In this document: in pieces, positions 1-64,000 of the stretch | Layout: each line of letters opens with the position of its first letter | Numbering within the stretch: position 1 is the stretch's first letter | Assembly (NCBI RefSeq): GCF_016925635.1 | Contig: NZ_CP070490.1 | Span: forward strand, 3,168,001 to 3,232,000 | DNA from: Lysinibacillus fusiformis | Lineage (GTDB): Bacteria > Bacillota > Bacilli > Bacillales_A > Planococcaceae | Reading direction: 5' to 3' | DNA: 64,000 nt | Translations under genes and position numbers: made by a program | The notes under the pieces: model-generated | Database searches by the model: none | Told to the model about the DNA's origin: nothing | Seen by the model: only the letters and a program-made list of their open reading frames with translations

Positions 1-1
1 G

Positions 2-598
2 GCAGCAACCTTGCTGGCAATTAAAAGCCGCATGTTATTGCCGATTCACGAAGGAGAGATGGAGGACGCAGAATTAGAAGTGGACGGACCTGACCCTCGT
101 GAAGAACTGGTGCAACGCTTAATCGAATATAAAAAATACAAGGAAGCAGCAAGTAATTTGCAAGAGCTTGAAACAGACAGAGCACAAGTATTTACGAGGC
201 CTCCTGCGGATTTAACAGGATTAGCCTCAGAAGAACAGATGGCTTTATTTGATTTGAATGTGAATATCTATGATATGCTTGGCGCATTTCAAAAATTGAT
301 GCGTCGTAAAAAATTAAAGAAACCATTAAAAACAACTGTAGCAAGGCAGGAACGATCAGTAAAAGATCAAATGCGTTCTGTTGTGGATTCTTTACGATTA
401 ACAGGTGGACGTGCATCATTTTTCGAGCTTTTTCCCTATGAAGATAAGCCAACACTTATTCTGACGTTTGTATCCCTTCTTGAACTGATGAAACGTCAGA
501 TCGTCATCGTAGAGCAAGATGGTAACTTTGAAGAATTAACGGTTACCTTACAGAAGGAGGAATGGGAAGATGACGAAAACATTGATGTTACAGAGTAG
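2..598 (+). CDS. scpA: Segregation and condensation protein A, 5' end outside window
   Basis: Kleisin subunit of the SMC-ScpA-ScpB condensin complex, which bridges the SMC heads to organise and segregate the chromosome. The window opens inside the gene: the frame is open from base 2, and the first visible residues (AATLLAIKSRMLLP) are the typical ScpA helix that normally lies well inside the protein, so the N-terminal part is missing and the TTG at 11 is not a start. About 198 residues are visible, including an acidic linker and the C-terminal winged-helix region that contacts the SMC cap. The gene overlaps scpB by 29 nt, which indicates translational coupling. Identification is by family resemblance and by the classic scpAB pairing. 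Confidence 0.93.
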   Translation, partial: AATLLAIKSRMLLPIHEGEMEDAELEVDGPDPREELVQRLIEYKKYKEAASNLQELETDRAQVFTRPPADLTGLASEEQMALFDLNVNIYDMLGAFQKLMRRKKLKKPLKTTVARQERSVKDQMRSVVDSLRLTGGRASFFELFPYEDKPTLILTFVSLLELMKRQIVIVEQDGNFEELTVTLQKEEWEDDENIDVTE

Positions 599-1163
599 AA
601 TTGAAGCCTTATTATTTGTTGTGGGAGATGATGGCTTAACGATTAAACAACTATCACAACTTTTAGGTGAGCAGGAAGAGTTTATCCTCCAAACAATGAA
701 TACATTGAGAGAAACCTATGAAGAAGATTTAGCAAGAGGAATTACGGTGAAAGAAATTGCAGGCGTCTATCAGCTTATTACAAAATCTGAGTTTGCCGAT
801 ACAATTCAAAGATTAGTAGAAAATCCAACCGCACAATCCTTATCTCAAGCCTCCCTCGAAGTGTTAGCAATAGTGGCATACAAACAGCCCATTACCCGTG
901 TAGCGATAGAAGATTTGCGTGGTGTCAAGTGTGAACGACCAATCCAAACGTTAGTTTTACGAGGCTTAATTAAAGAGGTAGGACGGTCAGAAGGAACTGG
1001 ACGTGCCATCTTATATGGGACAACAAAAGAGTTTTTACATTATTTTGGCTTAAATAATATAGAAGAAATGCCTCCTCTACCTGATGAGGACCTTGTTGAT
1101 ACAGAACAAGAAACAGATTTATTTATGACGAAGTTCCAAGAGACATTTAGCGGGGCAAAATAA
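570..1163 (+). CDS. scpB: Segregation and condensation protein B
   Basis: ScpB forms the dimeric accessory subunit of the SMC condensin complex and binds the central part of ScpA. The 197-residue protein has the family's normal length, with two winged-helix domains (about residues 8-80 and 90-160) and the conserved stretch LEVLAIVAYKQPITR near residue 95, followed by an acidic C-terminal tail. The ATG at 570 lies inside the end of scpA and is preceded by AAGGAGG about 10 nt upstream, so the two are co-translated. Order and overlap are as in Bacillus. Confidence 0.95.
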   Translation: MTKTLMLQSRIEALLFVVGDDGLTIKQLSQLLGEQEEFILQTMNTLRETYEEDLARGITVKEIAGVYQLITKSEFADTIQRLVENPTAQSLSQASLEVLAIVAYKQPITRVAIEDLRGVKCERPIQTLVLRGLIKEVGRSEGTGRAILYGTTKEFLHYFGLNNIEEMPPLPDEDLVDTEQETDLFMTKFQETFSGAK

Positions 1164-1240
1164 TGGTTAGGTATAATGCGTAGCCTTCAACATAAATATA
1201 AATCTATAATTTCCTATCACATTGAATAAGGAGTGGCTCG

Positions 1241-2311
1241 TTGCTTCGGTTATTTCGTTTAACACTGTTTATGATCATTGTGTTAATGGTAATGCTTCCT
1301 CAGACTAGCTTTGCAAGAGGAGGAAGCGGCTATGCTGTCTTGGATGGCGATACAGGTCGACTTTTAATTGGATCCAATAGCGATGAACGATTACCTATTG
1401 CTAGCCTCACAAAAATTTGGACAGCACTTGTGGCAATTGAAAATAGTGACTTGCAGGATGAAGTCGTTATATCCCCTAAGGCTGCTATGGCTGAGGGGAG
1501 CTCTATTTACCTACAGGCTGGTGAAACGGTGACAGTTGAAACGTTATTGTATGGCTTAATGCTACGTTCTGGCAATGATGCTGCAACAGCTTTAGCCGAA
1601 CATGTAGGAGGGTCTGTAGAGGGTTTTGTCAAATTAATGAATGAAAGAGCTGTTATTGCAGGTCTTACCAATACCGTCTTTATGAATCCTTCTGGTCTTC
1701 ATCATGATGAGCATTTATCGTCTGCAAGAGATACTGCTGAGATGTTAAGACTTGCGTTGCAAAATAAAACATTTGAGAAAATCGCTTCAACGGTACTTTA
1801 TCGGGCAAATACAGTAAACGGAATGTTATGGGAAAATAAACACCGTCTATTAAGAGAGGGTTCAGGAATGGCAGCAGATATAGATGATGAGACAGAACAG
1901 CCTGTTAGTTCCTTAAAGTCAGCCACTGGTACTGCTTTCGCTGGAAAAACGGGCTTTACTAAGGTCGCTGGACGAACACTTGCAACGGCCTTTCAAAAGG
2001 ACGGGCAAATCTGCGTTGTCGTCACATTAAATGAATCAGATGATTGGAATGTACATCGAGGCTTATCCAATAAAGTATGGCAAGATTATAGTCTTGAAAC
2101 AGTAGTGAAAAAGGGTAAATACAATGTCAATAAAAAGTTGGCTATTCGTTTACAAGAGCCCGTTCGACTACAGTTAAATAAAGAGGAAAAAGAACAAGTG
2201 AGGCAAGTATTACATGTTTCAAGGAAACGCCAAGAAGCAGTCTTGTCTATCTTTATAGGCGAAGAACGGATTTATGCAACGCCAGTAAAAGTTGAATCAG
2301 CGGATCGTTAA
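1241..2311 (+). CDS. D-alanyl-D-alanine carboxypeptidase (S11, DacB/DacF type)
   Basis: Penicillin-binding D,D-carboxypeptidase that trims the terminal D-Ala of peptidoglycan stem peptides outside the membrane. A signal peptide covers residues 1-25 with probable cleavage after SFA. The three active-site motifs are intact: S55-L-T-K58, S110-G-N112 and K236-T-G238. The start is TTG with AAGGAG 7 nt upstream; no nearer ATG fits the signal peptide. At 356 residues it is close to the S11 family size. In Bacillus subtilis the scpAB neighbourhood carries dacB followed by spmAB; here spmAB is absent and an unrelated membrane protein follows. A spore-cortex role like DacB is an inference from position, so no symbol is given. 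Confidence 0.88.
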   Translation: MLRLFRLTLFMIIVLMVMLPQTSFARGGSGYAVLDGDTGRLLIGSNSDERLPIASLTKIWTALVAIENSDLQDEVVISPKAAMAEGSSIYLQAGETVTVETLLYGLMLRSGNDAATALAEHVGGSVEGFVKLMNERAVIAGLTNTVFMNPSGLHHDEHLSSARDTAEMLRLALQNKTFEKIASTVLYRANTVNGMLWENKHRLLREGSGMAADIDDETEQPVSSLKSATGTAFAGKTGFTKVAGRTLATAFQKDGQICVVVTLNESDDWNVHRGLSNKVWQDYSLETVVKKGKYNVNKKLAIRLQEPVRLQLNKEEKEQVRQVLHVSRKRQEAVLSIFIGEERIYATPVKVESADR

Positions 2312-2331
2312 AAACGATTTGCTGATTTTTT
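2297..2331 (+). terminator. Intrinsic terminator of the carboxypeptidase gene
   Basis: A 13-bp stem (2297-2309 with 2313-2325, two G-U pairs) closes on an AAA loop and is followed by a T run. The left arm overlaps the stop codon. Confidence 0.75.
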
Positions 2332-2416
2332 ACATTATTTGATCAATTGATGTTAAATTTGGTAAAATGATAATGAATTTAAAATTCTTAATTTTCGAAA
2401 AAAAGGGGTGAGGAAA

Positions 2417-3004
2417 TTGAGGAAAGCTTCAATGGAAAGTAATGGTAGGCAAATTCAATTTGGGCTAATCATTATCTTATTCTTATCAAGTTTAATTGTG
2501 CCTGTCATTCTTCTATATCCAATTCAAGAGATACTATATCGACCTAATGAATTTTATTATTTTGCACCTTATTTTAATGCTTATATTATCTTTATGGTCT
2601 CTTTATTTGTCATGGCCCTCGTACTACTAATCAATTATTTGATCATACCTAAAACGAAAAAAAGAAAGAATATAAAACGTGGTCTAGTATCTACTTCCTT
2701 ATTAATTGCCTTAGGTTTCATCGCATTAAGCTTTAATACTTATAAATGGATAGATTCAAGAGGTATTCATATGAATCCATTTTTTAGTTTAAAAGTAAAT
2801 TTTGTCGAGTGGGAAGAAATAGTGAAAGTTGAGCAGGTTAATCTAGAAAAAAGTGGTGTGACAAAGCCTGATCATCTGGTTTTTACATTTCAAGATGGTT
2901 CCACAATTGAGGAACCTTTGGCAGGCAACATGGTACTGGCTAAAAACTATATAGCCAATGAGTTAAAGCAACGTGGCCTAACAATTGAAAATGTATACAG
3001 ATAA
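2417..3004 (+). CDS. Small membrane protein with a cytoplasmic PH-like C-terminal domain, unknown function
   Basis: I do not recognise this gene. Three hydrophobic segments are visible near residues 12-38, 55-77 and 92-109, separated by a basic loop (KTKKRKNIKRG). A soluble C-terminal stretch of about 80 residues (from DSRGIHMNPFF) alternates beta-like segments such as WEEIVKVEQV and LVFTFQDGST, which recalls bacterial PH-like membrane domains; this is a guess from pattern. The chosen start is TTG 2417, with GGGGTG at 2405-2410; GTG 2408 overlaps that site and ATG 2432 is also in frame. It stands alone between two terminators, so it is probably monocistronic. Confidence 0.65.
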   Translation: MRKASMESNGRQIQFGLIIILFLSSLIVPVILLYPIQEILYRPNEFYYFAPYFNAYIIFMVSLFVMALVLLINYLIIPKTKKRKNIKRGLVSTSLLIALGFIALSFNTYKWIDSRGIHMNPFFSLKVNFVEWEEIVKVEQVNLEKSGVTKPDHLVFTFQDGSTIEEPLAGNMVLAKNYIANELKQRGLTIENVYR

Positions 3005-3029
3005 AAGCTGCCGAATGGTAGCTTTTTTT
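3004..3029 (+). terminator. Intrinsic terminator
   Basis: An 8-9 bp stem (AAGCTGCC paired with GGTAGCTT, one G-U pair) around a GAAT loop is followed by seven T. It directly abuts the stop codon of the preceding gene. Confidence 0.85.
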
Positions 3030-3273
3030 GTGTCAAAATAAACATTTTACAATCGATTCGCATGATTATCAAATGAGTATACTGCTAGTAAACAAAACAA
3101 AATCTCGGTTCAAATGTTAAGAAATTAACGAACGAGAAATTAGTCGGAATACTCAATTAAAAAATGTGAAATTTGTTTTTCTTTAATAATGTCTAAAAGT
3201 ATGACATAATTTTCACAGATTAGCGGGAAAAATAACCCTATTCATTGGATCGAAATCGAATGATGACGAACGT

Positions 3274-3288
3274 GTCAATGTGAAAGAA
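3274..3288 (+). promoter_or_regulatory. Repeated 15-mer ahead of rluB, possible ResD-type site
   Basis: GTCAATGTGAAAGAA occurs here and again, identical, at 4238-4252 ahead of resA. Its TGTGAAA core resembles the TTTGTGAAT-like half-sites described for ResD in B. subtilis. Two further TGTGAAA-type cores lie near 3166 (+) and 3208 (-). ResD binding is an inference. This copy lies just ahead of the rluB ribosome binding site. Confidence 0.4.
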
Positions 3289-3304
3289 AACTAGAGGTGA
3301 AAAA

Positions 3305-4036
3305 ATGGAAAGATTACAAAAGGTCATTGCCTATGCAGGTGTTGCGTCAAGGCGCAAGGCAGAGCAATTGATTTTAGAAGGTAAAGTTAAAGTAAATGGT
3401 GTAGTGGTTCGTGAGTTAGGAACAAAGGTATCTAATTCCGATACAATTGAAGTAGAAGGTGTAAAACTAGAAAAAGAAGATAAGGTATATTTCTTACTTT
3501 ACAAACCACGTGGAACAATTTCTGCAGTTACAGATGATAAAGGACGCAAAACTGTCACAGATTTATTTCATCATATTCCGCAACGTATTTTCCCAGTTGG
3601 TCGTCTTGATTATGATACATCTGGATTATTGCTATTGACAAATGATGGAGAATTTTCCTATATGTTGACACATCCGAAATTTAAAATTGACAAAACATAT
3701 ATCGCTCGTGTCAAAGGAGTGCCAACAATTGAAGGGCTTAAAAAGCTTCAACGAGGGATCAAATTAGAGGATGGAAAGACAGCACCTGCTAAGGTAAGTA
3801 TGACATCTTTCGATGAAAAAGCGGGCAAAGCTATTTGTGAAATTACGATTCATGAAGGGCGCAATCGCCAAGTTCGTCGTATGTTTGAAGCGATTGGAAC
3901 ACCCGTTGTTAAATTAAAACGCGAACGCTTTGCTTTTTTAGATTTATTTGGTCTTGCTCCAGGAGAATACCGTGAATTATCAAAGCATGAAGTAAAGCAA
4001 CTACGTGTGTTAGCAGAAACAGGAAAGCTTGATTAA
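3305..4036 (+). CDS. rluB: 23S rRNA pseudouridine synthase B
   Basis: RsuA/RluB-family enzyme that converts a uridine in the peptidyl-transferase region of 23S rRNA to pseudouridine. Residues 1-60 form an S4 RNA-binding domain (MERLQKVIAYAGVASRRKAE). The catalytic motif GRLDYDTSGLLLLTNDGE follows near residue 100, with the catalytic Asp in RLD, and HEGRNRQVRRM lies near residue 180. At 243 residues it has the usual length. The ATG is preceded by AGAGGTGA. The gene sits directly upstream of resABCDE, as in B. subtilis. Confidence 0.94.
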   Translation: MERLQKVIAYAGVASRRKAEQLILEGKVKVNGVVVRELGTKVSNSDTIEVEGVKLEKEDKVYFLLYKPRGTISAVTDDKGRKTVTDLFHHIPQRIFPVGRLDYDTSGLLLLTNDGEFSYMLTHPKFKIDKTYIARVKGVPTIEGLKKLQRGIKLEDGKTAPAKVSMTSFDEKAGKAICEITIHEGRNRQVRRMFEAIGTPVVKLKRERFAFLDLFGLAPGEYRELSKHEVKQLRVLAETGKLD

Positions 4037-4050
4037 TGCAATGTTGCCAG

Positions 4051-4099
4051 AAGAAAGTGTGGATACCAATAGAGGTATTTGGATGTTTACACTTTCTTT
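4051..4099 (+). terminator. Probable terminator after rluB
   Basis: Outer arms AAGAAAGTGT and ACACTTTCTTT pair, with a second inner pairing (ATACC with GGTAT). The T tract is short, so it may be a weak terminator or attenuator ahead of the res genes. Confidence 0.55.
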
Positions 4100-4237
4100 G
4101 TGGTGAAATCGTTCATAAATCATTCATAATTAATAGCTAAGTGTTTTTGTATCATTTTGCTATAATAGGTGAGAATAGTACACCTAGTAGCAGTTTGTTC
4201 AAAAAAGCTGTAACACATTTAATCCGGTATTGTTGAC

Positions 4238-4252
4238 GTCAATGTGAAAGAA
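4238..4252 (+). promoter_or_regulatory. Repeated 15-mer ahead of resA, possible ResD-type site
   Basis: Second exact copy of the 15-mer at 3274-3288, about 100 bp before the resA start, in a stretch without an ORF. It overlaps a TTGACG hexamer (4233-4238) that could be a -35 element. ResA-ResC expression is under ResD control in B. subtilis; the binding claim here is an inference. Confidence 0.4.
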
Positions 4253-4353
4253 GCTTTTACATATTTATAGACGTATAGAGAGTGAAAAAGTTCTATTTGT
4301 TACTTCAATATGTAAAAGCAACGCAAGCCGTAATTGATAGGGGGTTTATTAAC

Positions 4354-4893
4354 TTGGAGAAAAAGAAAAAACGTCTTGTACTGCGAACTGTCATTTTAGC
4401 TGTGTTAGCGTTGGCAATCGGGTACACAGTATATGGAACAGCAACAAAGGAAAAAGTAGAGTTAGTAGCAGTAGGCTCTGAGGCACCTGACTTCACGTTA
4501 GTAGATTTAAACGGTGAAAAACATAAATTGTCGGATTATAAAGGGCAAGGGGTATTTTTAAATTTCTGGGGAACTTGGTGTAAGCCTTGTGAGAAGGAAA
4601 TGCCCGCAATGGACAATCAGTATCAAGAATTTAAAGATCACGGTGTACAAACATTAGCTGTCAATATTGCTCAAACAGATTTTGAAGTACAGAATTTTGT
4701 CGATCGATATGGGTTGTCATTTCCAGTAGTTATCGACAAAACAAAAAGTGTTATGACTGCTTATAATGTAGGACAATTACCTGCAACAGTGTTAATTGAT
4801 CCAGAAGGCAAAGTGGCCAAAATTATTACAGGTGAAATGACGGAGAAAGATATTGCTTCGTACATGGAATTAGTGAAGCCAAATAAGGAGTAA
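4354..4893 (+). CDS. resA: Thiol-disulfide oxidoreductase ResA
   Basis: Membrane-anchored, extracytoplasmic thioredoxin-like protein that reduces the haem-binding cysteines of apocytochrome c before haem attachment. An N-terminal signal anchor covers about residues 8-27, followed by a thioredoxin fold with the active site C76-K-P-C79 in GTWCKPCEKEMP. I chose TTG 4354 because an AGGGGG site precedes it and the product (179 residues) then matches the ResA family; the open frame extends upstream to 4282, but that part does not look like ResA. It is followed after a few bases by resB in one operon. Confidence 0.93.
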   Translation: MEKKKKRLVLRTVILAVLALAIGYTVYGTATKEKVELVAVGSEAPDFTLVDLNGEKHKLSDYKGQGVFLNFWGTWCKPCEKEMPAMDNQYQEFKDHGVQTLAVNIAQTDFEVQNFVDRYGLSFPVVIDKTKSVMTAYNVGQLPATVLIDPEGKVAKIITGEMTEKDIASYMELVKPNKE

Positions 4894-4899
4894 ATGACG

Positions 4900-6576
4900 A
4901 TGGAAAAAATCATTTGTGCTTGTGGTCATAGTAATCCATACGGCACGAAGCTTTGTGAGAAATGTGGTCGTCCTTTAACCGAAGAAGAAAAACAAAATAA
5001 AGTTGTTGATATGCGCTATGATGGTATGGCCATTCGTTCCAAAACATATAACAAATCATTTGTTGATAAAATATGGAATTTCTTCTCAAGTGTTAAAGTT
5101 GGTATATCCTTAATTATTATCACATTAATTGCTGCTTCAGTCGGAACATTACTACCGCAAGAGTTTTACGTAAAAGCTTCTGATATGGAGAAGGGGGCTT
5201 ATTACGCAGACGTATATGGTACATTCGGTAAAATCTATTATACGTTGGGGCTTTCGGATTTATATAGCTCATGGTGGTTCCAGATTTTAGTTGGTATGCT
5301 AGCAGTATCAATTATAGTGGCAAGTCTTGACCGAGGCATTCCACTTTATAAATCATTAAAGAATCAACGTGTTAAAAGACATGAAAGCTTTATGAAGCGT
5401 CAGCGCATTGTTGCAGAAGGACAAGTGTCAGCGAGTGCGGAAGAAACGCTTGATAAAGTGGCTCAAAAAATGACTGAGATGAAGTATTCTGTTCGTCGAG
5501 ATGGTAGCGCTCTCTTAGCTGAAAAAGGACGCTTTTCTCGTTACGGTCCGTACATAAACCATGTAGGTCTCATCATTTTTTTAGGTGGGGTCATGCTACG
5601 TCTAGTTCCAGGCTTCTATGTTGATGAATCGATATGGGTGCGTGAAGGTGAAACACGAGCTATCACTGGAATGGAAGGCTATTTCATTGAAAACCGTGAC
5701 TTTATTTTAGAAACACATGATAATACACCTCAAGGTGAGCAAGTTAAACAGGGTGTGAATGTAGTGGCTAAAAACTTCCAGACCGATATTACACTTTACA
5801 AGCAACCTGAAGACGCATTACCTGGGGATACGGAAAATCTAGAAAAAGTAAAAGACTATTCTATTCGTGTAAACCATCCTTTGAAAGAAGATGGCTTTGC
5901 TCTTTACCAGATGGATTATCGTCTAAATGAATTAAAACAAATGAATTTTGAATTAATTAATAAGACGACGGAGAAATCATTAGGTAAGGTAGAGATTGAT
6001 TTAACAAACCCTAAAAAAGAATATGATTTAGGCAATGGTTCATCCGTTCAAATACTAGTGTATACACCAGATTTTGATGGGTTTGAAAATGGTGAGCCAC
6101 AAACAAAAACATCAATTCCAAATAATCCCGCGTTTTTATTTAAAATGACAACACCAGAAACACCAGAAGGAGAAGTAAGCTTTGTTGAAATTATGCAACC
6201 TCCTTTAGAACCACTTGGTGAAAATAAATACAGAATGAAGTTTGCTAGTGCAGAAATGCGTGACATGTCAGGTATTACGGTACGTAAAGATAGTACCATC
6301 CCTATTCTGTTTGTTGGGGGTGTCATCTTTATGATCGGTGTTGCGATTGGCTCTTATTGGAATCATCGTCGTTTATGGCTGCAAGTGGAACCCGACGGCC
6401 GTGTGTTAATGGCTGCCCATGTCAACAAAAATATGTTCAGCATGAAAAAGGATTTAGATGCTGTCACAACATTTGCTGCATTGCCTCCGTATACAGATCA
6501 GTTAGAGAAAGATGAGGCTGGCGAAGAGTCCACAAATGGTGGCATTAAAGAAAAGGAAGGTGACAACACCTTATGA
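4900..6576 (+). CDS. resB: Cytochrome c biogenesis protein ResB
   Basis: Ccs1-type membrane protein that, with ResC, forms the system II haem exporter/lyase for cytochrome c maturation. The N-terminus carries a zinc-ribbon-like unit with four cysteines (C6, C8, C19, C22). It is followed by transmembrane segments near residues 60-80, 125-145 and 220-240, a large extracytoplasmic domain and a final membrane helix near residue 470. The AAGGAG at 4885-4890 gives better spacing (9 nt) to ATG 4900 than to ATG 4894, so 4900 is chosen. It overlaps resC by 4 nt (ATGA). Confidence 0.93.
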
Positions 6577-7754
6577 GTTTGATTGATATAAGTGGAAACT
6601 TATTATTTGTAGCGTTTATTGCTTATTTAGTTGCGACATTATTATTTGGTGGTTCAATTAAGCAAGCTAATGCTACTGGTAAGAATACTGGCAAATGGGG
6701 CCAGCTTGCCATTGTGGTTACCATTATTGGTTTCTTATCACAGCTTGGCTATTTTATTACGCGTTGGATCTATACTGGACATGCGCCTGTAAGTAATATG
6801 TTTGAATTTACGACTGCCTTCGGTATGTTCATTGTCGGCGCGTTTATCTTAATTTATTTTATTTATCGTTTGACTGCACTTGGATTAGTGGCATTGCCTG
6901 TAGCGCTTTTAATTATCGCTTATGCAGCAATGTTCCCGAAAGAAGTAAGTCCACTAGTGCCGTCGTTACAAAGCTATTGGTTAACGATTCACGTTATTAC
7001 AGCAGCATTAGGTCAATCTATTTTAGCTATTAGTGCTGTGGCAGGACTTATTTACTTATTAAAAGTAGTAGATTTAACGAAGCGTTCTAAACAACGTTTT
7101 TGGTTAGAGGCCGTGATGTACTGTCTTGTAGTAGTTATTGGGTTTGTTGCGGTAACATCTACATTTAGTGCTATGGATTATGAGTCTAGCTATAATTATG
7201 TGGATAAAGAAGGAACTACTCGTAAAATTATTTACAATTTACCTCCGATTTTCGGTATGAATGAATATGAAGTGGTTGAAGAACATGGCATGTCACCATT
7301 AGTAGAAATGCCAGCATTAATTAATGCTAAAAAATTAACAACTGTTGTTTGGTCATTAATGGTAGGATCTATTTTGTATTTATTAATTCGTTTAATCGCT
7401 CGCCGTCGAATTAGTGCCATTTTCCAACCACTAGTTAAACGTGTCAATTTACAATTACTTGATGAAATTGGTTATCGTTCAGTGTTGATTGGTTTCCCTG
7501 TATTCTCCCTAGGTGCTTTAATCTTTGCGATGATTTGGGCACAAATTGCTTGGAGTCGATTCTGGGGTTGGGATCCAAAAGAAGTATGGGCTCTTATTAC
7601 ATGGTTATTCTATGCAGCATTCCTGCATTTACGTTTATCAAAAGGCTGGGAAGGTCGAAAATCTGCTTGGTTAGCATTAATTGGTTTCGGAATTATTTTA
7701 TTCAACCTAATTGCTGTTAACTTAATCCTTGCAGGTTTACACTCCTACGCGTAA
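6573..7754 (+). CDS. resC: Cytochrome c biogenesis protein ResC (CcsA family)
   Basis: Multi-spanning haem-handling protein of system II cytochrome c maturation and partner of ResB. The hallmark tryptophan-rich WWD-type motif starts at W331 ([14 protein letters not shown]), and several histidines that could ligate haem lie in loops (for example HVITAALGQ and [10 protein letters not shown]). About eight hydrophobic segments are visible in 393 residues. The start ATG overlaps the resB stop. A strong terminator ends the resABC unit. Confidence 0.94.
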
Positions 7755-7767
7755 CCTGTGAAACAAC

Positions 7768-7801
7768 AAGCCTTTTCGCTGTAGCGAAGAGGCTTTCTTT
7801 T
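7768..7801 (+). terminator. Terminator after resABC
   Basis: A 12-bp stem (7768-7779 with 7784-7795, one mismatch) with a TGTA loop is followed by a pyrimidine tract. It separates resABC from resDE, so the two-component genes probably have their own promoter as well. Confidence 0.85.
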
Positions 7802-7863
7802 CTTTTCAATATGTGTCACAGCATGTACAATAGAAGGTAGAGAAAGATTGGAAGAGAGGGATC

Positions 7864-8586
7864 GTGAAAGTGTCAGAAAATATTTCAGTATTAGTAGTAG
7901 ACGACGAGGATCGTATTCGCCGCTTATTAAAAATGTATCTAGAGCGAGAAGGATACCTTGTTGACGAGGCAGAAAATGGTGAACAAGCGATCGAGAAATC
8001 TTTAGAAAAAGAGTACCACTGTATTTTACTTGATATTATGATGCCTGAAAAAGATGGGCTAGAAGTGTGTGCGGAAATTCGAGAACGCGCAGCAACACCG
8101 ATTATTTTATTAACTGCAAAAGGCGAAGAAGCGAATCGTGTACAAGGCTTTGAGCTTGGCGCAGATGACTATATTGTAAAACCATTTAGTCCTCGTGAGG
8201 TTGTTTTACGTGTGAAGGCTATTTTACGCCGTTCACAAGCTTTCTCACCAACGACGAATGCATCCTCTTCAAAAGATTTGGTGGTGTTCCAGCATTTAAT
8301 GATTGATCACGATGCACACCGTGTCACAGCAGAGGGGATTGAGGTCAATTTAACACCAAAAGAGTATGAATTACTGTACTTCTTAGCGAAATCGCCAGAC
8401 AAAGTATTTGACCGTGAACAACTACTAAAAGAAGTATGGCATTATGACTTCTTTGGTGATTTACGTACAGTGGATACACATGTAAAACGGTTACGTGAAA
8501 AGCTCAACCGAGTTTCTGAAAACGCTGCTAAAATGATTGTGACAGTTTGGGGCGTTGGATACAAATTTGAGGTTGTCAATGAATAG
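7864..8586 (+). CDS. resD: Response regulator ResD (OmpR family)
   Basis: DNA-binding response regulator of the ResDE system, which activates aerobic and anaerobic respiration genes. The receiver domain spans residues 1-125 with the acidic pocket in VVDDED, phosphoacceptor D57 in LLDIMMP and Lys in YIVKPF. The C-terminal winged-helix domain contains the conserved GDLRTVDTHVKRLREKL. The protein is closely similar to Bacillus ResD throughout. Two in-frame GTG starts are possible; GTG 7870 has the better spacing (9 nt) from the GAGGG site, so the true start may be 6 nt downstream of that given. It overlaps resE by 8 nt. Confidence 0.94.
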   Translation: MKVSENISVLVVDDEDRIRRLLKMYLEREGYLVDEAENGEQAIEKSLEKEYHCILLDIMMPEKDGLEVCAEIRERAATPIILLTAKGEEANRVQGFELGADDYIVKPFSPREVVLRVKAILRRSQAFSPTTNASSSKDLVVFQHLMIDHDAHRVTAEGIEVNLTPKEYELLYFLAKSPDKVFDREQLLKEVWHYDFFGDLRTVDTHVKRLREKLNRVSENAAKMIVTVWGVGYKFEVVNE

Positions 8587-10354
8587 AATATGGAATAGTG
8601 TTGTCGGGAAGCTATGGGTAACCATATTGCTTCTCGTTTCATTTGTATTATTTGTTTTCACGGTATTAATGCTTGAATTTCTTCAAAATTATCATATGCA
8701 GCAAGCAGAAATTTCATTGCGTCAGACAGCTGCTACAGTGGCAAGTATAGTAGATGACAATGAAACAGCAGAATCTACTTCGGAATTATTAAAAGATATT
8801 TTACCTACAGGGACCAATGCATTGATCGCGATAAGCCATGTTGAAGTATCCTTCGCAATGCAGGAGGGTGTCAACAAAAAAGAAATACAAGATACTATTT
8901 TAGCCAATAAATCTTTTCATGAAGTGTTTCAATCAGATGAACCCATTATTAAAGAAATGATGATGCCTTCTTCTACTGATCAAGAAAAGATGGAATCGTA
9001 TGTCGTACTTGGTTTCCCCCTAAATGTTGAAAATGCAGTACATGGAGCTGTCTTCATCTATCAAAGCCCAGATGCGCTACATAAAACGTCTAAGGAAACA
9101 ACGAAAATTGTCTTTTTAGCTGCCTTCATAGCATTTGTGCTGACGACATTCTTCGCATTTTTCCTTTCTTCACGTATTACTTCACCATTAAGAAAAATGC
9201 GTGAGTTGGCTTTTGAAATTGCGAAAGGAAATTTTGAAGCGAAAATGCCTACAACGCAAAATGACGAAATTGGTCAACTTGCCGTTGCCTTCAACCAAAT
9301 GGGTCGTCAATTAAAGCACAATTTAGAGGTTATCAATCAAGAAAACGAACAGCTTTCGAATATTTTGACATCTATGACAGATGCAGTGATTACCTTTAAC
9401 CGTGATCGTACAATATTATTAAGTAACCCACCAGCAGAACGTTTAATGCAAAAGTGGTTTGTGAATAAAGGCTCGCAAAGTGCAAAGCCTATCCCCCCAG
9501 AGCTGTATCATATGCTTGATCATGTGCTGATGTTTGAGGATAAACTAGAAGAGGAAATTGAAATGGACGGCAACTACTACACATTTACGATTAGTCCTCT
9601 TTATAGTGGTGAAATGATACGTGGGGCTGTGGCTGTTATTCGTGATATGACTGAGCAACATCGCTTAGAAAAATTAAGATCCGATTTTATCGCTAATGTT
9701 TCTCACGAACTACGGACACCGATTGCTATGCTACAAGGTTACTCTGAAGCATTAATGGACGATGATTTTATTCAGGATCAGGAAGAGCGTAATGAGATTA
9801 CCAAAATTATTTATGATGAATCAAAGCGAATGGGTCGCCTTGTGACAGATCTATTAGATTTGGCACGCATGGAATCAGGGCATATGACGCTTTATAAAGA
9901 TGAATTACCGATCAATTCGACATTCGAGCGTATTACACAAAAATTTGCTCAGGTAGCAAAGGAAAAGCACGTTCGTCTGCAATTTGACAGTGAATTTAAT
10001 GACGAGGCCATGATTAATATTGATGAGGATCGGATTGAACAAGTGCTTACAAATTTAGTCGATAATGCACTAAGGCATACAGATGAAGGGTCTGTGACTG
10101 TAAAAATCGAGCAGGAGCCGACATTTGCTAAAATATCTGTTCAAGATACAGGGCATGGCATTCCTCAGGACGACTTACCATATGTCTTTGAACGCTTTTA
10201 CAAAGCCGATAAGGCACGTACCCGTTCCAAAGGCGGAACTGGTCTTGGCTTAGCCATTGCTAGAAATATTGTGAAGGCACACTCAGGTAATATTATGGTA
10301 GACAGTGTGCTGAAAGAGGGTACGACCTTCACGTTTTATTTACCGTTCGATTAA
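8579..10354 (+). CDS. resE: Sensor histidine kinase ResE
   Basis: Membrane sensor kinase that phosphorylates ResD in response to oxygen/redox or nitric oxide signals. Order of domains: TM1 near residues 8-30, an extracytoplasmic sensor region of about 130 residues, TM2 near 175-195, HAMP, a PAS-like domain (from about 260), HisKA with phospho-acceptor H376 in NVSHELRTP, and an HATPase domain with DTGHGIP and [14 protein letters not shown] 8579 is chosen because the product then begins [13 protein letters not shown], as Bacillus ResE does; an upstream in-frame start at 8555 lies inside resD. Confidence 0.94.
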
Positions 10355-10378
10355 TAACATGTATTGCTATTAATTGGC

Positions 10379-10404
10379 TGTAACTTCTATGAATGTAAGA
10401 CGAC
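10379..10404 (+). promoter_or_regulatory. SigX-type ECF promoter (autoregulatory)
   Basis: TGTAAC at 10379-10384, a 16-nt spacer and CGAC at 10401-10404 match the ECF promoter pattern known for SigX (AAC in the -35, CGWC in the -10). It lies about 30 bp ahead of the sigX start, so autoregulation is likely. Confidence 0.65.
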
Positions 10405-10432
10405 AAATATTATAGAACGGGGGTGGAGTGCT

Positions 10433-10966
10433 TTGAATGACTCCGTGTTCCATCGACTATACGATGCATATCACCAAGACGTGTTTCAGTTTTTAATATA
10501 TTTAGTAAAAAACCGTACACTTGCCGAAGATTTAGCACATGAAGTTTATGTACGAGTGTTGCGCTCATATGATCAATTTGCAGGGAATAGTAGTGAGAAA
10601 ACATGGCTATTTGCTATTGCCAAAAATGTAGCGATTGATCATTTTAGAAAGCAAGCTGTACGCCAAAAGCATTCACATGATTTCTTTGACTGGGAAACGG
10701 AACAGCTCCATTCAACCACACCATCACCGGAAGATATGCTACAGGCCAGTGATGAATTTATGCAGGTAGAATCAGCACTTGAAAACTGTACAGGCGACCA
10801 AAAAATGGTCATTATAATGCGCTATTTTCAGGATTTATCGATCGCAGAAACAGCGCAAATACTAGATTGGACAGAAGCTAAGGTAAAAACGACCCAGCAT
10901 CGAGCCATTAAATTTTTAAGGCAACAGCTACAGCCGATTAGAGAACAGGAGGCGAAACGGCAATGA
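10433..10966 (+). CDS. sigX: ECF RNA polymerase sigma factor SigX
   Basis: Extracytoplasmic-function sigma factor which in Bacillus controls cell-surface modification and resistance to cationic peptides. Region 2 is visible near residues 5-70 (YDAYHQDVFQFL, EDLAHEVYVRVL, KTWLFAIAKNVAIDHFRK), and region 4 lies near 115-165 (AETAQILDWTEAKVKTTQHRAIKFLR). The start is TTG 10433, preceded by GGAGTG; upstream in-frame codons do not align with the family. The product is 177 residues. It lies downstream of resE, as in B. subtilis, and overlaps rsiX by 4 nt. Confidence 0.93.
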   Translation: MNDSVFHRLYDAYHQDVFQFLIYLVKNRTLAEDLAHEVYVRVLRSYDQFAGNSSEKTWLFAIAKNVAIDHFRKQAVRQKHSHDFFDWETEQLHSTTPSPEDMLQASDEFMQVESALENCTGDQKMVIIMRYFQDLSIAETAQILDWTEAKVKTTQHRAIKFLRQQLQPIREQEAKRQ

Positions 10967-12249
10967 CGCATAAGCCATTTGATGATGAACAGCTTGAATA
11001 TGTATTGAACAATGCCCCTAAGCTTTCTGACCACCGTTCAAAAGAAGAAATATTAAATCGGTTAATGGCAGATGCTCGCTTGCAGGATAATAGTCACCTT
11101 CAAGAAGCAATACAACAACCTATAGAGAATGAAGAAGCACAACAAGAAAGTAAACCTTCGATCCAAGATGAACGTCCATCACGATTTAAGTTCCGAAAAA
11201 TGCCGATTTTTACGAGTGTAGCAGCAGTTTTCGCGCTAACGGTACTCGTTGGCTCCATGTTCATGAATAATGACGCTAGCCAAAAAGATCTAGCTAGTAC
11301 TCCAGAAACGGCTAATTACGCTACTTTACAGGAAGATCGTTCTGCTAAAGACGCTGCTACGCAGGATGAAGCGCTTCAATCCAGTATTGTATCGGAGCAT
11401 GAGCGCATGTTATCTTTACGGTCATCTGTCTATGAGGAAGATGTGAAAGATGCTGTCGTTTTCCGTATTGGTTTAGCAGGACGTGATGCGGAAAGTGTGC
11501 CAATGACATATGTGATACCAAATGAGCGTGTAGCAACTGATTTTGGAACAGAAAAACCTTCTACTCTACAGATGTATGAGAAATACGCTCCTCAAATTGA
11601 TGAAGAAGCCAAAAGGTTTACAGATTATCATCCTTTTAAAGGTGAACTGAAGGAGAAGGAAGACAAGCTTGTCCACGTTTTACCAAAGGACAATGACTAT
11701 GATGTTGCTTCAGCTACCGTCAATGAGTATAAAGGAACTTTGGAAGATACATTCTCAGATTCTGAATATACGGAAGTGGAGATTCAAAATGAAGATGGCA
11801 CACCTTATGAGTTTTCTCAAGAGGGCGAGCCAAGCCAAGCTATGTCATTAACAAACGCCAAACATTTTAATTATTATTTATACCAAGATGGTAATGGTGC
11901 GGAATATCTGTCACCAGATTTCCGTCAAACATTTGCAAATGTTACAGAGGCACTTACACTCATGAAAAACAAAAATGATGATGTTTATGTAACAGTTGTT
12001 CCTGAAAATGTGACTTATACCGTGAAAGAGGAAGCGGAAGGTGTCGTCGTTACATTTGATATCCCCTTAGATTTAGCATCGATGGAGCCAATCCGCGCCA
12101 CGCAATTGATTGAGGCCATGATGTTAACTGCTGCTGGCTTTGGCCAACAATTACGCTTAGATAATGTGGTCCAAGAAAGCTGGGAAGGATTCGATTTGAA
12201 AACGTATTTGCCAAAGCCTGTGGGGCCAAATAAACAATATATGCCTTAG
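10963..12249 (+). CDS. rsiX: Anti-sigma-X factor RsiX
   Basis: Membrane-bound regulator that holds SigX inactive. The cytoplasmic N-terminus (residues 1-82) would bind SigX, a single transmembrane helix follows (about 83-101, FTSVAAVFALTVLVGSMF), and the rest is an extracytoplasmic domain of about 325 residues rich in acidic and Thr/Asn positions. At 428 residues it is somewhat longer than Bacillus RsiX. The ATGA overlap with sigX shows coupling. An insertion sequence begins 2 nt after the stop codon, so the native terminator has been displaced or replaced. Confidence 0.9.
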   Translation: MTHKPFDDEQLEYVLNNAPKLSDHRSKEEILNRLMADARLQDNSHLQEAIQQPIENEEAQQESKPSIQDERPSRFKFRKMPIFTSVAAVFALTVLVGSMFMNNDASQKDLASTPETANYATLQEDRSAKDAATQDEALQSSIVSEHERMLSLRSSVYEEDVKDAVVFRIGLAGRDAESVPMTYVIPNERVATDFGTEKPSTLQMYEKYAPQIDEEAKRFTDYHPFKGELKEKEDKLVHVLPKDNDYDVASATVNEYKGTLEDTFSDSEYTEVEIQNEDGTPYEFSQEGEPSQAMSLTNAKHFNYYLYQDGNGAEYLSPDFRQTFANVTEALTLMKNKNDDVYVTVVPENVTYTVKEEAEGVVVTFDIPLDLASMEPIRATQLIEAMMLTAAGFGQQLRLDNVVQESWEGFDLKTYLPKPVGPNKQYMP

Positions 12250-12289
12250 TCAAAAATGAGGCTGGGACAAAACCCACCTCTAAATTAAA

Positions 12290-12340
12290 AAGCCTGTGAA
12301 ATTTTACGATCAGTAAAATTTCACAGGCTTTAAATTTTTT
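12290..12340 (+). terminator. Perfect hairpin at the left end of IS1182 element
   Basis: Arms 12290-12307 and 12313-12330 are perfectly complementary (18 bp) around a GATCA loop and are followed by a T-rich tract. It would stop transcription reading in from rsiX, so it also serves as the rsiX terminator and shields the transposase gene. Confidence 0.85.
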
Positions 12341-12412
12341 CATAAAAAAATAAGGATCACTTCTGATAAAATTAAGTCACCACAACAAAATTATACAGAA
12401 AGAAGGATCCTT

Positions 12413-14017
12413 ATGTTTAAAAATTATAACATGAATCAATTAGTTTTGCCTTTAGATTTAGAAGTAACATTACAAAAAAATGATATTGCCTTCCATGTCC
12501 ACCATCTAGTTGAAAGTATCTCGCCTGAAGCGTTTGAACCATTCCTTCGAAATGAAGGCTGTCCCGCCTACCATCCACGCATGATGCTTAAAATTATCTT
12601 ATGTGCTTATACACAATCTGTCTTCTCAGGGCGTAAAATTGAAGCCCTATTAAAAGATAGTCTTCGGATGATGTGGCTAGCTCAAGGGTATGAACCAAGC
12701 TACCGCACGATCAACCGTTTTCGTGTTCAACCAGAAATGAAAGAGTTGATCCGCCAATGTTTCGTCCAATTCCGTTGCCAGTTGGTCCAAGAAGAATTAA
12801 TTGATCAGGAAGCTATTTTTATTGATGGAACAAAGATCGAAGCCAATGCGAACAAATTTACTTTCGTGTGGAAAAAATCCATCGAGAAATATCATAACGG
12901 ATTAATTGAAAAATCAAACCAGTTATACGATGAGCTACTCGAGAAAGAAATCATACCAGAAATTGAACGAGAAAATGTAGAAGAATTAGCAGTAGAAGAG
13001 CTCGCCCAGATGGTAGAAAAAGTAGACGAAGTGATTTCCGCGTATGATCAAAAAATAGAGGATTCATCGGATGTAGCTGCGCGAAAAGCTTTAAGAGCCG
13101 AACGGAAATTCCCAAAGCAAGCACGCAAACAATTAATCGACTATATTGTACGTAAACTAAAATATCAAAAAGACTTTGAAATCTTTGGCATGCGAAATAG
13201 TTATTCCAAGACGGACTCAGATGCCACATTTATGCGAATGAAGGATGACTATATGAAAAATGGTCAATTGAAAGCAGGTTATAACATCCAAGTCGCAACA
13301 GAAGGTCAATATGTGCTTGCCTATAGTATCTATTCGAACCCAACGGATACACGTACCTTAATCCCGTTTTTAGATGAAATCGAACAACATTATTTTGAAC
13401 TACCAAAACACGTTGTCGCAGATGCTGGATATGGTAGCGAACAAAATTATGATGATATCCTTTCGAATCGTAAACGAGAAGCCTTAATTACGTATAACTT
13501 GTATTTAAAAGAACAAAAGAAAAAGTATAAACAAAACGAATTCAATACAGCATACTGGGATTATGATGAAGAAAATGATCAATACACATGCCCGAACCAA
13601 CAACAGCTTGTATTTAAATATCGTACCACGAAAACGGATCAATATGATTTCACGCGCGAGTTTAAGGTATACGAATGTGAAGACTGTTCCGAATGCCCAT
13701 TCCGTTCATTATGTACAAAAGCAAAAGAAGGAAATAATCGTAAGTTAATAGTGAATGAGAAGTGGGAACAGCAAAAAGAATATGTAAGAACAAAGCTTTC
13801 AGAAGAAAAAACGAGTACCATTTATCGTCAACGCAAAATTGACGTGGAACCAGTTTTTGGATTCTTGAAAGCTAATTTGCGTTTCACTCGATTTTCTGTT
13901 CGAGGAAAATCGAAGGTTAAAAATGAAATAGGTCTGGCATTAATGGCTGTGAATTTAAGAAAATTCACAGCCATTAGGTATGGAGACAACATAAAAAATA
14001 GAGAAATCCTAATTTGA
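12413..14017 (+). CDS. IS1182-family transposase (DDE)
   Basis: Transposase of the surrounding insertion sequence, 534 residues. The N-terminal domain (1-120) has the IS1182/IS5-type pattern ending in SYRTINRFR. The catalytic core shows D in IFIDGTKIEANANK (near residue 142), D in VVADAGYGSEQN (near 340) and the C-terminal E region DVEPVFGFLKANLRFTRFSVRG (near 480). A Cys cluster near residues 423-436 (C..C..CPFRSLC) is typical of the family. The stop codon lies inside the right-end hairpin. The frame is intact, so the element may be active. Confidence 0.93.
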   Translation: MFKNYNMNQLVLPLDLEVTLQKNDIAFHVHHLVESISPEAFEPFLRNEGCPAYHPRMMLKIILCAYTQSVFSGRKIEALLKDSLRMMWLAQGYEPSYRTINRFRVQPEMKELIRQCFVQFRCQLVQEELIDQEAIFIDGTKIEANANKFTFVWKKSIEKYHNGLIEKSNQLYDELLEKEIIPEIERENVEELAVEELAQMVEKVDEVISAYDQKIEDSSDVAARKALRAERKFPKQARKQLIDYIVRKLKYQKDFEIFGMRNSYSKTDSDATFMRMKDDYMKNGQLKAGYNIQVATEGQYVLAYSIYSNPTDTRTLIPFLDEIEQHYFELPKHVVADAGYGSEQNYDDILSNRKREALITYNLYLKEQKKKYKQNEFNTAYWDYDEENDQYTCPNQQQLVFKYRTTKTDQYDFTREFKVYECEDCSECPFRSLCTKAKEGNNRKLIVNEKWEQQKEYVRTKLSEEKTSTIYRQRKIDVEPVFGFLKANLRFTRFSVRGKSKVKNEIGLALMAVNLRKFTAIRYGDNIKNREILI

Positions 14018-14040
14018 ATTCATTCAAATTAGGATTTCTC
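14001..14040. terminator. Perfect hairpin at the right end of IS1182 element
   Basis: Arms 14001-14018 and 14023-14040 form an 18-bp perfect stem around TTCA. The transposase stop codon (14015-14017) is inside the left arm. Probable terminator of the transposase gene and insulator toward the riboswitch. Confidence 0.8.
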
Positions 14041-14177
14041 ACTAATTGAGGCTAGTTATGTCCCAGCCTCATTTTTATAATACATACAAATCTAATCGGA
14101 TTTTTTTAAGCAGAACTATTTACTTTTTCTTGATAATTAATTATAGTAAGGTTGTAGTATAAAATAATATGATTCAT

Positions 14178-14356
14178 CTTCGGGGCAGGGTGAAAATCCC
14201 GACCGGCGGTAATAGAGTGGTAAACCGTTAATGTTTTTCATTAACTCGAATGGTTTATGCTACACTCTTCAGCCCGCGACCTGTGCAAATTTATTTGCAT
14301 GGCTGACTTGGTGTGATTCCAAGGCCGACAGTTAAAGTCTGGATGGGAGAAGATGG
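14178..14356 (+). ncRNA. FMN riboswitch (RFN element)
   Basis: The conserved FMN aptamer segments appear in order: CTTCGGGGCAGGGTG, AAATCCCGACCGGCGGT, CAGCCCGCGACC, TTGGTGTGATTCCAAGGCCG, ACAGTTAAAGTCTGGATGGG and AGAAGATGG. One variable arm (about 14212-14267) is extended by a long hairpin. The aptamer binds FMN and would favour the downstream terminator, lowering ribU expression when flavin is plentiful. Confidence 0.96.
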
Positions 14357-14473
14357 AGGTACGATCGTCATTCATTGTTATGAAGTGAACTATAGCCGAG
14401 CGCTTTTTTGTAGGGCTTTTTAAACAGTGCTCAAAAAATAGTTTATATTGACGCTTATTCGTCATGCCTTTCT

Positions 14474-14505
14474 CCCTTGTGCTTTTTCATGCATAAGGGT
14501 TTTTT
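14474..14505 (+). terminator. Riboswitch-controlled terminator ahead of ribU
   Basis: CCCTTGTGC (14474-14482) pairs with GCATAAGGG (14491-14499), followed by six T. It lies between the FMN aptamer and ribU, as expected for a transcription-attenuating RFN switch. Confidence 0.8.
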
Positions 14506-14576
14506 CATGCTAACAATTGAAAGATCGTCACCTTTCTTCTTGCGAGATTGAATCAGCAAAGAGGAGAGAGTTTTCT

Positions 14577-15164
14577 ATGAAGAAGAATGTTAAACTTCAA
14601 TCGTTTATTACGATTGGTATGCTGAGCAGTATTTCGTTTTTATTAATGCTTTTTAATTTCCCAATTCCGCCGTTCCCAGCATTTTTGGAAGTGGACTTTA
14701 GTGATATGCCTGCATTAATAGCAGCCATCACAATGGGGCCTGTAGCTGGTATTTTAGTAGAGTTATTTAAAAATGTATTGGATTGGATTTTCTCAGGAAC
14801 GCCAACAGGTGTGCCAGTAGGTCATATTGCTAACTTTACAACAGGTATTTTATTTATTTTACCAGTAAGCTTTATTTTTAATCGATTTAAAACAATTGCT
14901 GGTCTTGTTGGAGGTTTAGCAACAGGTACAGTCGTTATGGCAGTAGGCATGAGTATTTTAAACTATGTAGTATTTTTACCAATGTACACATACTTCTTAG
15001 GAATGGAACCTGTTGTAGGTGACTCACTTTATAAAATGATTGTCGCTGGGATTTTACCATTTAACATTGTGAAAGGTATTTTATTAACGGCTATTATGGC
15101 GTTTTTATTTACAACAATGCGCAAATGGATCGACCGTCAACGTTCTATCTATATATCAAAATAA
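14577..15164 (+). CDS. ribU: Riboflavin ECF transporter substrate-binding protein RibU
   Basis: Membrane S-component that captures riboflavin for the shared energy-coupling module (EcfAA'T, not in this window). The 195-residue protein has about six hydrophobic helices and the family features FPIPPFPAFLEVDFSDMPALI near residue 25 and KNVLDWIFSGTPTGVPVG near residue 70. ATG 14577 has GAGGAGAGAG 6 nt upstream. The FMN riboswitch and its terminator directly control it. A terminator follows. Confidence 0.95.
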   Translation: MKKNVKLQSFITIGMLSSISFLLMLFNFPIPPFPAFLEVDFSDMPALIAAITMGPVAGILVELFKNVLDWIFSGTPTGVPVGHIANFTTGILFILPVSFIFNRFKTIAGLVGGLATGTVVMAVGMSILNYVVFLPMYTYFLGMEPVVGDSLYKMIVAGILPFNIVKGILLTAIMAFLFTTMRKWIDRQRSIYISK

Positions 15165-15172
15165 TATACGCT

Positions 15173-15205
15173 AACCTCGGGTGAATATACCCGAGGTTTT
15201 TTTGT
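15173..15205 (+). terminator. Terminator after ribU
   Basis: AACCTCGGGT (15173-15182) pairs with ACCCGAGGTT (15189-15198) and is followed by a T run. Confidence 0.9.
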
Positions 15206-15407
15206 TGAAGGAATGATGGATAGGGTTTAAGGATGTAACGGATAAATTACTAAAAAGAACGGATAGAAAGGCAAAACTAACGGATAAACATAGAAAAAAG
15301 TAATGGAGTGTTCTAGCTATCTAGTACTTTATCATTATGACCTAGTCGAAAGCTATATTTTCATGTAAAATAGGGAAGAGTTTAGAATGTTTGAGGAGTT
15401 TGAAGAG

Positions 15408-16754
15408 ATGAGTGAACAAAAGGGACAGTGGTCTAGTAAATTAGGATTTATTTTAGCATCAGCAGGTGCTGCAATTGGACTAGGGGCAATTTGGAAACTA
15501 CCCTATGTAACGGGACAAAGTGGTGGAGGAGCGTTTTTCCTAATCTTTGTGTTATTTACCTTGTTAATAGGGTTACCAATGCTATTGTCCGAGTATGTTT
15601 TGGGACGTGGTACACAATCAGAGGCTGTAACGGCATATAAAAAAATTGCTCCGACAAAGTCAGGCTGGGCTTGGATTGGTCGAATGGGTGTACTAGGTTG
15701 TTTTTTATTATTAACTTTTTATAGTGTAGTTGGAGGTTGGATCTTTATTTATAGCGGGCTCGGTGTTGCTGGCGCTGTAATCGATCCAGCAGTAGATCCA
15801 GCTGAGCTATTTGGAAAAATTATAGGTACGCCTTGGATTACGCTAGTTGGTTTAGTGTTGTTTACATTAGCCAATGTACTTGTGATTTCGTTAGGTGTAC
15901 AAAATGGGATTGAAAAGGCCAATAAATGGATGATGCCGCTACTCTTTATAATGTTCATTGTCCTTGTTGTGCGTGCTGTTACATTGGATGGGGCAATGGA
16001 GGGCGTAAAATTCTTCTTATGGCCTGATTTCTCGAATATTACTGGAAAGGCATTATTAGAAGCGCTGGGGCAATCGTTCTTTGGGTTAGCAGTGGGATTC
16101 TCTTGTCTTGTTACATATAGTTCTTATCTAAAAAAAGATGTAAGTCTGCCAAATTCAGCAGGTTCTGTTGTGCTGTTAACTGTGCTAGTCTCATTTTTAG
16201 CAGGATTAGCGATTTTCCCTGTTGTGTTCGCCTTTGATTTAGAGCCAGCAGCGGGTCCAGGCTTGCTATTTATGGTGCTACCAACAGCTTTCAGTCAAAT
16301 GCCATTCGGTGAAGTATTTTTAGCGATGTTTTTATTACTATTTTTATTTGCCACATTAACGTCATCATTTAGTTTATATGAAATTATTGTCGCGGCATTT
16401 ATGGAACATAGTCAGAAATCACGTCCAATGTGGACACTTTTACTTGGTATAGTCGTATTTATTGCAGCTATTCCAGCAGCACTTTCTTCTAGTGTTTTAT
16501 CGGATATAACGATTTTTGAGAAAAGTATTTTTGATGCAACCGATTTTCTAGTGTCAAACATCATGCTTCCATTAGGAAATTTATTCATTGCTATCTTTAT
16601 TGCCCATGTAGTGGATAAAGAATTTGTGAAAAGAGAATTGTTAATGGGTAGTCAAATGGGACAAGGCTATTATTCATCATATCGTATGTTAATGTTAGTT
16701 GTCGTACCGATCATCATTCTTGTCGTGTTTGTTAATATGCTACTGCAATATTAA
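15408..16754 (+). CDS. Sodium-dependent transporter, NSS/SNF family
   Basis: LeuT-fold sodium symporter of the neurotransmitter:sodium symporter family, probably importing an amino acid. The first helix has the diagnostic GFILASAGAAIGLGAIWKLPY with the sodium-site residues, followed by GGGAFFLIF; about 11-12 helices are visible over 448 residues, and bacterial members with 11 helices are common. Two starts are possible: ATG 15408 (GAGGAG at 9 nt) gives a start typical of the family, while ATG 15387 (GGGAAGAG at 6 nt) adds seven residues. The substrate cannot be read from sequence. Confidence 0.88.
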   Translation: MSEQKGQWSSKLGFILASAGAAIGLGAIWKLPYVTGQSGGGAFFLIFVLFTLLIGLPMLLSEYVLGRGTQSEAVTAYKKIAPTKSGWAWIGRMGVLGCFLLLTFYSVVGGWIFIYSGLGVAGAVIDPAVDPAELFGKIIGTPWITLVGLVLFTLANVLVISLGVQNGIEKANKWMMPLLFIMFIVLVVRAVTLDGAMEGVKFFLWPDFSNITGKALLEALGQSFFGLAVGFSCLVTYSSYLKKDVSLPNSAGSVVLLTVLVSFLAGLAIFPVVFAFDLEPAAGPGLLFMVLPTAFSQMPFGEVFLAMFLLLFLFATLTSSFSLYEIIVAAFMEHSQKSRPMWTLLLGIVVFIAAIPAALSSSVLSDITIFEKSIFDATDFLVSNIMLPLGNLFIAIFIAHVVDKEFVKRELLMGSQMGQGYYSSYRMLMLVVVPIIILVVFVNMLLQY

Positions 16755-16757
16755 AGA

Positions 16758-16791
16758 AAAGGTGTATTCCATCTAATAGGAATACACCTTT
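16758..16791. terminator. Bidirectional terminator, left copy of a duplicated pair
   Basis: A 13-bp stem (16758-16770 with 16779-16791) lies right after the symporter gene. The same 34-bp hairpin recurs at 17352-17385 with 2 differences, on the other side of dispersed repeat copy 1. Confidence 0.9.
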
Positions 16792-16793
16792 CA

Positions 16794-17351
16794 TAGTGTT
16801 GAAAAACAAAACCATCAATAGAATTTTTGTGAAAGGTGAAAATGGTTTCCGTTGCAGGCTACTTGCTTTCCTGTGGGCGAGCGCCGAATCGCTTCCTCCG
16901 CTACCGCTCCGTGCAGGGTTTCGCCTGTCTCGCTATCCCACGGGAGTCAAGTAGCCCTCCACTCCAACCCATAAATATTTAATTTTTTTAGCAAAGATTT
17001 CCAAATAAAATGAAGATGTTCACTACTCTTTATGGAGGAGTGTTGTCACGCATCACTTCTCCACATTGAAAATAAAGGGCCTATCCCCCTAAGAATACAG
17101 TTATTGGGCTATTTGATTGCTATGCTAGTATGAAAAAAAGTAAAGACATTTTGCAGCATGGTTGATTGGAGTGGAGCCAGCGTCACTCCTAGGGGATTTA
17201 GCGTCACAGATGAGACCCTGGAGCGAACGGAAGTGAGTGAAGCGGCTCATCGGACGCCCCCTGGAAAGGACGCTGGCGGAACGGAAATCAACCCCTCGCC
17301 TTGCTAAAAGATCTTTTTCTGCTAGTGACATGATCTTTTTTCAACAACATG
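16794..17351 (+). repeat. Dispersed intergenic element, copy 1 (full length)
   Basis: A 558-bp non-coding unit between convergent genes. The left end starts TAGTGTTGAAAAAC and the right end finishes CAACAACATG; the ends resemble each other in inverted orientation (TTGAAAAA against TTTTTCAA). Module A (about 16850-16970) and module B (about 17160-17305) are G+C-rich imperfect palindromes and are inverted relatives of each other. They share TTGGAGTGG, ACCCTG, GAGCG, AAGCG, GGAAAG and AACGGAAA in the same order once A is reversed. An AT-rich spacer of about 190 bp separates them. Three further copies occur in this window. The element lies between duplicated terminator hairpins. Confidence 0.88.
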
Positions 17352-17388
17352 AAAGGTGTATTCCGTCTAATAGGAATACACTTTTTTT
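17352..17388. terminator. Bidirectional terminator, right copy of a duplicated pair
   Basis: Same hairpin as 16758-16791 (32 of 34 positions identical), directly abutting the right end of repeat copy 1 and followed by T. It serves the minus-strand STAS gene side and the plus strand. Confidence 0.88.
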
Positions 17389-17401
17389 AGTATGACAAGA
17401 A

Positions 17402-17788
17402 TTAATATTCGTTAAGTGATAGCTCTCCTAGCCAATCTTCTTTAATAATTTTCTTTGCTTGTTCTTCGCTTTTGGCAATAGGGAATACTTTATCAACCTG
17501 TGAAATAGCGAATAAGTTGCGAATGAAATCATCGACGACAATAATGGCAATTTTTTTATCTTTTACAGACACCTTCTTAGCGAAATTAACGATCATACCG
17601 AATCCGGTGCTATCGATATTTGTAACCTTTTGCATATCGATAATGTATCCGTGTTTTGTGTCCAAGCTAAGTGTTTGCAGCTCTGACTTTATATCTTCAA
17701 TTATCCCGTATTCTAAATCGCCAGTAAACGCAATCACAATATAATCAGCCTTTGTGTCAATATTCATTGCAATGTTCTTCTGATTCAT
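17402..17788 (-). CDS. STAS-domain anti-sigma factor antagonist (RsbV/SpoIIAA type)
   Basis: Small partner-switching protein of 128 residues. When unphosphorylated it would bind an RsbW-type kinase and free the kinase's target. The phosphorylation motif is conserved: S60 in NIDSTGFGMIV. The start is ATG 17788 with GGAGG about 10 nt upstream; the longer open frame upstream runs through the neighbouring chemoreceptor and is not coding. It is the last gene of a four-gene minus-strand group with an RsbW-like kinase and a PP2C phosphatase, which supply the natural opposing activities. Confidence 0.88.
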   Translation of the reverse strand: MNQKNIAMNIDTKADYIVIAFTGDLEYGIIEDIKSELQTLSLDTKHGYIIDMQKVTNIDSTGFGMIVNFAKKVSVKDKKIAIIVVDDFIRNLFAISQVDKVFPIAKSEEQAKKIIKEDWLGELSLNEY

Positions 17789-17825
17789 CCTATAGCGCCT
17801 CCATTTTTCTTTACTTGTTTGGGAT

Positions 17826-19523
17826 TTATTCAAACTTAAATTTATTAACTTCATTTTGTAAATTATCAGCAATTGATGATAGCTCATCCGAACTTTGTGT
17901 AATTTCTGCAACTGTCGCATATTGCTCTTCAGAAGTCGCGGCAATCTCCTCTGTAGCTGCTGCAGCGTCCTCGATAATACGTGAAATATCTTGGATAGCT
18001 TGTTGCACACCTAAGGAGTTGTCGTTAACATGTGTAAATGCAACTTTCATTTGTTCGACACCTTCTTCTGTTTCGACAACTTTCTCCACGATTTCTTTTA
18101 AGGCACTTCCACCTTTATTAATGATTGTTACTTGCTCCTCGACCGCCAATAGATTGCTTTCCATCGTCCTTACCGTCACAGAAGTTTCAGCTTGGATATC
18201 ATTAATGAGATTTGTAATTTGTCCAGCTGCTAAACTTGACTGTTCTGCTAGCTGACGAACCTCTGATGCAACGACAGCAAAGCCTTTTCCTTGATCGCCT
18301 GCTCGTGCTGCCTCGATGGCTGCATTGAGTGCTAACAGATTCGTTTGCTCAGCAATGCCTGTGATAACGGTAATAATACCACCAATTTCTTCAGAGCGCT
18401 TGCCTAACTTCTGGATAGAATCAGTTGCATAAGACACAGTTTTCGTCACATCACCTAAATGCATAATCGCTTCATTGATGGCTTCTTCTCCTTTGCGTGC
18501 GATATGAGTTGATTCAATAGCGCTATTTAAAGTGATTTCGGCCTTTTGTAAGCTCTTTGATACTTCCTCGATCGTTTTTTGCATCATGGAAACGATTCGT
18601 TCAGCCTGGTCGGATTGAGTCGTAGTACCAACAGCAATTTCATTCATTGTCAATGCGATTTGGTTAGATGCTTCACTTGTTTGATGGGATGATTCTGCTA
18701 AAGTGTGTGATGACTTTGCGATTTGATGTGCACTACCAGCCACAATCATTATCGTCTCTGTTAAATGATTTTTCATACTACTAAATGCGCGTGCTAATTC
18801 AGCGATTTCATCTTTGCCTTTCGGGTTTAACAGTTTAACATTTAAGTTTAGTTCTGCTAGCTCCTTGGCATTTGTACTCAGAATATTAATCGGATTAACA
18901 ATTTGTTTTTGTAAGAACCAACTAATTCCTCCAATCATCACAATGGCAATCACTAAGGAAATGGCTACATTCTCCAGTGCTGATTTTGTGGCAATGCTTA
19001 TATAAGGAGCGGTAGGGACAGCGGTTGCCCATACGCCGATAACCTCCCCTTGGCTATTTACTATAGGATCATAGGCTGCTTGATGCAAACTTCCTAAGAC
19101 ATTTGCAGAACCGATAAAGCGCTTTTTTTCTCCTAGCACAACAGTAGCAACCTCGTCAGAAACTTTTGTATTTAAAGCGCGTTGACCGTTATCTACTATA
19201 TTGGTACTTATACGAGTATCATTTTGAAAGATGGATACAGCATTCCCGTTTGTGAGTTCTCCAACTTTATCAGCTGCCTCAAAATTTTCTACCATATTGA
19301 TATCGCCCTTATAGAGTTGGTTGTTTTTAATGGACCATTCTCCAGGATATTTAGCGTCTAAATATTCATAGCTTACCTGTATATCTGATAGAAGCTTTGT
19401 ATCAGCACTTTCTAATAGATTGTTCTTGGCAACAAAAAAATTGACTCCTGCTAAAAGGGAAGTAAGTAAGATAATACAACCAAATATAAGCAGATTCATT
19501 TTTTTTCGTATAGATAACTTCAT
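17826..19523 (-). CDS. Methyl-accepting chemotaxis protein
   Basis: Membrane chemoreceptor, 565 residues. TM1 lies near residues 10-32, followed by an extracellular sensor of about 150 residues that resembles a single Cache domain ([20 protein letters not shown]). TM2 lies near 187-207, then HAMP, then a cytoplasmic signalling coil with the highly conserved tip [21 protein letters not shown] near residue 388. The C-terminus carries no CheR-docking pentapeptide (it ends NKFKFE). Unusually, it lies inside a partner-switching operon, between the RsbW-like kinase and the STAS gene, so it may feed this switch rather than only the flagellar motor. Confidence 0.92.
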
Positions 19524-19552
19524 TAAAACACGCCCCCAATTTTACGTTTACT

Positions 19553-19972
19553 TTATATATGAATCTTTTTTGAAATACCAACTAAAAATTTTGTTTCTGA
19601 AATATTTTCAAACCAAATATGGTCGACCATATTTTTGACAAAAAATAAACCGCGTCCACGATCAGAATAATCAAGTTCGTCTAAATCGAATTGAAGAACT
19701 TTGTCCCAGTCATTTTCGGCAATACCTTTTGCTTCATCAGTGACTGTTATTTTTATTTCTTCGTATGATTGCGTTACATGTATTTGGATCTCCTTTTGAG
19801 AGGGTGTGTCAATTTTCCCCATAGCCTCTACGGCATTGATGACTAATTCATGTACAACAAATCGTAATTCTCGTTTATAAGGTAGATTATATAACTCTGT
19901 ATAATTCTCCATTACTTGATCAATAAAGGCTATAGCTTGTGTATCAGGATTTACATTGAGTGTGAATTCCAT
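19553..19972 (-). CDS. RsbW-like serine kinase / anti-sigma factor
   Basis: GHKL-type ATPase of about 139 residues, like RsbW/SpoIIAB: it phosphorylates the STAS partner and sequesters a target. Visible motifs: N-box HELVINAVEA near residue 42, G1-type DEAKGIAE and G2-type DRGRGLFFVKNMVD. The start is ATG 19972, with GTAGGTGA upstream overlapping the end of the preceding gene; the TTG at 19978 abuts that stop codon. No sigma factor gene is next to it, so the target is not evident. Confidence 0.86.
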   Translation of the reverse strand: MEFTLNVNPDTQAIAFIDQVMENYTELYNLPYKRELRFVVHELVINAVEAMGKIDTPSQKEIQIHVTQSYEEIKITVTDEAKGIAENDWDKVLQFDLDELDYSDRGRGLFFVKNMVDHIWFENISETKFLVGISKKIHI

Positions 19973-19978
19973 CTTCAA

Positions 19979-21109
19979 TCACCTACCCTTTAATGTAATT
20001 GTTATTGAAACGACTGTGATGTCATCACTGTAATCATTATCAAATAAATTGTATTTTTGAGAAAACTTTTGTAGTGCATAGCTATTATCCTGTGAAGCAT
20101 AACTGTAGAAAAAGTCCATATCAATTGAATTTTGCTCGTTTAATGTTAATAATCCATCCGTATAAAGAATAATGCGGTGCCAGCCTGATAAAGGTATTGT
20201 TTTTTTATTTATTTGAATAGTAGGGAATAGTCCGAGGATAGGCGTATTCGCTGGGAGGAAGACTGTTTCTCCATATTTTCCAAATAAAAAACCAGAAGGA
20301 TGAGCCGCATTCACATAGTGCAAAGTTCCGTTTTTTGTATCTAGAAGTATGTAGATTGCCGTCATTAAAAAACGGTCCATATCATCAGAAAATAGCTCGT
20401 ATATTTGGCGGTTAAGTTCTTGAATTACTGCTACTGGATCAATTAACTTCGTAATCATTCCTTTTAATAAGGATCTAATAGACATAGTAACGAGTGATGC
20501 AGCGATACCATGCCCCATTGCATCATACAGAAGAATGGCGGTTAAATGTTCATTAATTTTAAACCAGCAGTACATGTCACCTCCTAGTGTATTGGATGTT
20601 ACATAAAGACCATCAACCTGTATATGCTCAAGATTTAATGGGGGAGATAGTGCATTCTTTTGGAATTTTTTTGCAACAAACAAATCTTTTTGAATCATAC
20701 TTTCCTGCTGCTTTCGAAGCGTGGCTTCCCTCTGATATTTTAAGGCTACTTGAATACGAGTCTTAAATTGAGTGAAATCAAAAGGTTTTAAAATAAAGTC
20801 GAAAATACCAGCTTCAAATACCCTATCAATTGTTATGGTTTTTTCGTAGGTAGTAGATAGAAGGATAGGGACTTCTATCCAATTTTTAAGTACATGAATG
20901 TGCTGACAAATTTCCTCGCAATTTCTGAGTGTCATTTTAGTGTCGAGTACGATTAATTCTAGCTCATCTTTCAAAGATGAATCTACTAAATAATTCATTG
21001 CTGCTTCCGTTGTTGAAAAGCAATGAATATTTGGGATGCCGATACGATGAAAATATTTTTGCAGACGCAGCACATCATTACTTACGCTGCCAATGATTAA
21101 TACTGACAT
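19979..21109 (-). CDS. Response regulator with PP2C phosphatase output (RsbU/RsbP type)
   Basis: Receiver-phosphatase fusion of 376 residues. Residues 1-125 form a receiver domain with phosphoacceptor Asp in IVLDTKM and Lys in FILKPFD. A coiled linker follows (about 125-160), then a SpoIIE/PP2C domain with metal-binding motifs LGGDMY, YDAMGHG and a final DDITVVSI. It would dephosphorylate the STAS antagonist when its receiver is phosphorylated. It is the first gene of the minus-strand group. No histidine kinase partner is adjacent, so the input must come from elsewhere. Confidence 0.9.
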   Translation of the reverse strand: MSVLIIGSVSNDVLRLQKYFHRIGIPNIHCFSTTEAAMNYLVDSSLKDELELIVLDTKMTLRNCEEICQHIHVLKNWIEVPILLSTTYEKTITIDRVFEAGIFDFILKPFDFTQFKTRIQVALKYQREATLRKQQESMIQKDLFVAKKFQKNALSPPLNLEHIQVDGLYVTSNTLGGDMYCWFKINEHLTAILLYDAMGHGIAASLVTMSIRSLLKGMITKLIDPVAVIQELNRQIYELFSDDMDRFLMTAIYILLDTKNGTLHYVNAAHPSGFLFGKYGETVFLPANTPILGLFPTIQINKKTIPLSGWHRIILYTDGLLTLNEQNSIDMDFFYSYASQDNSYALQKFSQKYNLFDNDYSDDITVVSITITLKGR

Positions 21110-21589
21110 GCCTACTCAATTCACCGCCTTATGTATCTATAACTAAATATTTCCTGGAAGCCAACATAATGATTTCTAACCATAATATATACTCCGTATT
21201 TACTTATAATATGAATAAATTAAAATTCTAATTTGCTATAAATTTACCAATAAATATGGCATTATACAAGGCTTTTGTGATATAAAGTAAAACTTAATCA
21301 GTGGGGTTTTTGACATCCAAGCTCATGAAGAGTGTTCTAGGGTTATGTTTTTAGCAATGTTCTTGTGTTATATGCATTTGCTGCATGAAGATGTAGTAAA
21401 CGCTTCGCTCCTAATCATGCAAATAAACTGTCCAATCATTAGACAGACAAAGAGTTTTTATAAGACTAAAGACCTTTTGTAGAAAGTAGTAATTTTGTCC
21501 TTTATTAAAGATGAAAGAACGCTATTTTAGATGGAAATGTGATAAAAAAATTAATCTAAAAAAGGGATTAATATATTCGATAATATGCA
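21110..21589. other. Divergent intergenic region
   Basis: About 480 bp between the PP2C regulator (-) and the glnA control region (+). It is AT-rich with no ORF of credible coding character. A short inverted pair CTGTC/GACAG lies near 21430-21446. It must carry the promoter of the partner-switching operon, but I could not assign it with confidence. Confidence 0.5.
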
Positions 21590-21606
21590 TGTTAGAAAAC
21601 CTTACA
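21590..21606 (+). promoter_or_regulatory. GlnR/TnrA box 1 upstream of glnA
   Basis: TGTTAGAAAACCTTACA matches the GlnR/TnrA consensus TGTNA-N7-TNACA exactly. It lies just ahead of the predicted -35 element. Confidence 0.85.
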
Positions 21607-21612
21607 TATATA

Positions 21613-21641
21613 TTGCGTATCCTCCATTTTTAATGTATTTT
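21613..21641 (+). promoter_or_regulatory. Probable glnA promoter
   Basis: TTGCGT (21613-21618), a 17-nt spacer and TATTTT (21636-21641), placed between the two GlnR/TnrA boxes. Confidence 0.6.
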
Positions 21642-21662
21642 AAAAACAGTCATAAAAATTTA

Positions 21663-21679
21663 TGTTAACTAAAATTACA
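21663..21679 (+). promoter_or_regulatory. GlnR/TnrA box 2 in the glnA leader
   Basis: TGTTAACTAAAATTACA again matches TGTNA-N7-TNACA exactly. It starts 73 bp after box 1, close to seven helical turns, so both boxes face the same side of the DNA. The pair resembles the two-operator arrangement of Bacillus glnRA. Confidence 0.85.
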
Positions 21680-21694
21680 TTGGAGTGGTGAAGA

Positions 21695-23029
21695 ATGAAA
21701 CATTATACAAAAGAAGATATTGTACGCCGAGTGAAGGAAGAAAATGTGAAATTTATTCGCCTACAATTTACAGATATATTAGGAACAATTAAAAATGTGG
21801 AAGTGCCTGTCAGTCAATTAGAGAAAGCGTTAGATAATAAAGTCATGTTTGATGGCTCTTCAATCGAGGGCTTTGTGCGTATTGAAGAATCAGATATGTA
21901 TTTAAAGCCCGATATCGATACCTTCGTAATTTTTCCTTGGACTGCTGAAAAAGGGAAAGTAGCTCGCTTTATTTGTGATATTGCGAGACCAGATGGTACA
22001 CCATTTGAAGGAGACCCACGCTCCAATTTAAAACGTGTATTAAAGGAAATGGAGGAGCTAGGCTTTACTTCGTTTAATTTAGGACCAGAGCCTGAGTTTT
22101 TCCTGTTCAAGCTGGACGAAAAGGGACACCCAACACTGGAATTAAATGATAGTGGGGGCTATTTTGATTTAGCGCCAACTGATTTGGGGGAGAACTGTCG
22201 TCGTGACATCGTTTTAGAGTTAGAGGGAATGGGCTTTGAAATTGAAGCTTCTCATCATGAAGTAGCACCTGGCCAGCATGAAATTGACTTTAAGTATGCC
22301 AGTGCCATTGAGGCATGTGATAATATTCAAACATTTAAACTAGTCGTAAAAACCATTGCTGCACAGCATGGCCTCCACGCAACATTTATGCCAAAGCCAC
22401 TGTTTGGGGTCAATGGGTCAGGAATGCATTTTAACTTATCGTTATTTGAAGGTGATAAAAACGCCTTCTACGATGAACATGCTGACTTACAATTAAGTGC
22501 AACCGCACGTAGCTTTATGGCAGGGATCATGAAGCATGTGCATGGCTTTACAGCTATCACGAATCCACTTGTCAATTCCTATAAACGATTAGTACCTGGC
22601 TATGAGGCACCTTGCTATGTAGCATGGTCAGCTCAAAACCGCTCACCACTAATTCGTATTCCAGCAGCACGTGGACTATCTACACGGATTGAATTGCGTT
22701 CAGTTGATCCAGCAGCAAACCCGTATTTAGCAATGGCTGTTATTCTAGCATCTGGACTAGATGGCATACGTAAAGATTTAACGCCACCAGCTGCGGTAGA
22801 TCGTAATATTTATAAAATGACAGCAGCGGAGCGGGAGTTGAATGGGATTGACAGTTTACCATCCTCATTGGAATTTGCGCTAATCGAATTAGAGATGGAT
22901 GCCATTGTTCGTGATGCACTGGGTGACCATATTTACGATAAATTTACAGCTGCAAAAGAGATTGAATGGAATAAATATCGCACACGTGTCCATAATTGGG
23001 AGCGTGAGGAGTATTTAAAGATGTACTAA
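21695..23029 (+). CDS. glnA: Glutamine synthetase type I
   Basis: Makes glutamine from glutamate, ammonia and ATP; a dodecameric cytoplasmic enzyme. The 444-residue length and sequence fit the Gram-positive GSI-alpha class: latch region near residue 60 ([10 protein letters not shown]), metal/substrate residues in [45 protein letters not shown] and the late [14 protein letters not shown] tail. GSI-alpha enzymes are feedback-inhibited and pass the signal to GlnR and TnrA. Here glnA stands without glnR beside it, yet two GlnR/TnrA boxes control it. A terminator follows directly. Confidence 0.97.
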
Positions 23030-23035
23030 AAAAAT

Positions 23036-23066
23036 GTTGGGGCTGTTTTTTGCCCCAACTTTTTTA
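23036..23066 (+). terminator. Terminator after glnA
   Basis: GTTGGGGC (23036-23043) pairs with GCCCCAAC (23052-23059), followed by six T. Confidence 0.92.
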
Positions 23067-23117
23067 TGTGACATGAACTTCTTTTTGCTCTATCATAAGA
23101 TTAAAGGAGTGTGGGCA

Positions 23118-23303
23118 ATGACACAAATAACTCAAGTTGTGACAATTCAAAACAATGATATTGTGCAATTTGAACTTGATATTAACCGGGCTTTAGTAGA
23201 TTTAAAAGGCTTTTTAATACTTGATATTAAATACAATACGCTCTTTATTGGAGAACAGACAGTCATCCATTCTGCTTTAATTATTTATCAGCAAAATGAT
23301 TAG
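23118..23303 (+). CDS. Small Cse60-like protein
   Basis: A 61-residue protein beginning MTQITQVVTIQNND at ATG 23118, with AAAGGAGTG upstream. The pattern of an N-terminal strand, a helix with FELDINRALVDLKG, a strand LDIKYNT and the ending HSALIIYQ resembles the sporulation-expressed Cse60/DUF2758 family of Bacillus, whose function is not known. The longer upstream frame crosses the glnA terminator and is not coding. Family assignment is by pattern only. Confidence 0.6.
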   Translation: MTQITQVVTIQNNDIVQFELDINRALVDLKGFLILDIKYNTLFIGEQTVIHSALIIYQQND

Positions 23304-23351
23304 AACATTTAACAAGATGGGGTCATGTCGATGAGACGTGACTTTTTTTAC

Positions 23352-23735
23352 TCAAATAAATAAAGATAATAGAAAGACTCGATCTTCTGGAAAGGTTAAT
23401 GGTAATCGGGCAACTTCGTCCTTAGATTTCCATGCGATGTCATAAATTAATTCGTCAGGATCTTGAATTAGCATTTGTCCGCCAGCCAGGACAGTTTCAA
23501 AGTAATATACCTCCACAATTTCATTCTGCTTATGATGAATTTCTTTAAGAATCGTTACGATATAGCCTGTTTCTTCATAAACCTCTCGAATACAGCAAGC
23601 CCTAAAATCTTCCGTTGCCTCTTTACCACCTGATGGAACAGCCCATCTTTTCTCTTCATCCTTATTCCCTTGCAAAACCATTAATAATTGATTGTCTTCG
23701 TTCAAACAAATAGCGGCAGCACCTTGCCATTTCAC
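23352..23735 (-). CDS. Nudix hydrolase
   Basis: MutT-like pyrophosphohydrolase of 127 residues acting on a nucleoside-diphosphate-linked compound. The Nudix box is complete, G-x5-E-x7-REVYEETGY, near residues 37-59 (starting SGGKEATEDF). The product has the minimum Nudix size with no extra domain, so the substrate cannot be predicted. It is transcribed toward the Cse60-like gene. Confidence 0.88.
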   Translation of the reverse strand: MKWQGAAAICLNEDNQLLMVLQGNKDEEKRWAVPSGGKEATEDFRACCIREVYEETGYIVTILKEIHHKQNEIVEVYYFETVLAGGQMLIQDPDELIYDIAWKSKDEVARLPLTFPEDRVFLLSLFI

Positions 23736-23870
23736 AAGTAAAACCCCTTTTTATCTATTTTTACCTATGGAGTATGTAATTGTAAATAAAAACAGACGGA
23801 TATCGAAAAAATTCTATATACTTTTGCTATAATAAAATTATCATGTTAATTGAACAGAGGAGGGGTGTAC

Positions 23871-25166
23871 TTGAAAATACGGTTAGGTCTTCTTGGCCCT
23901 TCAGACTCAATTGAATTTGTCGAAGCGGTCTTGAAAAATTGGCCAGAGTTTATATGTACCTCGATAGAATGTCTCGCAGAAGCGGATTTAGATGTAAAAG
24001 TGACACCTCTATTGCAAGAAGAAATGGATATGTGGCTGTGTACAGGGCCAATCACCTATGATATTGTGCAAAGTTGGAATCAGCTAAAGACACCCATTTT
24101 TTATGTTATGTATAAAGGATCTTCCTTATATAAAACGGTGTTAAGGGTATTGTATGAACACAAAATCGAAGTGAATGAAATCAGCTATGATGCTGGTAAT
24201 AATGATGCATGGGAGCAAGCTTTGGTGGAGGCAGGAATCGAAGTGAAGCCTAAATTTGTGGAATCTGAGACGATCTCCTTAAATGAGCTTGTACACTATC
24301 ATTTTAAGCTTTGGGAAAGTGGCCAAACAAAGGCGGCCATTACAGGTCATCCCATTCATCATGAGCTACAACAGCTAGGTGTTCCAACCTATCGACTGTT
24401 CCCATCCTCAATGGCAGTAGAAGCCGTTATTACGAATATGCTAAGAACATATGAAATGTTACGTTATAAGGCGACGCAAATTGCTGTGCAAATTATCGAA
24501 ATTGATCCTTTTTTAGGAATCGCAAAAAATAATTTTTCTACAGATGAGTTGTTTAGAATGGAACTGAAGATTATGGAGCATTTGCTAACATATACAAAAA
24601 GCATCCATGGTTCCATTAAATCTACAAGATTTGGGCGTTATGTAATTTTCACGACGAGAGGCTTAATGGAGGACATAACGAAGAATTTTAGCCAAATGCC
24701 TGATATAGAAGATTTCACACAACTAGATCAAGAGGCCATGACTTGTGGAATTGGAATTGGTCAAACAGTATATGACGCAGAAATCAACGCTGGAAATGCT
24801 TTATTGCATGCAAAGGACTGCGGTAAGGGATCGTGGATGGTTTGTTTCGATGATAAAAAAATCGCTGGACCCCTTGGAAAGCCTGAACAACTTACATATT
24901 CCTATACCTCAGAAGAATTAGAGGCTTTAAGTCAAGAAACCTCCTTAAGTGTGATGACATTAAATAAGTTAAAGTCATCATTGAAAAAATTAGCAAGTGA
25001 TGAGCTGAATGCTAATGAGCTAGCTAAATATATGCAAATACCAGCTCGAAGTGCACGCCGAATATTAACAACCCTTGAGGAAAAAGGATTCGCTGAAGTA
25101 GTTGCAGAGGAAAAACCCCACACACGCGGACGTCCACGGAAGGTTTATAAAATTTCTCCATTCTAA
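23871..25166 (+). CDS. Transcriptional regulator with GGDEF-like core and C-terminal winged helix
   Basis: A 431-residue regulator of no named family that I can assign. The N-terminal part (1-190) looks like a sensor of the PrpR-N kind (ITGHPIHHELQQLGVPTYRL and SMAVEAVITNML). The central part (about 200-330) has a nucleotide-cyclase/GGDEF-like pattern (GRYVIFTTRG, GIGIGQTVYDAEINAGNALLHA) without a GGDEF signature. The C-terminus has a winged helix (LAKYMQIPARSARRILTTLEEKGF) followed by an AT-hook-like RGRPRK. The start is TTG 23871 with GAGGAGGGG upstream. It converges on the M20 amidohydrolase/MFS pair across repeat copy 2 and might control it. Confidence 0.7.
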   Translation: MKIRLGLLGPSDSIEFVEAVLKNWPEFICTSIECLAEADLDVKVTPLLQEEMDMWLCTGPITYDIVQSWNQLKTPIFYVMYKGSSLYKTVLRVLYEHKIEVNEISYDAGNNDAWEQALVEAGIEVKPKFVESETISLNELVHYHFKLWESGQTKAAITGHPIHHELQQLGVPTYRLFPSSMAVEAVITNMLRTYEMLRYKATQIAVQIIEIDPFLGIAKNNFSTDELFRMELKIMEHLLTYTKSIHGSIKSTRFGRYVIFTTRGLMEDITKNFSQMPDIEDFTQLDQEAMTCGIGIGQTVYDAEINAGNALLHAKDCGKGSWMVCFDDKKIAGPLGKPEQLTYSYTSEELEALSQETSLSVMTLNKLKSSLKKLASDELNANELAKYMQIPARSARRILTTLEEKGFAEVVAEEKPHTRGRPRKVYKISPF

Positions 25167-25199
25167 AAAGAGAGTCCATAATTACATGGACTCTCTTTT
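25166..25199. terminator. Bidirectional terminator, left copy of a duplicated pair
   Basis: A 34-bp hairpin (stem of 13 bp, loop about 8 nt, A-rich and T-rich flanks). It is identical at all 34 positions to 25742-25775 on the other side of repeat copy 2. Confidence 0.92.
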
Positions 25200-25739
25200 C
25201 ATGTTGTTGAAAAAAGATAATGTCAACGGCAGAAAAAGCAACTTTGCAAGGTAAGGGGTTGATTTCCGTTCCGCCAGTGTCCTTTCCAGGGGGCGTCCGA
25301 TGAGCCGCTTCACTCACTAACGTTCGCTCCAGGGTCTCCTCTGTGACGCTAAATCCCCTAGGAGTGACGCTGGCTCCACTCCAATCAACCATTCTACAAA
25401 GTGTCTTTACTTTTTTTCATAGTAGCATAGCGATCAAATCGCCCATTATCTGTATTCTTAACGGGGATAAGCTCTTATTTTCAGTGTGGAGAAGTGATGC
25501 GTGACAACACCTCTTCATAAAGAGTAGTGAGCACCTTCACTTTATTTGAAAACCTTTGCTAAAAAGTTAGTGGGTTGAAGTGGAAGGCTACTTGACTCCC
25601 ATGGGATAGCGAGACAGGCGAGCCGCTGCACGGAGCGTGAGCGGAGGAAGCGGCTCGGCGTTCGCCCACAGGAAAGCAAGTAGCCTGCAACGGAAATCCA
25701 TTTCTACCTTTCAATTGACTGTTTTGTTTTTCAACACTA
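25200..25739 (-). repeat. Dispersed intergenic element, copy 2 (full length, inverted)
   Basis: A 540-bp copy of the element at 16794-17351, in reverse orientation: CATGTTGTTG at its left edge and CAACACTA at its right. It carries module B (about 25245-25395) and module A (about 25575-25705). In module A the inner stem CGAGCCGC/GCGGCTCG is perfect, where copies 1 and 3 have different bases on both sides, which hints at selected secondary structure. It lies between convergent genes and between two identical terminators. As in copy 1, the CATG end abuts one terminator directly and the TAGTG end is 2 bp from the other. Confidence 0.88.
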
Positions 25740-25741
25740 AG

Positions 25742-25775
25742 AAAAGAGAGTCCATAATTACATGGACTCTCTTTT
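25742..25775. terminator. Bidirectional terminator, right copy of a duplicated pair
   Basis: Exact 34-bp duplicate of 25166-25199. It lies 4 bp from the stop codon end of the minus-strand M20 gene and acts as its terminator. Confidence 0.92.
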
Positions 25776-25778
25776 ATG

Positions 25779-27185
25779 CTACGAGCGAATTTTGTATTGC
25801 TTGACGTCTGATGGGAGTGGGGAAGTGTACACCTCACCAGCTCGACGTTCAATTAATTCTGCCTTCGCTTGTTCAATTAATGCTGGTTGTAGAAGAACAT
25901 CCAGTGCTGTGGAAGCCATAATTTTACCTGCGTGAAGCATGCCTTTATGTGCTAAGGAAGTTGTTCCTGTCGCTACAATTTGCCATGTATGAAGAGGGGT
26001 TCCAAGTGGTTCACATGCCGTCATACATTGTGCAGTTGGAACAAGCCAGCTAACATCACCAACATCTGTAGACCCAGCCATAAATTCATCTGGCTTGAAT
26101 GGGTCAATGACATCCGCCATATCTTTTCCAGCTAATTCACGATTTCTTTGCACATCCACCTTCTTTTCCTCTTCCGATAATGTTTCACGAATAGCCCTTG
26201 CAAATTGTAGTTCCTCATCTGTATAAGAAGGTACACCTAATTTGACGAAGTTTTCGTGCATAACCTGTTCTAATGTTGTATTAGGTATCACATTAGAAAG
26301 AGCTGAGGCTAGATCAATGTCTACCTCAGTACCAGTCATCAGAGCAGCACCTCTTGCAATATCACAAATACGTTGGTAGATATCCTCCGTTTGAGAAACT
26401 CGTGGGGCTCTTACAAAATACAATACTTCTGCCTCTGCTTGTACAACATTTGGAGAAGAACCGCCTGTATTTGTAAGGGCATAATGGACCCGTGCTTCTG
26501 GAATGATATGCTCCCGTAAATAGTTTACTCCGATATTCATCAGCTCCACAGCATCAAGAGCACTTCTCCCTAAGTGTGGGCTAGCAGCTGCATGGGCGCT
26601 TTTGCCTTTAAATTTAAAATATACTTCGTAACAAGCAAGTGTAGCAACCGACATGATATTATTCGTTGTTCCTGGATGCCAAGTCAAAGCAATATCGACA
26701 TCATCAAAAACGCCCTCTCTTGCCATAAAGGTCTTACCACCGCCAATTTCTTCGCCAGGACAACCATAATAGCGAACAGTCCCTTTGATATTGTGCTCTT
26801 GCATGTAATCACGTAATGCAATAGCAGCAGCAAGTGAACCTGTGCCTAATAAATTGTGTCCGCAGCCATGACCGTTGCCTCCTACTTGTTGTGGATTCGG
26901 CAGTGCGATACCACCGCTTTGACTTAAGCCAGTAAGCGCATCGAATTCTCCAAGAAATGCGATGACAGGTTTGCCGCTACCGCAAGTTCCCATGAAGGCG
27001 GTTTCAATTTGCGCAACACCTTTATCCACTTTAAATCCTTCATCCACTAGTGCCTTGCATAATAGTTCAGCAGATTTAAACTCTTCAAATCCTGTTTCAG
27101 CATACTGCCAAATTTGATTGCTCACTTCAATTAATTTTTCTCGTTTTTCTTCAATAATTTGAGATAGTCTACTATGTTTAGTCAA
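25779..27185 (-). CDS. M20 family amidohydrolase, AbgB-like
   Basis: Zinc-dependent M20D aminoacylase, 468 residues, most like the p-aminobenzoyl-glutamate hydrolase subunit B group. Metal-binding motifs are in place: GEFDALTG (near residue 78), NGHGCGHNLLG (near 104), CPGEE (near 145), TWHPG, and the late HTWQIVATG. The start is TTG 27185 with AAGGGTGAG 6 nt upstream. It is 25 bp downstream of an MFS transporter gene, so uptake and hydrolysis of an N-acyl or amide compound are probably coupled. The exact substrate is an inference. Confidence 0.87.
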   Translation of the reverse strand: MTKHSRLSQIIEEKREKLIEVSNQIWQYAETGFEEFKSAELLCKALVDEGFKVDKGVAQIETAFMGTCGSGKPVIAFLGEFDALTGLSQSGGIALPNPQQVGGNGHGCGHNLLGTGSLAAAIALRDYMQEHNIKGTVRYYGCPGEEIGGGKTFMAREGVFDDVDIALTWHPGTTNNIMSVATLACYEVYFKFKGKSAHAAASPHLGRSALDAVELMNIGVNYLREHIIPEARVHYALTNTGGSSPNVVQAEAEVLYFVRAPRVSQTEDIYQRICDIARGAALMTGTEVDIDLASALSNVIPNTTLEQVMHENFVKLGVPSYTDEELQFARAIRETLSEEEKKVDVQRNRELAGKDMADVIDPFKPDEFMAGSTDVGDVSWLVPTAQCMTACEPLGTPLHTWQIVATGTTSLAHKGMLHAGKIMASTALDVLLQPALIEQAKAELIERRAGEVYTSPLPSDVKQYKIRS

Positions 27186-27210
27186 ATAAACTCACCCTTA
27201 CCTTTCTTTT

Positions 27211-28446
27211 TTAAGCATGATCAATTAAACTACTATTCTTTGATGGAATTCTATAGAATACCGCACAAATTACAACGATGACTAGGGCGCCAATCAGGAA
27301 GAAGAATGCTGCTTGGAATGAACCACCAAAACCATCAATAAGGGCACCCATGGCTGTTGGTGCAATAAAACCCGCCATACCACTAGCGAAATACATCATA
27401 CCTAAAAACGAGCCTATGATTTTTTGAGAAACATACTTAAGTGGAATGGCTAAGATTGCCATTGAGATGGCTGCATCACCGATTGAAAAGATACTTTGAT
27501 AGGAAATAGCTAACTGAATACTTGATGCATTGAACATCATATACAAGCATAGGCCCGAAACAATGGCACCAACAAAAACAATTACTTTTTCTTTTCCGGC
27601 CAGTGCCTTATCGATTAAAAACCCTGTGATAATAGCTGCGATTAATCCACAAGCCTGTGGAATCATAGCAAGTGATCCTACTTCTCGTAAATTTAAATTC
27701 CGAGTTTGTTCCAAATAGGAAGGTAGCCAAGAGGAGAATCCCCAATGGACTGTACTTGAGCAAAAGTACATCACGACAAGAACCCATAAAAATGAACTTT
27801 TATAGAGCTCTTTCATTGGACGACCATCCGAAGTTTCTGCTGCTGTTGCCTGTTGTTTGACAAGCTTTGGTGGATTGTAAAACTTAAATAATAAAAGAGT
27901 GACAATTAAGCCTACACCACCAATGATGTAAAACATTGCGCGCCAGCCCCAAGTATCAGCAATTAAACCAGCCAAATATAAAGCAAGAACGCCACCAATT
28001 AATTGAGCTGCTAGTAGCATCGATTTAGCTCGAGCACGAACATCCTTTTTGAAAATTTCCGTAATGGCAACACCACTACCTGTCGGCAAACCACCATCAC
28101 CAAGACCGAGAATAAAACGAATAGCTAAAATAGCCATAAAAGAGCCAATCATCCCAGTCAGTAGGGAGAAGAGGGAAATCATGAATACAGCAATAACAAT
28201 TATTTTCCTTGAGCCAAACTTATCAGATGCCCAACCTGCTAGCAATGTCATCAGTGCACTGCTTAGCCAAAAGCTACTGATGACCATCCCGCTTTGTGTT
28301 TGTGTTAAATGCAATTCTTTACTGATGGGGATGATGGCCACATTCATGCCGAACAATGTTAATGAATCGACTAGCCATGCTAGAAATAGTAGTGAAAAGA
28401 TAAAATTTCGTTTGCCAACACTCAGTTGCGTATGTAAATCATTCAT
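27211..28446 (-). CDS. MFS transporter
   Basis: Twelve-helix major facilitator of 411 residues. The loop 2-3 signature GWASDKFGSRKII is clear, and an RFILGLGDGGLPTGSG segment follows in helix 4, a pattern of the organic-anion (ACS/AAHS-like) symporters. It is first in a two-gene minus-strand unit with the M20 amidohydrolase. It diverges from an AraC-type regulator, which may control it. Confidence 0.88.
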   Translation of the reverse strand: MNDLHTQLSVGKRNFIFSLLFLAWLVDSLTLFGMNVAIIPISKELHLTQTQSGMVISSFWLSSALMTLLAGWASDKFGSRKIIVIAVFMISLFSLLTGMIGSFMAILAIRFILGLGDGGLPTGSGVAITEIFKKDVRARAKSMLLAAQLIGGVLALYLAGLIADTWGWRAMFYIIGGVGLIVTLLLFKFYNPPKLVKQQATAAETSDGRPMKELYKSSFLWVLVVMYFCSSTVHWGFSSWLPSYLEQTRNLNLREVGSLAMIPQACGLIAAIITGFLIDKALAGKEKVIVFVGAIVSGLCLYMMFNASSIQLAISYQSIFSIGDAAISMAILAIPLKYVSQKIIGSFLGMMYFASGMAGFIAPTAMGALIDGFGGSFQAAFFFLIGALVIVVICAVFYRIPSKNSSLIDHA

Positions 28447-28644
28447 TCAATTCTTCCTCCTTTTTAAGACTCTTTATTTTTATTTAAGGACAATAAAGGT
28501 CTTGTCCGTTATTATAAATACATTATTGTTATTTTTCAATATATTTTGATTTCGAGTACAATGAAATTTAGAGGAGAAAGAGAAAAAAGTGTATATAAAG
28601 GACGAAATTAAGCAAGGAGAGTAGTCCATAAAAAATACTTCCCT

Positions 28645-28683
28645 TATAACCTGTCCAAAGTTAGCATAAAAAGACAGGTTATA
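28645..28683. promoter_or_regulatory. Inverted repeat ahead of the AraC-type gene
   Basis: TATAACCTGTC (28645-28655) and GACAGGTTATA (28673-28683) are perfect 11-bp inverted arms 17 nt apart, ending about 40 bp before the start codon. Candidate operator, or a leader hairpin, in the divergent MFS/AraC control region. Confidence 0.5.
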
Positions 28684-28724
28684 CAGAAATATCTATTTTA
28701 TGATGGAATCAAGGAGTGAGAGCA

Positions 28725-29588
28725 ATGAGTTGGATTGAGTCGATTCAAAAGGCCATTAATTTTATGGAGGATCATTTATTAGAGGATATTACGATTGAAC
28801 AGATTGCACAGGAGGTTAATTCATCGGTCTTTCATTTTCAACGAACATTTGCCATTTTAACAGATATGTCTATTGCAGATTATCTACGTCGAAGAAGATT
28901 AACATTAGCTGCACAAGAATTAATGGGTACGGAACAAAAAATAATCGATCTCGCCTACAAATACGGCTATGAAACTCCTGAAGCCTTTACCAAAGCGTTT
29001 CGTAAACAGCATTATGTAACGCCTAGTGAAGCAAGAAAGAAGCAAGGACCATTACAATCATACAATCGCCTGGTGATACAGGTAAGCTTGAAGGGAGCAG
29101 AACCAATGAAGTATAAAATTGTAGAAAAAGACAAGTTTCAAATTGTTGGTGTAAAAAGAACGTACAACTGTCAAAATGGAGAGAACACACGGGAAATCCC
29201 TCTATTTTGGCATGAAGTGAATCAAAGTGGCTTTGACCATCAGTTATATCAATTAAATAATGGCACTATCAATGGCGTACTAGGTGTTTGTGTACCAAAT
29301 ACAAGCCAGGGACAAAAAGGCTTCATTGATTATTGGATTGCTACTGATCATGTAGGAGAAGTAGGAGAAGATCTCTTAACAATGGAAGTACCTCCATCCA
29401 AATGGGTTATCTTTGAGGTACATGGCCCTATGCCAGATTCGATGCAAAATACGTGGAAACAAATTTATTCAGAGTGGTTCCCATCCAATCCATACGAACC
29501 AGCAGGAACAGCGGAGCTTGAGGTTTACCCTGAAGAGGACGCCTACAGCCCTGATTCATACTCAGAAATTTGGATTCCAATAAAGTAA
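28725..29588 (+). CDS. AraC-family regulator with GyrI-like effector domain
   Basis: A 287-residue regulator. Residues 1-105 hold two AraC-type helix-turn-helix motifs (TIEQIAQEVNSSVFHFQRTF and IIDLAYKYGYETPEAFTKAFRKQHYVTPSEARK). Residues 125-287 form a GyrI-like/SOUL-type small-molecule binding domain (MKYKIVEKDKFQIVGVKR, then ELEVYPEED near the end). This layout is shared with Rob/BltR-type sensors of hydrophobic compounds. ATG 28725 has AAGGAG at 8 nt; the GTG 9 nt upstream overlaps that site. Confidence 0.9.
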   Translation: MSWIESIQKAINFMEDHLLEDITIEQIAQEVNSSVFHFQRTFAILTDMSIADYLRRRRLTLAAQELMGTEQKIIDLAYKYGYETPEAFTKAFRKQHYVTPSEARKKQGPLQSYNRLVIQVSLKGAEPMKYKIVEKDKFQIVGVKRTYNCQNGENTREIPLFWHEVNQSGFDHQLYQLNNGTINGVLGVCVPNTSQGQKGFIDYWIATDHVGEVGEDLLTMEVPPSKWVIFEVHGPMPDSMQNTWKQIYSEWFPSNPYEPAGTAELEVYPEEDAYSPDSYSEIWIPIK

Positions 29589-29593
29589 AGATG

Positions 29594-29634
29594 AAATGGA
29601 TTTGGTCAACGAATAGTTGACCAAATCCATTTTT
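29594..29634. terminator. Bidirectional terminator between AraC-type gene and iolJ
   Basis: A perfect 17-bp stem (29594-29610 with 29616-29632) with a GAATA loop, A-rich and T-rich on its flanks. It is a convergent gene junction that has not received the dispersed repeat and so shows what an unoccupied site looks like. Confidence 0.93.
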
Positions 29635-29675
29635 GTTGTAATGATGCTTTATGGAATATAGTTCAATACAAGATG

Positions 29676-30533
29676 CTAAGCTTTATTAAATGAATTAAAT
29701 AATTGTATCTTTTCAAACACAACTCTTTCGATAGCATCCATACCTGTCTTTAAAATATCTGGTGGGTTATATAAATTTTGATTATTTGTAAGTATTTCAC
29801 GAATAGCTTGAGCCCATGCTTGATTACATTCAGTATTTACGTTTATTTTAGCATGGCCATATTCAATCGTTTGAATAATTTGATGCTCAGGAATACCGGA
29901 GCCGCCATGTAAAGATAAAGGAATATCGTTTAGATGTTCAGAAATTTCTTTCATTAAATCAAAGGCAAGCTGTGGTTCGCCTTGATAAGGTCCGTGAACT
30001 GAGCCTAATGCAGCTGCTAGTACATCGATATTTGTCGATTCAACTAACTGATAGCATTCGTTTGGATCTGCATACTTAATACCTGAAGTAACACCATCTT
30101 CTGTTCCACCCACAGAACCGATTTCTGCCTCTACTGAAACGTTATACCTTTTGGCATAATCGACAACTTCACGAGTTGTAGTGATATTATCCTTTAAGGG
30201 AAGCTTAGAGCCATCGTACATAACAGAACTATAGCCTGCATCAATGGCTTCCATGCATCGTTCAACTGTAAAACCATGATCTAAATGGAGGGCTACGGGT
30301 ACTGTAATGTTCATCTCTTTTATCATTCTATCGGCTGTAGCAGAGATTAATTTAAATCCACCGAGATAATCAACGATTCGATCTGATGATGCTAAAATTA
30401 CAGGTGATTTTTGTTGTTCAGCAGCACGTAATATGGCTTCTATCCATTGGAAACTATTAATGTTAAATTGTCCAATAGCATAATGGTTTTTTTTTGCCTG
30501 TGGCAATAAATCCTTTAATGTGACAAATCCCAT
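29676..30533 (-). CDS. iolJ: 6-phospho-5-dehydro-2-deoxy-D-gluconate aldolase (class II)
   Basis: Zinc-dependent class II aldolase of the inositol pathway; it cleaves the phosphorylated deoxygluconate into dihydroxyacetone phosphate and malonic semialdehyde. Motifs: HLDHGFTVE (zinc His near residue 83), EAEIGSVGG, ALGSVHGPY, LHGGSGIP and KINVNTE. Assignment as IolJ rather than FbaA rests on its place directly behind iolD. ATG 30533 is chosen because AGGTG then has normal spacing; ATG 30542 is too close to that site. Confidence 0.87.
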   Translation of the reverse strand: MGFVTLKDLLPQAKKNHYAIGQFNINSFQWIEAILRAAEQQKSPVILASSDRIVDYLGGFKLISATADRMIKEMNITVPVALHLDHGFTVERCMEAIDAGYSSVMYDGSKLPLKDNITTTREVVDYAKRYNVSVEAEIGSVGGTEDGVTSGIKYADPNECYQLVESTNIDVLAAALGSVHGPYQGEPQLAFDLMKEISEHLNDIPLSLHGGSGIPEHQIIQTIEYGHAKINVNTECNQAWAQAIREILTNNQNLYNPPDILKTGMDAIERVVFEKIQLFNSFNKA

Positions 30534-30578
30534 AACATTCACCTCGTCTTCTAAAAAACTATTATTTATTTTGAAAAA

Positions 30579-32492
30579 TTAGTATTGTTGTGCTGCTTCA
30601 CGATGATGTTGGTTTTCTTCATAAGCTTTTTGAATCTTTTCATTGTTTGATACTTCAGCTACACCAACATTCCACCAAGATTCGTAGCCATCTGTCATTG
30701 TTTTTGGTAATACCTTCATTTCAATTAACGTGGAAACAGTTTGCTCTTTAGCATCTTCGATTGCGAATTTCAATTCTTCTACCGTGTTAGCACGATAAAC
30801 CTTTGCGCCATATCCTTCTGCGACCTTTGCATAATCAATATTTAATATTTGATTATTAGCTGTACGGAATTCAGTAAAGAAGCTACCGCTACCATGGCCC
30901 ATTTGTAAGTTATTAATGCAGCCAAAGCCAGAGTTATCGAATAACATTACATTAATTTTTTTATTGTATTGCAAAGCGGTTACAAGTTCTGAATGGAGTA
31001 AAAGGAAACTGCCATCACCAACCATTGCATAAACTTCTTTTGTAGGTTCTGCTAGTTTAGCACCTAATGCACCTGCAATTTCATAGCCCATGCAAGAGTA
31101 CCCATACTCCACGTTATAAGTATTTGCTGACTTAGGATTCCAAATGCGTTGCATGTCACCTGGTAAAGAGCCGGCAGCTGTCACCACGATGGCAGCATCA
31201 TCAATCGCATCGTTGATCGTGCATAATGCAGTAGTTTGAGCGAATGTCGTATTTAATGCATCAGCATACTCATTAATAGTAGATTGTGAGAAATGGTTTT
31301 TAATTTCTGGATCAAAACCTTCACGTGTATATGTCACATTACTTAGGCGATTGCGTTCTTTCGTCCATTCTTCTTTTAATTCCACAATTCGTGTGCCGAA
31401 AGTGGATTGGTAATCATGTAATTCTGCCTCTAACAGTTCAAGTGTTGCGCGAACATCTGCTACAACTTGGAAGGCATCTAATTTATAAGCTTGAAAACGA
31501 TTAATGTTAATGTTTAAAAACTTAGCGTTATCAAAATCAAATGCCGTTTTTGATGCTGTCGTAAAATCTGTGTAACGGGTCCCTAGGCCAATAATTAGAT
31601 CAGCTTCTTTGGCAGCTTTGTTTGCTGCTAGAGTACCTGTAACACCTAAGCCACCTAGGTTATTAGCGAAATTTGCAGCAATAGTCGATTTACCAGCCTG
31701 TGTTTCAACTAAGGGGATATGGCATTTTTCGGATATACGCGCTAATACTTCTTGAGCTTCGGAATATTTAGCGCCGCCTCCAATTACAAAGACTGGTCGT
31801 TTACTTTTTTTAATAAGCTCGAGGGCACCTTGTTTTTCACGTGCTACTGGTGCTTTACGATCTAAATAATGGACTCGCTTTTTAAAGAATGCTTCATCGT
31901 AATCGAATGCTTCACCTTCTACGTCCTGTCCAATACAAATAGTTGCTGGGCCTGCAGTTGCTGGATTTGTCATTACTTCAAATGCACGAATTAAGCTAGA
32001 CATCAATTGTTCTGGTCGTGTAACACGATCCCAATAGCGGGAAACAGCGCGTAATGCATCATTAGTAGAAATATCTGCACTGTGCTCATGTTCTATTTGT
32101 TGTAAAACAGGATTTGGCTGTCTACTGGAGAAAACATCACCAGGAAGAAAGAGTACAGGGATATTATTTGCTAACGCTGTTCCAGCTGCTGCTGCAAGGT
32201 TTGCAGAACCAGGGCCTACAGAAGTAGTCACTGCGTAAATTTGTTGACGCAGCTTTTGTTTACTGAAGGCAATAGCTGCATGTGCCATGCCCTGCTCATT
32301 TTTTCCTTGATAAATTTTTAAATCTTCCCCATATTGTTCTAATGCTTGTCCGATTCCTAAAACATTGCCGTGCCCAAAAATGTTAAAGATTCCATCTACG
32401 AATCGAAATTCTTTTCCATCAATATGGATATATTGCTGTTTCAAAAACTTTACTAGTGCTTGCCCTGTTGTTAGACGAATCTTTTTTTTCAT
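30579..32492 (-). CDS. iolD: 3D-(3,5/4)-trihydroxycyclohexane-1,2-dione hydrolase
   Basis: Thiamine-diphosphate enzyme that opens the inositol-derived ring to 5-deoxyglucuronate. The 637 residues carry the usual three ThDP-enzyme domains: an N-terminal domain with the ThDP glutamate region ([15 protein letters not shown]), a central domain with [13 protein letters not shown], and a C-terminal domain with the Mg/ThDP motif [15 protein letters not shown] ... [11 protein letters not shown]. The fit to IolD is close over the full length. It lies between iolC and iolJ in one minus-strand unit. Confidence 0.95.
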
Positions 32493-32567
32493 ATATTAAA
32501 ACCTTCTTTCTAAAATTAATAAGCAAATAAAGATGACAATCTACTACTCTGAGGCATACTAGTTTAA

Positions 32568-33548
32568 TTAAGAACGATCTTTAATAAGATCTTCAATGTC
32601 TTGTACTGTTGGCATGGCTTCAGATGAACTATGCTTACTAACGACTATTGAAGCGGAAGCACTACCATACTTTAGGGCGGTTTCATAATCTTTTCCGTTA
32701 ACGACGGCATATAAGAAAGCAGATGCATATGAATCACCAGCACCGAATGTTTTTAATACTTGGGTTTTATAAGCTTGACCATGATATGTGGCTCCGTTTG
32801 GTTCGTAAGCGTAAGAGCCATCAACACCATGTTTAATGACAACTAATTCTGCATCATGTGCAAATAAATGTTTTACGGTGTCATCATTGTTACCTGGTGT
32901 AGCTAAATTCTCCATTACATCGTACTCATCACGAGTACCAATCACAACATTTGAAAGCTGCGCTACTAAGGAATAGTAAATGGAAGTTTCTTCTTGTGAA
33001 TGCCAAGTGTAAGGACGATAATCTAATTCGAAAACAACTTTAACAGCATGTTTTTTAGCTAAGCTAATTGCTTTGAATACCGCTTCACGAGAAGGGCTAA
33101 GTGCAAGAGCTGTACCTGAAACAAGTAAAATTTTGGTCTTTTTAATGTAATCTTCGTTTACTTCAGAAGGCTCTAAATATAAGTCCGCTACATGATCACG
33201 ATACATTAATATGCTACATTCACTAGGGCTAAGAATTTCTGTGAAAGCTAAACCTGCTTTACGGCCCTCTGTGTCAAACACCATATTGGAAGTGTCCACA
33301 CCTTTTTCACTCATATATTGTTTAATAAAACGACCATGTTGATCTTGCGGGATTTTACCAATAAATCCAGCCTTCAAGCCAAGTTTACTACTACCAATTG
33401 CGATATTGGCGGGTGAACCGCCAACGTATTTTGTAAAAGTCATCGTTTCTTCCATTGGGCGATTGTATTCGTTTGCATTTAAGTCGATACAGGCACGGCC
33501 AATTGCAATAATATCAAATTCTCTATTTTGATTAAATATCAGTACCAT
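32568..33548 (-). CDS. iolC: 5-dehydro-2-deoxygluconokinase
   Basis: PfkB-family sugar kinase of 326 residues that phosphorylates 2-deoxy-5-keto-gluconate. The N-terminal PfkB signature is in GGSPANIAIGSSKLGLKAGFIGKI, and the C-terminal signature with the catalytic Asp is KTFGAGDSYASAFLYAV. ATG 33548 has AAAGGAGAG upstream; the open frame continues further but runs into iolB. Order iolB-iolC-iolD is as in Bacillus. Confidence 0.94.
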   Translation of the reverse strand: MVLIFNQNREFDIIAIGRACIDLNANEYNRPMEETMTFTKYVGGSPANIAIGSSKLGLKAGFIGKIPQDQHGRFIKQYMSEKGVDTSNMVFDTEGRKAGLAFTEILSPSECSILMYRDHVADLYLEPSEVNEDYIKKTKILLVSGTALALSPSREAVFKAISLAKKHAVKVVFELDYRPYTWHSQEETSIYYSLVAQLSNVVIGTRDEYDVMENLATPGNNDDTVKHLFAHDAELVVIKHGVDGSYAYEPNGATYHGQAYKTQVLKTFGAGDSYASAFLYAVVNGKDYETALKYGSASASIVVSKHSSSEAMPTVQDIEDLIKDRS

Positions 33549-33589
33549 TGGGGTCTCTCCTTTTATTAGATGAAATAAATAATACAGTT

Positions 33590-34408
33590 TTATGGACGGT
33601 GAATAATCCATTCATGATCTTTATCATTATTGAATTTCCAAATACGAGTTGGACCAGCCATAACATTTAAGTAATAAGAAGTATAACCATCAGGAACTCC
33701 TACAGGGTGATAACCTTTTGGCACAAGGACCACATCCCCGTTTTCCACAGCCATTGTTTCATCTAATGAACGGTCATCAGTGTAAACACGTTGAAAAATA
33801 AAACCTTGCTGTGGATTGATTTCGTGGTAATAGCTTTCTTCTAAAAATGATTCTTCTGGCAAATTGTCTTGATCATGTTTATGGGGAGGGTAGCTTGACC
33901 AATTAGCTGTTTCTGTAATTACTTCTACAACAAGCAAGCTATTTGCTGATGGAGTTGAATCAGGTAAAATATTATGAACTAAACGTTTATTATTGTATTT
34001 ACCGCGATTTTCGATACCATTATCAGATGCTTTAATGAATTTTGTAGGTAATTCTTGATCAGATGGGGCATAGCAAAGAGCGACGCGTGCTTTTGTGTTC
34101 GCTGTGATTTTCAATGATTTATTATGTGAAATATAAACACTATCTGTTGGTATTTTTTCAAAAACAGATTGACGTGTTCCAATTTCTTTATAGCTGTCTT
34201 GGCCATCTGTTACAGTGATTTTTCCAGTTAAAGCTACAATACATAGTTCTAAATCCGTTAATGTTTCTTTGTAAACTGCGTGTGGCTCTAAATCTAGCAT
34301 TTTAAAACCAACATATACTAATTCAGAGTTTTCTTTTGTTACCTCATGCACTAAAGTTACACCTTCAGCAATTATTTTATTGTCAGGTTTTCTAAGTAAT
34401 TGACTCAT
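33590..34408 (-). CDS. iolB: 5-deoxy-glucuronate isomerase
   Basis: Bicupin isomerase converting 5-deoxyglucuronate to 2-deoxy-5-keto-gluconate. The C-terminal cupin shows the metal-binding His/Glu set in PPHKHDQDNLPEESFLEESYYH and the matching His in VPKGYHPVGVPDGYTSYYLNVMAGP. At 272 residues it has the family size. It follows iolA after a symmetric hairpin that may lower readthrough. Confidence 0.95.
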   Translation of the reverse strand: MSQLLRKPDNKIIAEGVTLVHEVTKENSELVYVGFKMLDLEPHAVYKETLTDLELCIVALTGKITVTDGQDSYKEIGTRQSVFEKIPTDSVYISHNKSLKITANTKARVALCYAPSDQELPTKFIKASDNGIENRGKYNNKRLVHNILPDSTPSANSLLVVEVITETANWSSYPPHKHDQDNLPEESFLEESYYHEINPQQGFIFQRVYTDDRSLDETMAVENGDVVLVPKGYHPVGVPDGYTSYYLNVMAGPTRIWKFNNDKDHEWIIHRP

Positions 34409-34454
34409 TTATCGTCTTCCTCCTATTTAGAAAGGGTTTCCAATTAACCTGTAG

Positions 34455-34493
34455 AAAAAAGAAGGGAAGTGGGAGAGACTTCCCTTCTTTTTT
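34455..34493. terminator. Symmetric hairpin between iolA and iolB
   Basis: A 16-bp perfect stem (34455-34470 with 34478-34493) with A-rich and T-rich outer ends, so it can terminate in both directions. It lies between iolA and iolB inside what otherwise looks like one operon, so iolA may be expressed more than iolBCDJ. Confidence 0.8.
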
Positions 34494-34501
34494 TGTTTCA
34501 T

Positions 34502-35959
34502 TTATGAAAAATCGGGTTCGTTGTAACGAGCAGTTACTACTTTTTTACGCGTATAGAAATCTACTCCGTCTTTTCCGTTTGCATGTAAAGTTCCGTAGAA
34601 TGAAGACTTCCAACCGGAGAACGGGAAAAATGCCATTGGCGCTGGTACGCCTAGGTTGATACCCAACATACCTGCATCAATATTTTCACGGAAGTAACGA
34701 ACAGATAATGCACTTGTCGTAAATAGACATGCTCCGTTAGCGAATTCTGATTGGTTAGCATATTCAACGGCTTCTTTTAAGTTTTTCACACGTACGATTG
34801 ATAGCACTGGTGCGAAAATTTCCTCTTTCCAAATCGTCATATCTTGTGTCACATTTTCGAATATTGTAGGACCTAAGAAGTAGCCGTCTTCATTTTGTTC
34901 ACCACGTCCATCACGTAGAAGCTTTGCTCCTTCAGCAATACCTTTTTCAATGTAATTTAATGTACGCTGCTTCGCTTCTTCTCGGATAACAGGACCTAGG
35001 AAGATACCATCATCTAAACCATTACCCATTGTAATTTCATCAGCTGCTTTTTTTAGTCTAGCTATTAGCTCGTCAGCGACTGATTCTTCTACAGTAACAA
35101 CTGCACAAGCCATACAACGTTCACCAGCAGAACCGAATGCAGCACTAATAATTTCTTTTGTAGTTAAATCTAAATCTGCGTCAGCTAGTACAGTTGTATG
35201 GTTTTTTGCACCTGTTAAAGCTTGTACACGCTTTAAGTTTTGGCTTGCACGTTTATAAACATATTCACCAACTGGCTTAGAACCAACAAATGATACAGCT
35301 TTCACAACTGGATGATCTAAAATACCATTTACAACATCATGAGCACCATGAACAATGCTAAATACACCTTTTGGTAAACCAGCCTCATCTAATAGTTGTG
35401 CTAATCTTTCAGCAAGTAATGGCGTTTTTTCAGATGGTTTTAAAATAAATGCATTACCAAGTGCGATTGCCATTGGGAACATCCAACATGGAACCATCAT
35501 TGGGAAGTTAAATGGTGCAATACCGCCAACTACACCGATAGGGTAACGATAATTTGTTGCCTCGATATCAGAAGCGATTGTTGCAAGAGAATCACCCATC
35601 ATTAAAGTAGGAGCACCTGCTGCAAATTCTACATTTTCAATACCACGACCAACTTCACCAAGCGCTTCTGTATAACTTTTACCATTTTCTTTTGTGATTA
35701 AAGTAGCAAGTTCTTCTTGATGTTCTTGTAATAAGTTATGGTATTTGAACAAAATACGCGCACGACGTACAACAGGTGTTTTCCCCCAATTTTTTTGTGC
35801 TTCTTGTGCTTTTTGAACAGCTTCTTCAAAATCTTCTGAAGTGGAAAGTGGTACTTGTGCTAATACTTCTTTCGTTGCTGGATTGTATACATTTTCATAT
35901 TTATCTGTTCTACTTTCTATCCATTCACCATTAATAAAGTTTTTCAGTTTTCTTGACAT
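34502..35959 (-). CDS. iolA: Methylmalonate-semialdehyde dehydrogenase
   Basis: NAD- and CoA-dependent aldehyde dehydrogenase, 485 residues, that turns malonic semialdehyde into acetyl-CoA and CO2 (and methylmalonate semialdehyde into propionyl-CoA). Catalytic Cys is in [13 protein letters not shown] near residue 285; the Asn of [11 protein letters not shown] and [16 protein letters not shown] are family hallmarks that replace the usual ALDH glutamate motif. First gene of the minus-strand iol unit, with a good promoter and AGGAGG ribosome binding site. Confidence 0.95.
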
Positions 35960-35996
35960 GATAAGGACCTCCTCTTATTCAAAAAAATTAGTATTT

Positions 35997-36025
35997 TTTA
36001 TATAGAATGTTTTAAAATATTTCAA
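35997..36025 (-). promoter_or_regulatory. Promoter of the iolABCDJ unit
   Basis: On the minus strand: TTGAAA (36020-36025), a 17-nt spacer and TATAAA (35997-36002), close to the SigA consensus, about 40 bp ahead of iolA. Confidence 0.7.
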
Positions 36026-36035
36026 TCATCGTACA
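36025..36035. promoter_or_regulatory. Candidate iol operator half, inverted copy at 36187-36197
   Basis: ATCATCGTACA at 36025-36035 is repeated in inverted orientation as TGTACGATGAT at 36187-36197. The first copy abuts the -35 element of the iol promoter. Spacing of about 160 bp would fit looping by the DeoR-type regulator encoded next door. Binding is an inference. Confidence 0.4.
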
Positions 36036-36039
36036 TCAT

Positions 36040-36779
36040 TTAAAAACAGCACTTTTTCAAAATCGATGTGCCATTTACCTGCACCAATAGTAACAAAAGT
36101 TATCATTACATTTTTGAGTAAATGACACTATTAACCTTGAGTGCTGATGTTAATAAATAATAGATGGAATTCTCTCCCATCTTATGTGTACGATGATGGT
36201 AAAGATAACGACTTTATCATTTCGTTTAATTCAAGTCCATATCGTCAATAACCATTTTAGTAGGATCGTGTTGTGTAACAATTTGATATTGGATGTTCTA
36301 TGATCTTGAAATGCTTTTAAACTAACGTGATTGTTACATCTCAAAGTTGTCTTAACGCTACTTAAGTTCGCTTTTTGTTTTAACTAAAGGTATTTCCCCA
36401 CTCCCTTACTACATTCTAAGAGGCAAACAATAATCATTGCATCTAGCGAATCAAGATAAAACAGAATATTTATTATTGACTTTAAATTCAGTTTTCTTGT
36501 TTCTTGAGACGAGTATAGCATATAAAATTCAAAAAGTTAACAATAAAATGATTACTTAATGATATATTTTGGGTTAAATTTGATTATATTGTGGTAAACT
36601 TTAATAATTAATAGAGGATTAGAGATTTTTAAAGGGGAGGTAATTGAACGATTTGGATATGTTTTGGATATATTTGATAGCAGTGAGTTGTAAAAAATTT
36701 AATAGATACAGAAAGTGCATCTAGAACATAACTGCATAATAATAGGCTATTTGGAGAAAAGAAATAAAAATATAGATGA
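36040..36779. other. Long divergent iol control region
   Basis: About 740 bp of the 941-bp gap between iolA (-) and the DeoR-type gene (+). No credible ORF is present. It is AT-rich, includes the second ATCATCGTACA-type site (36187-36197, inverted), and may contain decayed coding sequence that I could not identify. Confidence 0.5.
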
Positions 36780-36807
36780 TTGTCAATTTTATTCTATGAT
36801 ATAGTAT
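36780..36807 (+). promoter_or_regulatory. Possible promoter of the DeoR/MFS/aldo-keto reductase unit
   Basis: TTGTCA (36780-36785), 16-nt spacer, TAGTAT (36802-36807), about 95 bp before the DeoR-type start. Confidence 0.4.
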
Positions 36808-36900
36808 GTAAAATAATAAAAGCTACTAAAGGTATTAGAAATTGGTAAACAAATGAGTGCATTTTGGTAGTAAATAATATATAAAAGAGGAGAATGCCCT

Positions 36901-37659
36901 ATGATGAAGTCACAAAGGATAAAGGCGATTTTAGACTATGTTAGGCAACAAGAATCTGCATCAATCGATGAGCTAGTGGAAGTATTTAATGTTTCCAAAA
37001 ACACCATTCGACGCGATATTCAAGAGTTAGCTGCAACTGAAAAAATTACCAAAATACATGGAGGTGTATCGATTTCTAATTCTCAAACGGTGCCTTATCA
37101 AGATCGTAAGGTGAAAAAACTTCATGAAAAGAAACAATTAGCGCAGCTGGCAGCACAATTTGTGGAGGATAACGATATTATTTTTATTGATTCTGGTACA
37201 ACAACACTGGAAATGCTTGAGTTTATTAAAGATAAAAGAATTACCATTATCACAAATAATCTTGACTTTACGTTGGATGCAACATACTATCCGAATTTAA
37301 GTATTTATTCAATGGGTGGAATGTTTGAACGTTCTACTCGATCTTATGTAGGTACAGAGGGGGTAGAAAACCTTTGTAAATATAATTTTAATAAAGCTTT
37401 TATGGCATCGACAGGTATTTCATTGCCAAAGGGAATTACAAATTCCGCTCCATTAGAAACACCTATCAAAGCGAAAGTCATTGAGAGAAGTGAACAAGTT
37501 TTTGTGCTAGTGGATCATAGTAAATTTGGGAAATATTCATTAACTACTTATTGTGATTTTAATCAAATTGATTACTTAGTGACTGACCGAAAACCAGACA
37601 ACATATATTTGCATCATAGTAAAGAATATAATTACAAAATTTTATATCCTGAAAAATAA
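36901..37659 (+). CDS. DeoR-family transcriptional regulator, IolR-like
   Basis: A 252-residue repressor. The N-terminal DeoR winged helix is typical (QRIKAILDYVRQQESASIDELVEVFNVSKNTIRRDIQEL, positions 4-42 in one run of helices), and the C-terminal sugar-phosphate sensor has IIFIDSGTTTLEML and FVLVDHSKFGKYSL. DeoR proteins respond to phosphorylated sugars; Bacillus IolR responds to 2-deoxy-5-keto-gluconate 6-phosphate. Its divergent position next to iolA makes it the likely regulator of the iol unit. AGAGGAG precedes the ATG pair. The name iolR is not asserted. Confidence 0.87.
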   Translation: MMKSQRIKAILDYVRQQESASIDELVEVFNVSKNTIRRDIQELAATEKITKIHGGVSISNSQTVPYQDRKVKKLHEKKQLAQLAAQFVEDNDIIFIDSGTTTLEMLEFIKDKRITIITNNLDFTLDATYYPNLSIYSMGGMFERSTRSYVGTEGVENLCKYNFNKAFMASTGISLPKGITNSAPLETPIKAKVIERSEQVFVLVDHSKFGKYSLTTYCDFNQIDYLVTDRKPDNIYLHHSKEYNYKILYPEK

Positions 37660-37703
37660 TCATTTATTTATAATGAATGATTAAAAGTATACGGAGTGAT
37701 AAG

Positions 37704-38870
37704 GTGAAGAGATGGGATCAATTGCTATTTTTAGTTATTGCATTTATCTTTTGGTTTGCTCATTTTTTATATATTCCGATGTTATCTCCGTACATTGAGC
37801 ATCTGGGAGGAACATTTACCTTTACTGGTATTGTGTTAGCTAGTTATGGCTTGATGCAATTTTTATTTCGTGTGCCGACGGGTATTAGCTCGGATTTATT
37901 AAATAATCGAAAACTATTTGTTGTGCTAGGAATGGCTATTAGTACAGCAAGTTGTTTAGCCTTTGCTTTAACAGAAAGCTTAGAATGGGTATTAATTTCC
38001 CGTGCACTAGCTGGAATTGCTGCAGCAACATGGGTTGCTTTTACGATTTTATTTTCTAATTATGCTGCAGATGACAAGTTACATAGCGCAATGGGAAATC
38101 TATCATTTGCACTTGTGTTTGCACAATTGCTAGGAATGGCGCTTAGTGCTTGGCTTGTTGAGGAGTTAGGATGGGATGCGCCATATTGGATTGGTACAAT
38201 ATTAGGGGGTATTGGGCTATTGCTTTCTTTCTTTATCTCAGAAGAGAATAAAAGACCAGTAAATAAGCCTATTAAGTTGCGTGAATTGGGCACGGTTGTA
38301 AGAGAACCGATGTTATTGAAAGTTTCTCTACTTTCTATATTTGCTCATAGTATTATTTTTACAACAATGTTCGGATTTACTACAGCATATGCATTATCTA
38401 AAGGATTACGACCAGCTGAAATCAGTCTTGTTGTATTTGCCTTTATGATTCCCCATGCCATCGCTACATTAATGAGTGGGAAACCATTTATCTTGAAAAT
38501 TGGTAAGTGGCGTATATTGCAGCTAGCCTTTTTAACAACAGCTATATTTACGATGCTGATGGCTCTTATCGAAACGAAAATACTATTCTTATTTTTACAA
38601 ATGATGAATGGCTTTGCCTTAGGTTTGCTATTCCCATTATTTTTAGGAATGGCGGTAGAGAAAATACCGCATGCCAAGCGAGCAACAGCGATGGGGGCTT
38701 ATCAAGCTATTTATGCAATAGGAATGTTTGTAGGGCCGTTTGTAGCAGGATTGCTCAATACTTCATTTGGCTTAGAAGCAAGCTTTTATTTTTCAGGCTG
38801 TATCAGCATATTAGGATTTATATGTAGCCTTATATGGTCTAGAGAGATAAAACCAATTACGATGGAATAA
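37704..38870 (+). CDS. MFS transporter
   Basis: A 388-residue major facilitator with about twelve helices. Helix 1-2 reads FWFAHFLYIPMLSPYIEHLGG, and a MFS loop motif follows in FRVPTGISSDLLNNRKLF. The start GTG 37704 has GGAGTG 5 nt upstream; an in-frame ATG at 37677 is possible. It lies between a DeoR-type regulator and an aldo-keto reductase on the same strand with short gaps, so all three are probably co-transcribed. The substrate is unknown; a sugar or polyol is plausible from context. Confidence 0.85.
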   Translation: MKRWDQLLFLVIAFIFWFAHFLYIPMLSPYIEHLGGTFTFTGIVLASYGLMQFLFRVPTGISSDLLNNRKLFVVLGMAISTASCLAFALTESLEWVLISRALAGIAAATWVAFTILFSNYAADDKLHSAMGNLSFALVFAQLLGMALSAWLVEELGWDAPYWIGTILGGIGLLLSFFISEENKRPVNKPIKLRELGTVVREPMLLKVSLLSIFAHSIIFTTMFGFTTAYALSKGLRPAEISLVVFAFMIPHAIATLMSGKPFILKIGKWRILQLAFLTTAIFTMLMALIETKILFLFLQMMNGFALGLLFPLFLGMAVEKIPHAKRATAMGAYQAIYAIGMFVGPFVAGLLNTSFGLEASFYFSGCISILGFICSLIWSREIKPITME

Positions 38871-38882
38871 GGAGTGTTAACT

Positions 38883-39818
38883 ATGGTAAAAAAAGTACAA
38901 CTTGGTCGAACAGAGCTTTATGTGAATCCAATTGGTTTTGGGGCGAATGCAGTAGGAGGGCATAATTTATATCCAAATTTAGATGAGGCAGAGGGACGTG
39001 AATTGGTACATACAGTGCTTCAACAAGGGGTCAATTTTATTGATACTGCCTTTATCTATGGTCCAAAGCGTTCCGAGGAGCTAATTGGTGAAGTAGTAAA
39101 GGAGCAGGGGAATCGAGCAGAAACGATTATTGCGACAAAAGCTGCCCATAGATTAAATCATGAAGGGGAACAATTTAATAATCATCCTACCTTTTTAAAA
39201 ACGGCTGTGGATGAGGCTCTTGGACGACTTCAAACTGATTATATCGATCTGTTTTATATACATTTTCCGGATAAGGATACACCAAAAGATGAAGCGGTTG
39301 GTGCACTAAAAGAGTTAAAGGATGCTGGGAAAATTCGTGCAATTGGTGTATCAAATTTTTCATTACAGCAATTGCAAGAGGCAAATAAAGATGGCTATGT
39401 AGATGTTGTACAAGGTGAATATAATTTACTGTCGCGTGACGCGGAACATGAGCTATTCCCATATTTAAAAGAACAGCAAATTTCATTTGTGCCATATTTC
39501 CCTCTAGCATCAGGCTTGCTAACAGGTAAATTTAATGAACAGGCAACATTTGATGATTTACGCAGGGGGCTACCATACTTTCAAAATAATGTATTTTCTT
39601 CAAACTTAGCAAAGATAGAGCAGCTCCGTCCAATGGCAGCCGAAAAAAATATTAAAATTGCTCATCTTGTACTAGCATGGTATTTAACACGTGAAGTCAT
39701 CGATGTCATTATTCCAGGTGCAAAGCGAGCAGAGCAACTTTTAATGAATTTGGAAACTTTGAATGTACCATTAACAGATAAAGAAATTCAAGTTATAGAT
39801 ACGATTTTTAACAAGTAA
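38883..39818 (+). CDS. Aldo/keto reductase, IolS-like
   Basis: NADP-dependent oxidoreductase of 311 residues with the AKR barrel motifs: GFGANAVGG, the catalytic Asp-Tyr region [19 protein letters not shown] (Tyr near residue 58), Lys in IATKAAH, and His in DLFYIHFPD. The C-terminal cofactor motif [10 protein letters not shown] is present. B. subtilis has a related reductase, IolS, next to its iol operon, and the context here is the same. ATG 38883 has AAGGAG upstream, so the upstream TTG is less likely. Confidence 0.87.
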
Positions 39819-40177
39819 ATAATCAGCTATGTTAAGAGAGATGTATATAACCCGAAAAAATAGTTAATATATCATATGTTGATTATTTAATCTGTGGAAA
39901 ATATAGGAGAAATGCTCTGAGAATTGCAACTAATTGACGTTGAATAAATATCGATATCAAATGGTTGCATTGTCCTTTTTTATAATTTTTTACTTGATAA
40001 CTGTAATGCGTGTAGATCCTATCGAGTTTATTTATTTGCACCATGAGTGTGTTCTATATTTGCATGTTTAAAGCTAAAGCTGTGATTTATCTGTTCGTGG
40101 AAAAATGAATGCTGAAAATTGGTCTTTGCAAAAGTAGTAATAGAGGATATTACGTGTGAGCCAGAAAAAGTGTCTTC
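39819..40177. other. Intergenic region without recognised features
   Basis: About 360 bp of AT-rich DNA after the aldo-keto reductase. It has no clear terminator and no credible ORF, and probably contains the decayed 5' part of the isomerase remnant that follows. Confidence 0.45.
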
Positions 40178-40326
40178 GATTTGGAGCATTTGTTTAGGTG
40201 TTAAAAGACATAGATTATAACGATTGGGCGGTTGTGGAGCAGGATATAAATTCTGCTCCTTTTGATAAATCATTCCCTATTGTCAAAAGAATATATGATC
40301 ATATTAGTCGTTTAATAGAAGGATAA
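40178..40326 (+). pseudogene. 3' remnant of a TIM-barrel sugar isomerase/inosose dehydratase gene
   Basis: Frame from 40201 to the TAA at 40324-40326 reads LKDIDYNDWAVVEQD followed by APFDKSFPIVKRI, which matches the C-terminal end of IolE/IolI-type isomerases (pattern GYDGW-VVEQD). Going upstream, the family's GAFVQVLK is still visible at 40183-40203, but its Gln codon is TAG (40195-40197). One base is missing just before it at 40181-40182, shifting the frame. Upstream of 40178 only weak traces remain. The gene is therefore broken by a frameshift, a nonsense codon and loss of its 5' part. Intact relatives lie downstream in this window at 48777 and 49760. Confidence 0.65.
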
Positions 40327-40759
40327 GAAAGAATGATCGTTAGTGGGATGCTTGCAGATAAAGATATATATTTTTTCTGCACGTGAATTCAATAATTTAC
40401 ATAAGAGTGTTGATAAATAATTTGTTAAAAAATGATTATCTTATTGTGAAATTGAATGAATAATAGTTATTTTTTTGGAGATATCGATTGCAATTATGGT
40501 TAATTTATATCCGATTACGGTTAATTTGTTAGTATAAATTGATAAAGTTATGGTTTTTTTAAAAAAGTTTAATGAGAATTAAATTTTATTAGTGTAATAA
40601 TTATAGTAGTCTGGTTATTTCTTAGGAATACGACCTTGTATTGAAAATACTAGGTATTTAGAAAGTTTATAGTAGTTACCACTAATTATTTTTACTATTT
40701 CGGTAAAGTTAAAAATGGTTTAACAGAGAAAATTGTGCTATTTACGAGAAAATTATATA
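40327..40759. other. AT-rich intergenic region
   Basis: About 430 bp with no ORF or recognised structure between the isomerase remnant and the promoter of the following operon. Confidence 0.5.
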
Positions 40760-40788
40760 TTGATTTATTTTTCGCAATTTTGTAATAT
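40760..40788 (+). promoter_or_regulatory. Promoter of the ABC importer operon
   Basis: TTGATT (40760-40765), 17-nt spacer, TAATAT (40783-40788), followed 11 bp later by a LacI-type operator. Confidence 0.7.
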
Positions 40789-40798
40789 TCAATTTAAG

Positions 40799-40808
40799 TA
40801 AGCGCTTA
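40799..40808. promoter_or_regulatory. LacI/CcpA-type operator
   Basis: TAAGCGCTTA is a perfect palindrome with the central CG of LacI-family operators and overlaps the expected transcription start of the operon. The LacI-type regulator encoded within the operon (46441-47454) is the likely ligand; the site also partly resembles a catabolite-responsive element. Confidence 0.7.
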
Positions 40809-40848
40809 ACTAGATTTATTTTCCTATTATTATAAAGAGGTGATAAAC

Positions 40849-41841
40849 ATGAATTGGGGAATTATTAGTGCTGCTAATATTGCATTTGATGAGGTTGTTC
40901 CAGCAATTCGCCGCTCGGCTAATTCTAAACCATATGCACTTGCTACCAAAACAAAAGAAAAAGCACAACGTTTTCAAATTGATAATGTCTATGCCACATA
41001 CGGAGACCTATTAGCTGATGAACATGTAACATCCGTATATATCCCCCTACCAAATGCATTACATCATGATATGGTAATCAAATCATTAAAATCTTATAAG
41101 AATGTGTTAGTGGAAAAGCCAGCTACGATTTCATTAGAAGAAATGAAACAAATTGCAGCAACTGTACAAGAAACAGGTCATTATTTTTTAGAAGGTTTTA
41201 TGTACCAATATCATAAGCAGCATAAAAAGATGCGTGAATTATTGCCTCTAATTGGAGATATTGTACATATTAAATCCCATTTTTCATGGTTATTAGAAAA
41301 TGAGCAGGATATTCGATTAAATTCAGCATTAGGAGGAGGAGCGATGTATGATGTTGGCTGCTATTGTATGCATGCAATTACACAGTTAATTGGCTTTAAG
41401 CCCGCAGTCATTAGCATGGTAAGCAATACTCTTTCTGAAACAGATGTTGATCGTACTAGTGTTTGTACAATGTTTGATAAACATGGGAAAATGGCAACCT
41501 TTACTTGTTCGATGGAAATGCCATTTCTTGATTACTATGAAATTATTGGAGAACAAGGCTTGTTAAAAGTTTCACATAGTTTCCGTCCTGATGTTTCGAA
41601 AAGTGGCGTCGGAATTGTAGAACGCTACAATAATGCAGGAGATTTGTTAGAACAGCACAAAATTCAGGATGATCAATATTTGAGACAAATTGAACACTTT
41701 GAACAGCAAGTGGATAGTAAAGTGTCCTCTGAAAAAAATTTGCAGCAATCACTTGAAATGTCGCATTATTTAGAGCAAGCCTATAAATCAGCTTATAAAA
41801 ATGGAAAATTTATCAGAGTGGAGGATATTTATTATGCTTAA
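40849..41841 (+). CDS. Gfo/Idh/MocA-family oxidoreductase (first)
   Basis: NAD(P)-dependent sugar or polyol dehydrogenase of 330 residues. It begins MNWGIISAANIAFDEVVPAIR, where the usual GxGxxG is altered to GIISAANIA, a variant seen in part of this family. The catalytic EKPATIS lysine region is present near residue 90, and GGGAMYDVGCYCMHA supplies the late active-site motif. ATG 40849 has GAGGTGA upstream. First gene of a nine-gene operon; it overlaps the second dehydrogenase by 8 nt. Substrate unknown, probably a cyclitol or sugar. Confidence 0.87.
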   Translation: MNWGIISAANIAFDEVVPAIRRSANSKPYALATKTKEKAQRFQIDNVYATYGDLLADEHVTSVYIPLPNALHHDMVIKSLKSYKNVLVEKPATISLEEMKQIAATVQETGHYFLEGFMYQYHKQHKKMRELLPLIGDIVHIKSHFSWLLENEQDIRLNSALGGGAMYDVGCYCMHAITQLIGFKPAVISMVSNTLSETDVDRTSVCTMFDKHGKMATFTCSMEMPFLDYYEIIGEQGLLKVSHSFRPDVSKSGVGIVERYNNAGDLLEQHKIQDDQYLRQIEHFEQQVDSKVSSEKNLQQSLEMSHYLEQAYKSAYKNGKFIRVEDIYYA

Positions 41842-42832
41842 TGTAGCTGTTATTGGATTAGGAAGATTAGGTCGTTGGCACGTGATGAATTTACAGAAAA
41901 TTAAGTATATTAATATAATTTCAGTTTGTGATTATTCTTTAGAAGTTGCACAAGCTGTTGCAACAGAATCTGGCATTCCACTTTTTACGAACAATGTAGA
42001 CGAAATTATGAACAATGAGCAAGTTCAAGCGGTAGTAATTGTTACTCCTACAAGTACACACTATGAAATAATCTTAAAAGCGATTGCAGCTAAAAAAGCT
42101 ATTTTTGTAGAGAAACCATTAACAATTGACATGGAAGAATCTTTGTTAATTCAACAGGAGATCGACAAGAGTGGCGTATTTTGTCAAGTAGGCTTTATGA
42201 GACGCTTTGATCAGGATTATGTTGAAGCCAAGAGAATGATTGAGGAAGGAGCAATTGGCAAGCCACTTTATTTTAAAGGGATTAGTCGAGATCCAGTTGC
42301 ACCAGATTTAAGCTTTATTCCAGGTAGTGGCGGATTATATATCGATTTATGTATTCATGACTATGATTTAGCACGCTTTTTAATGGGAGCAGAAGTGCAA
42401 GCCGTTTCTGCCTTTGGTTGTAATATCAAATATCCTGAGTTTGCACAATATGATGATGTAGACCAAGGCTTTACACATCTACAATTTGCAAATGGTACTG
42501 CGGGCGATATAGAAGGAAGCCGTTGTGCGTATTATGGCTATGATATTCGAACTGAAATTATTGGTTCAGAAGGTACACTTCTTATCGGAAGTACAAAAAA
42601 ATCAAATGTCAATATTTTAACACCTAAAGGAAATCTGCATGAAATTATTCCTGCATTCCCACAGCGTTTCGAGTCTGCTTATGTCAATGAGTTAAGCGCT
42701 TTCGCTGAGGCGGTTATGAATGGGGCATTGTCACCTGTAACTGTTGAAGATAGTATTAAGGCCCTACAGATTGCTTACACAGCAACGGCTTCATTTAAAG
42801 ACCAAGGAAAAATAATAACAATCGAGCACTAG
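41834..42832 (+). CDS. Gfo/Idh/MocA-family oxidoreductase (second), inositol dehydrogenase-like
   Basis: A 332-residue NAD-dependent dehydrogenase close to the inositol 2-dehydrogenase/scyllo-inositol dehydrogenase group. It has Rossmann motif GLGRLGRWH, PTSTHYE, catalytic lysine in EKPLTID, FMRRFDQDY and GGLYIDLCIHDYDLAR with the catalytic Asp/His pair. ATG 41834 overlaps the previous stop and has GTGGAGGA upstream. It resembles the third dehydrogenase of the operon (47540-48553), suggesting duplication followed by specialisation for different inositol isomers. Confidence 0.88.
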   Translation: MLNVAVIGLGRLGRWHVMNLQKIKYINIISVCDYSLEVAQAVATESGIPLFTNNVDEIMNNEQVQAVVIVTPTSTHYEIILKAIAAKKAIFVEKPLTIDMEESLLIQQEIDKSGVFCQVGFMRRFDQDYVEAKRMIEEGAIGKPLYFKGISRDPVAPDLSFIPGSGGLYIDLCIHDYDLARFLMGAEVQAVSAFGCNIKYPEFAQYDDVDQGFTHLQFANGTAGDIEGSRCAYYGYDIRTEIIGSEGTLLIGSTKKSNVNILTPKGNLHEIIPAFPQRFESAYVNELSAFAEAVMNGALSPVTVEDSIKALQIAYTATASFKDQGKIITIEH

Positions 42833-42850
42833 AAGGGGAGAGTGTTGACG

Positions 42851-44353
42851 ATGCCTGAAGAAATACTTGTAATGAAAGATGTTTATAAAAGCTTTCAAAG
42901 TAACCATGTATTAAAAGGGGTGAACTTAGGTGTTCGACGCGGAGAAGTACATGTGTTATTAGGTGAAAACGGTGCTGGAAAGTCTACACTGATAAAAATT
43001 ATTACAGGTGCCTATGCAATGGATAAAGGTGAAATGATTTGGGAGGGGAAGCCTGTTCGTGTTACTGGACCAATAGCATCCATGGAGCTTGGTATTGCAA
43101 CCATTTATCAAGAGCTAAACGTTATTCCAGAGTTAGCAGTATACGAAAATATCTTTTTAGGGCGAGAGCTAAAAAAAGGTGGTAAGTTCGGAATGCTTGA
43201 TCGATCGACAATGATTAAGCAAGCAGAGGAGTTATTAGTACGTTTAGGACAAGATCCAAAATTAGCGACAGTTCAGCTAAATAAATTAGGTATTGGTCAG
43301 CAACAGCTTGTTGAAATTGCAAAAGCACTTATTTTAGACGCTAAAGTGTTAATTATGGATGAGCCGACATCGAGTTTAAGTGGTGTAGAGGTAGAACAGC
43401 TCTATAAAATTGTTGAACAGCTAAGAGCAGAGGGAATGGCCATTGTTTTCATTTCACATCGCTTTGAAGAAATTCAACGTTTAGGAAATCGTATTACTAT
43501 TTTACGTGATGGACAAGGTGTGGAAACTGTAGAAGTAGCTACAACTCATCAAGATTATTGGATTGAGTTAATGGTTGGCCGTTCTCTTGATGAGAAATTC
43601 CCGAAAAAAGAATTTGTGCGAGGCGAAATAGGTTTTAAAATTGAGAATTTTAAAGTGACTGCCAATTCACCTGCTTTAAACATGGAAGTTCATTATGGAG
43701 AAATTTTGGGCGTTTCTGGTTTAGTAGGAGCGGGCCGAACAGAATTAGCGAGAGCAATTTTTGCTGCTGATAAACGACATTCGGGAGAAATCTACATTGA
43801 TGGTGTGAAGCAAAAAATTACTAACCCTCGCCAAGCAATTGAAGCAGGCATTGCGTTTATTACCGAGGATAGAAAATCAGAGGGGCTATTGTTAGATTTA
43901 CCACTTGACTTTAATGTCTGCTTAGCCAATATGAAGGCATTTAAAGGATCTAGAAAGCTATTAAACCCAGCTAAAATGCGCAAAGAGGCAGCAAAATATG
44001 TGAAGGAATTGCAAATTCGGCCTGGCAGCATTGAGTTAAATGCACGCAACTTTAGTGGCGGAAATCAGCAAAAAGTAGTCATTGCTAAATGGCTTTGTAC
44101 GAAAGCTAAAATTTTCATCTTTGATGAGCCAACAAGAGGAATCGATATTGGGGCAAAAGTTGAAGTATATCGCTTAATGAATCATTTAGTGGATGAAGGT
44201 GCGCTTGTACTAATGATTTCATCAGATCTTCCAGAAATTTTAGGAATGTGTGATCGAGTTTTAGTAATGAATCAAGGGGATATTACAGCGAATTTACCAA
44301 TTGCTGAAGCAACACAAGAAACCATCATGAAAGCAGCAACAATAGGGGCATAG
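42851..44353 (+). CDS. Sugar ABC transporter ATP-binding protein, RbsA-like
   Basis: Duplicated ATPase of a CUT2-class importer (500 residues). The first cassette has GENGAGKSTLIK (Walker A), a signature region IGQQQLVEIAKAL and LIMDEPTSSL. The second has the degenerate Walker A GLVGAGRTELARAI typical of RbsA/MglA/AraG, then SGGNQQKVVIAKWL and IFIFDEPTRGIDIG. ATG 42851 is chosen, about 9 nt after AGGGGAGAG. It is followed by permease and binding protein genes of the same importer. Confidence 0.93.
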   Translation: MPEEILVMKDVYKSFQSNHVLKGVNLGVRRGEVHVLLGENGAGKSTLIKIITGAYAMDKGEMIWEGKPVRVTGPIASMELGIATIYQELNVIPELAVYENIFLGRELKKGGKFGMLDRSTMIKQAEELLVRLGQDPKLATVQLNKLGIGQQQLVEIAKALILDAKVLIMDEPTSSLSGVEVEQLYKIVEQLRAEGMAIVFISHRFEEIQRLGNRITILRDGQGVETVEVATTHQDYWIELMVGRSLDEKFPKKEFVRGEIGFKIENFKVTANSPALNMEVHYGEILGVSGLVGAGRTELARAIFAADKRHSGEIYIDGVKQKITNPRQAIEAGIAFITEDRKSEGLLLDLPLDFNVCLANMKAFKGSRKLLNPAKMRKEAAKYVKELQIRPGSIELNARNFSGGNQQKVVIAKWLCTKAKIFIFDEPTRGIDIGAKVEVYRLMNHLVDEGALVLMISSDLPEILGMCDRVLVMNQGDITANLPIAEATQETIMKAATIGA

Positions 44354-44372
44354 CGTTTAAAGGAGGAATAAG

Positions 44373-45362
44373 ATGAGTGAATTAATTGAAACTTTGAAAG
44401 TAGAAAAAAAAGAACAAGGCTGGAAGAAGCTATTAAGTAAATTTGGTTCGCTTTTAGCATTAATTATTTTAATGGCTGTTTTGACAATGACGACTGATAA
44501 ATTCCTTACGGTCAGCAACCTCATGAATATTGCTAGACAATCATCTATAAATGCTCTACTAGCAATTGGGATGTTACTACCAATTTTAACAGCTGGTATT
44601 GACTTATCTGTAGGTTCGATTTTAGCGGTTTCGATTATGGTTATGGGGATTGTTTCAGTTAACATGCAAATGGGTGCAGTCGCTGGTATTGCCGTTTGTT
44701 TATTGATTGGCGCAGGATTTGGTTTATTAAATGGTTTACTATTAACAAAACTACGCTTACCGCATCCATTTATTTCAACATTAGGAACGATGAATATTGC
44801 GCGAGGTATCGCATTAATTATTACGGCAGCTGCACCAATTGCGGGCTTCCCGTACTTAGTTCAATTTTTAGGTAGTGAATTTGTAGGGCCTATTCCAGTA
44901 AGCTTCTTATTAGTTATTGCTGTGTATATTATCTTCCATATTTTTCTGACACGTACTCAAACAGGACGTTATATTTATGCGATTGGCGGCAATAAAGAAG
45001 CAGCGCGCTTATCAGGGATTAATGTAGATCGTGTTTTAATTATTGTTTATACAATTAGTGGTTTTATGGCAGCTTTAGCGGGTTTAGTAATGGTAGGACG
45101 TGTAAACTCCGCTTTCCCATTAGCAGGACTTTCTTATGAATTAGATGCAATTGCCGCTGTTATTATTGGTGGTGCTAGTTTCTTCGGTGGAGTAGGAACT
45201 GTATGGGGGACGTTAATCGGAGCATTGATTATAGCGGTCCTTCGTAATGGGCTGAATTTACTGAATGTTTCGGCAGATTTCCAAATGACCGTAATTGGTG
45301 TAGTAATTATTGCCGCAGTTTTCGTAGATGTTTTACGTCAGCGTAAATCTAAAGCTAATTAA
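44373..45362 (+). CDS. Sugar ABC transporter permease, RbsC-like
   Basis: Integral membrane subunit of the CUT2 importer, 329 residues with 8-10 hydrophobic helices. Family signatures: NIARQSSINALLAIGMLLPIL, GIDLSVGSI, and the late GGASFFGGVGTVWGTLIGALI. An excellent AAAGGAGG site precedes the ATG. CUT2 importers of this kind move ribose, inositol, xylose and similar monomers. Confidence 0.93.
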   Translation: MSELIETLKVEKKEQGWKKLLSKFGSLLALIILMAVLTMTTDKFLTVSNLMNIARQSSINALLAIGMLLPILTAGIDLSVGSILAVSIMVMGIVSVNMQMGAVAGIAVCLLIGAGFGLLNGLLLTKLRLPHPFISTLGTMNIARGIALIITAAAPIAGFPYLVQFLGSEFVGPIPVSFLLVIAVYIIFHIFLTRTQTGRYIYAIGGNKEAARLSGINVDRVLIIVYTISGFMAALAGLVMVGRVNSAFPLAGLSYELDAIAAVIIGGASFFGGVGTVWGTLIGALIIAVLRNGLNLLNVSADFQMTVIGVVIIAAVFVDVLRQRKSKAN

Positions 45363-45409
45363 TGTGTGTATGAAAAAATAAATAGAAAAGAATATGGAGG
45401 CTATTAACT

Positions 45410-46375
45410 ATGAAGAAAGTTTTAACGCCATTTCTATCTTTTGCTTTAGTGAGTTCGTTATTTTTAGCAGCATGTAATGATGATCAATCATCATCTTCAG
45501 GCTCAAATTCGGATGCTGATAAAAATGTTTCAGTTGTATTAAAAACGACATCGAGTCCCTATTGGAAATATGTAGAGGCGGGTGCTAAAAAAGCAGGTGA
45601 GGATCTAGGTATCAATGTGACAATTGTTGGGCCTTCAGCTGAGTCTGAGGTTATTCAGCAAGTAAATATGCTAGAAGATCAAATTAGTCAATCGCCTGAT
45701 GCGATTTTAATTTCCCCAACGCAGCCAGATACAGTAATTCCTGCATTGGAAAGAGCAGCAAAAGATATTCCAGTGGTATTAATTGATTCAGATGCAACAT
45801 TTAACGGTAAAACTACATTTATCGGAACAGAGAACTTTAGTGCAGGACAAGAAGGCGGCAAACAATTAGCAAACATGCTTCAAAAAGGTGATAAGGTAGT
45901 TCTTATTTCAGGCGCGCTAGGGAATCCAGCAACAGATGAGCGAATTAAAGGTGCTAAAGCAGCGTTAGAGGAAGCTGGAATGGTTATTGTATCGGAGCAA
46001 CCTGCAGATAGTGATAAAACAAAAGCGATGTCTGTTATGGAAAATATCTTAGAAAAAGACCAAGATATTAAAGGTGTATTTTCAGCAAATGATGATATGG
46101 CACTGGGCGTATTACGTGCTGTACAAGCAAAAAATTTAGATATTAAAATATTTGGTACAGATGGTACAGAAGAAGCTGTAAAATCAATTCTTGATAATGG
46201 TTTAACAGGAACAGTTGCACAAAATCCTTACAATATGGGTTATCAAGGTGTAGAAACAGCTGTCAAAGCAATATCCGGCGAATCTATCGATAGCCGTATA
46301 GATAGTGGCATTACTATTATTACAAAAGAAAATGCACAAGAGCATTTAGATTTCTTAAAATCTATTAGTAAATAA
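45410..46375 (+). CDS. Sugar ABC transporter substrate-binding lipoprotein, RbsB-like
   Basis: Lipoprotein of 321 residues; the lipobox LAAC places the lipidated Cys at position 22 after an 18-residue hydrophobic signal. A Ser-rich linker follows, then a type I periplasmic-binding fold (SVVLKTTSSPYWKYVEAGAK, FSANDDMALGVLRAVQ, IFGTDGTEEAVKSI). The region SPYWKYVEAGAKKAGEDLG contains aromatic residues that would stack on the sugar. It provides ligand specificity to the importer; context favours inositol or a related cyclitol. Confidence 0.92.
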   Translation: MKKVLTPFLSFALVSSLFLAACNDDQSSSSGSNSDADKNVSVVLKTTSSPYWKYVEAGAKKAGEDLGINVTIVGPSAESEVIQQVNMLEDQISQSPDAILISPTQPDTVIPALERAAKDIPVVLIDSDATFNGKTTFIGTENFSAGQEGGKQLANMLQKGDKVVLISGALGNPATDERIKGAKAALEEAGMVIVSEQPADSDKTKAMSVMENILEKDQDIKGVFSANDDMALGVLRAVQAKNLDIKIFGTDGTEEAVKSILDNGLTGTVAQNPYNMGYQGVETAVKAISGESIDSRIDSGITIITKENAQEHLDFLKSISK

Positions 46376-46440
46376 ATAGATATTATAATATGATTGCGAT
46401 TATAGGTTATAAGGGCATCATTAAATAAAAGGAGTATTCA

Positions 46441-47454
46441 ATGAAAAAATCAACTATTTATGATGTGGCAAAAAAAGCGAATGTATCGATTGCTACTGTT
46501 TCAAAGGTAGTAAACAACAAAGGTCAAATCAGCGAAAAAACCCGTAATCATATTAAGGAAGTAATGGAAGAAATGGATTATGAGCCGAGCATTATTGCTA
46601 AAGCATTGTCAGGAAAAAAAACGAAAACGCTTGGTGTAATAGTACCGAATATAGCAAATCCCTTTTTTGGAGAAATTACGCGCGCTTTAGAAAATAAAGC
46701 GCGTGAAATTGAATATGCCATTATTATTTGTAGTACGTATAATCAGTCAGAAAGAGAAGAGGAATATATTAATTTACTGTTAAAGAAACAGGTAGACGGT
46801 ATTATTATTGCAACAGAGCAGCTTGATAGTGATGTATTAAAAAAAATTAATAAGCGTAATACACCAGTGTTAAAGTTCTCTGTATATGCAGATCCGAATG
46901 AAACTGCCAGTGTGACAACTAATAATTACGAAGGTGGGTATATTGCAGCTCGTTATTTATTAGAAAAGGGACATCATCATGTGGGAATCATAGGTGATTT
47001 ATCAAGGGATAGTGAACAAAAGCGTATTCAAGGCTTTTGTAACTATTTTGAGGTACATCAATCTGCTGTTCAACAGTCCAAGATTATTTCATGTAATTCT
47101 GAGTTAGCTGAAGCAAAGATGGCAGCTGAGCAATTGTTGGTTTTCGAGCCGCATCCAACCGCGTTGTTTGCGACAACGGACTTCTTCGCTATCGTTGCAA
47201 TTAATGCAGCGTTAGAGAAAGGTCTAAAAGTGCCAGAGGATTTATCGGTTATTGGCTTTGATAATACCATTTATGCGCAGCTATGTCAGCCACAGCTTAC
47301 AACCATTGAGCAGCCTGTCGAAGAAATGGCGCAGCTTGCGATCTATCAATTATTAAAAATTATTGAAGAAGAGAAATGTGCACCGTTTGAACAAATCGTT
47401 TTAGCGCCGAAATTAATTGAAAGACAAAGTGTAAAATCATATAACCAAGATTGA
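46441..47454 (+). CDS. LacI-family transcriptional regulator
   Basis: A 337-residue repressor with N-terminal HTH (STIYDVAKKANVSIATVSKV, then hinge helix IIAKALSGKKT) and a sugar-binding domain (TLGVIVPNIANPFFGEI, FATTDFFAIVAINAALEKG, VIGFDNTIYAQLCQP, LTTIEQP). It probably binds the TAAGCGCTTA operator at the head of its own operon and responds to the imported sugar. It lies mid-operon, after the importer genes. AAAAGGAG precedes the ATG. Confidence 0.93.
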   Translation: MKKSTIYDVAKKANVSIATVSKVVNNKGQISEKTRNHIKEVMEEMDYEPSIIAKALSGKKTKTLGVIVPNIANPFFGEITRALENKAREIEYAIIICSTYNQSEREEEYINLLLKKQVDGIIIATEQLDSDVLKKINKRNTPVLKFSVYADPNETASVTTNNYEGGYIAARYLLEKGHHHVGIIGDLSRDSEQKRIQGFCNYFEVHQSAVQQSKIISCNSELAEAKMAAEQLLVFEPHPTALFATTDFFAIVAINAALEKGLKVPEDLSVIGFDNTIYAQLCQPQLTTIEQPVEEMAQLAIYQLLKIIEEEKCAPFEQIVLAPKLIERQSVKSYNQD

Positions 47455-47539
47455 AGGATTTATATTGAGGTGCAATATTTCATATAAGTCCTTTAAAAAG
47501 TTGTTTGAGTTAAGCGGTTACCTAAAAAGGAGAGAAAAA

Positions 47540-48553
47540 ATGATGATTAATATTGGAGTTATTGGAGCTGGCCGTATTGGACAACTCCATATTGATAATT
47601 TAGTTACAATGCCAACGATTAGGGTAAAGGCAGTTGCAGACGTATATATTGATAATGTTCGCGAATGGGCAGAGCAAAGAAATATTGAATATATTACAAA
47701 TGAACCAATGGATATTATTCAAAATCCAGAAATTGATGCCATATTTATTTGTAGCCCAACGACTACACATAGTGAGTTAATTAAAGCTGCTGCACGTGCT
47801 AAAAAGCATATTTTCTGTGAAAAGCCTATTAGCTTTTCAACTGAAACAACGCGAGAAGCATTAGAGGTTGTTAAAGAAGAAGGCGTTAAGCTACAAGTAG
47901 GATTTAATCGTCGCTTTGACACCAACTTCCGTACAATTCAAAATCAAGTTGCAAACGGGGCGATTGGTTCTACGCATACGTTACGCATTACGTCACGTGA
48001 CCCTCAGCCACCACCAATTGATTATATTAAAACTTCTGGCGGCCTATTTATCGATATGATGATCCATGATTTTGATATGGCTCGTTATATCATGCAGTCA
48101 AATGTTGTGGAAGTACATGCTAAGGGTGCTGTACTAATCGATGAAAAGATTGGTGAAGCTGGCGATATTGATACAGCAATTGTGTTATTAACATTTGCCA
48201 ATGGAAGCATCGGAACAATTGAAAATAGTCGTAAAGCCATTTATGGGTATGATCAAAGATTAGAAGTATTTGGCGATAAAGGTGCGCTAGTTACTGAAAA
48301 TAACCGCCCATCAAATGTTACCTATTTCAGTGAAGACGGTATCATGACAGACAAACCATATCACTTTTTCTTAGAACGTTATACACAAGCTTATATTTCT
48401 GAAATAGAGCAATTTGTAGCGGCCATTGTCAATGATACAGAAGTAGTCTGCTCAGGAAATGATGGATTACAAGCAGAACTGATTGCTGAAGCTGCAAAAA
48501 AATCAATGGAAACAGGTCAGTCAGTAAAAATTGCTTCTTTATTAGAAGTGTAA
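47540..48553 (+). CDS. iolG: Inositol 2-dehydrogenase (Gfo/Idh/MocA family, third)
   Basis: Oxidises myo-inositol to 2-keto-myo-inositol with NAD. The 337-residue protein has the family marks GVIGAGRIGQLHIDN, SPTTTHSE, catalytic Lys in CEKPISF, QVGFNRRFD, RITSRDPQPPP and GGLFIDMMIHDFDMARY with the Asp-His active-site pair. Of the three dehydrogenases here it is the best match to IolG and lies directly upstream of iolE, whose enzyme uses its product. ATG 47540 follows AAAGGAGAG; upstream in-frame sequence does not look coding. Confidence 0.87.
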   Translation: MMINIGVIGAGRIGQLHIDNLVTMPTIRVKAVADVYIDNVREWAEQRNIEYITNEPMDIIQNPEIDAIFICSPTTTHSELIKAAARAKKHIFCEKPISFSTETTREALEVVKEEGVKLQVGFNRRFDTNFRTIQNQVANGAIGSTHTLRITSRDPQPPPIDYIKTSGGLFIDMMIHDFDMARYIMQSNVVEVHAKGAVLIDEKIGEAGDIDTAIVLLTFANGSIGTIENSRKAIYGYDQRLEVFGDKGALVTENNRPSNVTYFSEDGIMTDKPYHFFLERYTQAYISEIEQFVAAIVNDTEVVCSGNDGLQAELIAEAAKKSMETGQSVKIASLLEV

Positions 48554-48776
48554 AATAGGTTCAGATATGTTGATTGTCCATTTTTATTAACAATATTTGA
48601 AATGGGTTCTTCTTATTTCACAAGTAAGTCATATATTTGCTGGAAATAAAGGGCCTCTAAAAGTTATTTAGGAGAGGTCTTTCAAGTGAATTGAAAGGCT
48701 ACTCCTATTTTTTCTAGTAATAAAGAGATACATATAAATTTTCAAATCGCTTATATACATGGAGGAGGTTCATTTT

Positions 48777-49673
48777 ATGTTAAGTAAAGAAAATATTAAA
48801 TTAGGTATCGCTCCAATTGGCTGGACTAATGATGATTTACCAGAGTTAGGGAAAGAAGTGACATTTGAACAATGTATTAGTGAAATGGCTTTAGCGGGAT
48901 ATACCGGCTGTGAAATAGGTAATAAATTTCCGAAAAATCCAGAAATTTTACATTCATATTTAGATATACGTGGTTTACAAGTAGCATCTGCTTGGTTTAG
49001 TGCATATTTAACGACTGCACCATATGAGGAAACAGAGCAGGCATTTTTAAAGCATTGTGATTTTCTACATGCTATGGACGCAAAGGTTATCGTTGTATCT
49101 GAGCAAGGTAAGAGCATTCAAGGCAAGCTGGATGTAGGTGTTATTCGTAATAAGCCTGTATTTAATGAAGAGGAATGGGGATTGCTTACTAAAGGGTTAG
49201 AGCAACTTGGTAAAATTGCCAAGAAAAAAGGCATGCGAATTGTTTATCACCATCATATGGGGACAGGTATTCAAAATGTATCAGAAATTGATCGCTTAAT
49301 GGCAGAGACAGATCCAGACCTGGTATCACTATTATTTGACTGCGGTCATTTATATTTTGCAGAACAGAATTATTTAGAAGTATTACAAAAGCATGGAGAA
49401 CGTATTCATCATGTGCATTTAAAGGATGTACGAGCTGAAGTTCTTCAGACGGTAAAAGAGAATGACTTAAGCTTTTTAGAGGCAGTAAAGGCAGGGGTGT
49501 ATACTGTACCTGGCGATGGGAATATTGATTTTGAGCCAATTTTTCAAGTGTTAAAGGAGATTGATTATAAAGGCTGGTTTGTTGTAGAGGCTGAACAAGA
49601 CCCTGCAAAGGCAAACCCATTCCAATATGCAAAAATGGCTCGCATCTATATTGGGGAATTAACAGGGTTATAA
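48777..49673 (+). CDS. iolE: Inosose (2-keto-myo-inositol) dehydratase
   Basis: TIM-barrel metalloenzyme, 298 residues, that dehydrates 2-keto-myo-inositol to the diketone used by IolD. Typical IolE start (IKLGIAPIGWTNDDLPELG), metal-ligand regions YHHHMGTG, LFDCGHLYFA, VHLKDVR and the C-terminal WFVVEAEQDPAKANPF. ATG 48777 is preceded by GGAGGAGG. It complements the distant iolABCDJ unit, which lacks iolE. Confidence 0.93.
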   Translation: MLSKENIKLGIAPIGWTNDDLPELGKEVTFEQCISEMALAGYTGCEIGNKFPKNPEILHSYLDIRGLQVASAWFSAYLTTAPYEETEQAFLKHCDFLHAMDAKVIVVSEQGKSIQGKLDVGVIRNKPVFNEEEWGLLTKGLEQLGKIAKKKGMRIVYHHHMGTGIQNVSEIDRLMAETDPDLVSLLFDCGHLYFAEQNYLEVLQKHGERIHHVHLKDVRAEVLQTVKENDLSFLEAVKAGVYTVPGDGNIDFEPIFQVLKEIDYKGWFVVEAEQDPAKANPFQYAKMARIYIGELTGL

Positions 49674-49759
49674 GAATAGTTCTATGATATTTGTTGAAGT
49701 GTAGCAAAATCTAGTAAAAAGGTCTACAGGCAAGAAAGTTTAGTAGAGGGGAGAAAGAA

Positions 49760-50572
49760 ATGAGCAGAGATTATGGTTTATGTTTATGGTCATTTGGAGA
49801 TATTTCGCTTGAGGAAAAATGTAAATTAGCAAAGGAAATTGGTGTAAGTGGCGTAGAAGTTCAAGGAGATTTAACACAAAACCCGGGAGAATTGGCGACT
49901 ATTTTAGCTAAATATGACTTGAAAGTAGTGTCAGTTACACCTGATAATGTAGATATTTCTAGTGAAAATGAAGAGATACGTTTAAAGGCAGTGCAATACT
50001 TTTTAGATTTATTAAGCTGGGCAAAAGAGTTAGGAGCAAGCCGTATTTGTTTGCATGGTGATGTAGGAAAAATAGCGGGATGTGGAGAGGTAGAGAAAGA
50101 TTGGCAGCTCCTTATTGATAGCTCCAAAAAAGTGATGGAGAAGGCAGACACTTTAAATATTGACGTTGTATTTGAAGTGCTAAATCGTTATGAAAACCAC
50201 CAAATTGTAACAGGACAAGAAGCTTTAGCATTAATTGATGCAGTAAATAGTCCTCATTTATATGTTTTATTAGATGCATACCATATGAATATTGAAGAAG
50301 CTAATCCTATCGAGGTCTTAAAAAAAGTAGGAAGCAAGTTAGGTATGTATCATATAGCAGATTCTAATCGTCAAGCAATTGGAAATGGTCATGCTGATCT
50401 AAAGGGACAAATCAAAGCTTTACATGAAATCAACTATACAGGGCCGATTATTATGGAGATGATGGCAGAGGGACCAAATCCTTTTACAGCCGTTAAAGGA
50501 GAAGACTATCTTCAAGTGCTGGCCGGTTATTATAAAACCTCATTAGCAAAGCTCAAAGAGTGGGATAATTAG
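49760..50572 (+). CDS. Sugar phosphate isomerase/epimerase, D-tagatose/psicose 3-epimerase-like
   Basis: A 270-residue AP-endonuclease-2-like TIM barrel. The metal ligands sit in FEVLNRYENH (Glu near residue 144), LLDAYHMNIEE (Asp/His near 178), and a late Glu in PIIMEMMAEG, the pattern of ketose 3-epimerases, which interconvert ketoses through a metal-bound enediolate. In an inositol operon an IolI-type inosose isomerase role is equally possible. Last gene of the nine-gene operon; a strong terminator follows. Confidence 0.82.
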   Translation: MSRDYGLCLWSFGDISLEEKCKLAKEIGVSGVEVQGDLTQNPGELATILAKYDLKVVSVTPDNVDISSENEEIRLKAVQYFLDLLSWAKELGASRICLHGDVGKIAGCGEVEKDWQLLIDSSKKVMEKADTLNIDVVFEVLNRYENHQIVTGQEALALIDAVNSPHLYVLLDAYHMNIEEANPIEVLKKVGSKLGMYHIADSNRQAIGNGHADLKGQIKALHEINYTGPIIMEMMAEGPNPFTAVKGEDYLQVLAGYYKTSLAKLKEWDN

Positions 50573-50689
50573 AAGTAACAAAGTTTTTAATAACATAAGA
50601 CACATCAACTGATATAGAAGATATATTGGAATCAGCTTCCACGCTTAGGAAATTAACAGAGCTAAAAACAGCTTCCTGTATAGGTACCA

Positions 50690-50735
50690 CACCCCAAAAA
50701 GTTAGAGTTAAAATCTAACTTTTGGGGTGTTTTTA
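50690..50735 (+). terminator. Terminator of the ABC importer operon
   Basis: Arms 50690-50706 and 50714-50729 pair over 16-17 bp, followed by five T. Confidence 0.92.
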
Positions 50736-51040
50736 TGTGGAAATAGAGAAATGAAACATTGTGAAAGAATATTTAGAAGCTACTTTAGGCTATCCATTAT
50801 TACCTATAAAAACTACATAGAGATCGGACAAAGCGAGTTTATACAATTCAAGTTAGCTGTATTAAACAACCTATATATGGCGATTGATTTTAACATGAAT
50901 AATCGCATTCGAATATGCCTCTTAGCTAAATTCATATTTTAGTGAAGAACCTTTCTTTTTATTGTGTTAAAGATGTAATATGTATATATGTTTAAAATAA
51001 ACGATGTAACAGTAGCATTTATTTAATCGTTACATATTTT
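50736..51040. other. Intergenic region without recognised features
   Basis: About 300 bp of AT-rich DNA. A 71-codon open frame here lacks a ribosome binding site and credible composition, so it is not called a gene. Confidence 0.5.
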
Positions 51041-51057
51041 CATGAGGGGGTTAAGGA

Positions 51058-51561
51058 ATGATGAGAGGTACGATTCAAAACAAGCGTGTAGAAATTTCAC
51101 AAGAGGAAGCACAACAATACTTGAAATTAGGAAAAGTGGCACATGTTGCAACTGTTGATGGGGAAGGTTTTCCTTATGTTATTCCGTTTGTCTATGTGTA
51201 TGAGGGGGAGGACAAACTTTATTTGCATATTGGTAATATTCGAGAGAGTCATTTTTGGTCAAATATCAAACAAAATTCTAAAGTTTGTATAGAAGTGAGC
51301 GATATGGGCGATTTACATCCAGGCAAAAAATATGCTTGTCAATCAGCACTTGTTTATCAAAGTGTGGTGCTGTTTGGGCAGATCGTAAGAATTGAAGAGG
51401 AGTCAAAGAAAGAATGGTTCTTTGATGCGCTGCTAGAGAAATATGGCAATCCAGAATGGACATTTGAAAGAGAAGGCTATCCGATTATGCCAAAAATTGA
51501 GTTATTTGAAGTACAAATAGAAAAATTGACAGGGAAAATTAATCACGGCATGTATCACTAA
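51058..51561 (+). CDS. Pyridoxamine 5'-phosphate oxidase-related flavin-binding protein
   Basis: A 167-residue split-barrel protein of the PNPOx-like/FMN-binding family (NimA-type). Visible features: KVAHVATVDGEGFPYVIPFVYVYEG near residue 28, YLHIGNIRESHFWSNI, and CIEVSDMG. Relatives bind FMN, F420 or haem; the cofactor and substrate cannot be fixed here. Single gene between terminators. Confidence 0.8.
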   Translation: MMRGTIQNKRVEISQEEAQQYLKLGKVAHVATVDGEGFPYVIPFVYVYEGEDKLYLHIGNIRESHFWSNIKQNSKVCIEVSDMGDLHPGKKYACQSALVYQSVVLFGQIVRIEEESKKEWFFDALLEKYGNPEWTFEREGYPIMPKIELFEVQIEKLTGKINHGMYH

Positions 51562-51563
51562 TC

Positions 51564-51606
51564 AAAAGACTAAGAATGGTTGAGTTCTATCATTCTTAGT
51601 CTTTTC
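51564..51606 (+). terminator. Terminator after the PNPOx-like gene
   Basis: Perfect 15-bp arms 51564-51578 and 51591-51605, ending in T-rich DNA. Confidence 0.9.
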
Positions 51607-51656
51607 TATTTTACAATATTGTGAAAGAATATAACTGCAAAGAATGGAGGATTTAT

Positions 51657-52427
51657 ATGAAGACTGTCACGGAAGAACATTACCCACTTATAAAACAAAC
51701 AATAAAAACAGCACCAACATTTGTTTATAGTATACTAGATCAAATTATAGAAGGAACTGTCTATATGGATACAGATGCTTACCAAACGTTATTATTCCAC
51801 ACGAAATCAGGAATCTATTATGTATATGGCGATGCAAGTAAGACTTCGATTGATCAACAGCTTGTCTACTGCTTCCAACAGGCCATAAAGCAAAAGAAAC
51901 GTTTTACCTTATTTTCTTATTCAGAGCAGTGGAATATTAAAATTGAACAATTGCTAAATGACAAGCTTAGAAAATTAGAACGCTACACATTTACATTCGA
52001 TGAAACTATTTATAATCATCAAGAGAAGCGTGGGGAACGACATTACGAAGTCAAGTCTATTACTGACCATCTTATTAACCATTCACTGGAATTTGATCAG
52101 ACATATTATGAGGAATATTGGGATGCTACCTCTAATTTCCTCGAAAATGGCTTTGGCTTTTGTTTAGTACATAAAGAGCAGATCATCAGTGAAGCTGTCT
52201 CTATTTTTAAATCGAATGAATATGCAGAAATTGATATTATGACAGATTCAAATTTTAGAGGACAAGGATTAGCAAGCAGCATTGCAGAAACATTTATAGA
52301 TCATTGTCTGGCCAACCAGCTAACGCCTTGTTGGGATTGTGATATTTCGAACACGGCATCCATTCATTTAGGCACAAAGCTTGGTTTTACAACTCCGCAG
52401 AAATATGCGATTTATACAAAAAGATAG
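51657..52427 (+). CDS. GNAT-family N-acetyltransferase
   Basis: A 256-residue protein whose C-terminal third is a GNAT fold: GFGFCLVHKEQIISEAVSIF, EIDIMTDSNFRGQGLASSIAETF (acetyl-CoA loop RGQGLA near residue 203), and CWDCDISNTASIHLGTKLGF. The N-terminal half is unassigned and may hold the acceptor site, as in GNAT proteins of the ZmaR-like type. ATG 51657 has GGAGG upstream. The acceptor is unknown. Confidence 0.83.
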   Translation: MKTVTEEHYPLIKQTIKTAPTFVYSILDQIIEGTVYMDTDAYQTLLFHTKSGIYYVYGDASKTSIDQQLVYCFQQAIKQKKRFTLFSYSEQWNIKIEQLLNDKLRKLERYTFTFDETIYNHQEKRGERHYEVKSITDHLINHSLEFDQTYYEEYWDATSNFLENGFGFCLVHKEQIISEAVSIFKSNEYAEIDIMTDSNFRGQGLASSIAETFIDHCLANQLTPCWDCDISNTASIHLGTKLGFTTPQKYAIYTKR

Positions 52428-52467
52428 CCCACGTTGCTTTCGAAAACACCGTGAGCTTTGTCTGTAG

Positions 52468-52731
52468 TTAAAAGAAACGATTGCGTAATTCGAAAACACG
52501 ATAGAACAGTCTGGCATCTCTAGCCATTTTATTTGGTGCGTTCATATGGGGGCGGAGGCATTGTTGAAACAATTCATCACAGTATTTTGTGCTACCGTGG
52601 CGTTCATAGCATTCATCATGCAGTTTACAGCAAGCATCCACTTCATTTGTAGGGGCGCCTGGTCCTGAGCAACCAGGACCACAGTATCGATAGCCAGGAT
52701 AACAAAAACCGAGCTTGCGATTTCTATTCAT
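52468..52731 (-). CDS. Cys-rich phospholipase A2-like small protein
   Basis: An 87-residue basic protein with nine cysteines. YCGPGCSGPG (residues 16-25) resembles the calcium-binding loop of secreted phospholipases A2, and ACCKLHDECY (33-42) contains the catalytic His38-Asp39 pair flanked by the usual cysteines. The same motif occurs in the parvovirus VP1 PLA2-like Pfam family, which includes short Bacillales proteins. No signal peptide is visible, so it may be a spore or cytosolic protein, or released on lysis. Single minus-strand gene with AGAGG upstream. Enzymatic activity is an inference from motif. Confidence 0.78.
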   Translation of the reverse strand: MNRNRKLGFCYPGYRYCGPGCSGPGAPTNEVDACCKLHDECYERHGSTKYCDELFQQCLRPHMNAPNKMARDARLFYRVFELRNRFF

Positions 52732-52912
52732 CTTCTAAACCTCTCTTTTCGATGTTTTTACTATAAAATATGTAATGTTTCTTCGTAGAAGAGGATAAAA
52801 AACTATAAGACTATTCTTTTTGATTTAAGGTTCCTGTAAGCTTAAAAAAAATTAGCTGTAAGGATGGGAAGTTATGCTATTTATAGCATAAAAGATAAGG
52901 AGTTTTTTTAAC

Positions 52913-53962
52913 ATGAATCCATCCGTTACACAAAAAGAACGAATCATTTCCTTAGATATTATACGAGGATTAGCGTTATTTGGTATTTTATTTATTAATG
53001 TAGGCGCCTATCAGCTTTTAATGGAGGGTGCACCAATGCCTGATATGAGTGGTATCAATGGGGTGATTGATTCACTTATTAATATTTTTATAGAAAAGAA
53101 ATTTTTCTCTATCTTTTCATTCCTATTTGGGGTTGGTTTTTATATTTTTGCTTCACGTGCAGAAGCGCGTGGGGATAGACCGAAATGGCGCTTTGCAAGA
53201 CGCTTATTTGCTTTATTGGGTATTGGTATTATTCATATTTTTATTTTTTGGGGCTCTATCCTAGCCATTTACGCAGTGATTGGATTTTTATTGCTCCCAT
53301 TTTATTCGGCGAAGGTTTCAACTATTTCTAAATGGTTATTTACCATTATCACACTGCATATTCTTGCGCTATTAGGACAAATGTATATGCCGACTAATGC
53401 GATTTCGTCAGCTATTTTTGGCTTTTTAGGCAATGATGCCGTGGCCATCTTTATAATGTTTTTAAGTGGTTTCTTAGTCGCAAAAGCTGATTGGATTGGG
53501 CATATTGGGGAGCATAGTCAAAAAATAAAACGGCTGCTTTATGGTACTTTCCCTTTCTTTATTGGATTTTCACTATGGATTTGGTTTGCCTCACAAGCAG
53601 ATGACCAACAGCTTCAATCTATTATTGGCTTAGGGGTTGTTCCGACAACATACTTTTATTTAAGTGGTTTATTTATTCTATTAGAACATAAAACAATAGC
53701 CAAGCTACTTCAGCCAATTGGACGTGTAGGGCAAATGGCCTTTACAAATTATTTGGCACAAAGCTTTATTGGAACAGCCATCATTTCATTAATGGGGTTA
53801 GAAGTAGTTTCATCATCAGAGATTGTAGTAATCGCGAGTATAACGTTTCTCATTCAAATAATCTTTAGTGTGATTTGGTTTAAATTCTTTACAATTGGAC
53901 CATTTGAAAAATTATGGCGCTATATGACTTATGGTAAAAAAGTTGTGTCAAAGCAATCATAA
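52913..53962 (+). CDS. DUF418 family membrane protein
   Basis: A 349-residue membrane protein with about nine helices of the YeiB/DUF418 group. The N-terminus has the family motif RIISLDIIRGLALFGILFIN, and the C-terminal DUF418 domain has GRVGQMAFTNYLAQSFIGT and IGPFEKLWRYMTYGK. Function is not established; the family resembles acyltransferase-3 membrane enzymes. Monocistronic, with a terminator after it. Confidence 0.88.
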   Translation: MNPSVTQKERIISLDIIRGLALFGILFINVGAYQLLMEGAPMPDMSGINGVIDSLINIFIEKKFFSIFSFLFGVGFYIFASRAEARGDRPKWRFARRLFALLGIGIIHIFIFWGSILAIYAVIGFLLLPFYSAKVSTISKWLFTIITLHILALLGQMYMPTNAISSAIFGFLGNDAVAIFIMFLSGFLVAKADWIGHIGEHSQKIKRLLYGTFPFFIGFSLWIWFASQADDQQLQSIIGLGVVPTTYFYLSGLFILLEHKTIAKLLQPIGRVGQMAFTNYLAQSFIGTAIISLMGLEVVSSSEIVVIASITFLIQIIFSVIWFKFFTIGPFEKLWRYMTYGKKVVSKQS

Positions 53963-53971
53963 AACACTGTA

Positions 53972-54006
53972 AATCCCAAACAATTCTACTGTTTGGGATT
54001 TTTTTT
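53972..54006 (+). terminator. Terminator after the DUF418 gene
   Basis: AATCCCAAAC (53972-53981) pairs with GTTTGGGATT (53991-54000), followed by six T. Confidence 0.92.
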
Positions 54007-54098
54007 GCTGAAATAAATTGTATGTTTTTGTAAAAGATGAAACCTGAAATGGTAGACAATCGTAGACTAGGTACCAGAAATAAAGGAGCGTATACAAT

Positions 54099-54734
54099 AT
54101 GGCAAAGCAAATAAAAAAATATATGGCTGTGACAACGGCATCTTTGATGGTTGTACAGCTAGCAGCATGTGGAAATAGTGAAACTCAGACAGTGGAGGAA
54201 ACCTCTTTAACTACTTCGAATCAGGTAGCAGAAGATCAAAATCAAGCAACTACAAGTAATGAAATAGAAAGTGTTTATACTAGTGAAATGGCTGATGCCT
54301 GTGATGAATGGCAAGAAGGTGATGATGGTTCCTTTGAATGTATCGATGAAGATTCACCTTACTATGCACAGCATTTCTTTAATGGTCTGATGTATGCAAC
54401 GGCTGGCGCAATGATAGGTAGTGCGATATATAAAAGTCGCAATTTAAAAAATGGCATAGATCGAGAGGAGCAGAGCAGTGGTGGTGGTTCAGCTGTGCCA
54501 CGATCATCATCGAGCGCTAAAGATGAAAGTAAATCAACAAATGGTATAACAAACAGTACGCAAAATAAGGCTGGTTCAACTTCAGGTAGCTCTACTTCAA
54601 GTGGATCAAATTCTTATTCGAGTGGTCAACGTTCCTATTCGACGGATAGTTCATCTAATAGCTCCTCCTCAAGCACAGGGAAATCCGGCTTTGGTTCAGG
54701 CGGGGCATCTCGTGGCGGCTCGTCCTCCTCGTAA
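54099..54734 (+). CDS. YgiB-like lipoprotein with Ser/Gly-rich tail
   Basis: A 211-residue predicted lipoprotein: signal to residue 23 with lipobox LAAC and lipidated Cys24. It is followed by an acidic Thr/Gln/Asn-rich linker, a small Cys-containing region (MADACDEWQEGDDGSFECID), a hydrophobic Gly-rich stretch (FNGLMYATAGAMIGSAIY) and a low-complexity Ser/Gly/Thr tail from about residue 125. The pattern fits the YgiB/UPF0441 type, and, as in E. coli ygiBC, the next gene is a glutathionylspermidine-synthase-like ATP-grasp protein 23 bp downstream. The tail may be the substrate of that ligase; this is speculative. Confidence 0.72.
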   Translation: MAKQIKKYMAVTTASLMVVQLAACGNSETQTVEETSLTTSNQVAEDQNQATTSNEIESVYTSEMADACDEWQEGDDGSFECIDEDSPYYAQHFFNGLMYATAGAMIGSAIYKSRNLKNGIDREEQSSGGGSAVPRSSSSAKDESKSTNGITNSTQNKAGSTSGSSTSSGSNSYSSGQRSYSTDSSSNSSSSSTGKSGFGSGGASRGGSSSS

Positions 54735-54757
54735 AGTATGGAAAGGAAGCAAAAACG

Positions 54758-56011
54758 ATGATGAATCACACACAGCAACGACAAGCATTCTACTCGAAAT
54801 TCCCTAAATTCTTTCCTGACTTTGAGGATTTGGAGTATGCGTTATATGATGTTTTAGAATTGCCAAAGCAGCAAATTGATCAACTTCACTATGCAACACA
54901 AATCCTTTGGCGCATTTTTTTAAAAGTTGGGAAACAATTTAAACATTTATCGGTCGATCAACTGTTAGCCCTAGGAATTCGACCCGAAATGATACCCTAT
55001 ATTCAACTAGATTATTTACAGCAGCAATCAGTTCTGGCACGATTTGATTTTATTTGTACAGAGGAGGGTTACATTAAATGTTTAGAGTTAAATGGAGAAA
55101 CACCTTTTCTTGTACAAGAAACCTTTGAGATGAATGACGCACTATGTCAGCATTTTGGCTATAAAAATCCCAATGATGTAACAGCCTTACAAAAAACATT
55201 GTCGGGTGCTCTTTTTGCTGCCATCCAATATTTACAAGATGTCAACAAACCAAAGATTGTTATCACGGGGAAAACAGCGAAGGAGGACTACGAGGAGTAT
55301 TGCCAAGTACAATTTATCAAACACTGTATTCCTTTTGATATGGAGTATGTGCCCATTCAAGAACTGATCATCTTTTCTAGTGACACGTCTGAGGTAGCAC
55401 AAGGTCTGTATACACCCACAATGGAGAAAATTGATATTTTATTTAGACCCGCACACCCTGTAGAGTTTTTACTAGATGATGTGGCATCGGATGGTGATCG
55501 CATTGGATTGCATCTTTTAGAGCTTGTAAAAAAAAGACAGCTGGCAATTATTAATCCACCTGCTGCCTATGTATTACAATCGAAAATCTTATTATGGTTA
55601 ATATGGGAGCGGAGAAATGATCCATTACTCTTTACTTCCGAGGAACGAGCAGCTATCCAGCAATATATGCTCCCTACATACCTTACAGCAGAACCATTTA
55701 TACGAGAGGATATACCCTATGTGAAGAAGCCTGTTTATTCTCGTGAGGGAAATACTGTAGAAATTTACGCAGGAAGTGGGCAGAGAGTAAATGCTTCCAC
55801 ATCCACACATTATGATGATAATTTGTTTATTTACCAACAGTATGTGGAGATGCCTAGCATAACAGTACAGTTAAAAGAGGGATATCACGCTAAGAAGTGG
55901 CTAATTGGTTCATTTGTGGCGGATAATCAAGCATGTGGTTTAAGCTGTCGGGTAGGCAATCAAATTACAGAATGGGATTCACATTGGTTAGCCGTTGGTT
56001 ACAAGGAATAA
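54758..56011 (+). CDS. Glutathionylspermidine synthase-like ATP-grasp protein (YgiC/YjfC type)
   Basis: A 417-residue ATP-grasp amide ligase of the GSP-synthase C-terminal family. Visible: RFDFICTEEGYIKCLELNGETPFLVQET (ATP/substrate region), DRIGLHLLELV, LAIINPPAAYVLQSKILLWLIWE, and the late LIGSFVADNQACGLSCRVG. It lacks the amidase half of E. coli GspSA, so it should form amide bonds only. It forms a pair with the Ser/Gly-rich lipoprotein. ATG 54758 or 54761 follow AAAGGAAG. The stop lies 8 bp before the left end of repeat copy 3. Confidence 0.85.
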   Translation: MMNHTQQRQAFYSKFPKFFPDFEDLEYALYDVLELPKQQIDQLHYATQILWRIFLKVGKQFKHLSVDQLLALGIRPEMIPYIQLDYLQQQSVLARFDFICTEEGYIKCLELNGETPFLVQETFEMNDALCQHFGYKNPNDVTALQKTLSGALFAAIQYLQDVNKPKIVITGKTAKEDYEEYCQVQFIKHCIPFDMEYVPIQELIIFSSDTSEVAQGLYTPTMEKIDILFRPAHPVEFLLDDVASDGDRIGLHLLELVKKRQLAIINPPAAYVLQSKILLWLIWERRNDPLLFTSEERAAIQQYMLPTYLTAEPFIREDIPYVKKPVYSREGNTVEIYAGSGQRVNASTSTHYDDNLFIYQQYVEMPSITVQLKEGYHAKKWLIGSFVADNQACGLSCRVGNQITEWDSHWLAVGYKE

Positions 56012-56181
56012 CAAATTTATAGTGCTGAAAAACAAAACCACCCATAGCATTTTGGTAAAAGGTGAAAATGGATTTCCGTTGCAGGCTACTTGTTTTCCTG
56101 TGAGCGAGCGCCGAACCGCTTCCTTCGCTCCGCTCCGTTTAGAGTTTCGCCTGACTCGCTATCCCACGGGAGTCAAGTAGC

Positions 56182-57773
56182 CATAGCCGTGTCCTTAAGA
56201 AAACATCAGACATCCTACGCCAGATTTTCGTGTGTTTATCTTCTGTTTAAAATGGGTATTACACAAGGAGTGAGGGAAAAATGGCCTCACTAAATAAACT
56301 ATACAAATTATCCATCCAAATATTGGGTTTACATCGACTTTTAAGAAGTTTTGCGTTTTTTACACTTTAGGCAAAATGACGAAACGTTTCGGGTGAGCGT
56401 ATCGAAATAGACATATAGCTGTTTTTTCGAATGCCACATACTTTTTAAAAGTCGATTTATTTGTTTCGCAATCAACCGGACCGTCTTTCTTTCACTAATC
56501 CTCCGTTTTCTTGTCACCCATAGATCATTTCTCATCATTCCCATGATCATTTCAGTCAATAAAAGCACAATACTTTGAAGATAGAAATGACATAACCATC
56601 GTTCAATCTTCACCTTCTTCACCTTATCGACTTCTAAATCTGATTTCCATGTTTTAAATAAGAGCTCGATTTGCCAGCGTAATCGGTAAAGTTCATGAAT
56701 TTCACTTGCTGGCATATCCTCTGGTACATTTGTTAAATAGATGACCACTCCAGGTATTTGTTCTACTTCATTTTTATGGACTTGCCCTTGTTTCTTTTGA
56801 CGTCTTCTTTTTTCCCGCTTGTGTAGCTCTTTTTTCTGTTCCTCTGAGAGGCGATAGAGAATACAACGTGCAGGCATTTTTTCGTGTCGTCCTACAAATA
56901 ATTGGGACCACTCTTTGTATTCGCCACGTACCATATCTAATGCGATTTCTTCTAAATGAATTTGTTTGTAACGGCGACTTTCAATCAATTTCCCATTTGG
57001 ATGACGAGGTGGATGACTTACTTCGACAAACAATTGCGTATCTTTTTTCGTTTTTGTGATATAGAAAGCACCTTTTGCGTGCACCTTTTTAAAAAAATCG
57101 AATTGAAAATAGCCTAAATCCTGTAGAACCAGTTCTCTCTCCTGAATCAAAGGTAATCGCGTCATTCCTGCTGGATTATCGGCATCACGTCCGTTCATTA
57201 AATCAAAATAAAGTAGCTGTTGGGTTAAATAATCAAACTCCACTTGCACTTTAACAGACGAACAATGGACACCCTGAAAATTTCCCTGATAGGCATCTGG
57301 CAATTTGATCGTTGTGCTATCTAAAATACGTATTCGAGTAAATGTGTATCCCGTTAGCTTGGGGAAGGCGAGTTGAAGCTGCGTTTTGAATAATCGTCCA
57401 AAAATGGTTTCCAAAAAAGTAACAGCCCGTTCATCAAAGCGTTTATTAAGAGCCGATTTCGTCATAAATATATCCTGCTCCGCCAAGTCCGTACAAAGCG
57501 TTTCAAGCGAATCACTGATAATCTCACTCTTTTTCAAAAACAGAAAGTGTAAAAATTGTGCCGCACTAAACGAACGCTCGCGTTGAATAAAACCCGATAA
57601 TCTACCCACCTCTTTTACTTCATTTTTCCCAAGTATCTGAAAAAGTGGCGCAAGTAATTGAATATTTTCTGGTTTCATTTTGCTGGACCTCCTTTATCAA
57701 GTGTACTTATCTATACCTTGATAAGAGAAATATGAACCAACGAATAAAGGAAATCACTAAGGACACGGCTATG
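56182..57773 (-). mobile_element. IS4-family (IS231-like) insertion sequence with 10-bp target duplication
   Basis: 1592 bp, inverted repeats CATAGCCGTGTCCTTA (56182-56197) and its complement at 57758-57773. The target duplication GTCAAGTAGC is present at 56172-56181 and 57774-57783. Joining the flanks restores the continuous module A of the dispersed repeat, as seen in copies 1 and 4, so the IS entered a pre-existing repeat. Confidence 0.93.
56341..57678 (-). CDS. IS4-family transposase
   Basis: A 445-residue DDE transposase. Asp is in RILDSTTIKLPDA (near residue 119), the second Asp region in LQDLGYFQFDFFKKV (near 189), and the IS4 Y-R-E-K signature in YRLRWQIELLFKTWK (near 331), which supplies the catalytic Glu. 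Size and target duplication fit the IS231 group. Frame intact, so the element may still be active. Confidence 0.95.
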   Translation of the reverse strand: MKPENIQLLAPLFQILGKNEVKEVGRLSGFIQRERSFSAAQFLHFLFLKKSEIISDSLETLCTDLAEQDIFMTKSALNKRFDERAVTFLETIFGRLFKTQLQLAFPKLTGYTFTRIRILDSTTIKLPDAYQGNFQGVHCSSVKVQVEFDYLTQQLLYFDLMNGRDADNPAGMTRLPLIQERELVLQDLGYFQFDFFKKVHAKGAFYITKTKKDTQLFVEVSHPPRHPNGKLIESRRYKQIHLEEIALDMVRGEYKEWSQLFVGRHEKMPARCILYRLSEEQKKELHKREKRRRQKKQGQVHKNEVEQIPGVVIYLTNVPEDMPASEIHELYRLRWQIELLFKTWKSDLEVDKVKKVKIERWLCHFYLQSIVLLLTEMIMGMMRNDLWVTRKRRISERKTVRLIAKQINRLLKSMWHSKKQLYVYFDTLTRNVSSFCLKCKKRKTS

Positions 57774-58106
57774 GTCAAGTAGCCTTCCACTCCAACCCAT
57801 TAATATGTTTTTTTAGCAGCGGTTTTCAAATAAAGTGAAGGTGTTCACTACTTTATATGGAGAGGTGTTGTCACGCATCGCTTCTCCACATTTTTCACTA
57901 CGGTTAGTATGAAAGAAAAGGAATTTGCAGAATGGTTGATTGGAGTGGAGCCAGCGTCACAGAGAAGACCCTTGAGCGAACGGAAGTGAGTGAAGCGGCT
58001 CATCGGACGCCCCCTGGAAAGGACGCTGGCGGAACGGAAATCAACCCCTCGCTTTGCCAAAAGGTCTTTTTCTGTTAGTGACATTAACTTTATTCAACAA
58101 CATGAA

Positions 58107-58135
58107 TTGGTGAGACTTTTAAAAGTTTCGCCAAT
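58107..58135 (-). terminator. Possible terminator of the YbaK-like gene
   Basis: TTGGTGAGACTTTT pairs with AAAAGTTTCGCCAA with G-U pairs, just right of repeat copy 3 and downstream of the minus-strand gene. The T tract is poor. Confidence 0.45.
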
Positions 58136-58150
58136 CGTTTCGTTTAGTCC

Positions 58151-58624
58151 TTATTCATTCCAGCCTTTACAGACATCAATCCATTCTTTATAGGGTGCAT
58201 ACGTTTCGAGCTCTGAAATCGTTACCTCGATGGCTGAATTGCTACTACCACAGGCTGGAAATACTGTAGTAAAACGTTTCAGTGATTCATCTAAATAAAT
58301 GGCTACGCCTTCGTTTACACCAAAAGGACACACACCTCCAACATCATGGCCAATCATCGTCTCCACATCATCTTTGGATAACATCTTTGCCTTCGTACCA
58401 AATAGGGCTTTGTATTTTGCATTATCGATTTTAGCATCACCTGCAGCAACGATTAAGATCGCACCATCATTCACAAGGAAAGATAAAGATTTTGCAATGC
58501 GTTCAGGCTCACAGCCAAGCGCCTGGGCTGCTAATTCAACTGTTGCGGAGCTTTCTTCTAATTCTTGTATTTTGTGTTCTACATGCCATTGTGCTAAATG
58601 GTGACGTGCTTTCTCAATTGCCAT
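58151..58624 (-). CDS. YbaK/EbsC-type aminoacyl-tRNA deacylase
   Basis: A 157-residue INS-superfamily protein that hydrolyses misacylated tRNA (for example Cys-tRNA-Pro or Ala-tRNA-Pro). Typical segments: ATVELAAQALGCEPERIAKSLSFLV with the conserved Lys of the active site (K45), DAKIDNAKYKALFG, DVGGVCPFGVNEGVAIYLDESL, and FPACGSSNSAIEVTISEL. Full length for the family. It converges on the YgiC-like gene across repeat copy 3. Confidence 0.9.
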   Translation of the reverse strand: MAIEKARHHLAQWHVEHKIQELEESSATVELAAQALGCEPERIAKSLSFLVNDGAILIVAAGDAKIDNAKYKALFGTKAKMLSKDDVETMIGHDVGGVCPFGVNEGVAIYLDESLKRFTTVFPACGSSNSAIEVTISELETYAPYKEWIDVCKGWNE

Positions 58625-58863
58625 ATGTACATCCTCCTACTCATATCAATTATGCCTTAGCATAGGTTGTCGAGATTTTTTGAGATTATTCGAGAAGCTC
58701 CCTTTTCTATAGAGGCGAGTTTTCTACATTCATACAAAAAGCATTCGTTAAATCAAGACAAAATTAATTTTACCATAATTTTCAGAATATATGGTTGTGA
58801 ATGCTTTATCTTTCGATTACCATGGGTGTGAGGAGTGTAAAATTACACTAAGGAGGTTTTTGT

Positions 58864-60012
58864 ATGCTTAAGTTTATACAAATAGTATCTATTCTAATTG
58901 GTTTATCAGTTGTGACATTAATGGTCGCACTCATTATCACATTGAGTGGTGGCATGCATTTAATTAATTTAGTCTTTACTGTACCCGCTTGTTTATTTGT
59001 CTGGATTGTTTGTAGCATGTTTAAATGGACCAACACAAAAAAAAGAAGAGGCTTGCTATTTGGTGTCATGGGAATCGCCTTATTGATTGCTGCCATCAAA
59101 CCAATTCAACATTATTATAAAATGAGTATTCCTACTGTGGATGCGGAAATGGATGTAACCGTTTATCAGCCATTTACGCTTGGCAATGAAGTGGTAAAAT
59201 CTAATGAAAAAGCTTCCTTACAATTGACAGAGTCTTTGCCACGGTTAGATGGTGCAACAGCCATGTATCCTTTGTATGCGGCTTTTGTGGAGGCTACTTA
59301 TCCCAAAGGTGACTATCCTCCATATAATAGTAGAGTTCAAGTAAGCCGTACACCAGAGGCCTATCAAAATTTAATTGCAGGAGATGTTGATTTGATCTTT
59401 GCGGCAGCACCGTCCACCTCACAAGAATGGCAAGCTGAAAAGGAAGGTCTTACGTTTGATATGACGCCAATTGGTCGAGAGGCATTTGTCTTTTTTGTGC
59501 ACCGTAAAAATAAAATTGATAATTTAACACTTGAGCAGGTCCAAAAAATATATGCTGGAGAAATAACGAATTGGCGTGAAGTGGGTGGTGAGGATGAGGC
59601 CATTCGTGCTTTCCAACGCCCAGCAGATAGTGGAAGCCAAACGACACTAGAAAAATTGATGGGCAATACGCCAATTATGGAGGCACCGACTGAAGATGTT
59701 GCATCAGGAATGGGTGGAATCATTCGTGAAGTGTCACAATATCGAAATTATAAGAATGCCATGGGCTTTACGTTTAGATATTATTCTACAGAGATGGTTG
59801 GTAATAAAAAAATCAAATTACTATCCATTGACGGAGTAGCACCAACAAAAGAGAATATTCAAAATGGTACATATCCTTTAGTATCTGAATTTTTTGCCAT
59901 CACAGCTGGTACAGAAAATCAAAATGCTCAGAAACTGATTGATTGGATACTTTCTGAGGAAGGGCAAGCGATGGTAGAAAAGGTCGGCTATGTACCAGTG
60001 GAAAATCATTAA
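58864..60012 (+). CDS. Membrane-anchored PstS-like substrate-binding protein
   Basis: A 382-residue protein with two or three N-terminal membrane helices (about residues 5-28, 35-53 and 62-80), followed by a PBP-type II phosphate-binding-like domain: PRLDGATAMYPLYAAFVEA, VDLIFAAAPSTSQEWQ, DSGSQTTLEKLMG (anion-binding Ser/Thr loop) and AMGFTFRYYSTEMV. No lipobox and no pstCAB genes nearby, so it is not a standard transporter subunit. It could be a sensor or a phosphate scavenger with a membrane module of its own. AAGGAGG precedes the ATG. Confidence 0.8.
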   Translation: MLKFIQIVSILIGLSVVTLMVALIITLSGGMHLINLVFTVPACLFVWIVCSMFKWTNTKKRRGLLFGVMGIALLIAAIKPIQHYYKMSIPTVDAEMDVTVYQPFTLGNEVVKSNEKASLQLTESLPRLDGATAMYPLYAAFVEATYPKGDYPPYNSRVQVSRTPEAYQNLIAGDVDLIFAAAPSTSQEWQAEKEGLTFDMTPIGREAFVFFVHRKNKIDNLTLEQVQKIYAGEITNWREVGGEDEAIRAFQRPADSGSQTTLEKLMGNTPIMEAPTEDVASGMGGIIREVSQYRNYKNAMGFTFRYYSTEMVGNKKIKLLSIDGVAPTKENIQNGTYPLVSEFFAITAGTENQNAQKLIDWILSEEGQAMVEKVGYVPVENH

Positions 60013-60051
60013 ATAGTTTGCTATACTAAGAGTAATAATCGAATAAAAAGT

Positions 60052-60140
60052 TTTCTAGGGTTCCGTAGCTATTGCTAGTCTGGTCCGAGAGAAAACCACA
60101 AATTGATTTTGTGACACGGAAGGATAAAAGCCTGGGAGAT
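60052..60140 (+). ncRNA. Guanidine-I riboswitch (ykkC)
   Basis: Conserved ykkC segments in order: TCTAGGGTTCCG, CTGGTCCGAGAGAAAAC, an AT-rich hairpin (60096-60114), then ACACGGAAGGATAAAAGCC and TGGGAGA. It lies directly upstream of a paired SMR exporter, the expected target. Guanidine binding would disrupt the terminator that follows and switch the exporter on. Confidence 0.95.
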
Positions 60141-60174
60141 ACTGTTTAAAAACAGTTTCTTCAGGCTTTTTTTG
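60128..60174 (+). terminator. Guanidine-regulated terminator
   Basis: AAGCCTGGGAGATACTGTTT (60128-60147), the 3' end of the aptamer, pairs with the segment 60150-60167 and is followed by seven T. Aptamer and terminator share these bases, so they exclude each other. Confidence 0.88.
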
Positions 60175-60266
60175 TTTGGCTAAAATCGAATTATTTGGCG
60201 AATGCTGAAAAAGTATTTGGATTAACCAGTTATTCGGCCGTGTCTTATCAAATGGAGGGATTTAGG

Positions 60267-60608
60267 ATGAATAAACAGTGGATCAGTGTCATAATAGCAG
60301 CTTGCTTTGAAGTAGGCTGGGTCATTGGTTTAAAGCATGCAACTAGTGTGCTGGAATGGATTGGAACAGCTATTGCTATTTTTATTAGTTTTTATTTGCT
60401 CATTAAAGCGGGGGAGCATTTACCAGTTGGGACAGTCTATGCTATCTTTGTCGGATTAGGGACAGCGGGTACCGTATGTGCAGATAGCTTACTGTTTGGA
60501 GAACCGTGGAAATTAGCAAAAATAGTATGTATTGTTTTGTTACTTGCAGGGGTTGTGGGCTTAAAGCTTGTAACGGGAGAGCCTAAGGAACAAGAGGTGA
60601 CTGAATAA
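60267..60608 (+). CDS. SMR-family guanidinium exporter subunit (YkkC/GdnC-like)
   Basis: Small multidrug resistance protein of 113 residues, four helices. The essential Glu is in AACFEVGWVIGLKHA (E15), and AGEHLPVGTVYAIFVGLGTAGTV is the family signature. Controlled by the guanidine-I riboswitch, it and the next gene probably form a heteromeric guanidinium/proton antiporter. ATG 60267 has GGAGGG upstream; the longer open frame would start within the riboswitch leader. Its stop overlaps the next start by 1 nt. Confidence 0.92.
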   Translation: MNKQWISVIIAACFEVGWVIGLKHATSVLEWIGTAIAIFISFYLLIKAGEHLPVGTVYAIFVGLGTAGTVCADSLLFGEPWKLAKIVCIVLLLAGVVGLKLVTGEPKEQEVTE

Positions 60609-60922
60609 TGGCATGGATGGCATTAGTTGTTGCAGGGTTATGTGAGATGATGGGCGTGTATATGATTAGTAAATATAATAAGACGAAGAGTATGAAAAAT
60701 TTAGGGCTGTTGATTGGTGCATTCACCTTAAGTTTTGCAGGCCTTGCCTATGCGATGGAAACATTGCCAATGGGTACTGCCTATGCGATCTGGACAGGAA
60801 TTGGTGCTGCTGGGGGAGCCTTGCTAGGTATGCTATTTTTTAATGAATCAAAGGACTGGCGACGCATGGTTTGTATTGTCCTTGTATTAGGAGCAGCAAT
60901 AATGTTGAAATTGCTATCATAA
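60608..60922 (+). CDS. SMR-family guanidinium exporter subunit (YkkD/GdnD-like)
   Basis: Second SMR subunit, 104 residues, four helices, with the membrane Glu in LVVAGLCEMMGVYMISKY (E13) and METLPMGTAYAIWTGIGAAGG as signature. The start overlaps the previous stop (TAATG). Paired SMR genes behind a ykkC riboswitch export guanidinium in studied Bacillales. Confidence 0.92.
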   Translation: MAWMALVVAGLCEMMGVYMISKYNKTKSMKNLGLLIGAFTLSFAGLAYAMETLPMGTAYAIWTGIGAAGGALLGMLFFNESKDWRRMVCIVLVLGAAIMLKLLS

Positions 60923-60924
60923 TT

Positions 60925-60943
60925 AAACAGGCACTCCTGCATA
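60925..60943. repeat. 19-bp duplication, left copy, at repeat copy 4
   Basis: AAACAGGCACTCCTGCATA, identical to 61344-61362. The right copy is the 5' half of the opuA terminator hairpin; here the other half is missing, so only half a terminator was duplicated, or the rest was lost. Confidence 0.88.
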
Positions 60944-61343
60944 GTGTTGAAAAAAAACAATCAATAGAATTTTTGTGAATGGTGAAAATGGTTTCCGTTG
61001 CAGGCTACTTGCTTTCCTGTGGTCGAGCGCCGAGCATCCCACGAGAGTCAATTAGCCTTCCACTCCAACCCATAAAAATGTTAACTTTTTAGCAAAGGTT
61101 TTCACTACCCTTTATGGAGAGATGTTGTCACTACACATTGAAAATAGGAGCCTATCTAATTATACAAATCATGGGCTATTTGATCGCTACGGTTAGTATG
61201 AAAGATAACGCAAAGACACTTTGCAGAATGGTTGATTGGAGTGGAGCCAGCGTCACAGAGGAGACCCTGGAGCGAACGGAAATCAACCCCGCACCTTGCT
61301 AAAAGGTCTTTTTCTGCTAGTGACATGATCTTTTTTCAACAAC
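60942..61343 (+). repeat. Dispersed intergenic element, copy 4 (internally deleted)
   Basis: A 402-bp copy with TAGTGTTGAAAA at the left and TTTTTTCAACAAC at the right, between convergent genes. Module A has lost its inner hairpin. Module B has lost the 21-bp segment between AGCGTCA repeats, as in copy 3, and also the segment between two GAACGGAA direct repeats, so half the palindrome is gone. It is flanked by a 19-bp direct duplication. Confidence 0.85.
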
Positions 61344-61383
61344 AAACAGGCACTCCTGCATAAGCGGAAGTGCCTGTTTTTAT
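61344..61383 (-). terminator. Terminator of opuA, containing the right 19-bp duplication
   Basis: AACAGGCACTTCC-type arms (61345-61356 with about 61367-61378) form a hairpin; T/A-rich flanks allow termination from both sides. It abuts the right end of repeat copy 4. Confidence 0.82.
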
Positions 61384-61384
61384 A

Positions 61385-62269
61385 TTATTTTTTTACATCT
61401 TTTGTCCATTCAGCCACTTTATCTGGATTAGCATCAATCCATTCTTTCGCAGCATCTTTTGGATCTTTACCATCCATTACTTCTAACATAACACTTTCTA
61501 AATCTTCTGCTGTCCAGTGGAAATTATCTAGAACTGAGTATACATCTGGTAAATCTTCTTTTAAGCCTTTACGAACGAATGTATTAATCGTTTCTTCTCC
61601 ACCAAATACACCCTTTGGATCTTCTAAGTATTTAAGATCATATTTCGCAAATTTCCAGTGTGGTGACCAACCTGTGACAATAATTTCTTCCTTATCTTTC
61701 AGCGCTTTAGATAATGCTGTTGTCATCGCGCCAGAAGAAGAAGTAATAAAGTTCCAATCTGCTAAATTATCATATTCTTCTAATGCTTTTTCTGTCGCAG
61801 CGGTAATTCCCGCACCTGGCTCAATACCAGTGATTGTATGATCTGCTTCATTTGTTAAATCTTCAATAGAATTGACATTCATATAGCTTGGTACAACTAA
61901 ACCAATTTTTGCACCAGCAAGGTTTTCACCTAGCTCATCTAAATCAGCTTTATATTTTTCATATTGTGAAGCATGTGTATGTGGTAGCCATGCAGCCACC
62001 ATTCCATCAGCTTCTCCTTTCGAGACAGCCTCCCACATGATCGCATTATCCAAAGGAGTTAATGTTACATCATAGCCTAAATCTTCGAGTACCTGCCCAA
62101 CAACATTCGTTGAGGCAATTTCTGTATCCCACTCAACATAGGCTAGGTTTACCTCCTTAGAATCACTGTTTTTACCAGAACTTGAGCCTGAGTCGCCTCC
62201 ACTACATGCAGCAAGCATGAAGCCTAGGCCTAGTGCCATTCCTAACTTTGATAGTGTTTTCAGTTTCAT
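61385..62269 (-). CDS. opuAC: Glycine betaine ABC transporter substrate-binding lipoprotein
   Basis: Extracellular binding protein for glycine betaine/proline betaine, 294 residues. Signal with lipobox LAAC and lipidated Cys22, then a Gly/Ser linker and the OpuAC domain: NLAYVEWDTEIASTNVVGQVLEDLGYDV, GEADGMVAAWLPHTH, and EEIIVTGWSPHWKFAKYDLKYLEDP, whose Trp residues build the aromatic cage. ATG 62269 has AAAGGGAGA upstream. Last gene of opuA. Confidence 0.93.
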   Translation of the reverse strand: MKLKTLSKLGMALGLGFMLAACSGGDSGSSSGKNSDSKEVNLAYVEWDTEIASTNVVGQVLEDLGYDVTLTPLDNAIMWEAVSKGEADGMVAAWLPHTHASQYEKYKADLDELGENLAGAKIGLVVPSYMNVNSIEDLTNEADHTITGIEPGAGITAATEKALEEYDNLADWNFITSSSGAMTTALSKALKDKEEIIVTGWSPHWKFAKYDLKYLEDPKGVFGGEETINTFVRKGLKEDLPDVYSVLDNFHWTAEDLESVMLEVMDGKDPKDAAKEWIDANPDKVAEWTKDVKK

Positions 62270-62310
62270 CGAATCTCCCTTTCTCTTCATCGTTTTGTAT
62301 CAGACTGCCG

Positions 62311-62332
62311 CCATCCATCGGAGGATGGATGG
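62311..62332 (-). other. Intercistronic hairpin opuAB-opuAC
   Basis: Perfect 9-bp arms (62311-62319 and 62324-62332) around a 4-nt loop, with no T run. Such hairpins commonly stabilise upstream mRNA ends or mark processing; here it could help tune the amount of binding protein relative to permease. Confidence 0.6.
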
Positions 62333-62352
62333 TAGCAAGAAAGATGACGTTT

Positions 62353-63207
62353 CTATAATGCTTTCTTTTTATTGAAGCTTTGTGTTAAGCGATCAATAAT
62401 GATTGCGAAAATAACTAAACCTAAACCTGCAACGAAGCCATTCCCAACTTGGGTACGTTGTAGGGCCGTTAATACTTCCCGTCCTAGACCTGGAGCCCCG
62501 ATCATAGAGGCAATAACTACCATAGAAAGTGACAGCATAACGGTTTGGTTAATCCCTGCCATAATTGTTGATTTAGCAAGGGGAATTTCTACTTTAAATA
62601 ATTTTTGGCTAGCTGTACTACCATAGGAGTCTGCAGCTTCCACTAATTCTTTTGGTACTTGACGAATACCGAGGTTTGTCATACGTACAGTTGGGGGTAA
62701 AGCAAAGATAACGGATGCAAAGACACCAGGTACAATACCAATACCAAAAAAGGCAACAGCCGGAATTAAATAAACAAAGCCAGGCATTGTTTGCATGAAA
62801 TCTAGTATTGGTTTAATAATGTTTTCAGCTACCGTTGATTTTGACATTAGGATACCAAGTGGAATACCGATGATGATGGATATAATACTGGAAAAGATCA
62901 CAAGCGTGGTTGTTTCCATAAGATGAGTCCATAATCCTTGGTTATAGATAAACAACAAGCCTATTAATGAGAATGCAGCAAGCCCTAACTTTTTGCCTGA
63001 AACGAAGAAGGCAAATATCACGACAAGAAGTATAAGAATAATGGCTGGGATACTAATTAATAAATCAGTGACCTGATTCATGAGTAGTTTTCCGAATTGC
63101 TGAATAGAGTTAAAGAACGCTGAAAAATTACTCGTCAACCAGTCCATAGCTGATTCTACCCACGGAGCTAGTGGTAATGTTGGAATATTATCTAAAAAGT
63201 TATTCAT
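62353..63207 (-). CDS. opuAB: Glycine betaine ABC transporter permease
   Basis: Membrane subunit of the OpuA osmoprotectant importer, 284 residues. It has a first amphipathic part ([22 protein letters not shown]), several helices, and the EAA loop [38 protein letters not shown]. The C-terminus is family-typical ([23 protein letters not shown]). ATG 63207 has GAGGAGG at 9 nt and overlaps the opuAA stop by 8 nt. Confidence 0.93.
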
Positions 63208-64000
63208 GTGCTTCGGCCTCCTCATCGCTCGTTGACAGTGCTTGGATGACAACGCCCCTAATTAGTACACCAAGCAAGCGACCATCTTTCACAACGGCAA
63301 TAGGAGTAGGAGAATTATAGATCATCCCTAAAATATCCTGTAGTAGCATATCTGGTGGAACTGTTAACACTTCTGATTGCACAATAGAATGGACGGTTTG
63401 CTCTTGTTTCTTAGCTGCAGCCAGTGCATCGTCTGCAGTGATATAGCCTTTTAAATGTCTATTTTTATCAACAGCCATTAATAAACTAACAGCTTCTTGA
63501 CGCATACGTTTTAGTGCCACTTTAGGGCCATCTAGGTCTGTATTGACATAAACTGGTCGTACCATGACATTTTCAGCTGTCAATACTTTTGAACGATCCA
63601 CATCTTCCACGAATGTTTTGACATAATCATTTGCTGGGTTGGTTAATATTTCTTCTCCCGTACCAATCTGAATGATAGAGCCATCCTTCATAATGGCAAT
63701 GCGATCCCCAATGCGTAATGCTTCATTTAAATCATGTGTGATAAATAAAATCGTCTTTTTCAATGTTTGTTGTAGATCGAGTAGCTCATCTTGCATTTCT
63801 TTACGAATCAATGGATCAAGTGCAGAAAATGCTTCATCCATTAGCAGTATTTCAGGATCATTTGCGAGGGCTCGTGCTAAGCCAACACGCTGTTGCATAC
63901 CACCTGATAATTGACTTGGATACTGATCTTTGTATGCGAGTAATCCGGCATTTTCTAAAGCTTGTTCAGCTTTTGCTTGCCGTTCTTCTTTTGAAATGCC
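63200..64000 (-). CDS. opuAA: Glycine betaine ABC transporter ATP-binding protein, 5' end outside window
   Basis: ATPase of OpuA; the visible part begins before the signature [15 protein letters not shown] and includes [15 protein letters not shown] (Walker B) and ITHDLNEAL. The C-terminal part has two CBS repeats (about 63210-63570), which in OpuA-type ATPases sense ionic strength or cyclic di-AMP. The frame stays open to the window edge, so the N-terminal Walker A part is missing. First gene of opuA on the minus strand. Confidence 0.94.

Follow-up and report, generated by a model that had tools for sequence, protein, structure and literature searches.

A short non-coding element of Lysinibacillus fusiformis, a MITE, doubles the stem-loop into which it inserts; very probably a DDE transposase of the IS1182 family moves it in trans, with secondary structure directing it to its target. 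Support from direct results comes from the geometry of the insertions, their generality, the single hairpin found at empty sites, the like behaviour of a related IS, and the terminal sequences which the two have in common. The features discussed here are located in the window, i.e., the whole stretch of 64,000 nucleotides that was analyzed (Table 1).

Table 1. Positions of the elements, hairpins and IS in the window
Feature	Position	Strand	Remark
Low-side duplicated terminator hairpin, MITE copy 1	16758..16791	.	Locus L048
MITE copy 1	16792..17351	-	560 bp, ends CAT...ATG
High-side duplicated terminator hairpin, MITE copy 1	17352..17385	.	32/34
Low-side duplicated terminator hairpin, MITE copy 2	25166..25199	.	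Single in G143 and G171
MITE copy 2	25200..25741	+	542 bp, ends CATGTTGTTGAAAAA...TTTTTCAACACTAAG
High-side duplicated terminator hairpin, MITE copy 2	25742..25775	.	34/34
Left hairpin, MITE copy 3	60925..60939	.	Half remaining; direct reading
MITE copy 3	60940..61343	-	Shortened
Right hairpin, MITE copy 3	61344..61379	.	Complete; direct reading
MITE copy 4	56018..58104	-	Interrupted by another element; ends by direct reading
ORF of the element interrupting MITE copy 4	56341-57678	-	445 aa
Second IS1182-family IS	12258..14070	+	Hairpin replaced; L080; empty sites L230, L231

Hairpins on both sides of the element

The preliminary description had noted a terminator repeated on both sides of the element at two copies, and its alignments hold at copy 2 (identical) as well as at copy 1. 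Its account of the geometry is correct in that the duplicates adjoin the element, but the distance of 2 bp which it placed between the TAGTG end and one terminator is mistaken. These two bases (TG or AG) belong to the element itself and complete its right terminus, CAT...ATG or CAT...AAG being its two outer ends; both duplicates are thus flush with it. At copy 4, the left hairpin is not visible on direct reading; a hairpin-like sequence follows position 58104.

The ~540-bp element is present in at least 40 copies in the genome of the window, copies 1 and 2 among them. Before this count L053, L071, L072, L073, L095, L103 and L104 were dropped, as two ends could not be recognised in them (L095 and L039 are one copy, and L104 had no match). 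The alignment of genomic flanks, proposed in the preliminary description, reveals the same hairpin flush on both sides in 30 of the 40 copies, the hairpins themselves differing from one copy to another. With both ends fixed, 27 of the 40 copies score at least 14, whereas 1560 mismatched pairs of left and right flanks score at most 2, and the pairing is therefore not due to chance. When indels are allowed, three further copies pair (L025 at 27.5, L030 at 23.5 and the borderline L046 at 16.0), against a control maximum of 14 that derives from slightly shorter windows. The same hairpin on both sides of a single copy could also be expected if the element carried it as its own terminal part, yet hairpins that are unrelated between copies, together with the presence of the same hairpin at the empty site, rule out this explanation, to which practically no probability is assigned.

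The remaining 10 copies lack a pair (L009, L013, L014, L015, L022, L028, L036, L039, L041 and L044). On direct reading, it looks as though an end or flank is damaged in these copies, or a second partial element follows (L039); in L013 and L036, the stretch from a GTTGT of the hairpin to the GTTGT at the element end looks to have been deleted. Of the paired sites in the genome of the window, 30 out of 33 lie within 120 bp of the 3' end of a gene, and 16 are situated between two converging 3' ends. Most of the duplicated targets look like terminators, as had been claimed initially, but L017 and L178 show that palindromes unlike classical terminators can serve as well.

Empty sites and the extent of the duplication

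Relatives lacking the insertion hold one hairpin in all 46 fetched uninterrupted orthologous loci that span the site, covering 14 of the 15 sites tested, including that of copy 2 in the window; loci that appeared to be split had been fetched only in part. Occupied orthologous loci contain two hairpins in 3 of the 4 examined. The paired hairpins at the copies and the single hairpin at the uninterrupted loci therefore indicate that the insertion duplicates the stem-loop, which bears out the expectation of the preliminary description. Tandem terminators do occur in bacteria, and an element could have inserted between two that already stood at each site; the single hairpins at the empty sites rule out this alternative, which is considered most improbable. 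The same pairing test was applied to 20 loci of the relatives, picked by two opposed end motifs, and 14 passed; since six sites are common to two near-identical genomes, these figures correspond to 10 of 14 distinct loci. Among them, L250 is an ortholog of a copy in the genome of the window, and L238 may be another.

Over 47 paired sites, the duplication measures 14-37 bp (median 32 bp) and the stems comprise 5-15 pairs. The fixed duplication of about 34 bp assumed at the outset is ruled out by the former range, and a strictly constant distance of 14 bp, measured outward from the loop, by the latter. A hairpin sought independently of the duplication has its centre within 1 bp of the duplication centre in 42 of the 47 sites. 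In 33 of the 47 reconstructed empty sites neither of its edges is more than 2 bp away from that of the duplication, compared to 23 of 940 control windows, and its length correlates with that of the duplication (r 0.67). The correlation between duplication and stem length (r 0.88) is partly built in, because stems were counted inside the duplication. At three sites (L021, L029 and L034) the independent search chose another hairpin, and at 9 of the 47 the stem can be extended by 3-12 bp further on both sides, such that cutting does not invariably take place at the stem foot.

Target duplications are normally short and of fixed length, as set by the spacing of the active sites. For the IS1182 family, direct repeats of widely differing length are reported. 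The length duplicated here follows the target hairpin, implying that the transposase reads DNA structure. It is unlikely that the hairpin is instead read as sequence, by an element with a long-stagger duplication that favours AT-flanked terminators. The terminator-like appearance of most targets, the median of 32 bp and the nine sites at which the stem runs past the duplication are in line with such recognition, yet the duplication varies widely in length and is nevertheless centred on the hairpin.

Relation to an IS1182-family IS

Judged by its sequence, the ~540-bp element is a MITE with ends matching those of a ~1.55-kb IS1182-family IS. Its 40 copies measure 527-569 bp and code for no transposase, the longest ORF starting with ATG reaching at most 95 aa (median 50), and the element exhibits terminal inverted repeats and flush target duplications. 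No match at the gathering threshold was found in Rfam; the fold of copy 2 is one long imperfect hairpin (z -5.4). Over 45 bases, none of 2000 shuffles matches the IS ends as well as the MITE ends do, in three of the four pairings, whereas past the first 16 bases the match is kept by the left MITE end only (21 of 2000 shuffles, versus 401 of 2000 for the right end).

The related IS bears inverted terminal sequences of the CAT-NN-TGTTGA type at both ends, with CAC and CTT as variants, and codes for ORFs of 459-464 aa. Of its 15 distinct copies (the fragment L180 is outside this number), 11 lie between duplicated hairpins, and the site of copy L086 is empty in five relatives, with one hairpin. 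In L172, L176, L177 and L181 both ends match while the flanking hairpins differ, which is not what a simple duplication gives; recombination between copies may be behind them, although this is a guess.

All four A2 members match NF033551, as IS1182-type transposases do; the L110 transposase scores 273.5 bits, just above the cut-off of 270. In the genome of the window a single transposase of the group was found; it carries a stop codon, and scores 271.5 bits when the stop is read through, while its pieces alone (194 and 51.8 bits) are below the cut-off. The Pfam domains of the transposase are DUF772, DDE_Tnp_1 and DDE_Tnp_1_6; AlphaFold with four sequences gave no reliable model (pLDDT 42.8).

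Proposed insertion at the feet of the stem, and known systems

In the proposed mechanism, an IS1182-family DDE transposase would mobilise the 540-560-bp MITE in trans, and would select its target by DNA secondary structure, i.e., a stem-loop which is usually an intrinsic terminator. Extrusion of the target as a hairpin or cruciform would bring the feet of the stem together, whereby each element end would join, through DDE chemistry, to one of the two strands, at its 5' foot or close to it. The stagger would thus equal the palindrome, and gap repair would leave one complete hairpin on each side of the element. Both flanking terminators would presumably remain working; if so, an element between genes costs its neighbours little, which could explain its amplification. 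In a variant of this mechanism, regarded as a tentative possibility, the target hairpin forms on single-stranded DNA, at the replication fork or behind RNA polymerase, rather than as a cruciform extruded from the duplex. IS200/IS605 elements and group IIC introns likewise use hairpins and act on single strands. They insert at or beside hairpins, as the MITE does here, using other enzymes, but are not known to duplicate the hairpin.

Bacterial MITEs, in the available part of their description (PMC10969869), resemble the present element in being short and IS-derived, with terminal inverted repeats and a target duplication; none was seen there with an entire hairpin of variable length as its target duplication. 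The preliminary description knew of no standard transposon that would act in this manner. This holds for the duplication of a whole stem-loop, which in the accessible portions of the sources has only been drawn hypothetically, but not for hairpin targeting, which is known for the IS1182 family (PMC4923244, PMC5678879). No report of whole-hairpin duplication was encountered in the accessible portions of the literature searched, a scope to which ISfinder and the main IS reviews are external. IS1272 and TnSha1, both of this family, target stem-loops without a sequence consensus, several of which are terminators (PMC4923244, PMC5678879), and so share with the MITE and IS described here both the type of transposase and the type of target. 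In the same portions, however, IS1272 deletes or replaces the stem-loop without target duplication (PMC4923244, PMC5678879), whereas the MITE keeps and doubles it.

Wan et al. (2017) offered a hypothetical model in which the attack occurs at either the 5' or the 3' feet of an extruded stem-loop (PMC5678879). The present data fit its pathway b (Fig. 13), presented as a possibility and, in the portion available, with no element named for it. On balance, we favour the view that in one branch of the IS1182 family the length of the duplication is set by the target structure, with joining at the 5' feet doubling the stem-loop and keeping both neighbours terminated, while in the other branch joining at the 3' feet removes it. 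If true, a single family would hold two outcomes of one structure-guided reaction. The presence of duplicating and replacing elements in one genome renders the published model directly testable. In the window itself, the second IS1182-family IS (transposase match at ~12425-13972) has replaced a terminator hairpin in the one insertion tested, as published for IS1272, and the occurrence of both outcomes in one window agrees with the model of Wan et al. (PMC5678879).

Insertion junctions across the genome

Direct reading of the sequence bears out both duplicated terminators claimed for the window by the preliminary description. The 2-bp gap that it placed beside one end of the element, however, consists of the element's own last two bases, and both hairpin copies lie flush.

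Features of the window
Feature	Position	Strand or orientation	Remarks
Second IS1182-family IS	12258-14070		427.6 bits to NF033551; ends GAGGCTGGGACA
FMN riboswitch	14172-14358
MITE copy 1	16792-17351	-, inverted	starts CAT, ends ATG or AAG
MITE copy 2	25200-25741	+	starts CAT, ends ATG or AAG
GC-rich inner stretches of MITE	25254-25402, 25575-25698		also matched in numerous other genomes of the genus, where the remaining element is often missing
Element breaking MITE copy 4	56183-57772		445-aa ORF; resembles an IS4-type transposase (by eye)
Guanidine-I riboswitch	60044-60140

The genome (5.01 Mb, one contig) holds at least 40 full copies of the MITE and at least five fragments when queried with copy 2, a lower bound obtained by scoring 40 among 147 candidates; the end motif CATNNTGTTGMAAAA occurs there 89 times, versus 0 for the reversed control. 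The junctions were read in all 40 full copies, fetched with their flanks. Comparison of these flanks, the check proposed for the claimed duplication, revealed a flush duplicate scoring at least 14 in 27 of the 40 with both ends fixed, the maximum among 1560 mismatched flank pairs being 2. Three further copies, L025, L030 and L046, also pair if indels are allowed (27.5, 23.5 and 16.0), L046 being borderline against an indel-tolerant control maximum of 14 (1560 pairs, slightly shorter windows), and the pair is absent in 10 of the 40. Among 18 further two-ended copies (13 of the MITE, from the window's genome and relatives, and five IS entries) 14 pass, including both L108 and L111, which are the same element. 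None of the 40 MITE copies has a transposase-sized ORF; the longest from ATG is at most 95 aa.

An ORF-based survey of gene context covered 33 paired sites of this genome: within 120 bp, 16 are enclosed by two converging gene ends, 14 have a single gene end nearby and three have none. A hairpin is retained on each side after insertion, and termination by both is putative. Among 32 genomes of the genus, five stand out with 46-89 end motifs, the rest having no more than 13 (control 0-4), which suggests separate bursts. One MITE copy of the window's genome, L085, is itself split (about 880-2308) by an element whose two ORFs resemble, by eye, an IS3-family pair, and at L012, L173 and L175 the end of another element directly adjoins the hairpin of a copy, as if the doubled hairpin had been hit again.

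Hairpin geometry and the nature of the target

Over 48 paired sites (L108 and L111 each counted), the duplication measures 14-37 bp, with a median of 32; the pairs at L021, L052, L098 and L178 just reach the required score. The dyad centre coincides with the duplication centre in 42 sites, and at most one further pair is possible outside the duplication in 38. Duplication and stem length correlate at 0.88, a value that partly follows from the method, the stems having been counted within the duplication. For this reason the hairpin was also sought independently of the duplication, in 47 reconstructed empty sites. The hairpin so found agrees with the duplication at its two edges to within 1 bp in 31 sites and to within 2 bp in 33, versus 23 of 940 random windows of the same length within 2 bp; its centre is at most 1 bp off in 42 of 47 (r = 0.67). 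In nine of the 47 the stem can be extended by 3-12 bp beyond the duplication on both sides, and at L021, L029 and L034 this search chose a different hairpin. The duplication is thus centred on the hairpin, and its end is usually, not always, the hairpin foot. At 11 of the 48 sites the left outside flank is not A-rich and the right one not T-rich, and the duplications of L178 (14 bp) and L017 (21 bp) do not resemble classical terminators; the target therefore seems to be structure rather than terminator function.

Relatives and empty sites

A second sample comprised 20 loci in relatives, drawn among the matches listed with two opposed end motifs as the sole criterion. Fourteen pass and 14 are dyad-centred (ties favoured zero); because the genomes G012 and G149 have six sites in common, this amounts to 10 of 14 distinct loci. 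Mismatched pairs (n = 380, shared sites set aside) reach at most 3. Judged by hairpin sequence, L250 of this sample is orthologous to L099 of the window's genome, and L238 perhaps to L094.

Window copy 2 is missing in the relatives G143 and G171: the query halves match there with an overlap of 37 and 34 bp, respectively, corresponding to the hairpin; a third, G009, has the upstream gene with one hairpin, its contig stopping soon after. For 14 other sites, taken from the better pairs, joined flanks with a single hairpin were searched in five relatives. The expectation that insertion-free relatives carry one terminator was borne out: 46 of 46 fetched spanning orthologous loci have one hairpin, namely 33 from a first set, in which a place occurring repeatedly counts once, and 13 from a second; all contain the junction. 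This evidence covers 14 of 15 sites, with none for L018, and includes three loci (L216, L218 and L225) whose hairpin has diverged below the match threshold and was identified by folding. Four occupied orthologous loci were examined, of which three (L165, L227 and L229) have two hairpins and L228 a single recognisable one; these four, like the 46, come from the fetched loci, which include part of the split matches. At L229 (550-1345, G171), the two hairpins are copies of the terminator used by L035, and the element between them is a different one whose ends resemble CAGACTGT.GACAAA.

The probable autonomous partner and a hairpin-replacing IS

One end motif in the window's genome adjoins a PF13751 transposase fragment. 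This locus is a 1538-bp IS lying between the copies of a 33-bp duplicated hairpin; a stop codon interrupts its IS1182-family transposase. Uninterrupted versions are found in Caryophanon latum (L110), Metasolibacillus meyeri (L111), Neobacillus (L112) and Bacillus (L113), and also in the genomes G100, G001 and G005. By kinship and by the match of G062 to L110, the window's genome probably belongs to the family of Caryophanon. A paired hairpin surrounds 11 of 15 distinct IS copies, the hairpins of L172, L176, L177 and L181 differing between the two sides. Over 45 bases, the likeness of MITE left to IS end E2, and of MITE right to E1 and to E2, was in each case equalled by 0 of 2000 shuffles, and that of left to E1 by 24 of 2000; past the first 16 bases only left versus E2 is still notable (21 of 2000). 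Eight of the 15 IS rows in this comparison come from G001 and G005.

In the hypothetical model of Wan et al. (PMC5678879) for insertion at an extruded stem-loop, joining at the 3' feet removes the stem-loop, and joining at the 5' feet, their "pathway b", would double it. The MITE and its IS behave as pathway b predicts. By inference, the target is an extruded stem-loop and the IS transposase moves the MITE. Among the papers listed in the literature search, which do not take in the main IS reviews, ISfinder or TnPedia, whole-hairpin target duplication was not found as a finding; prior notice of it is possible.

The second IS1182-family IS of the window is bounded by AAAAAT and ATTTTT. It has replaced a terminator hairpin: the empty site in G143 has a full hairpin between the same tracts, and G171 has a similar one. 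It is in this respect like IS1272, for which hairpin replacement upon insertion is reported in PMC4923244 and PMC5678879. A tree of 31 IS1182-family proteins unites seven members of the duplicating group in one clade (100/100) and places the replacing IS in another (100/100), whose seven rows show no repeats above control. The duplicating label, assigned to L172 via its near-copy L173, L172's own flanks being unpaired, requires three changes on the tree, and 0 of 500 shuffles were as low. Palindromic duplications above the control maximum (19 in 539) also occur in three of 30 other IS1182-family loci, L185, L189 and L190, the last lying outside the tree.
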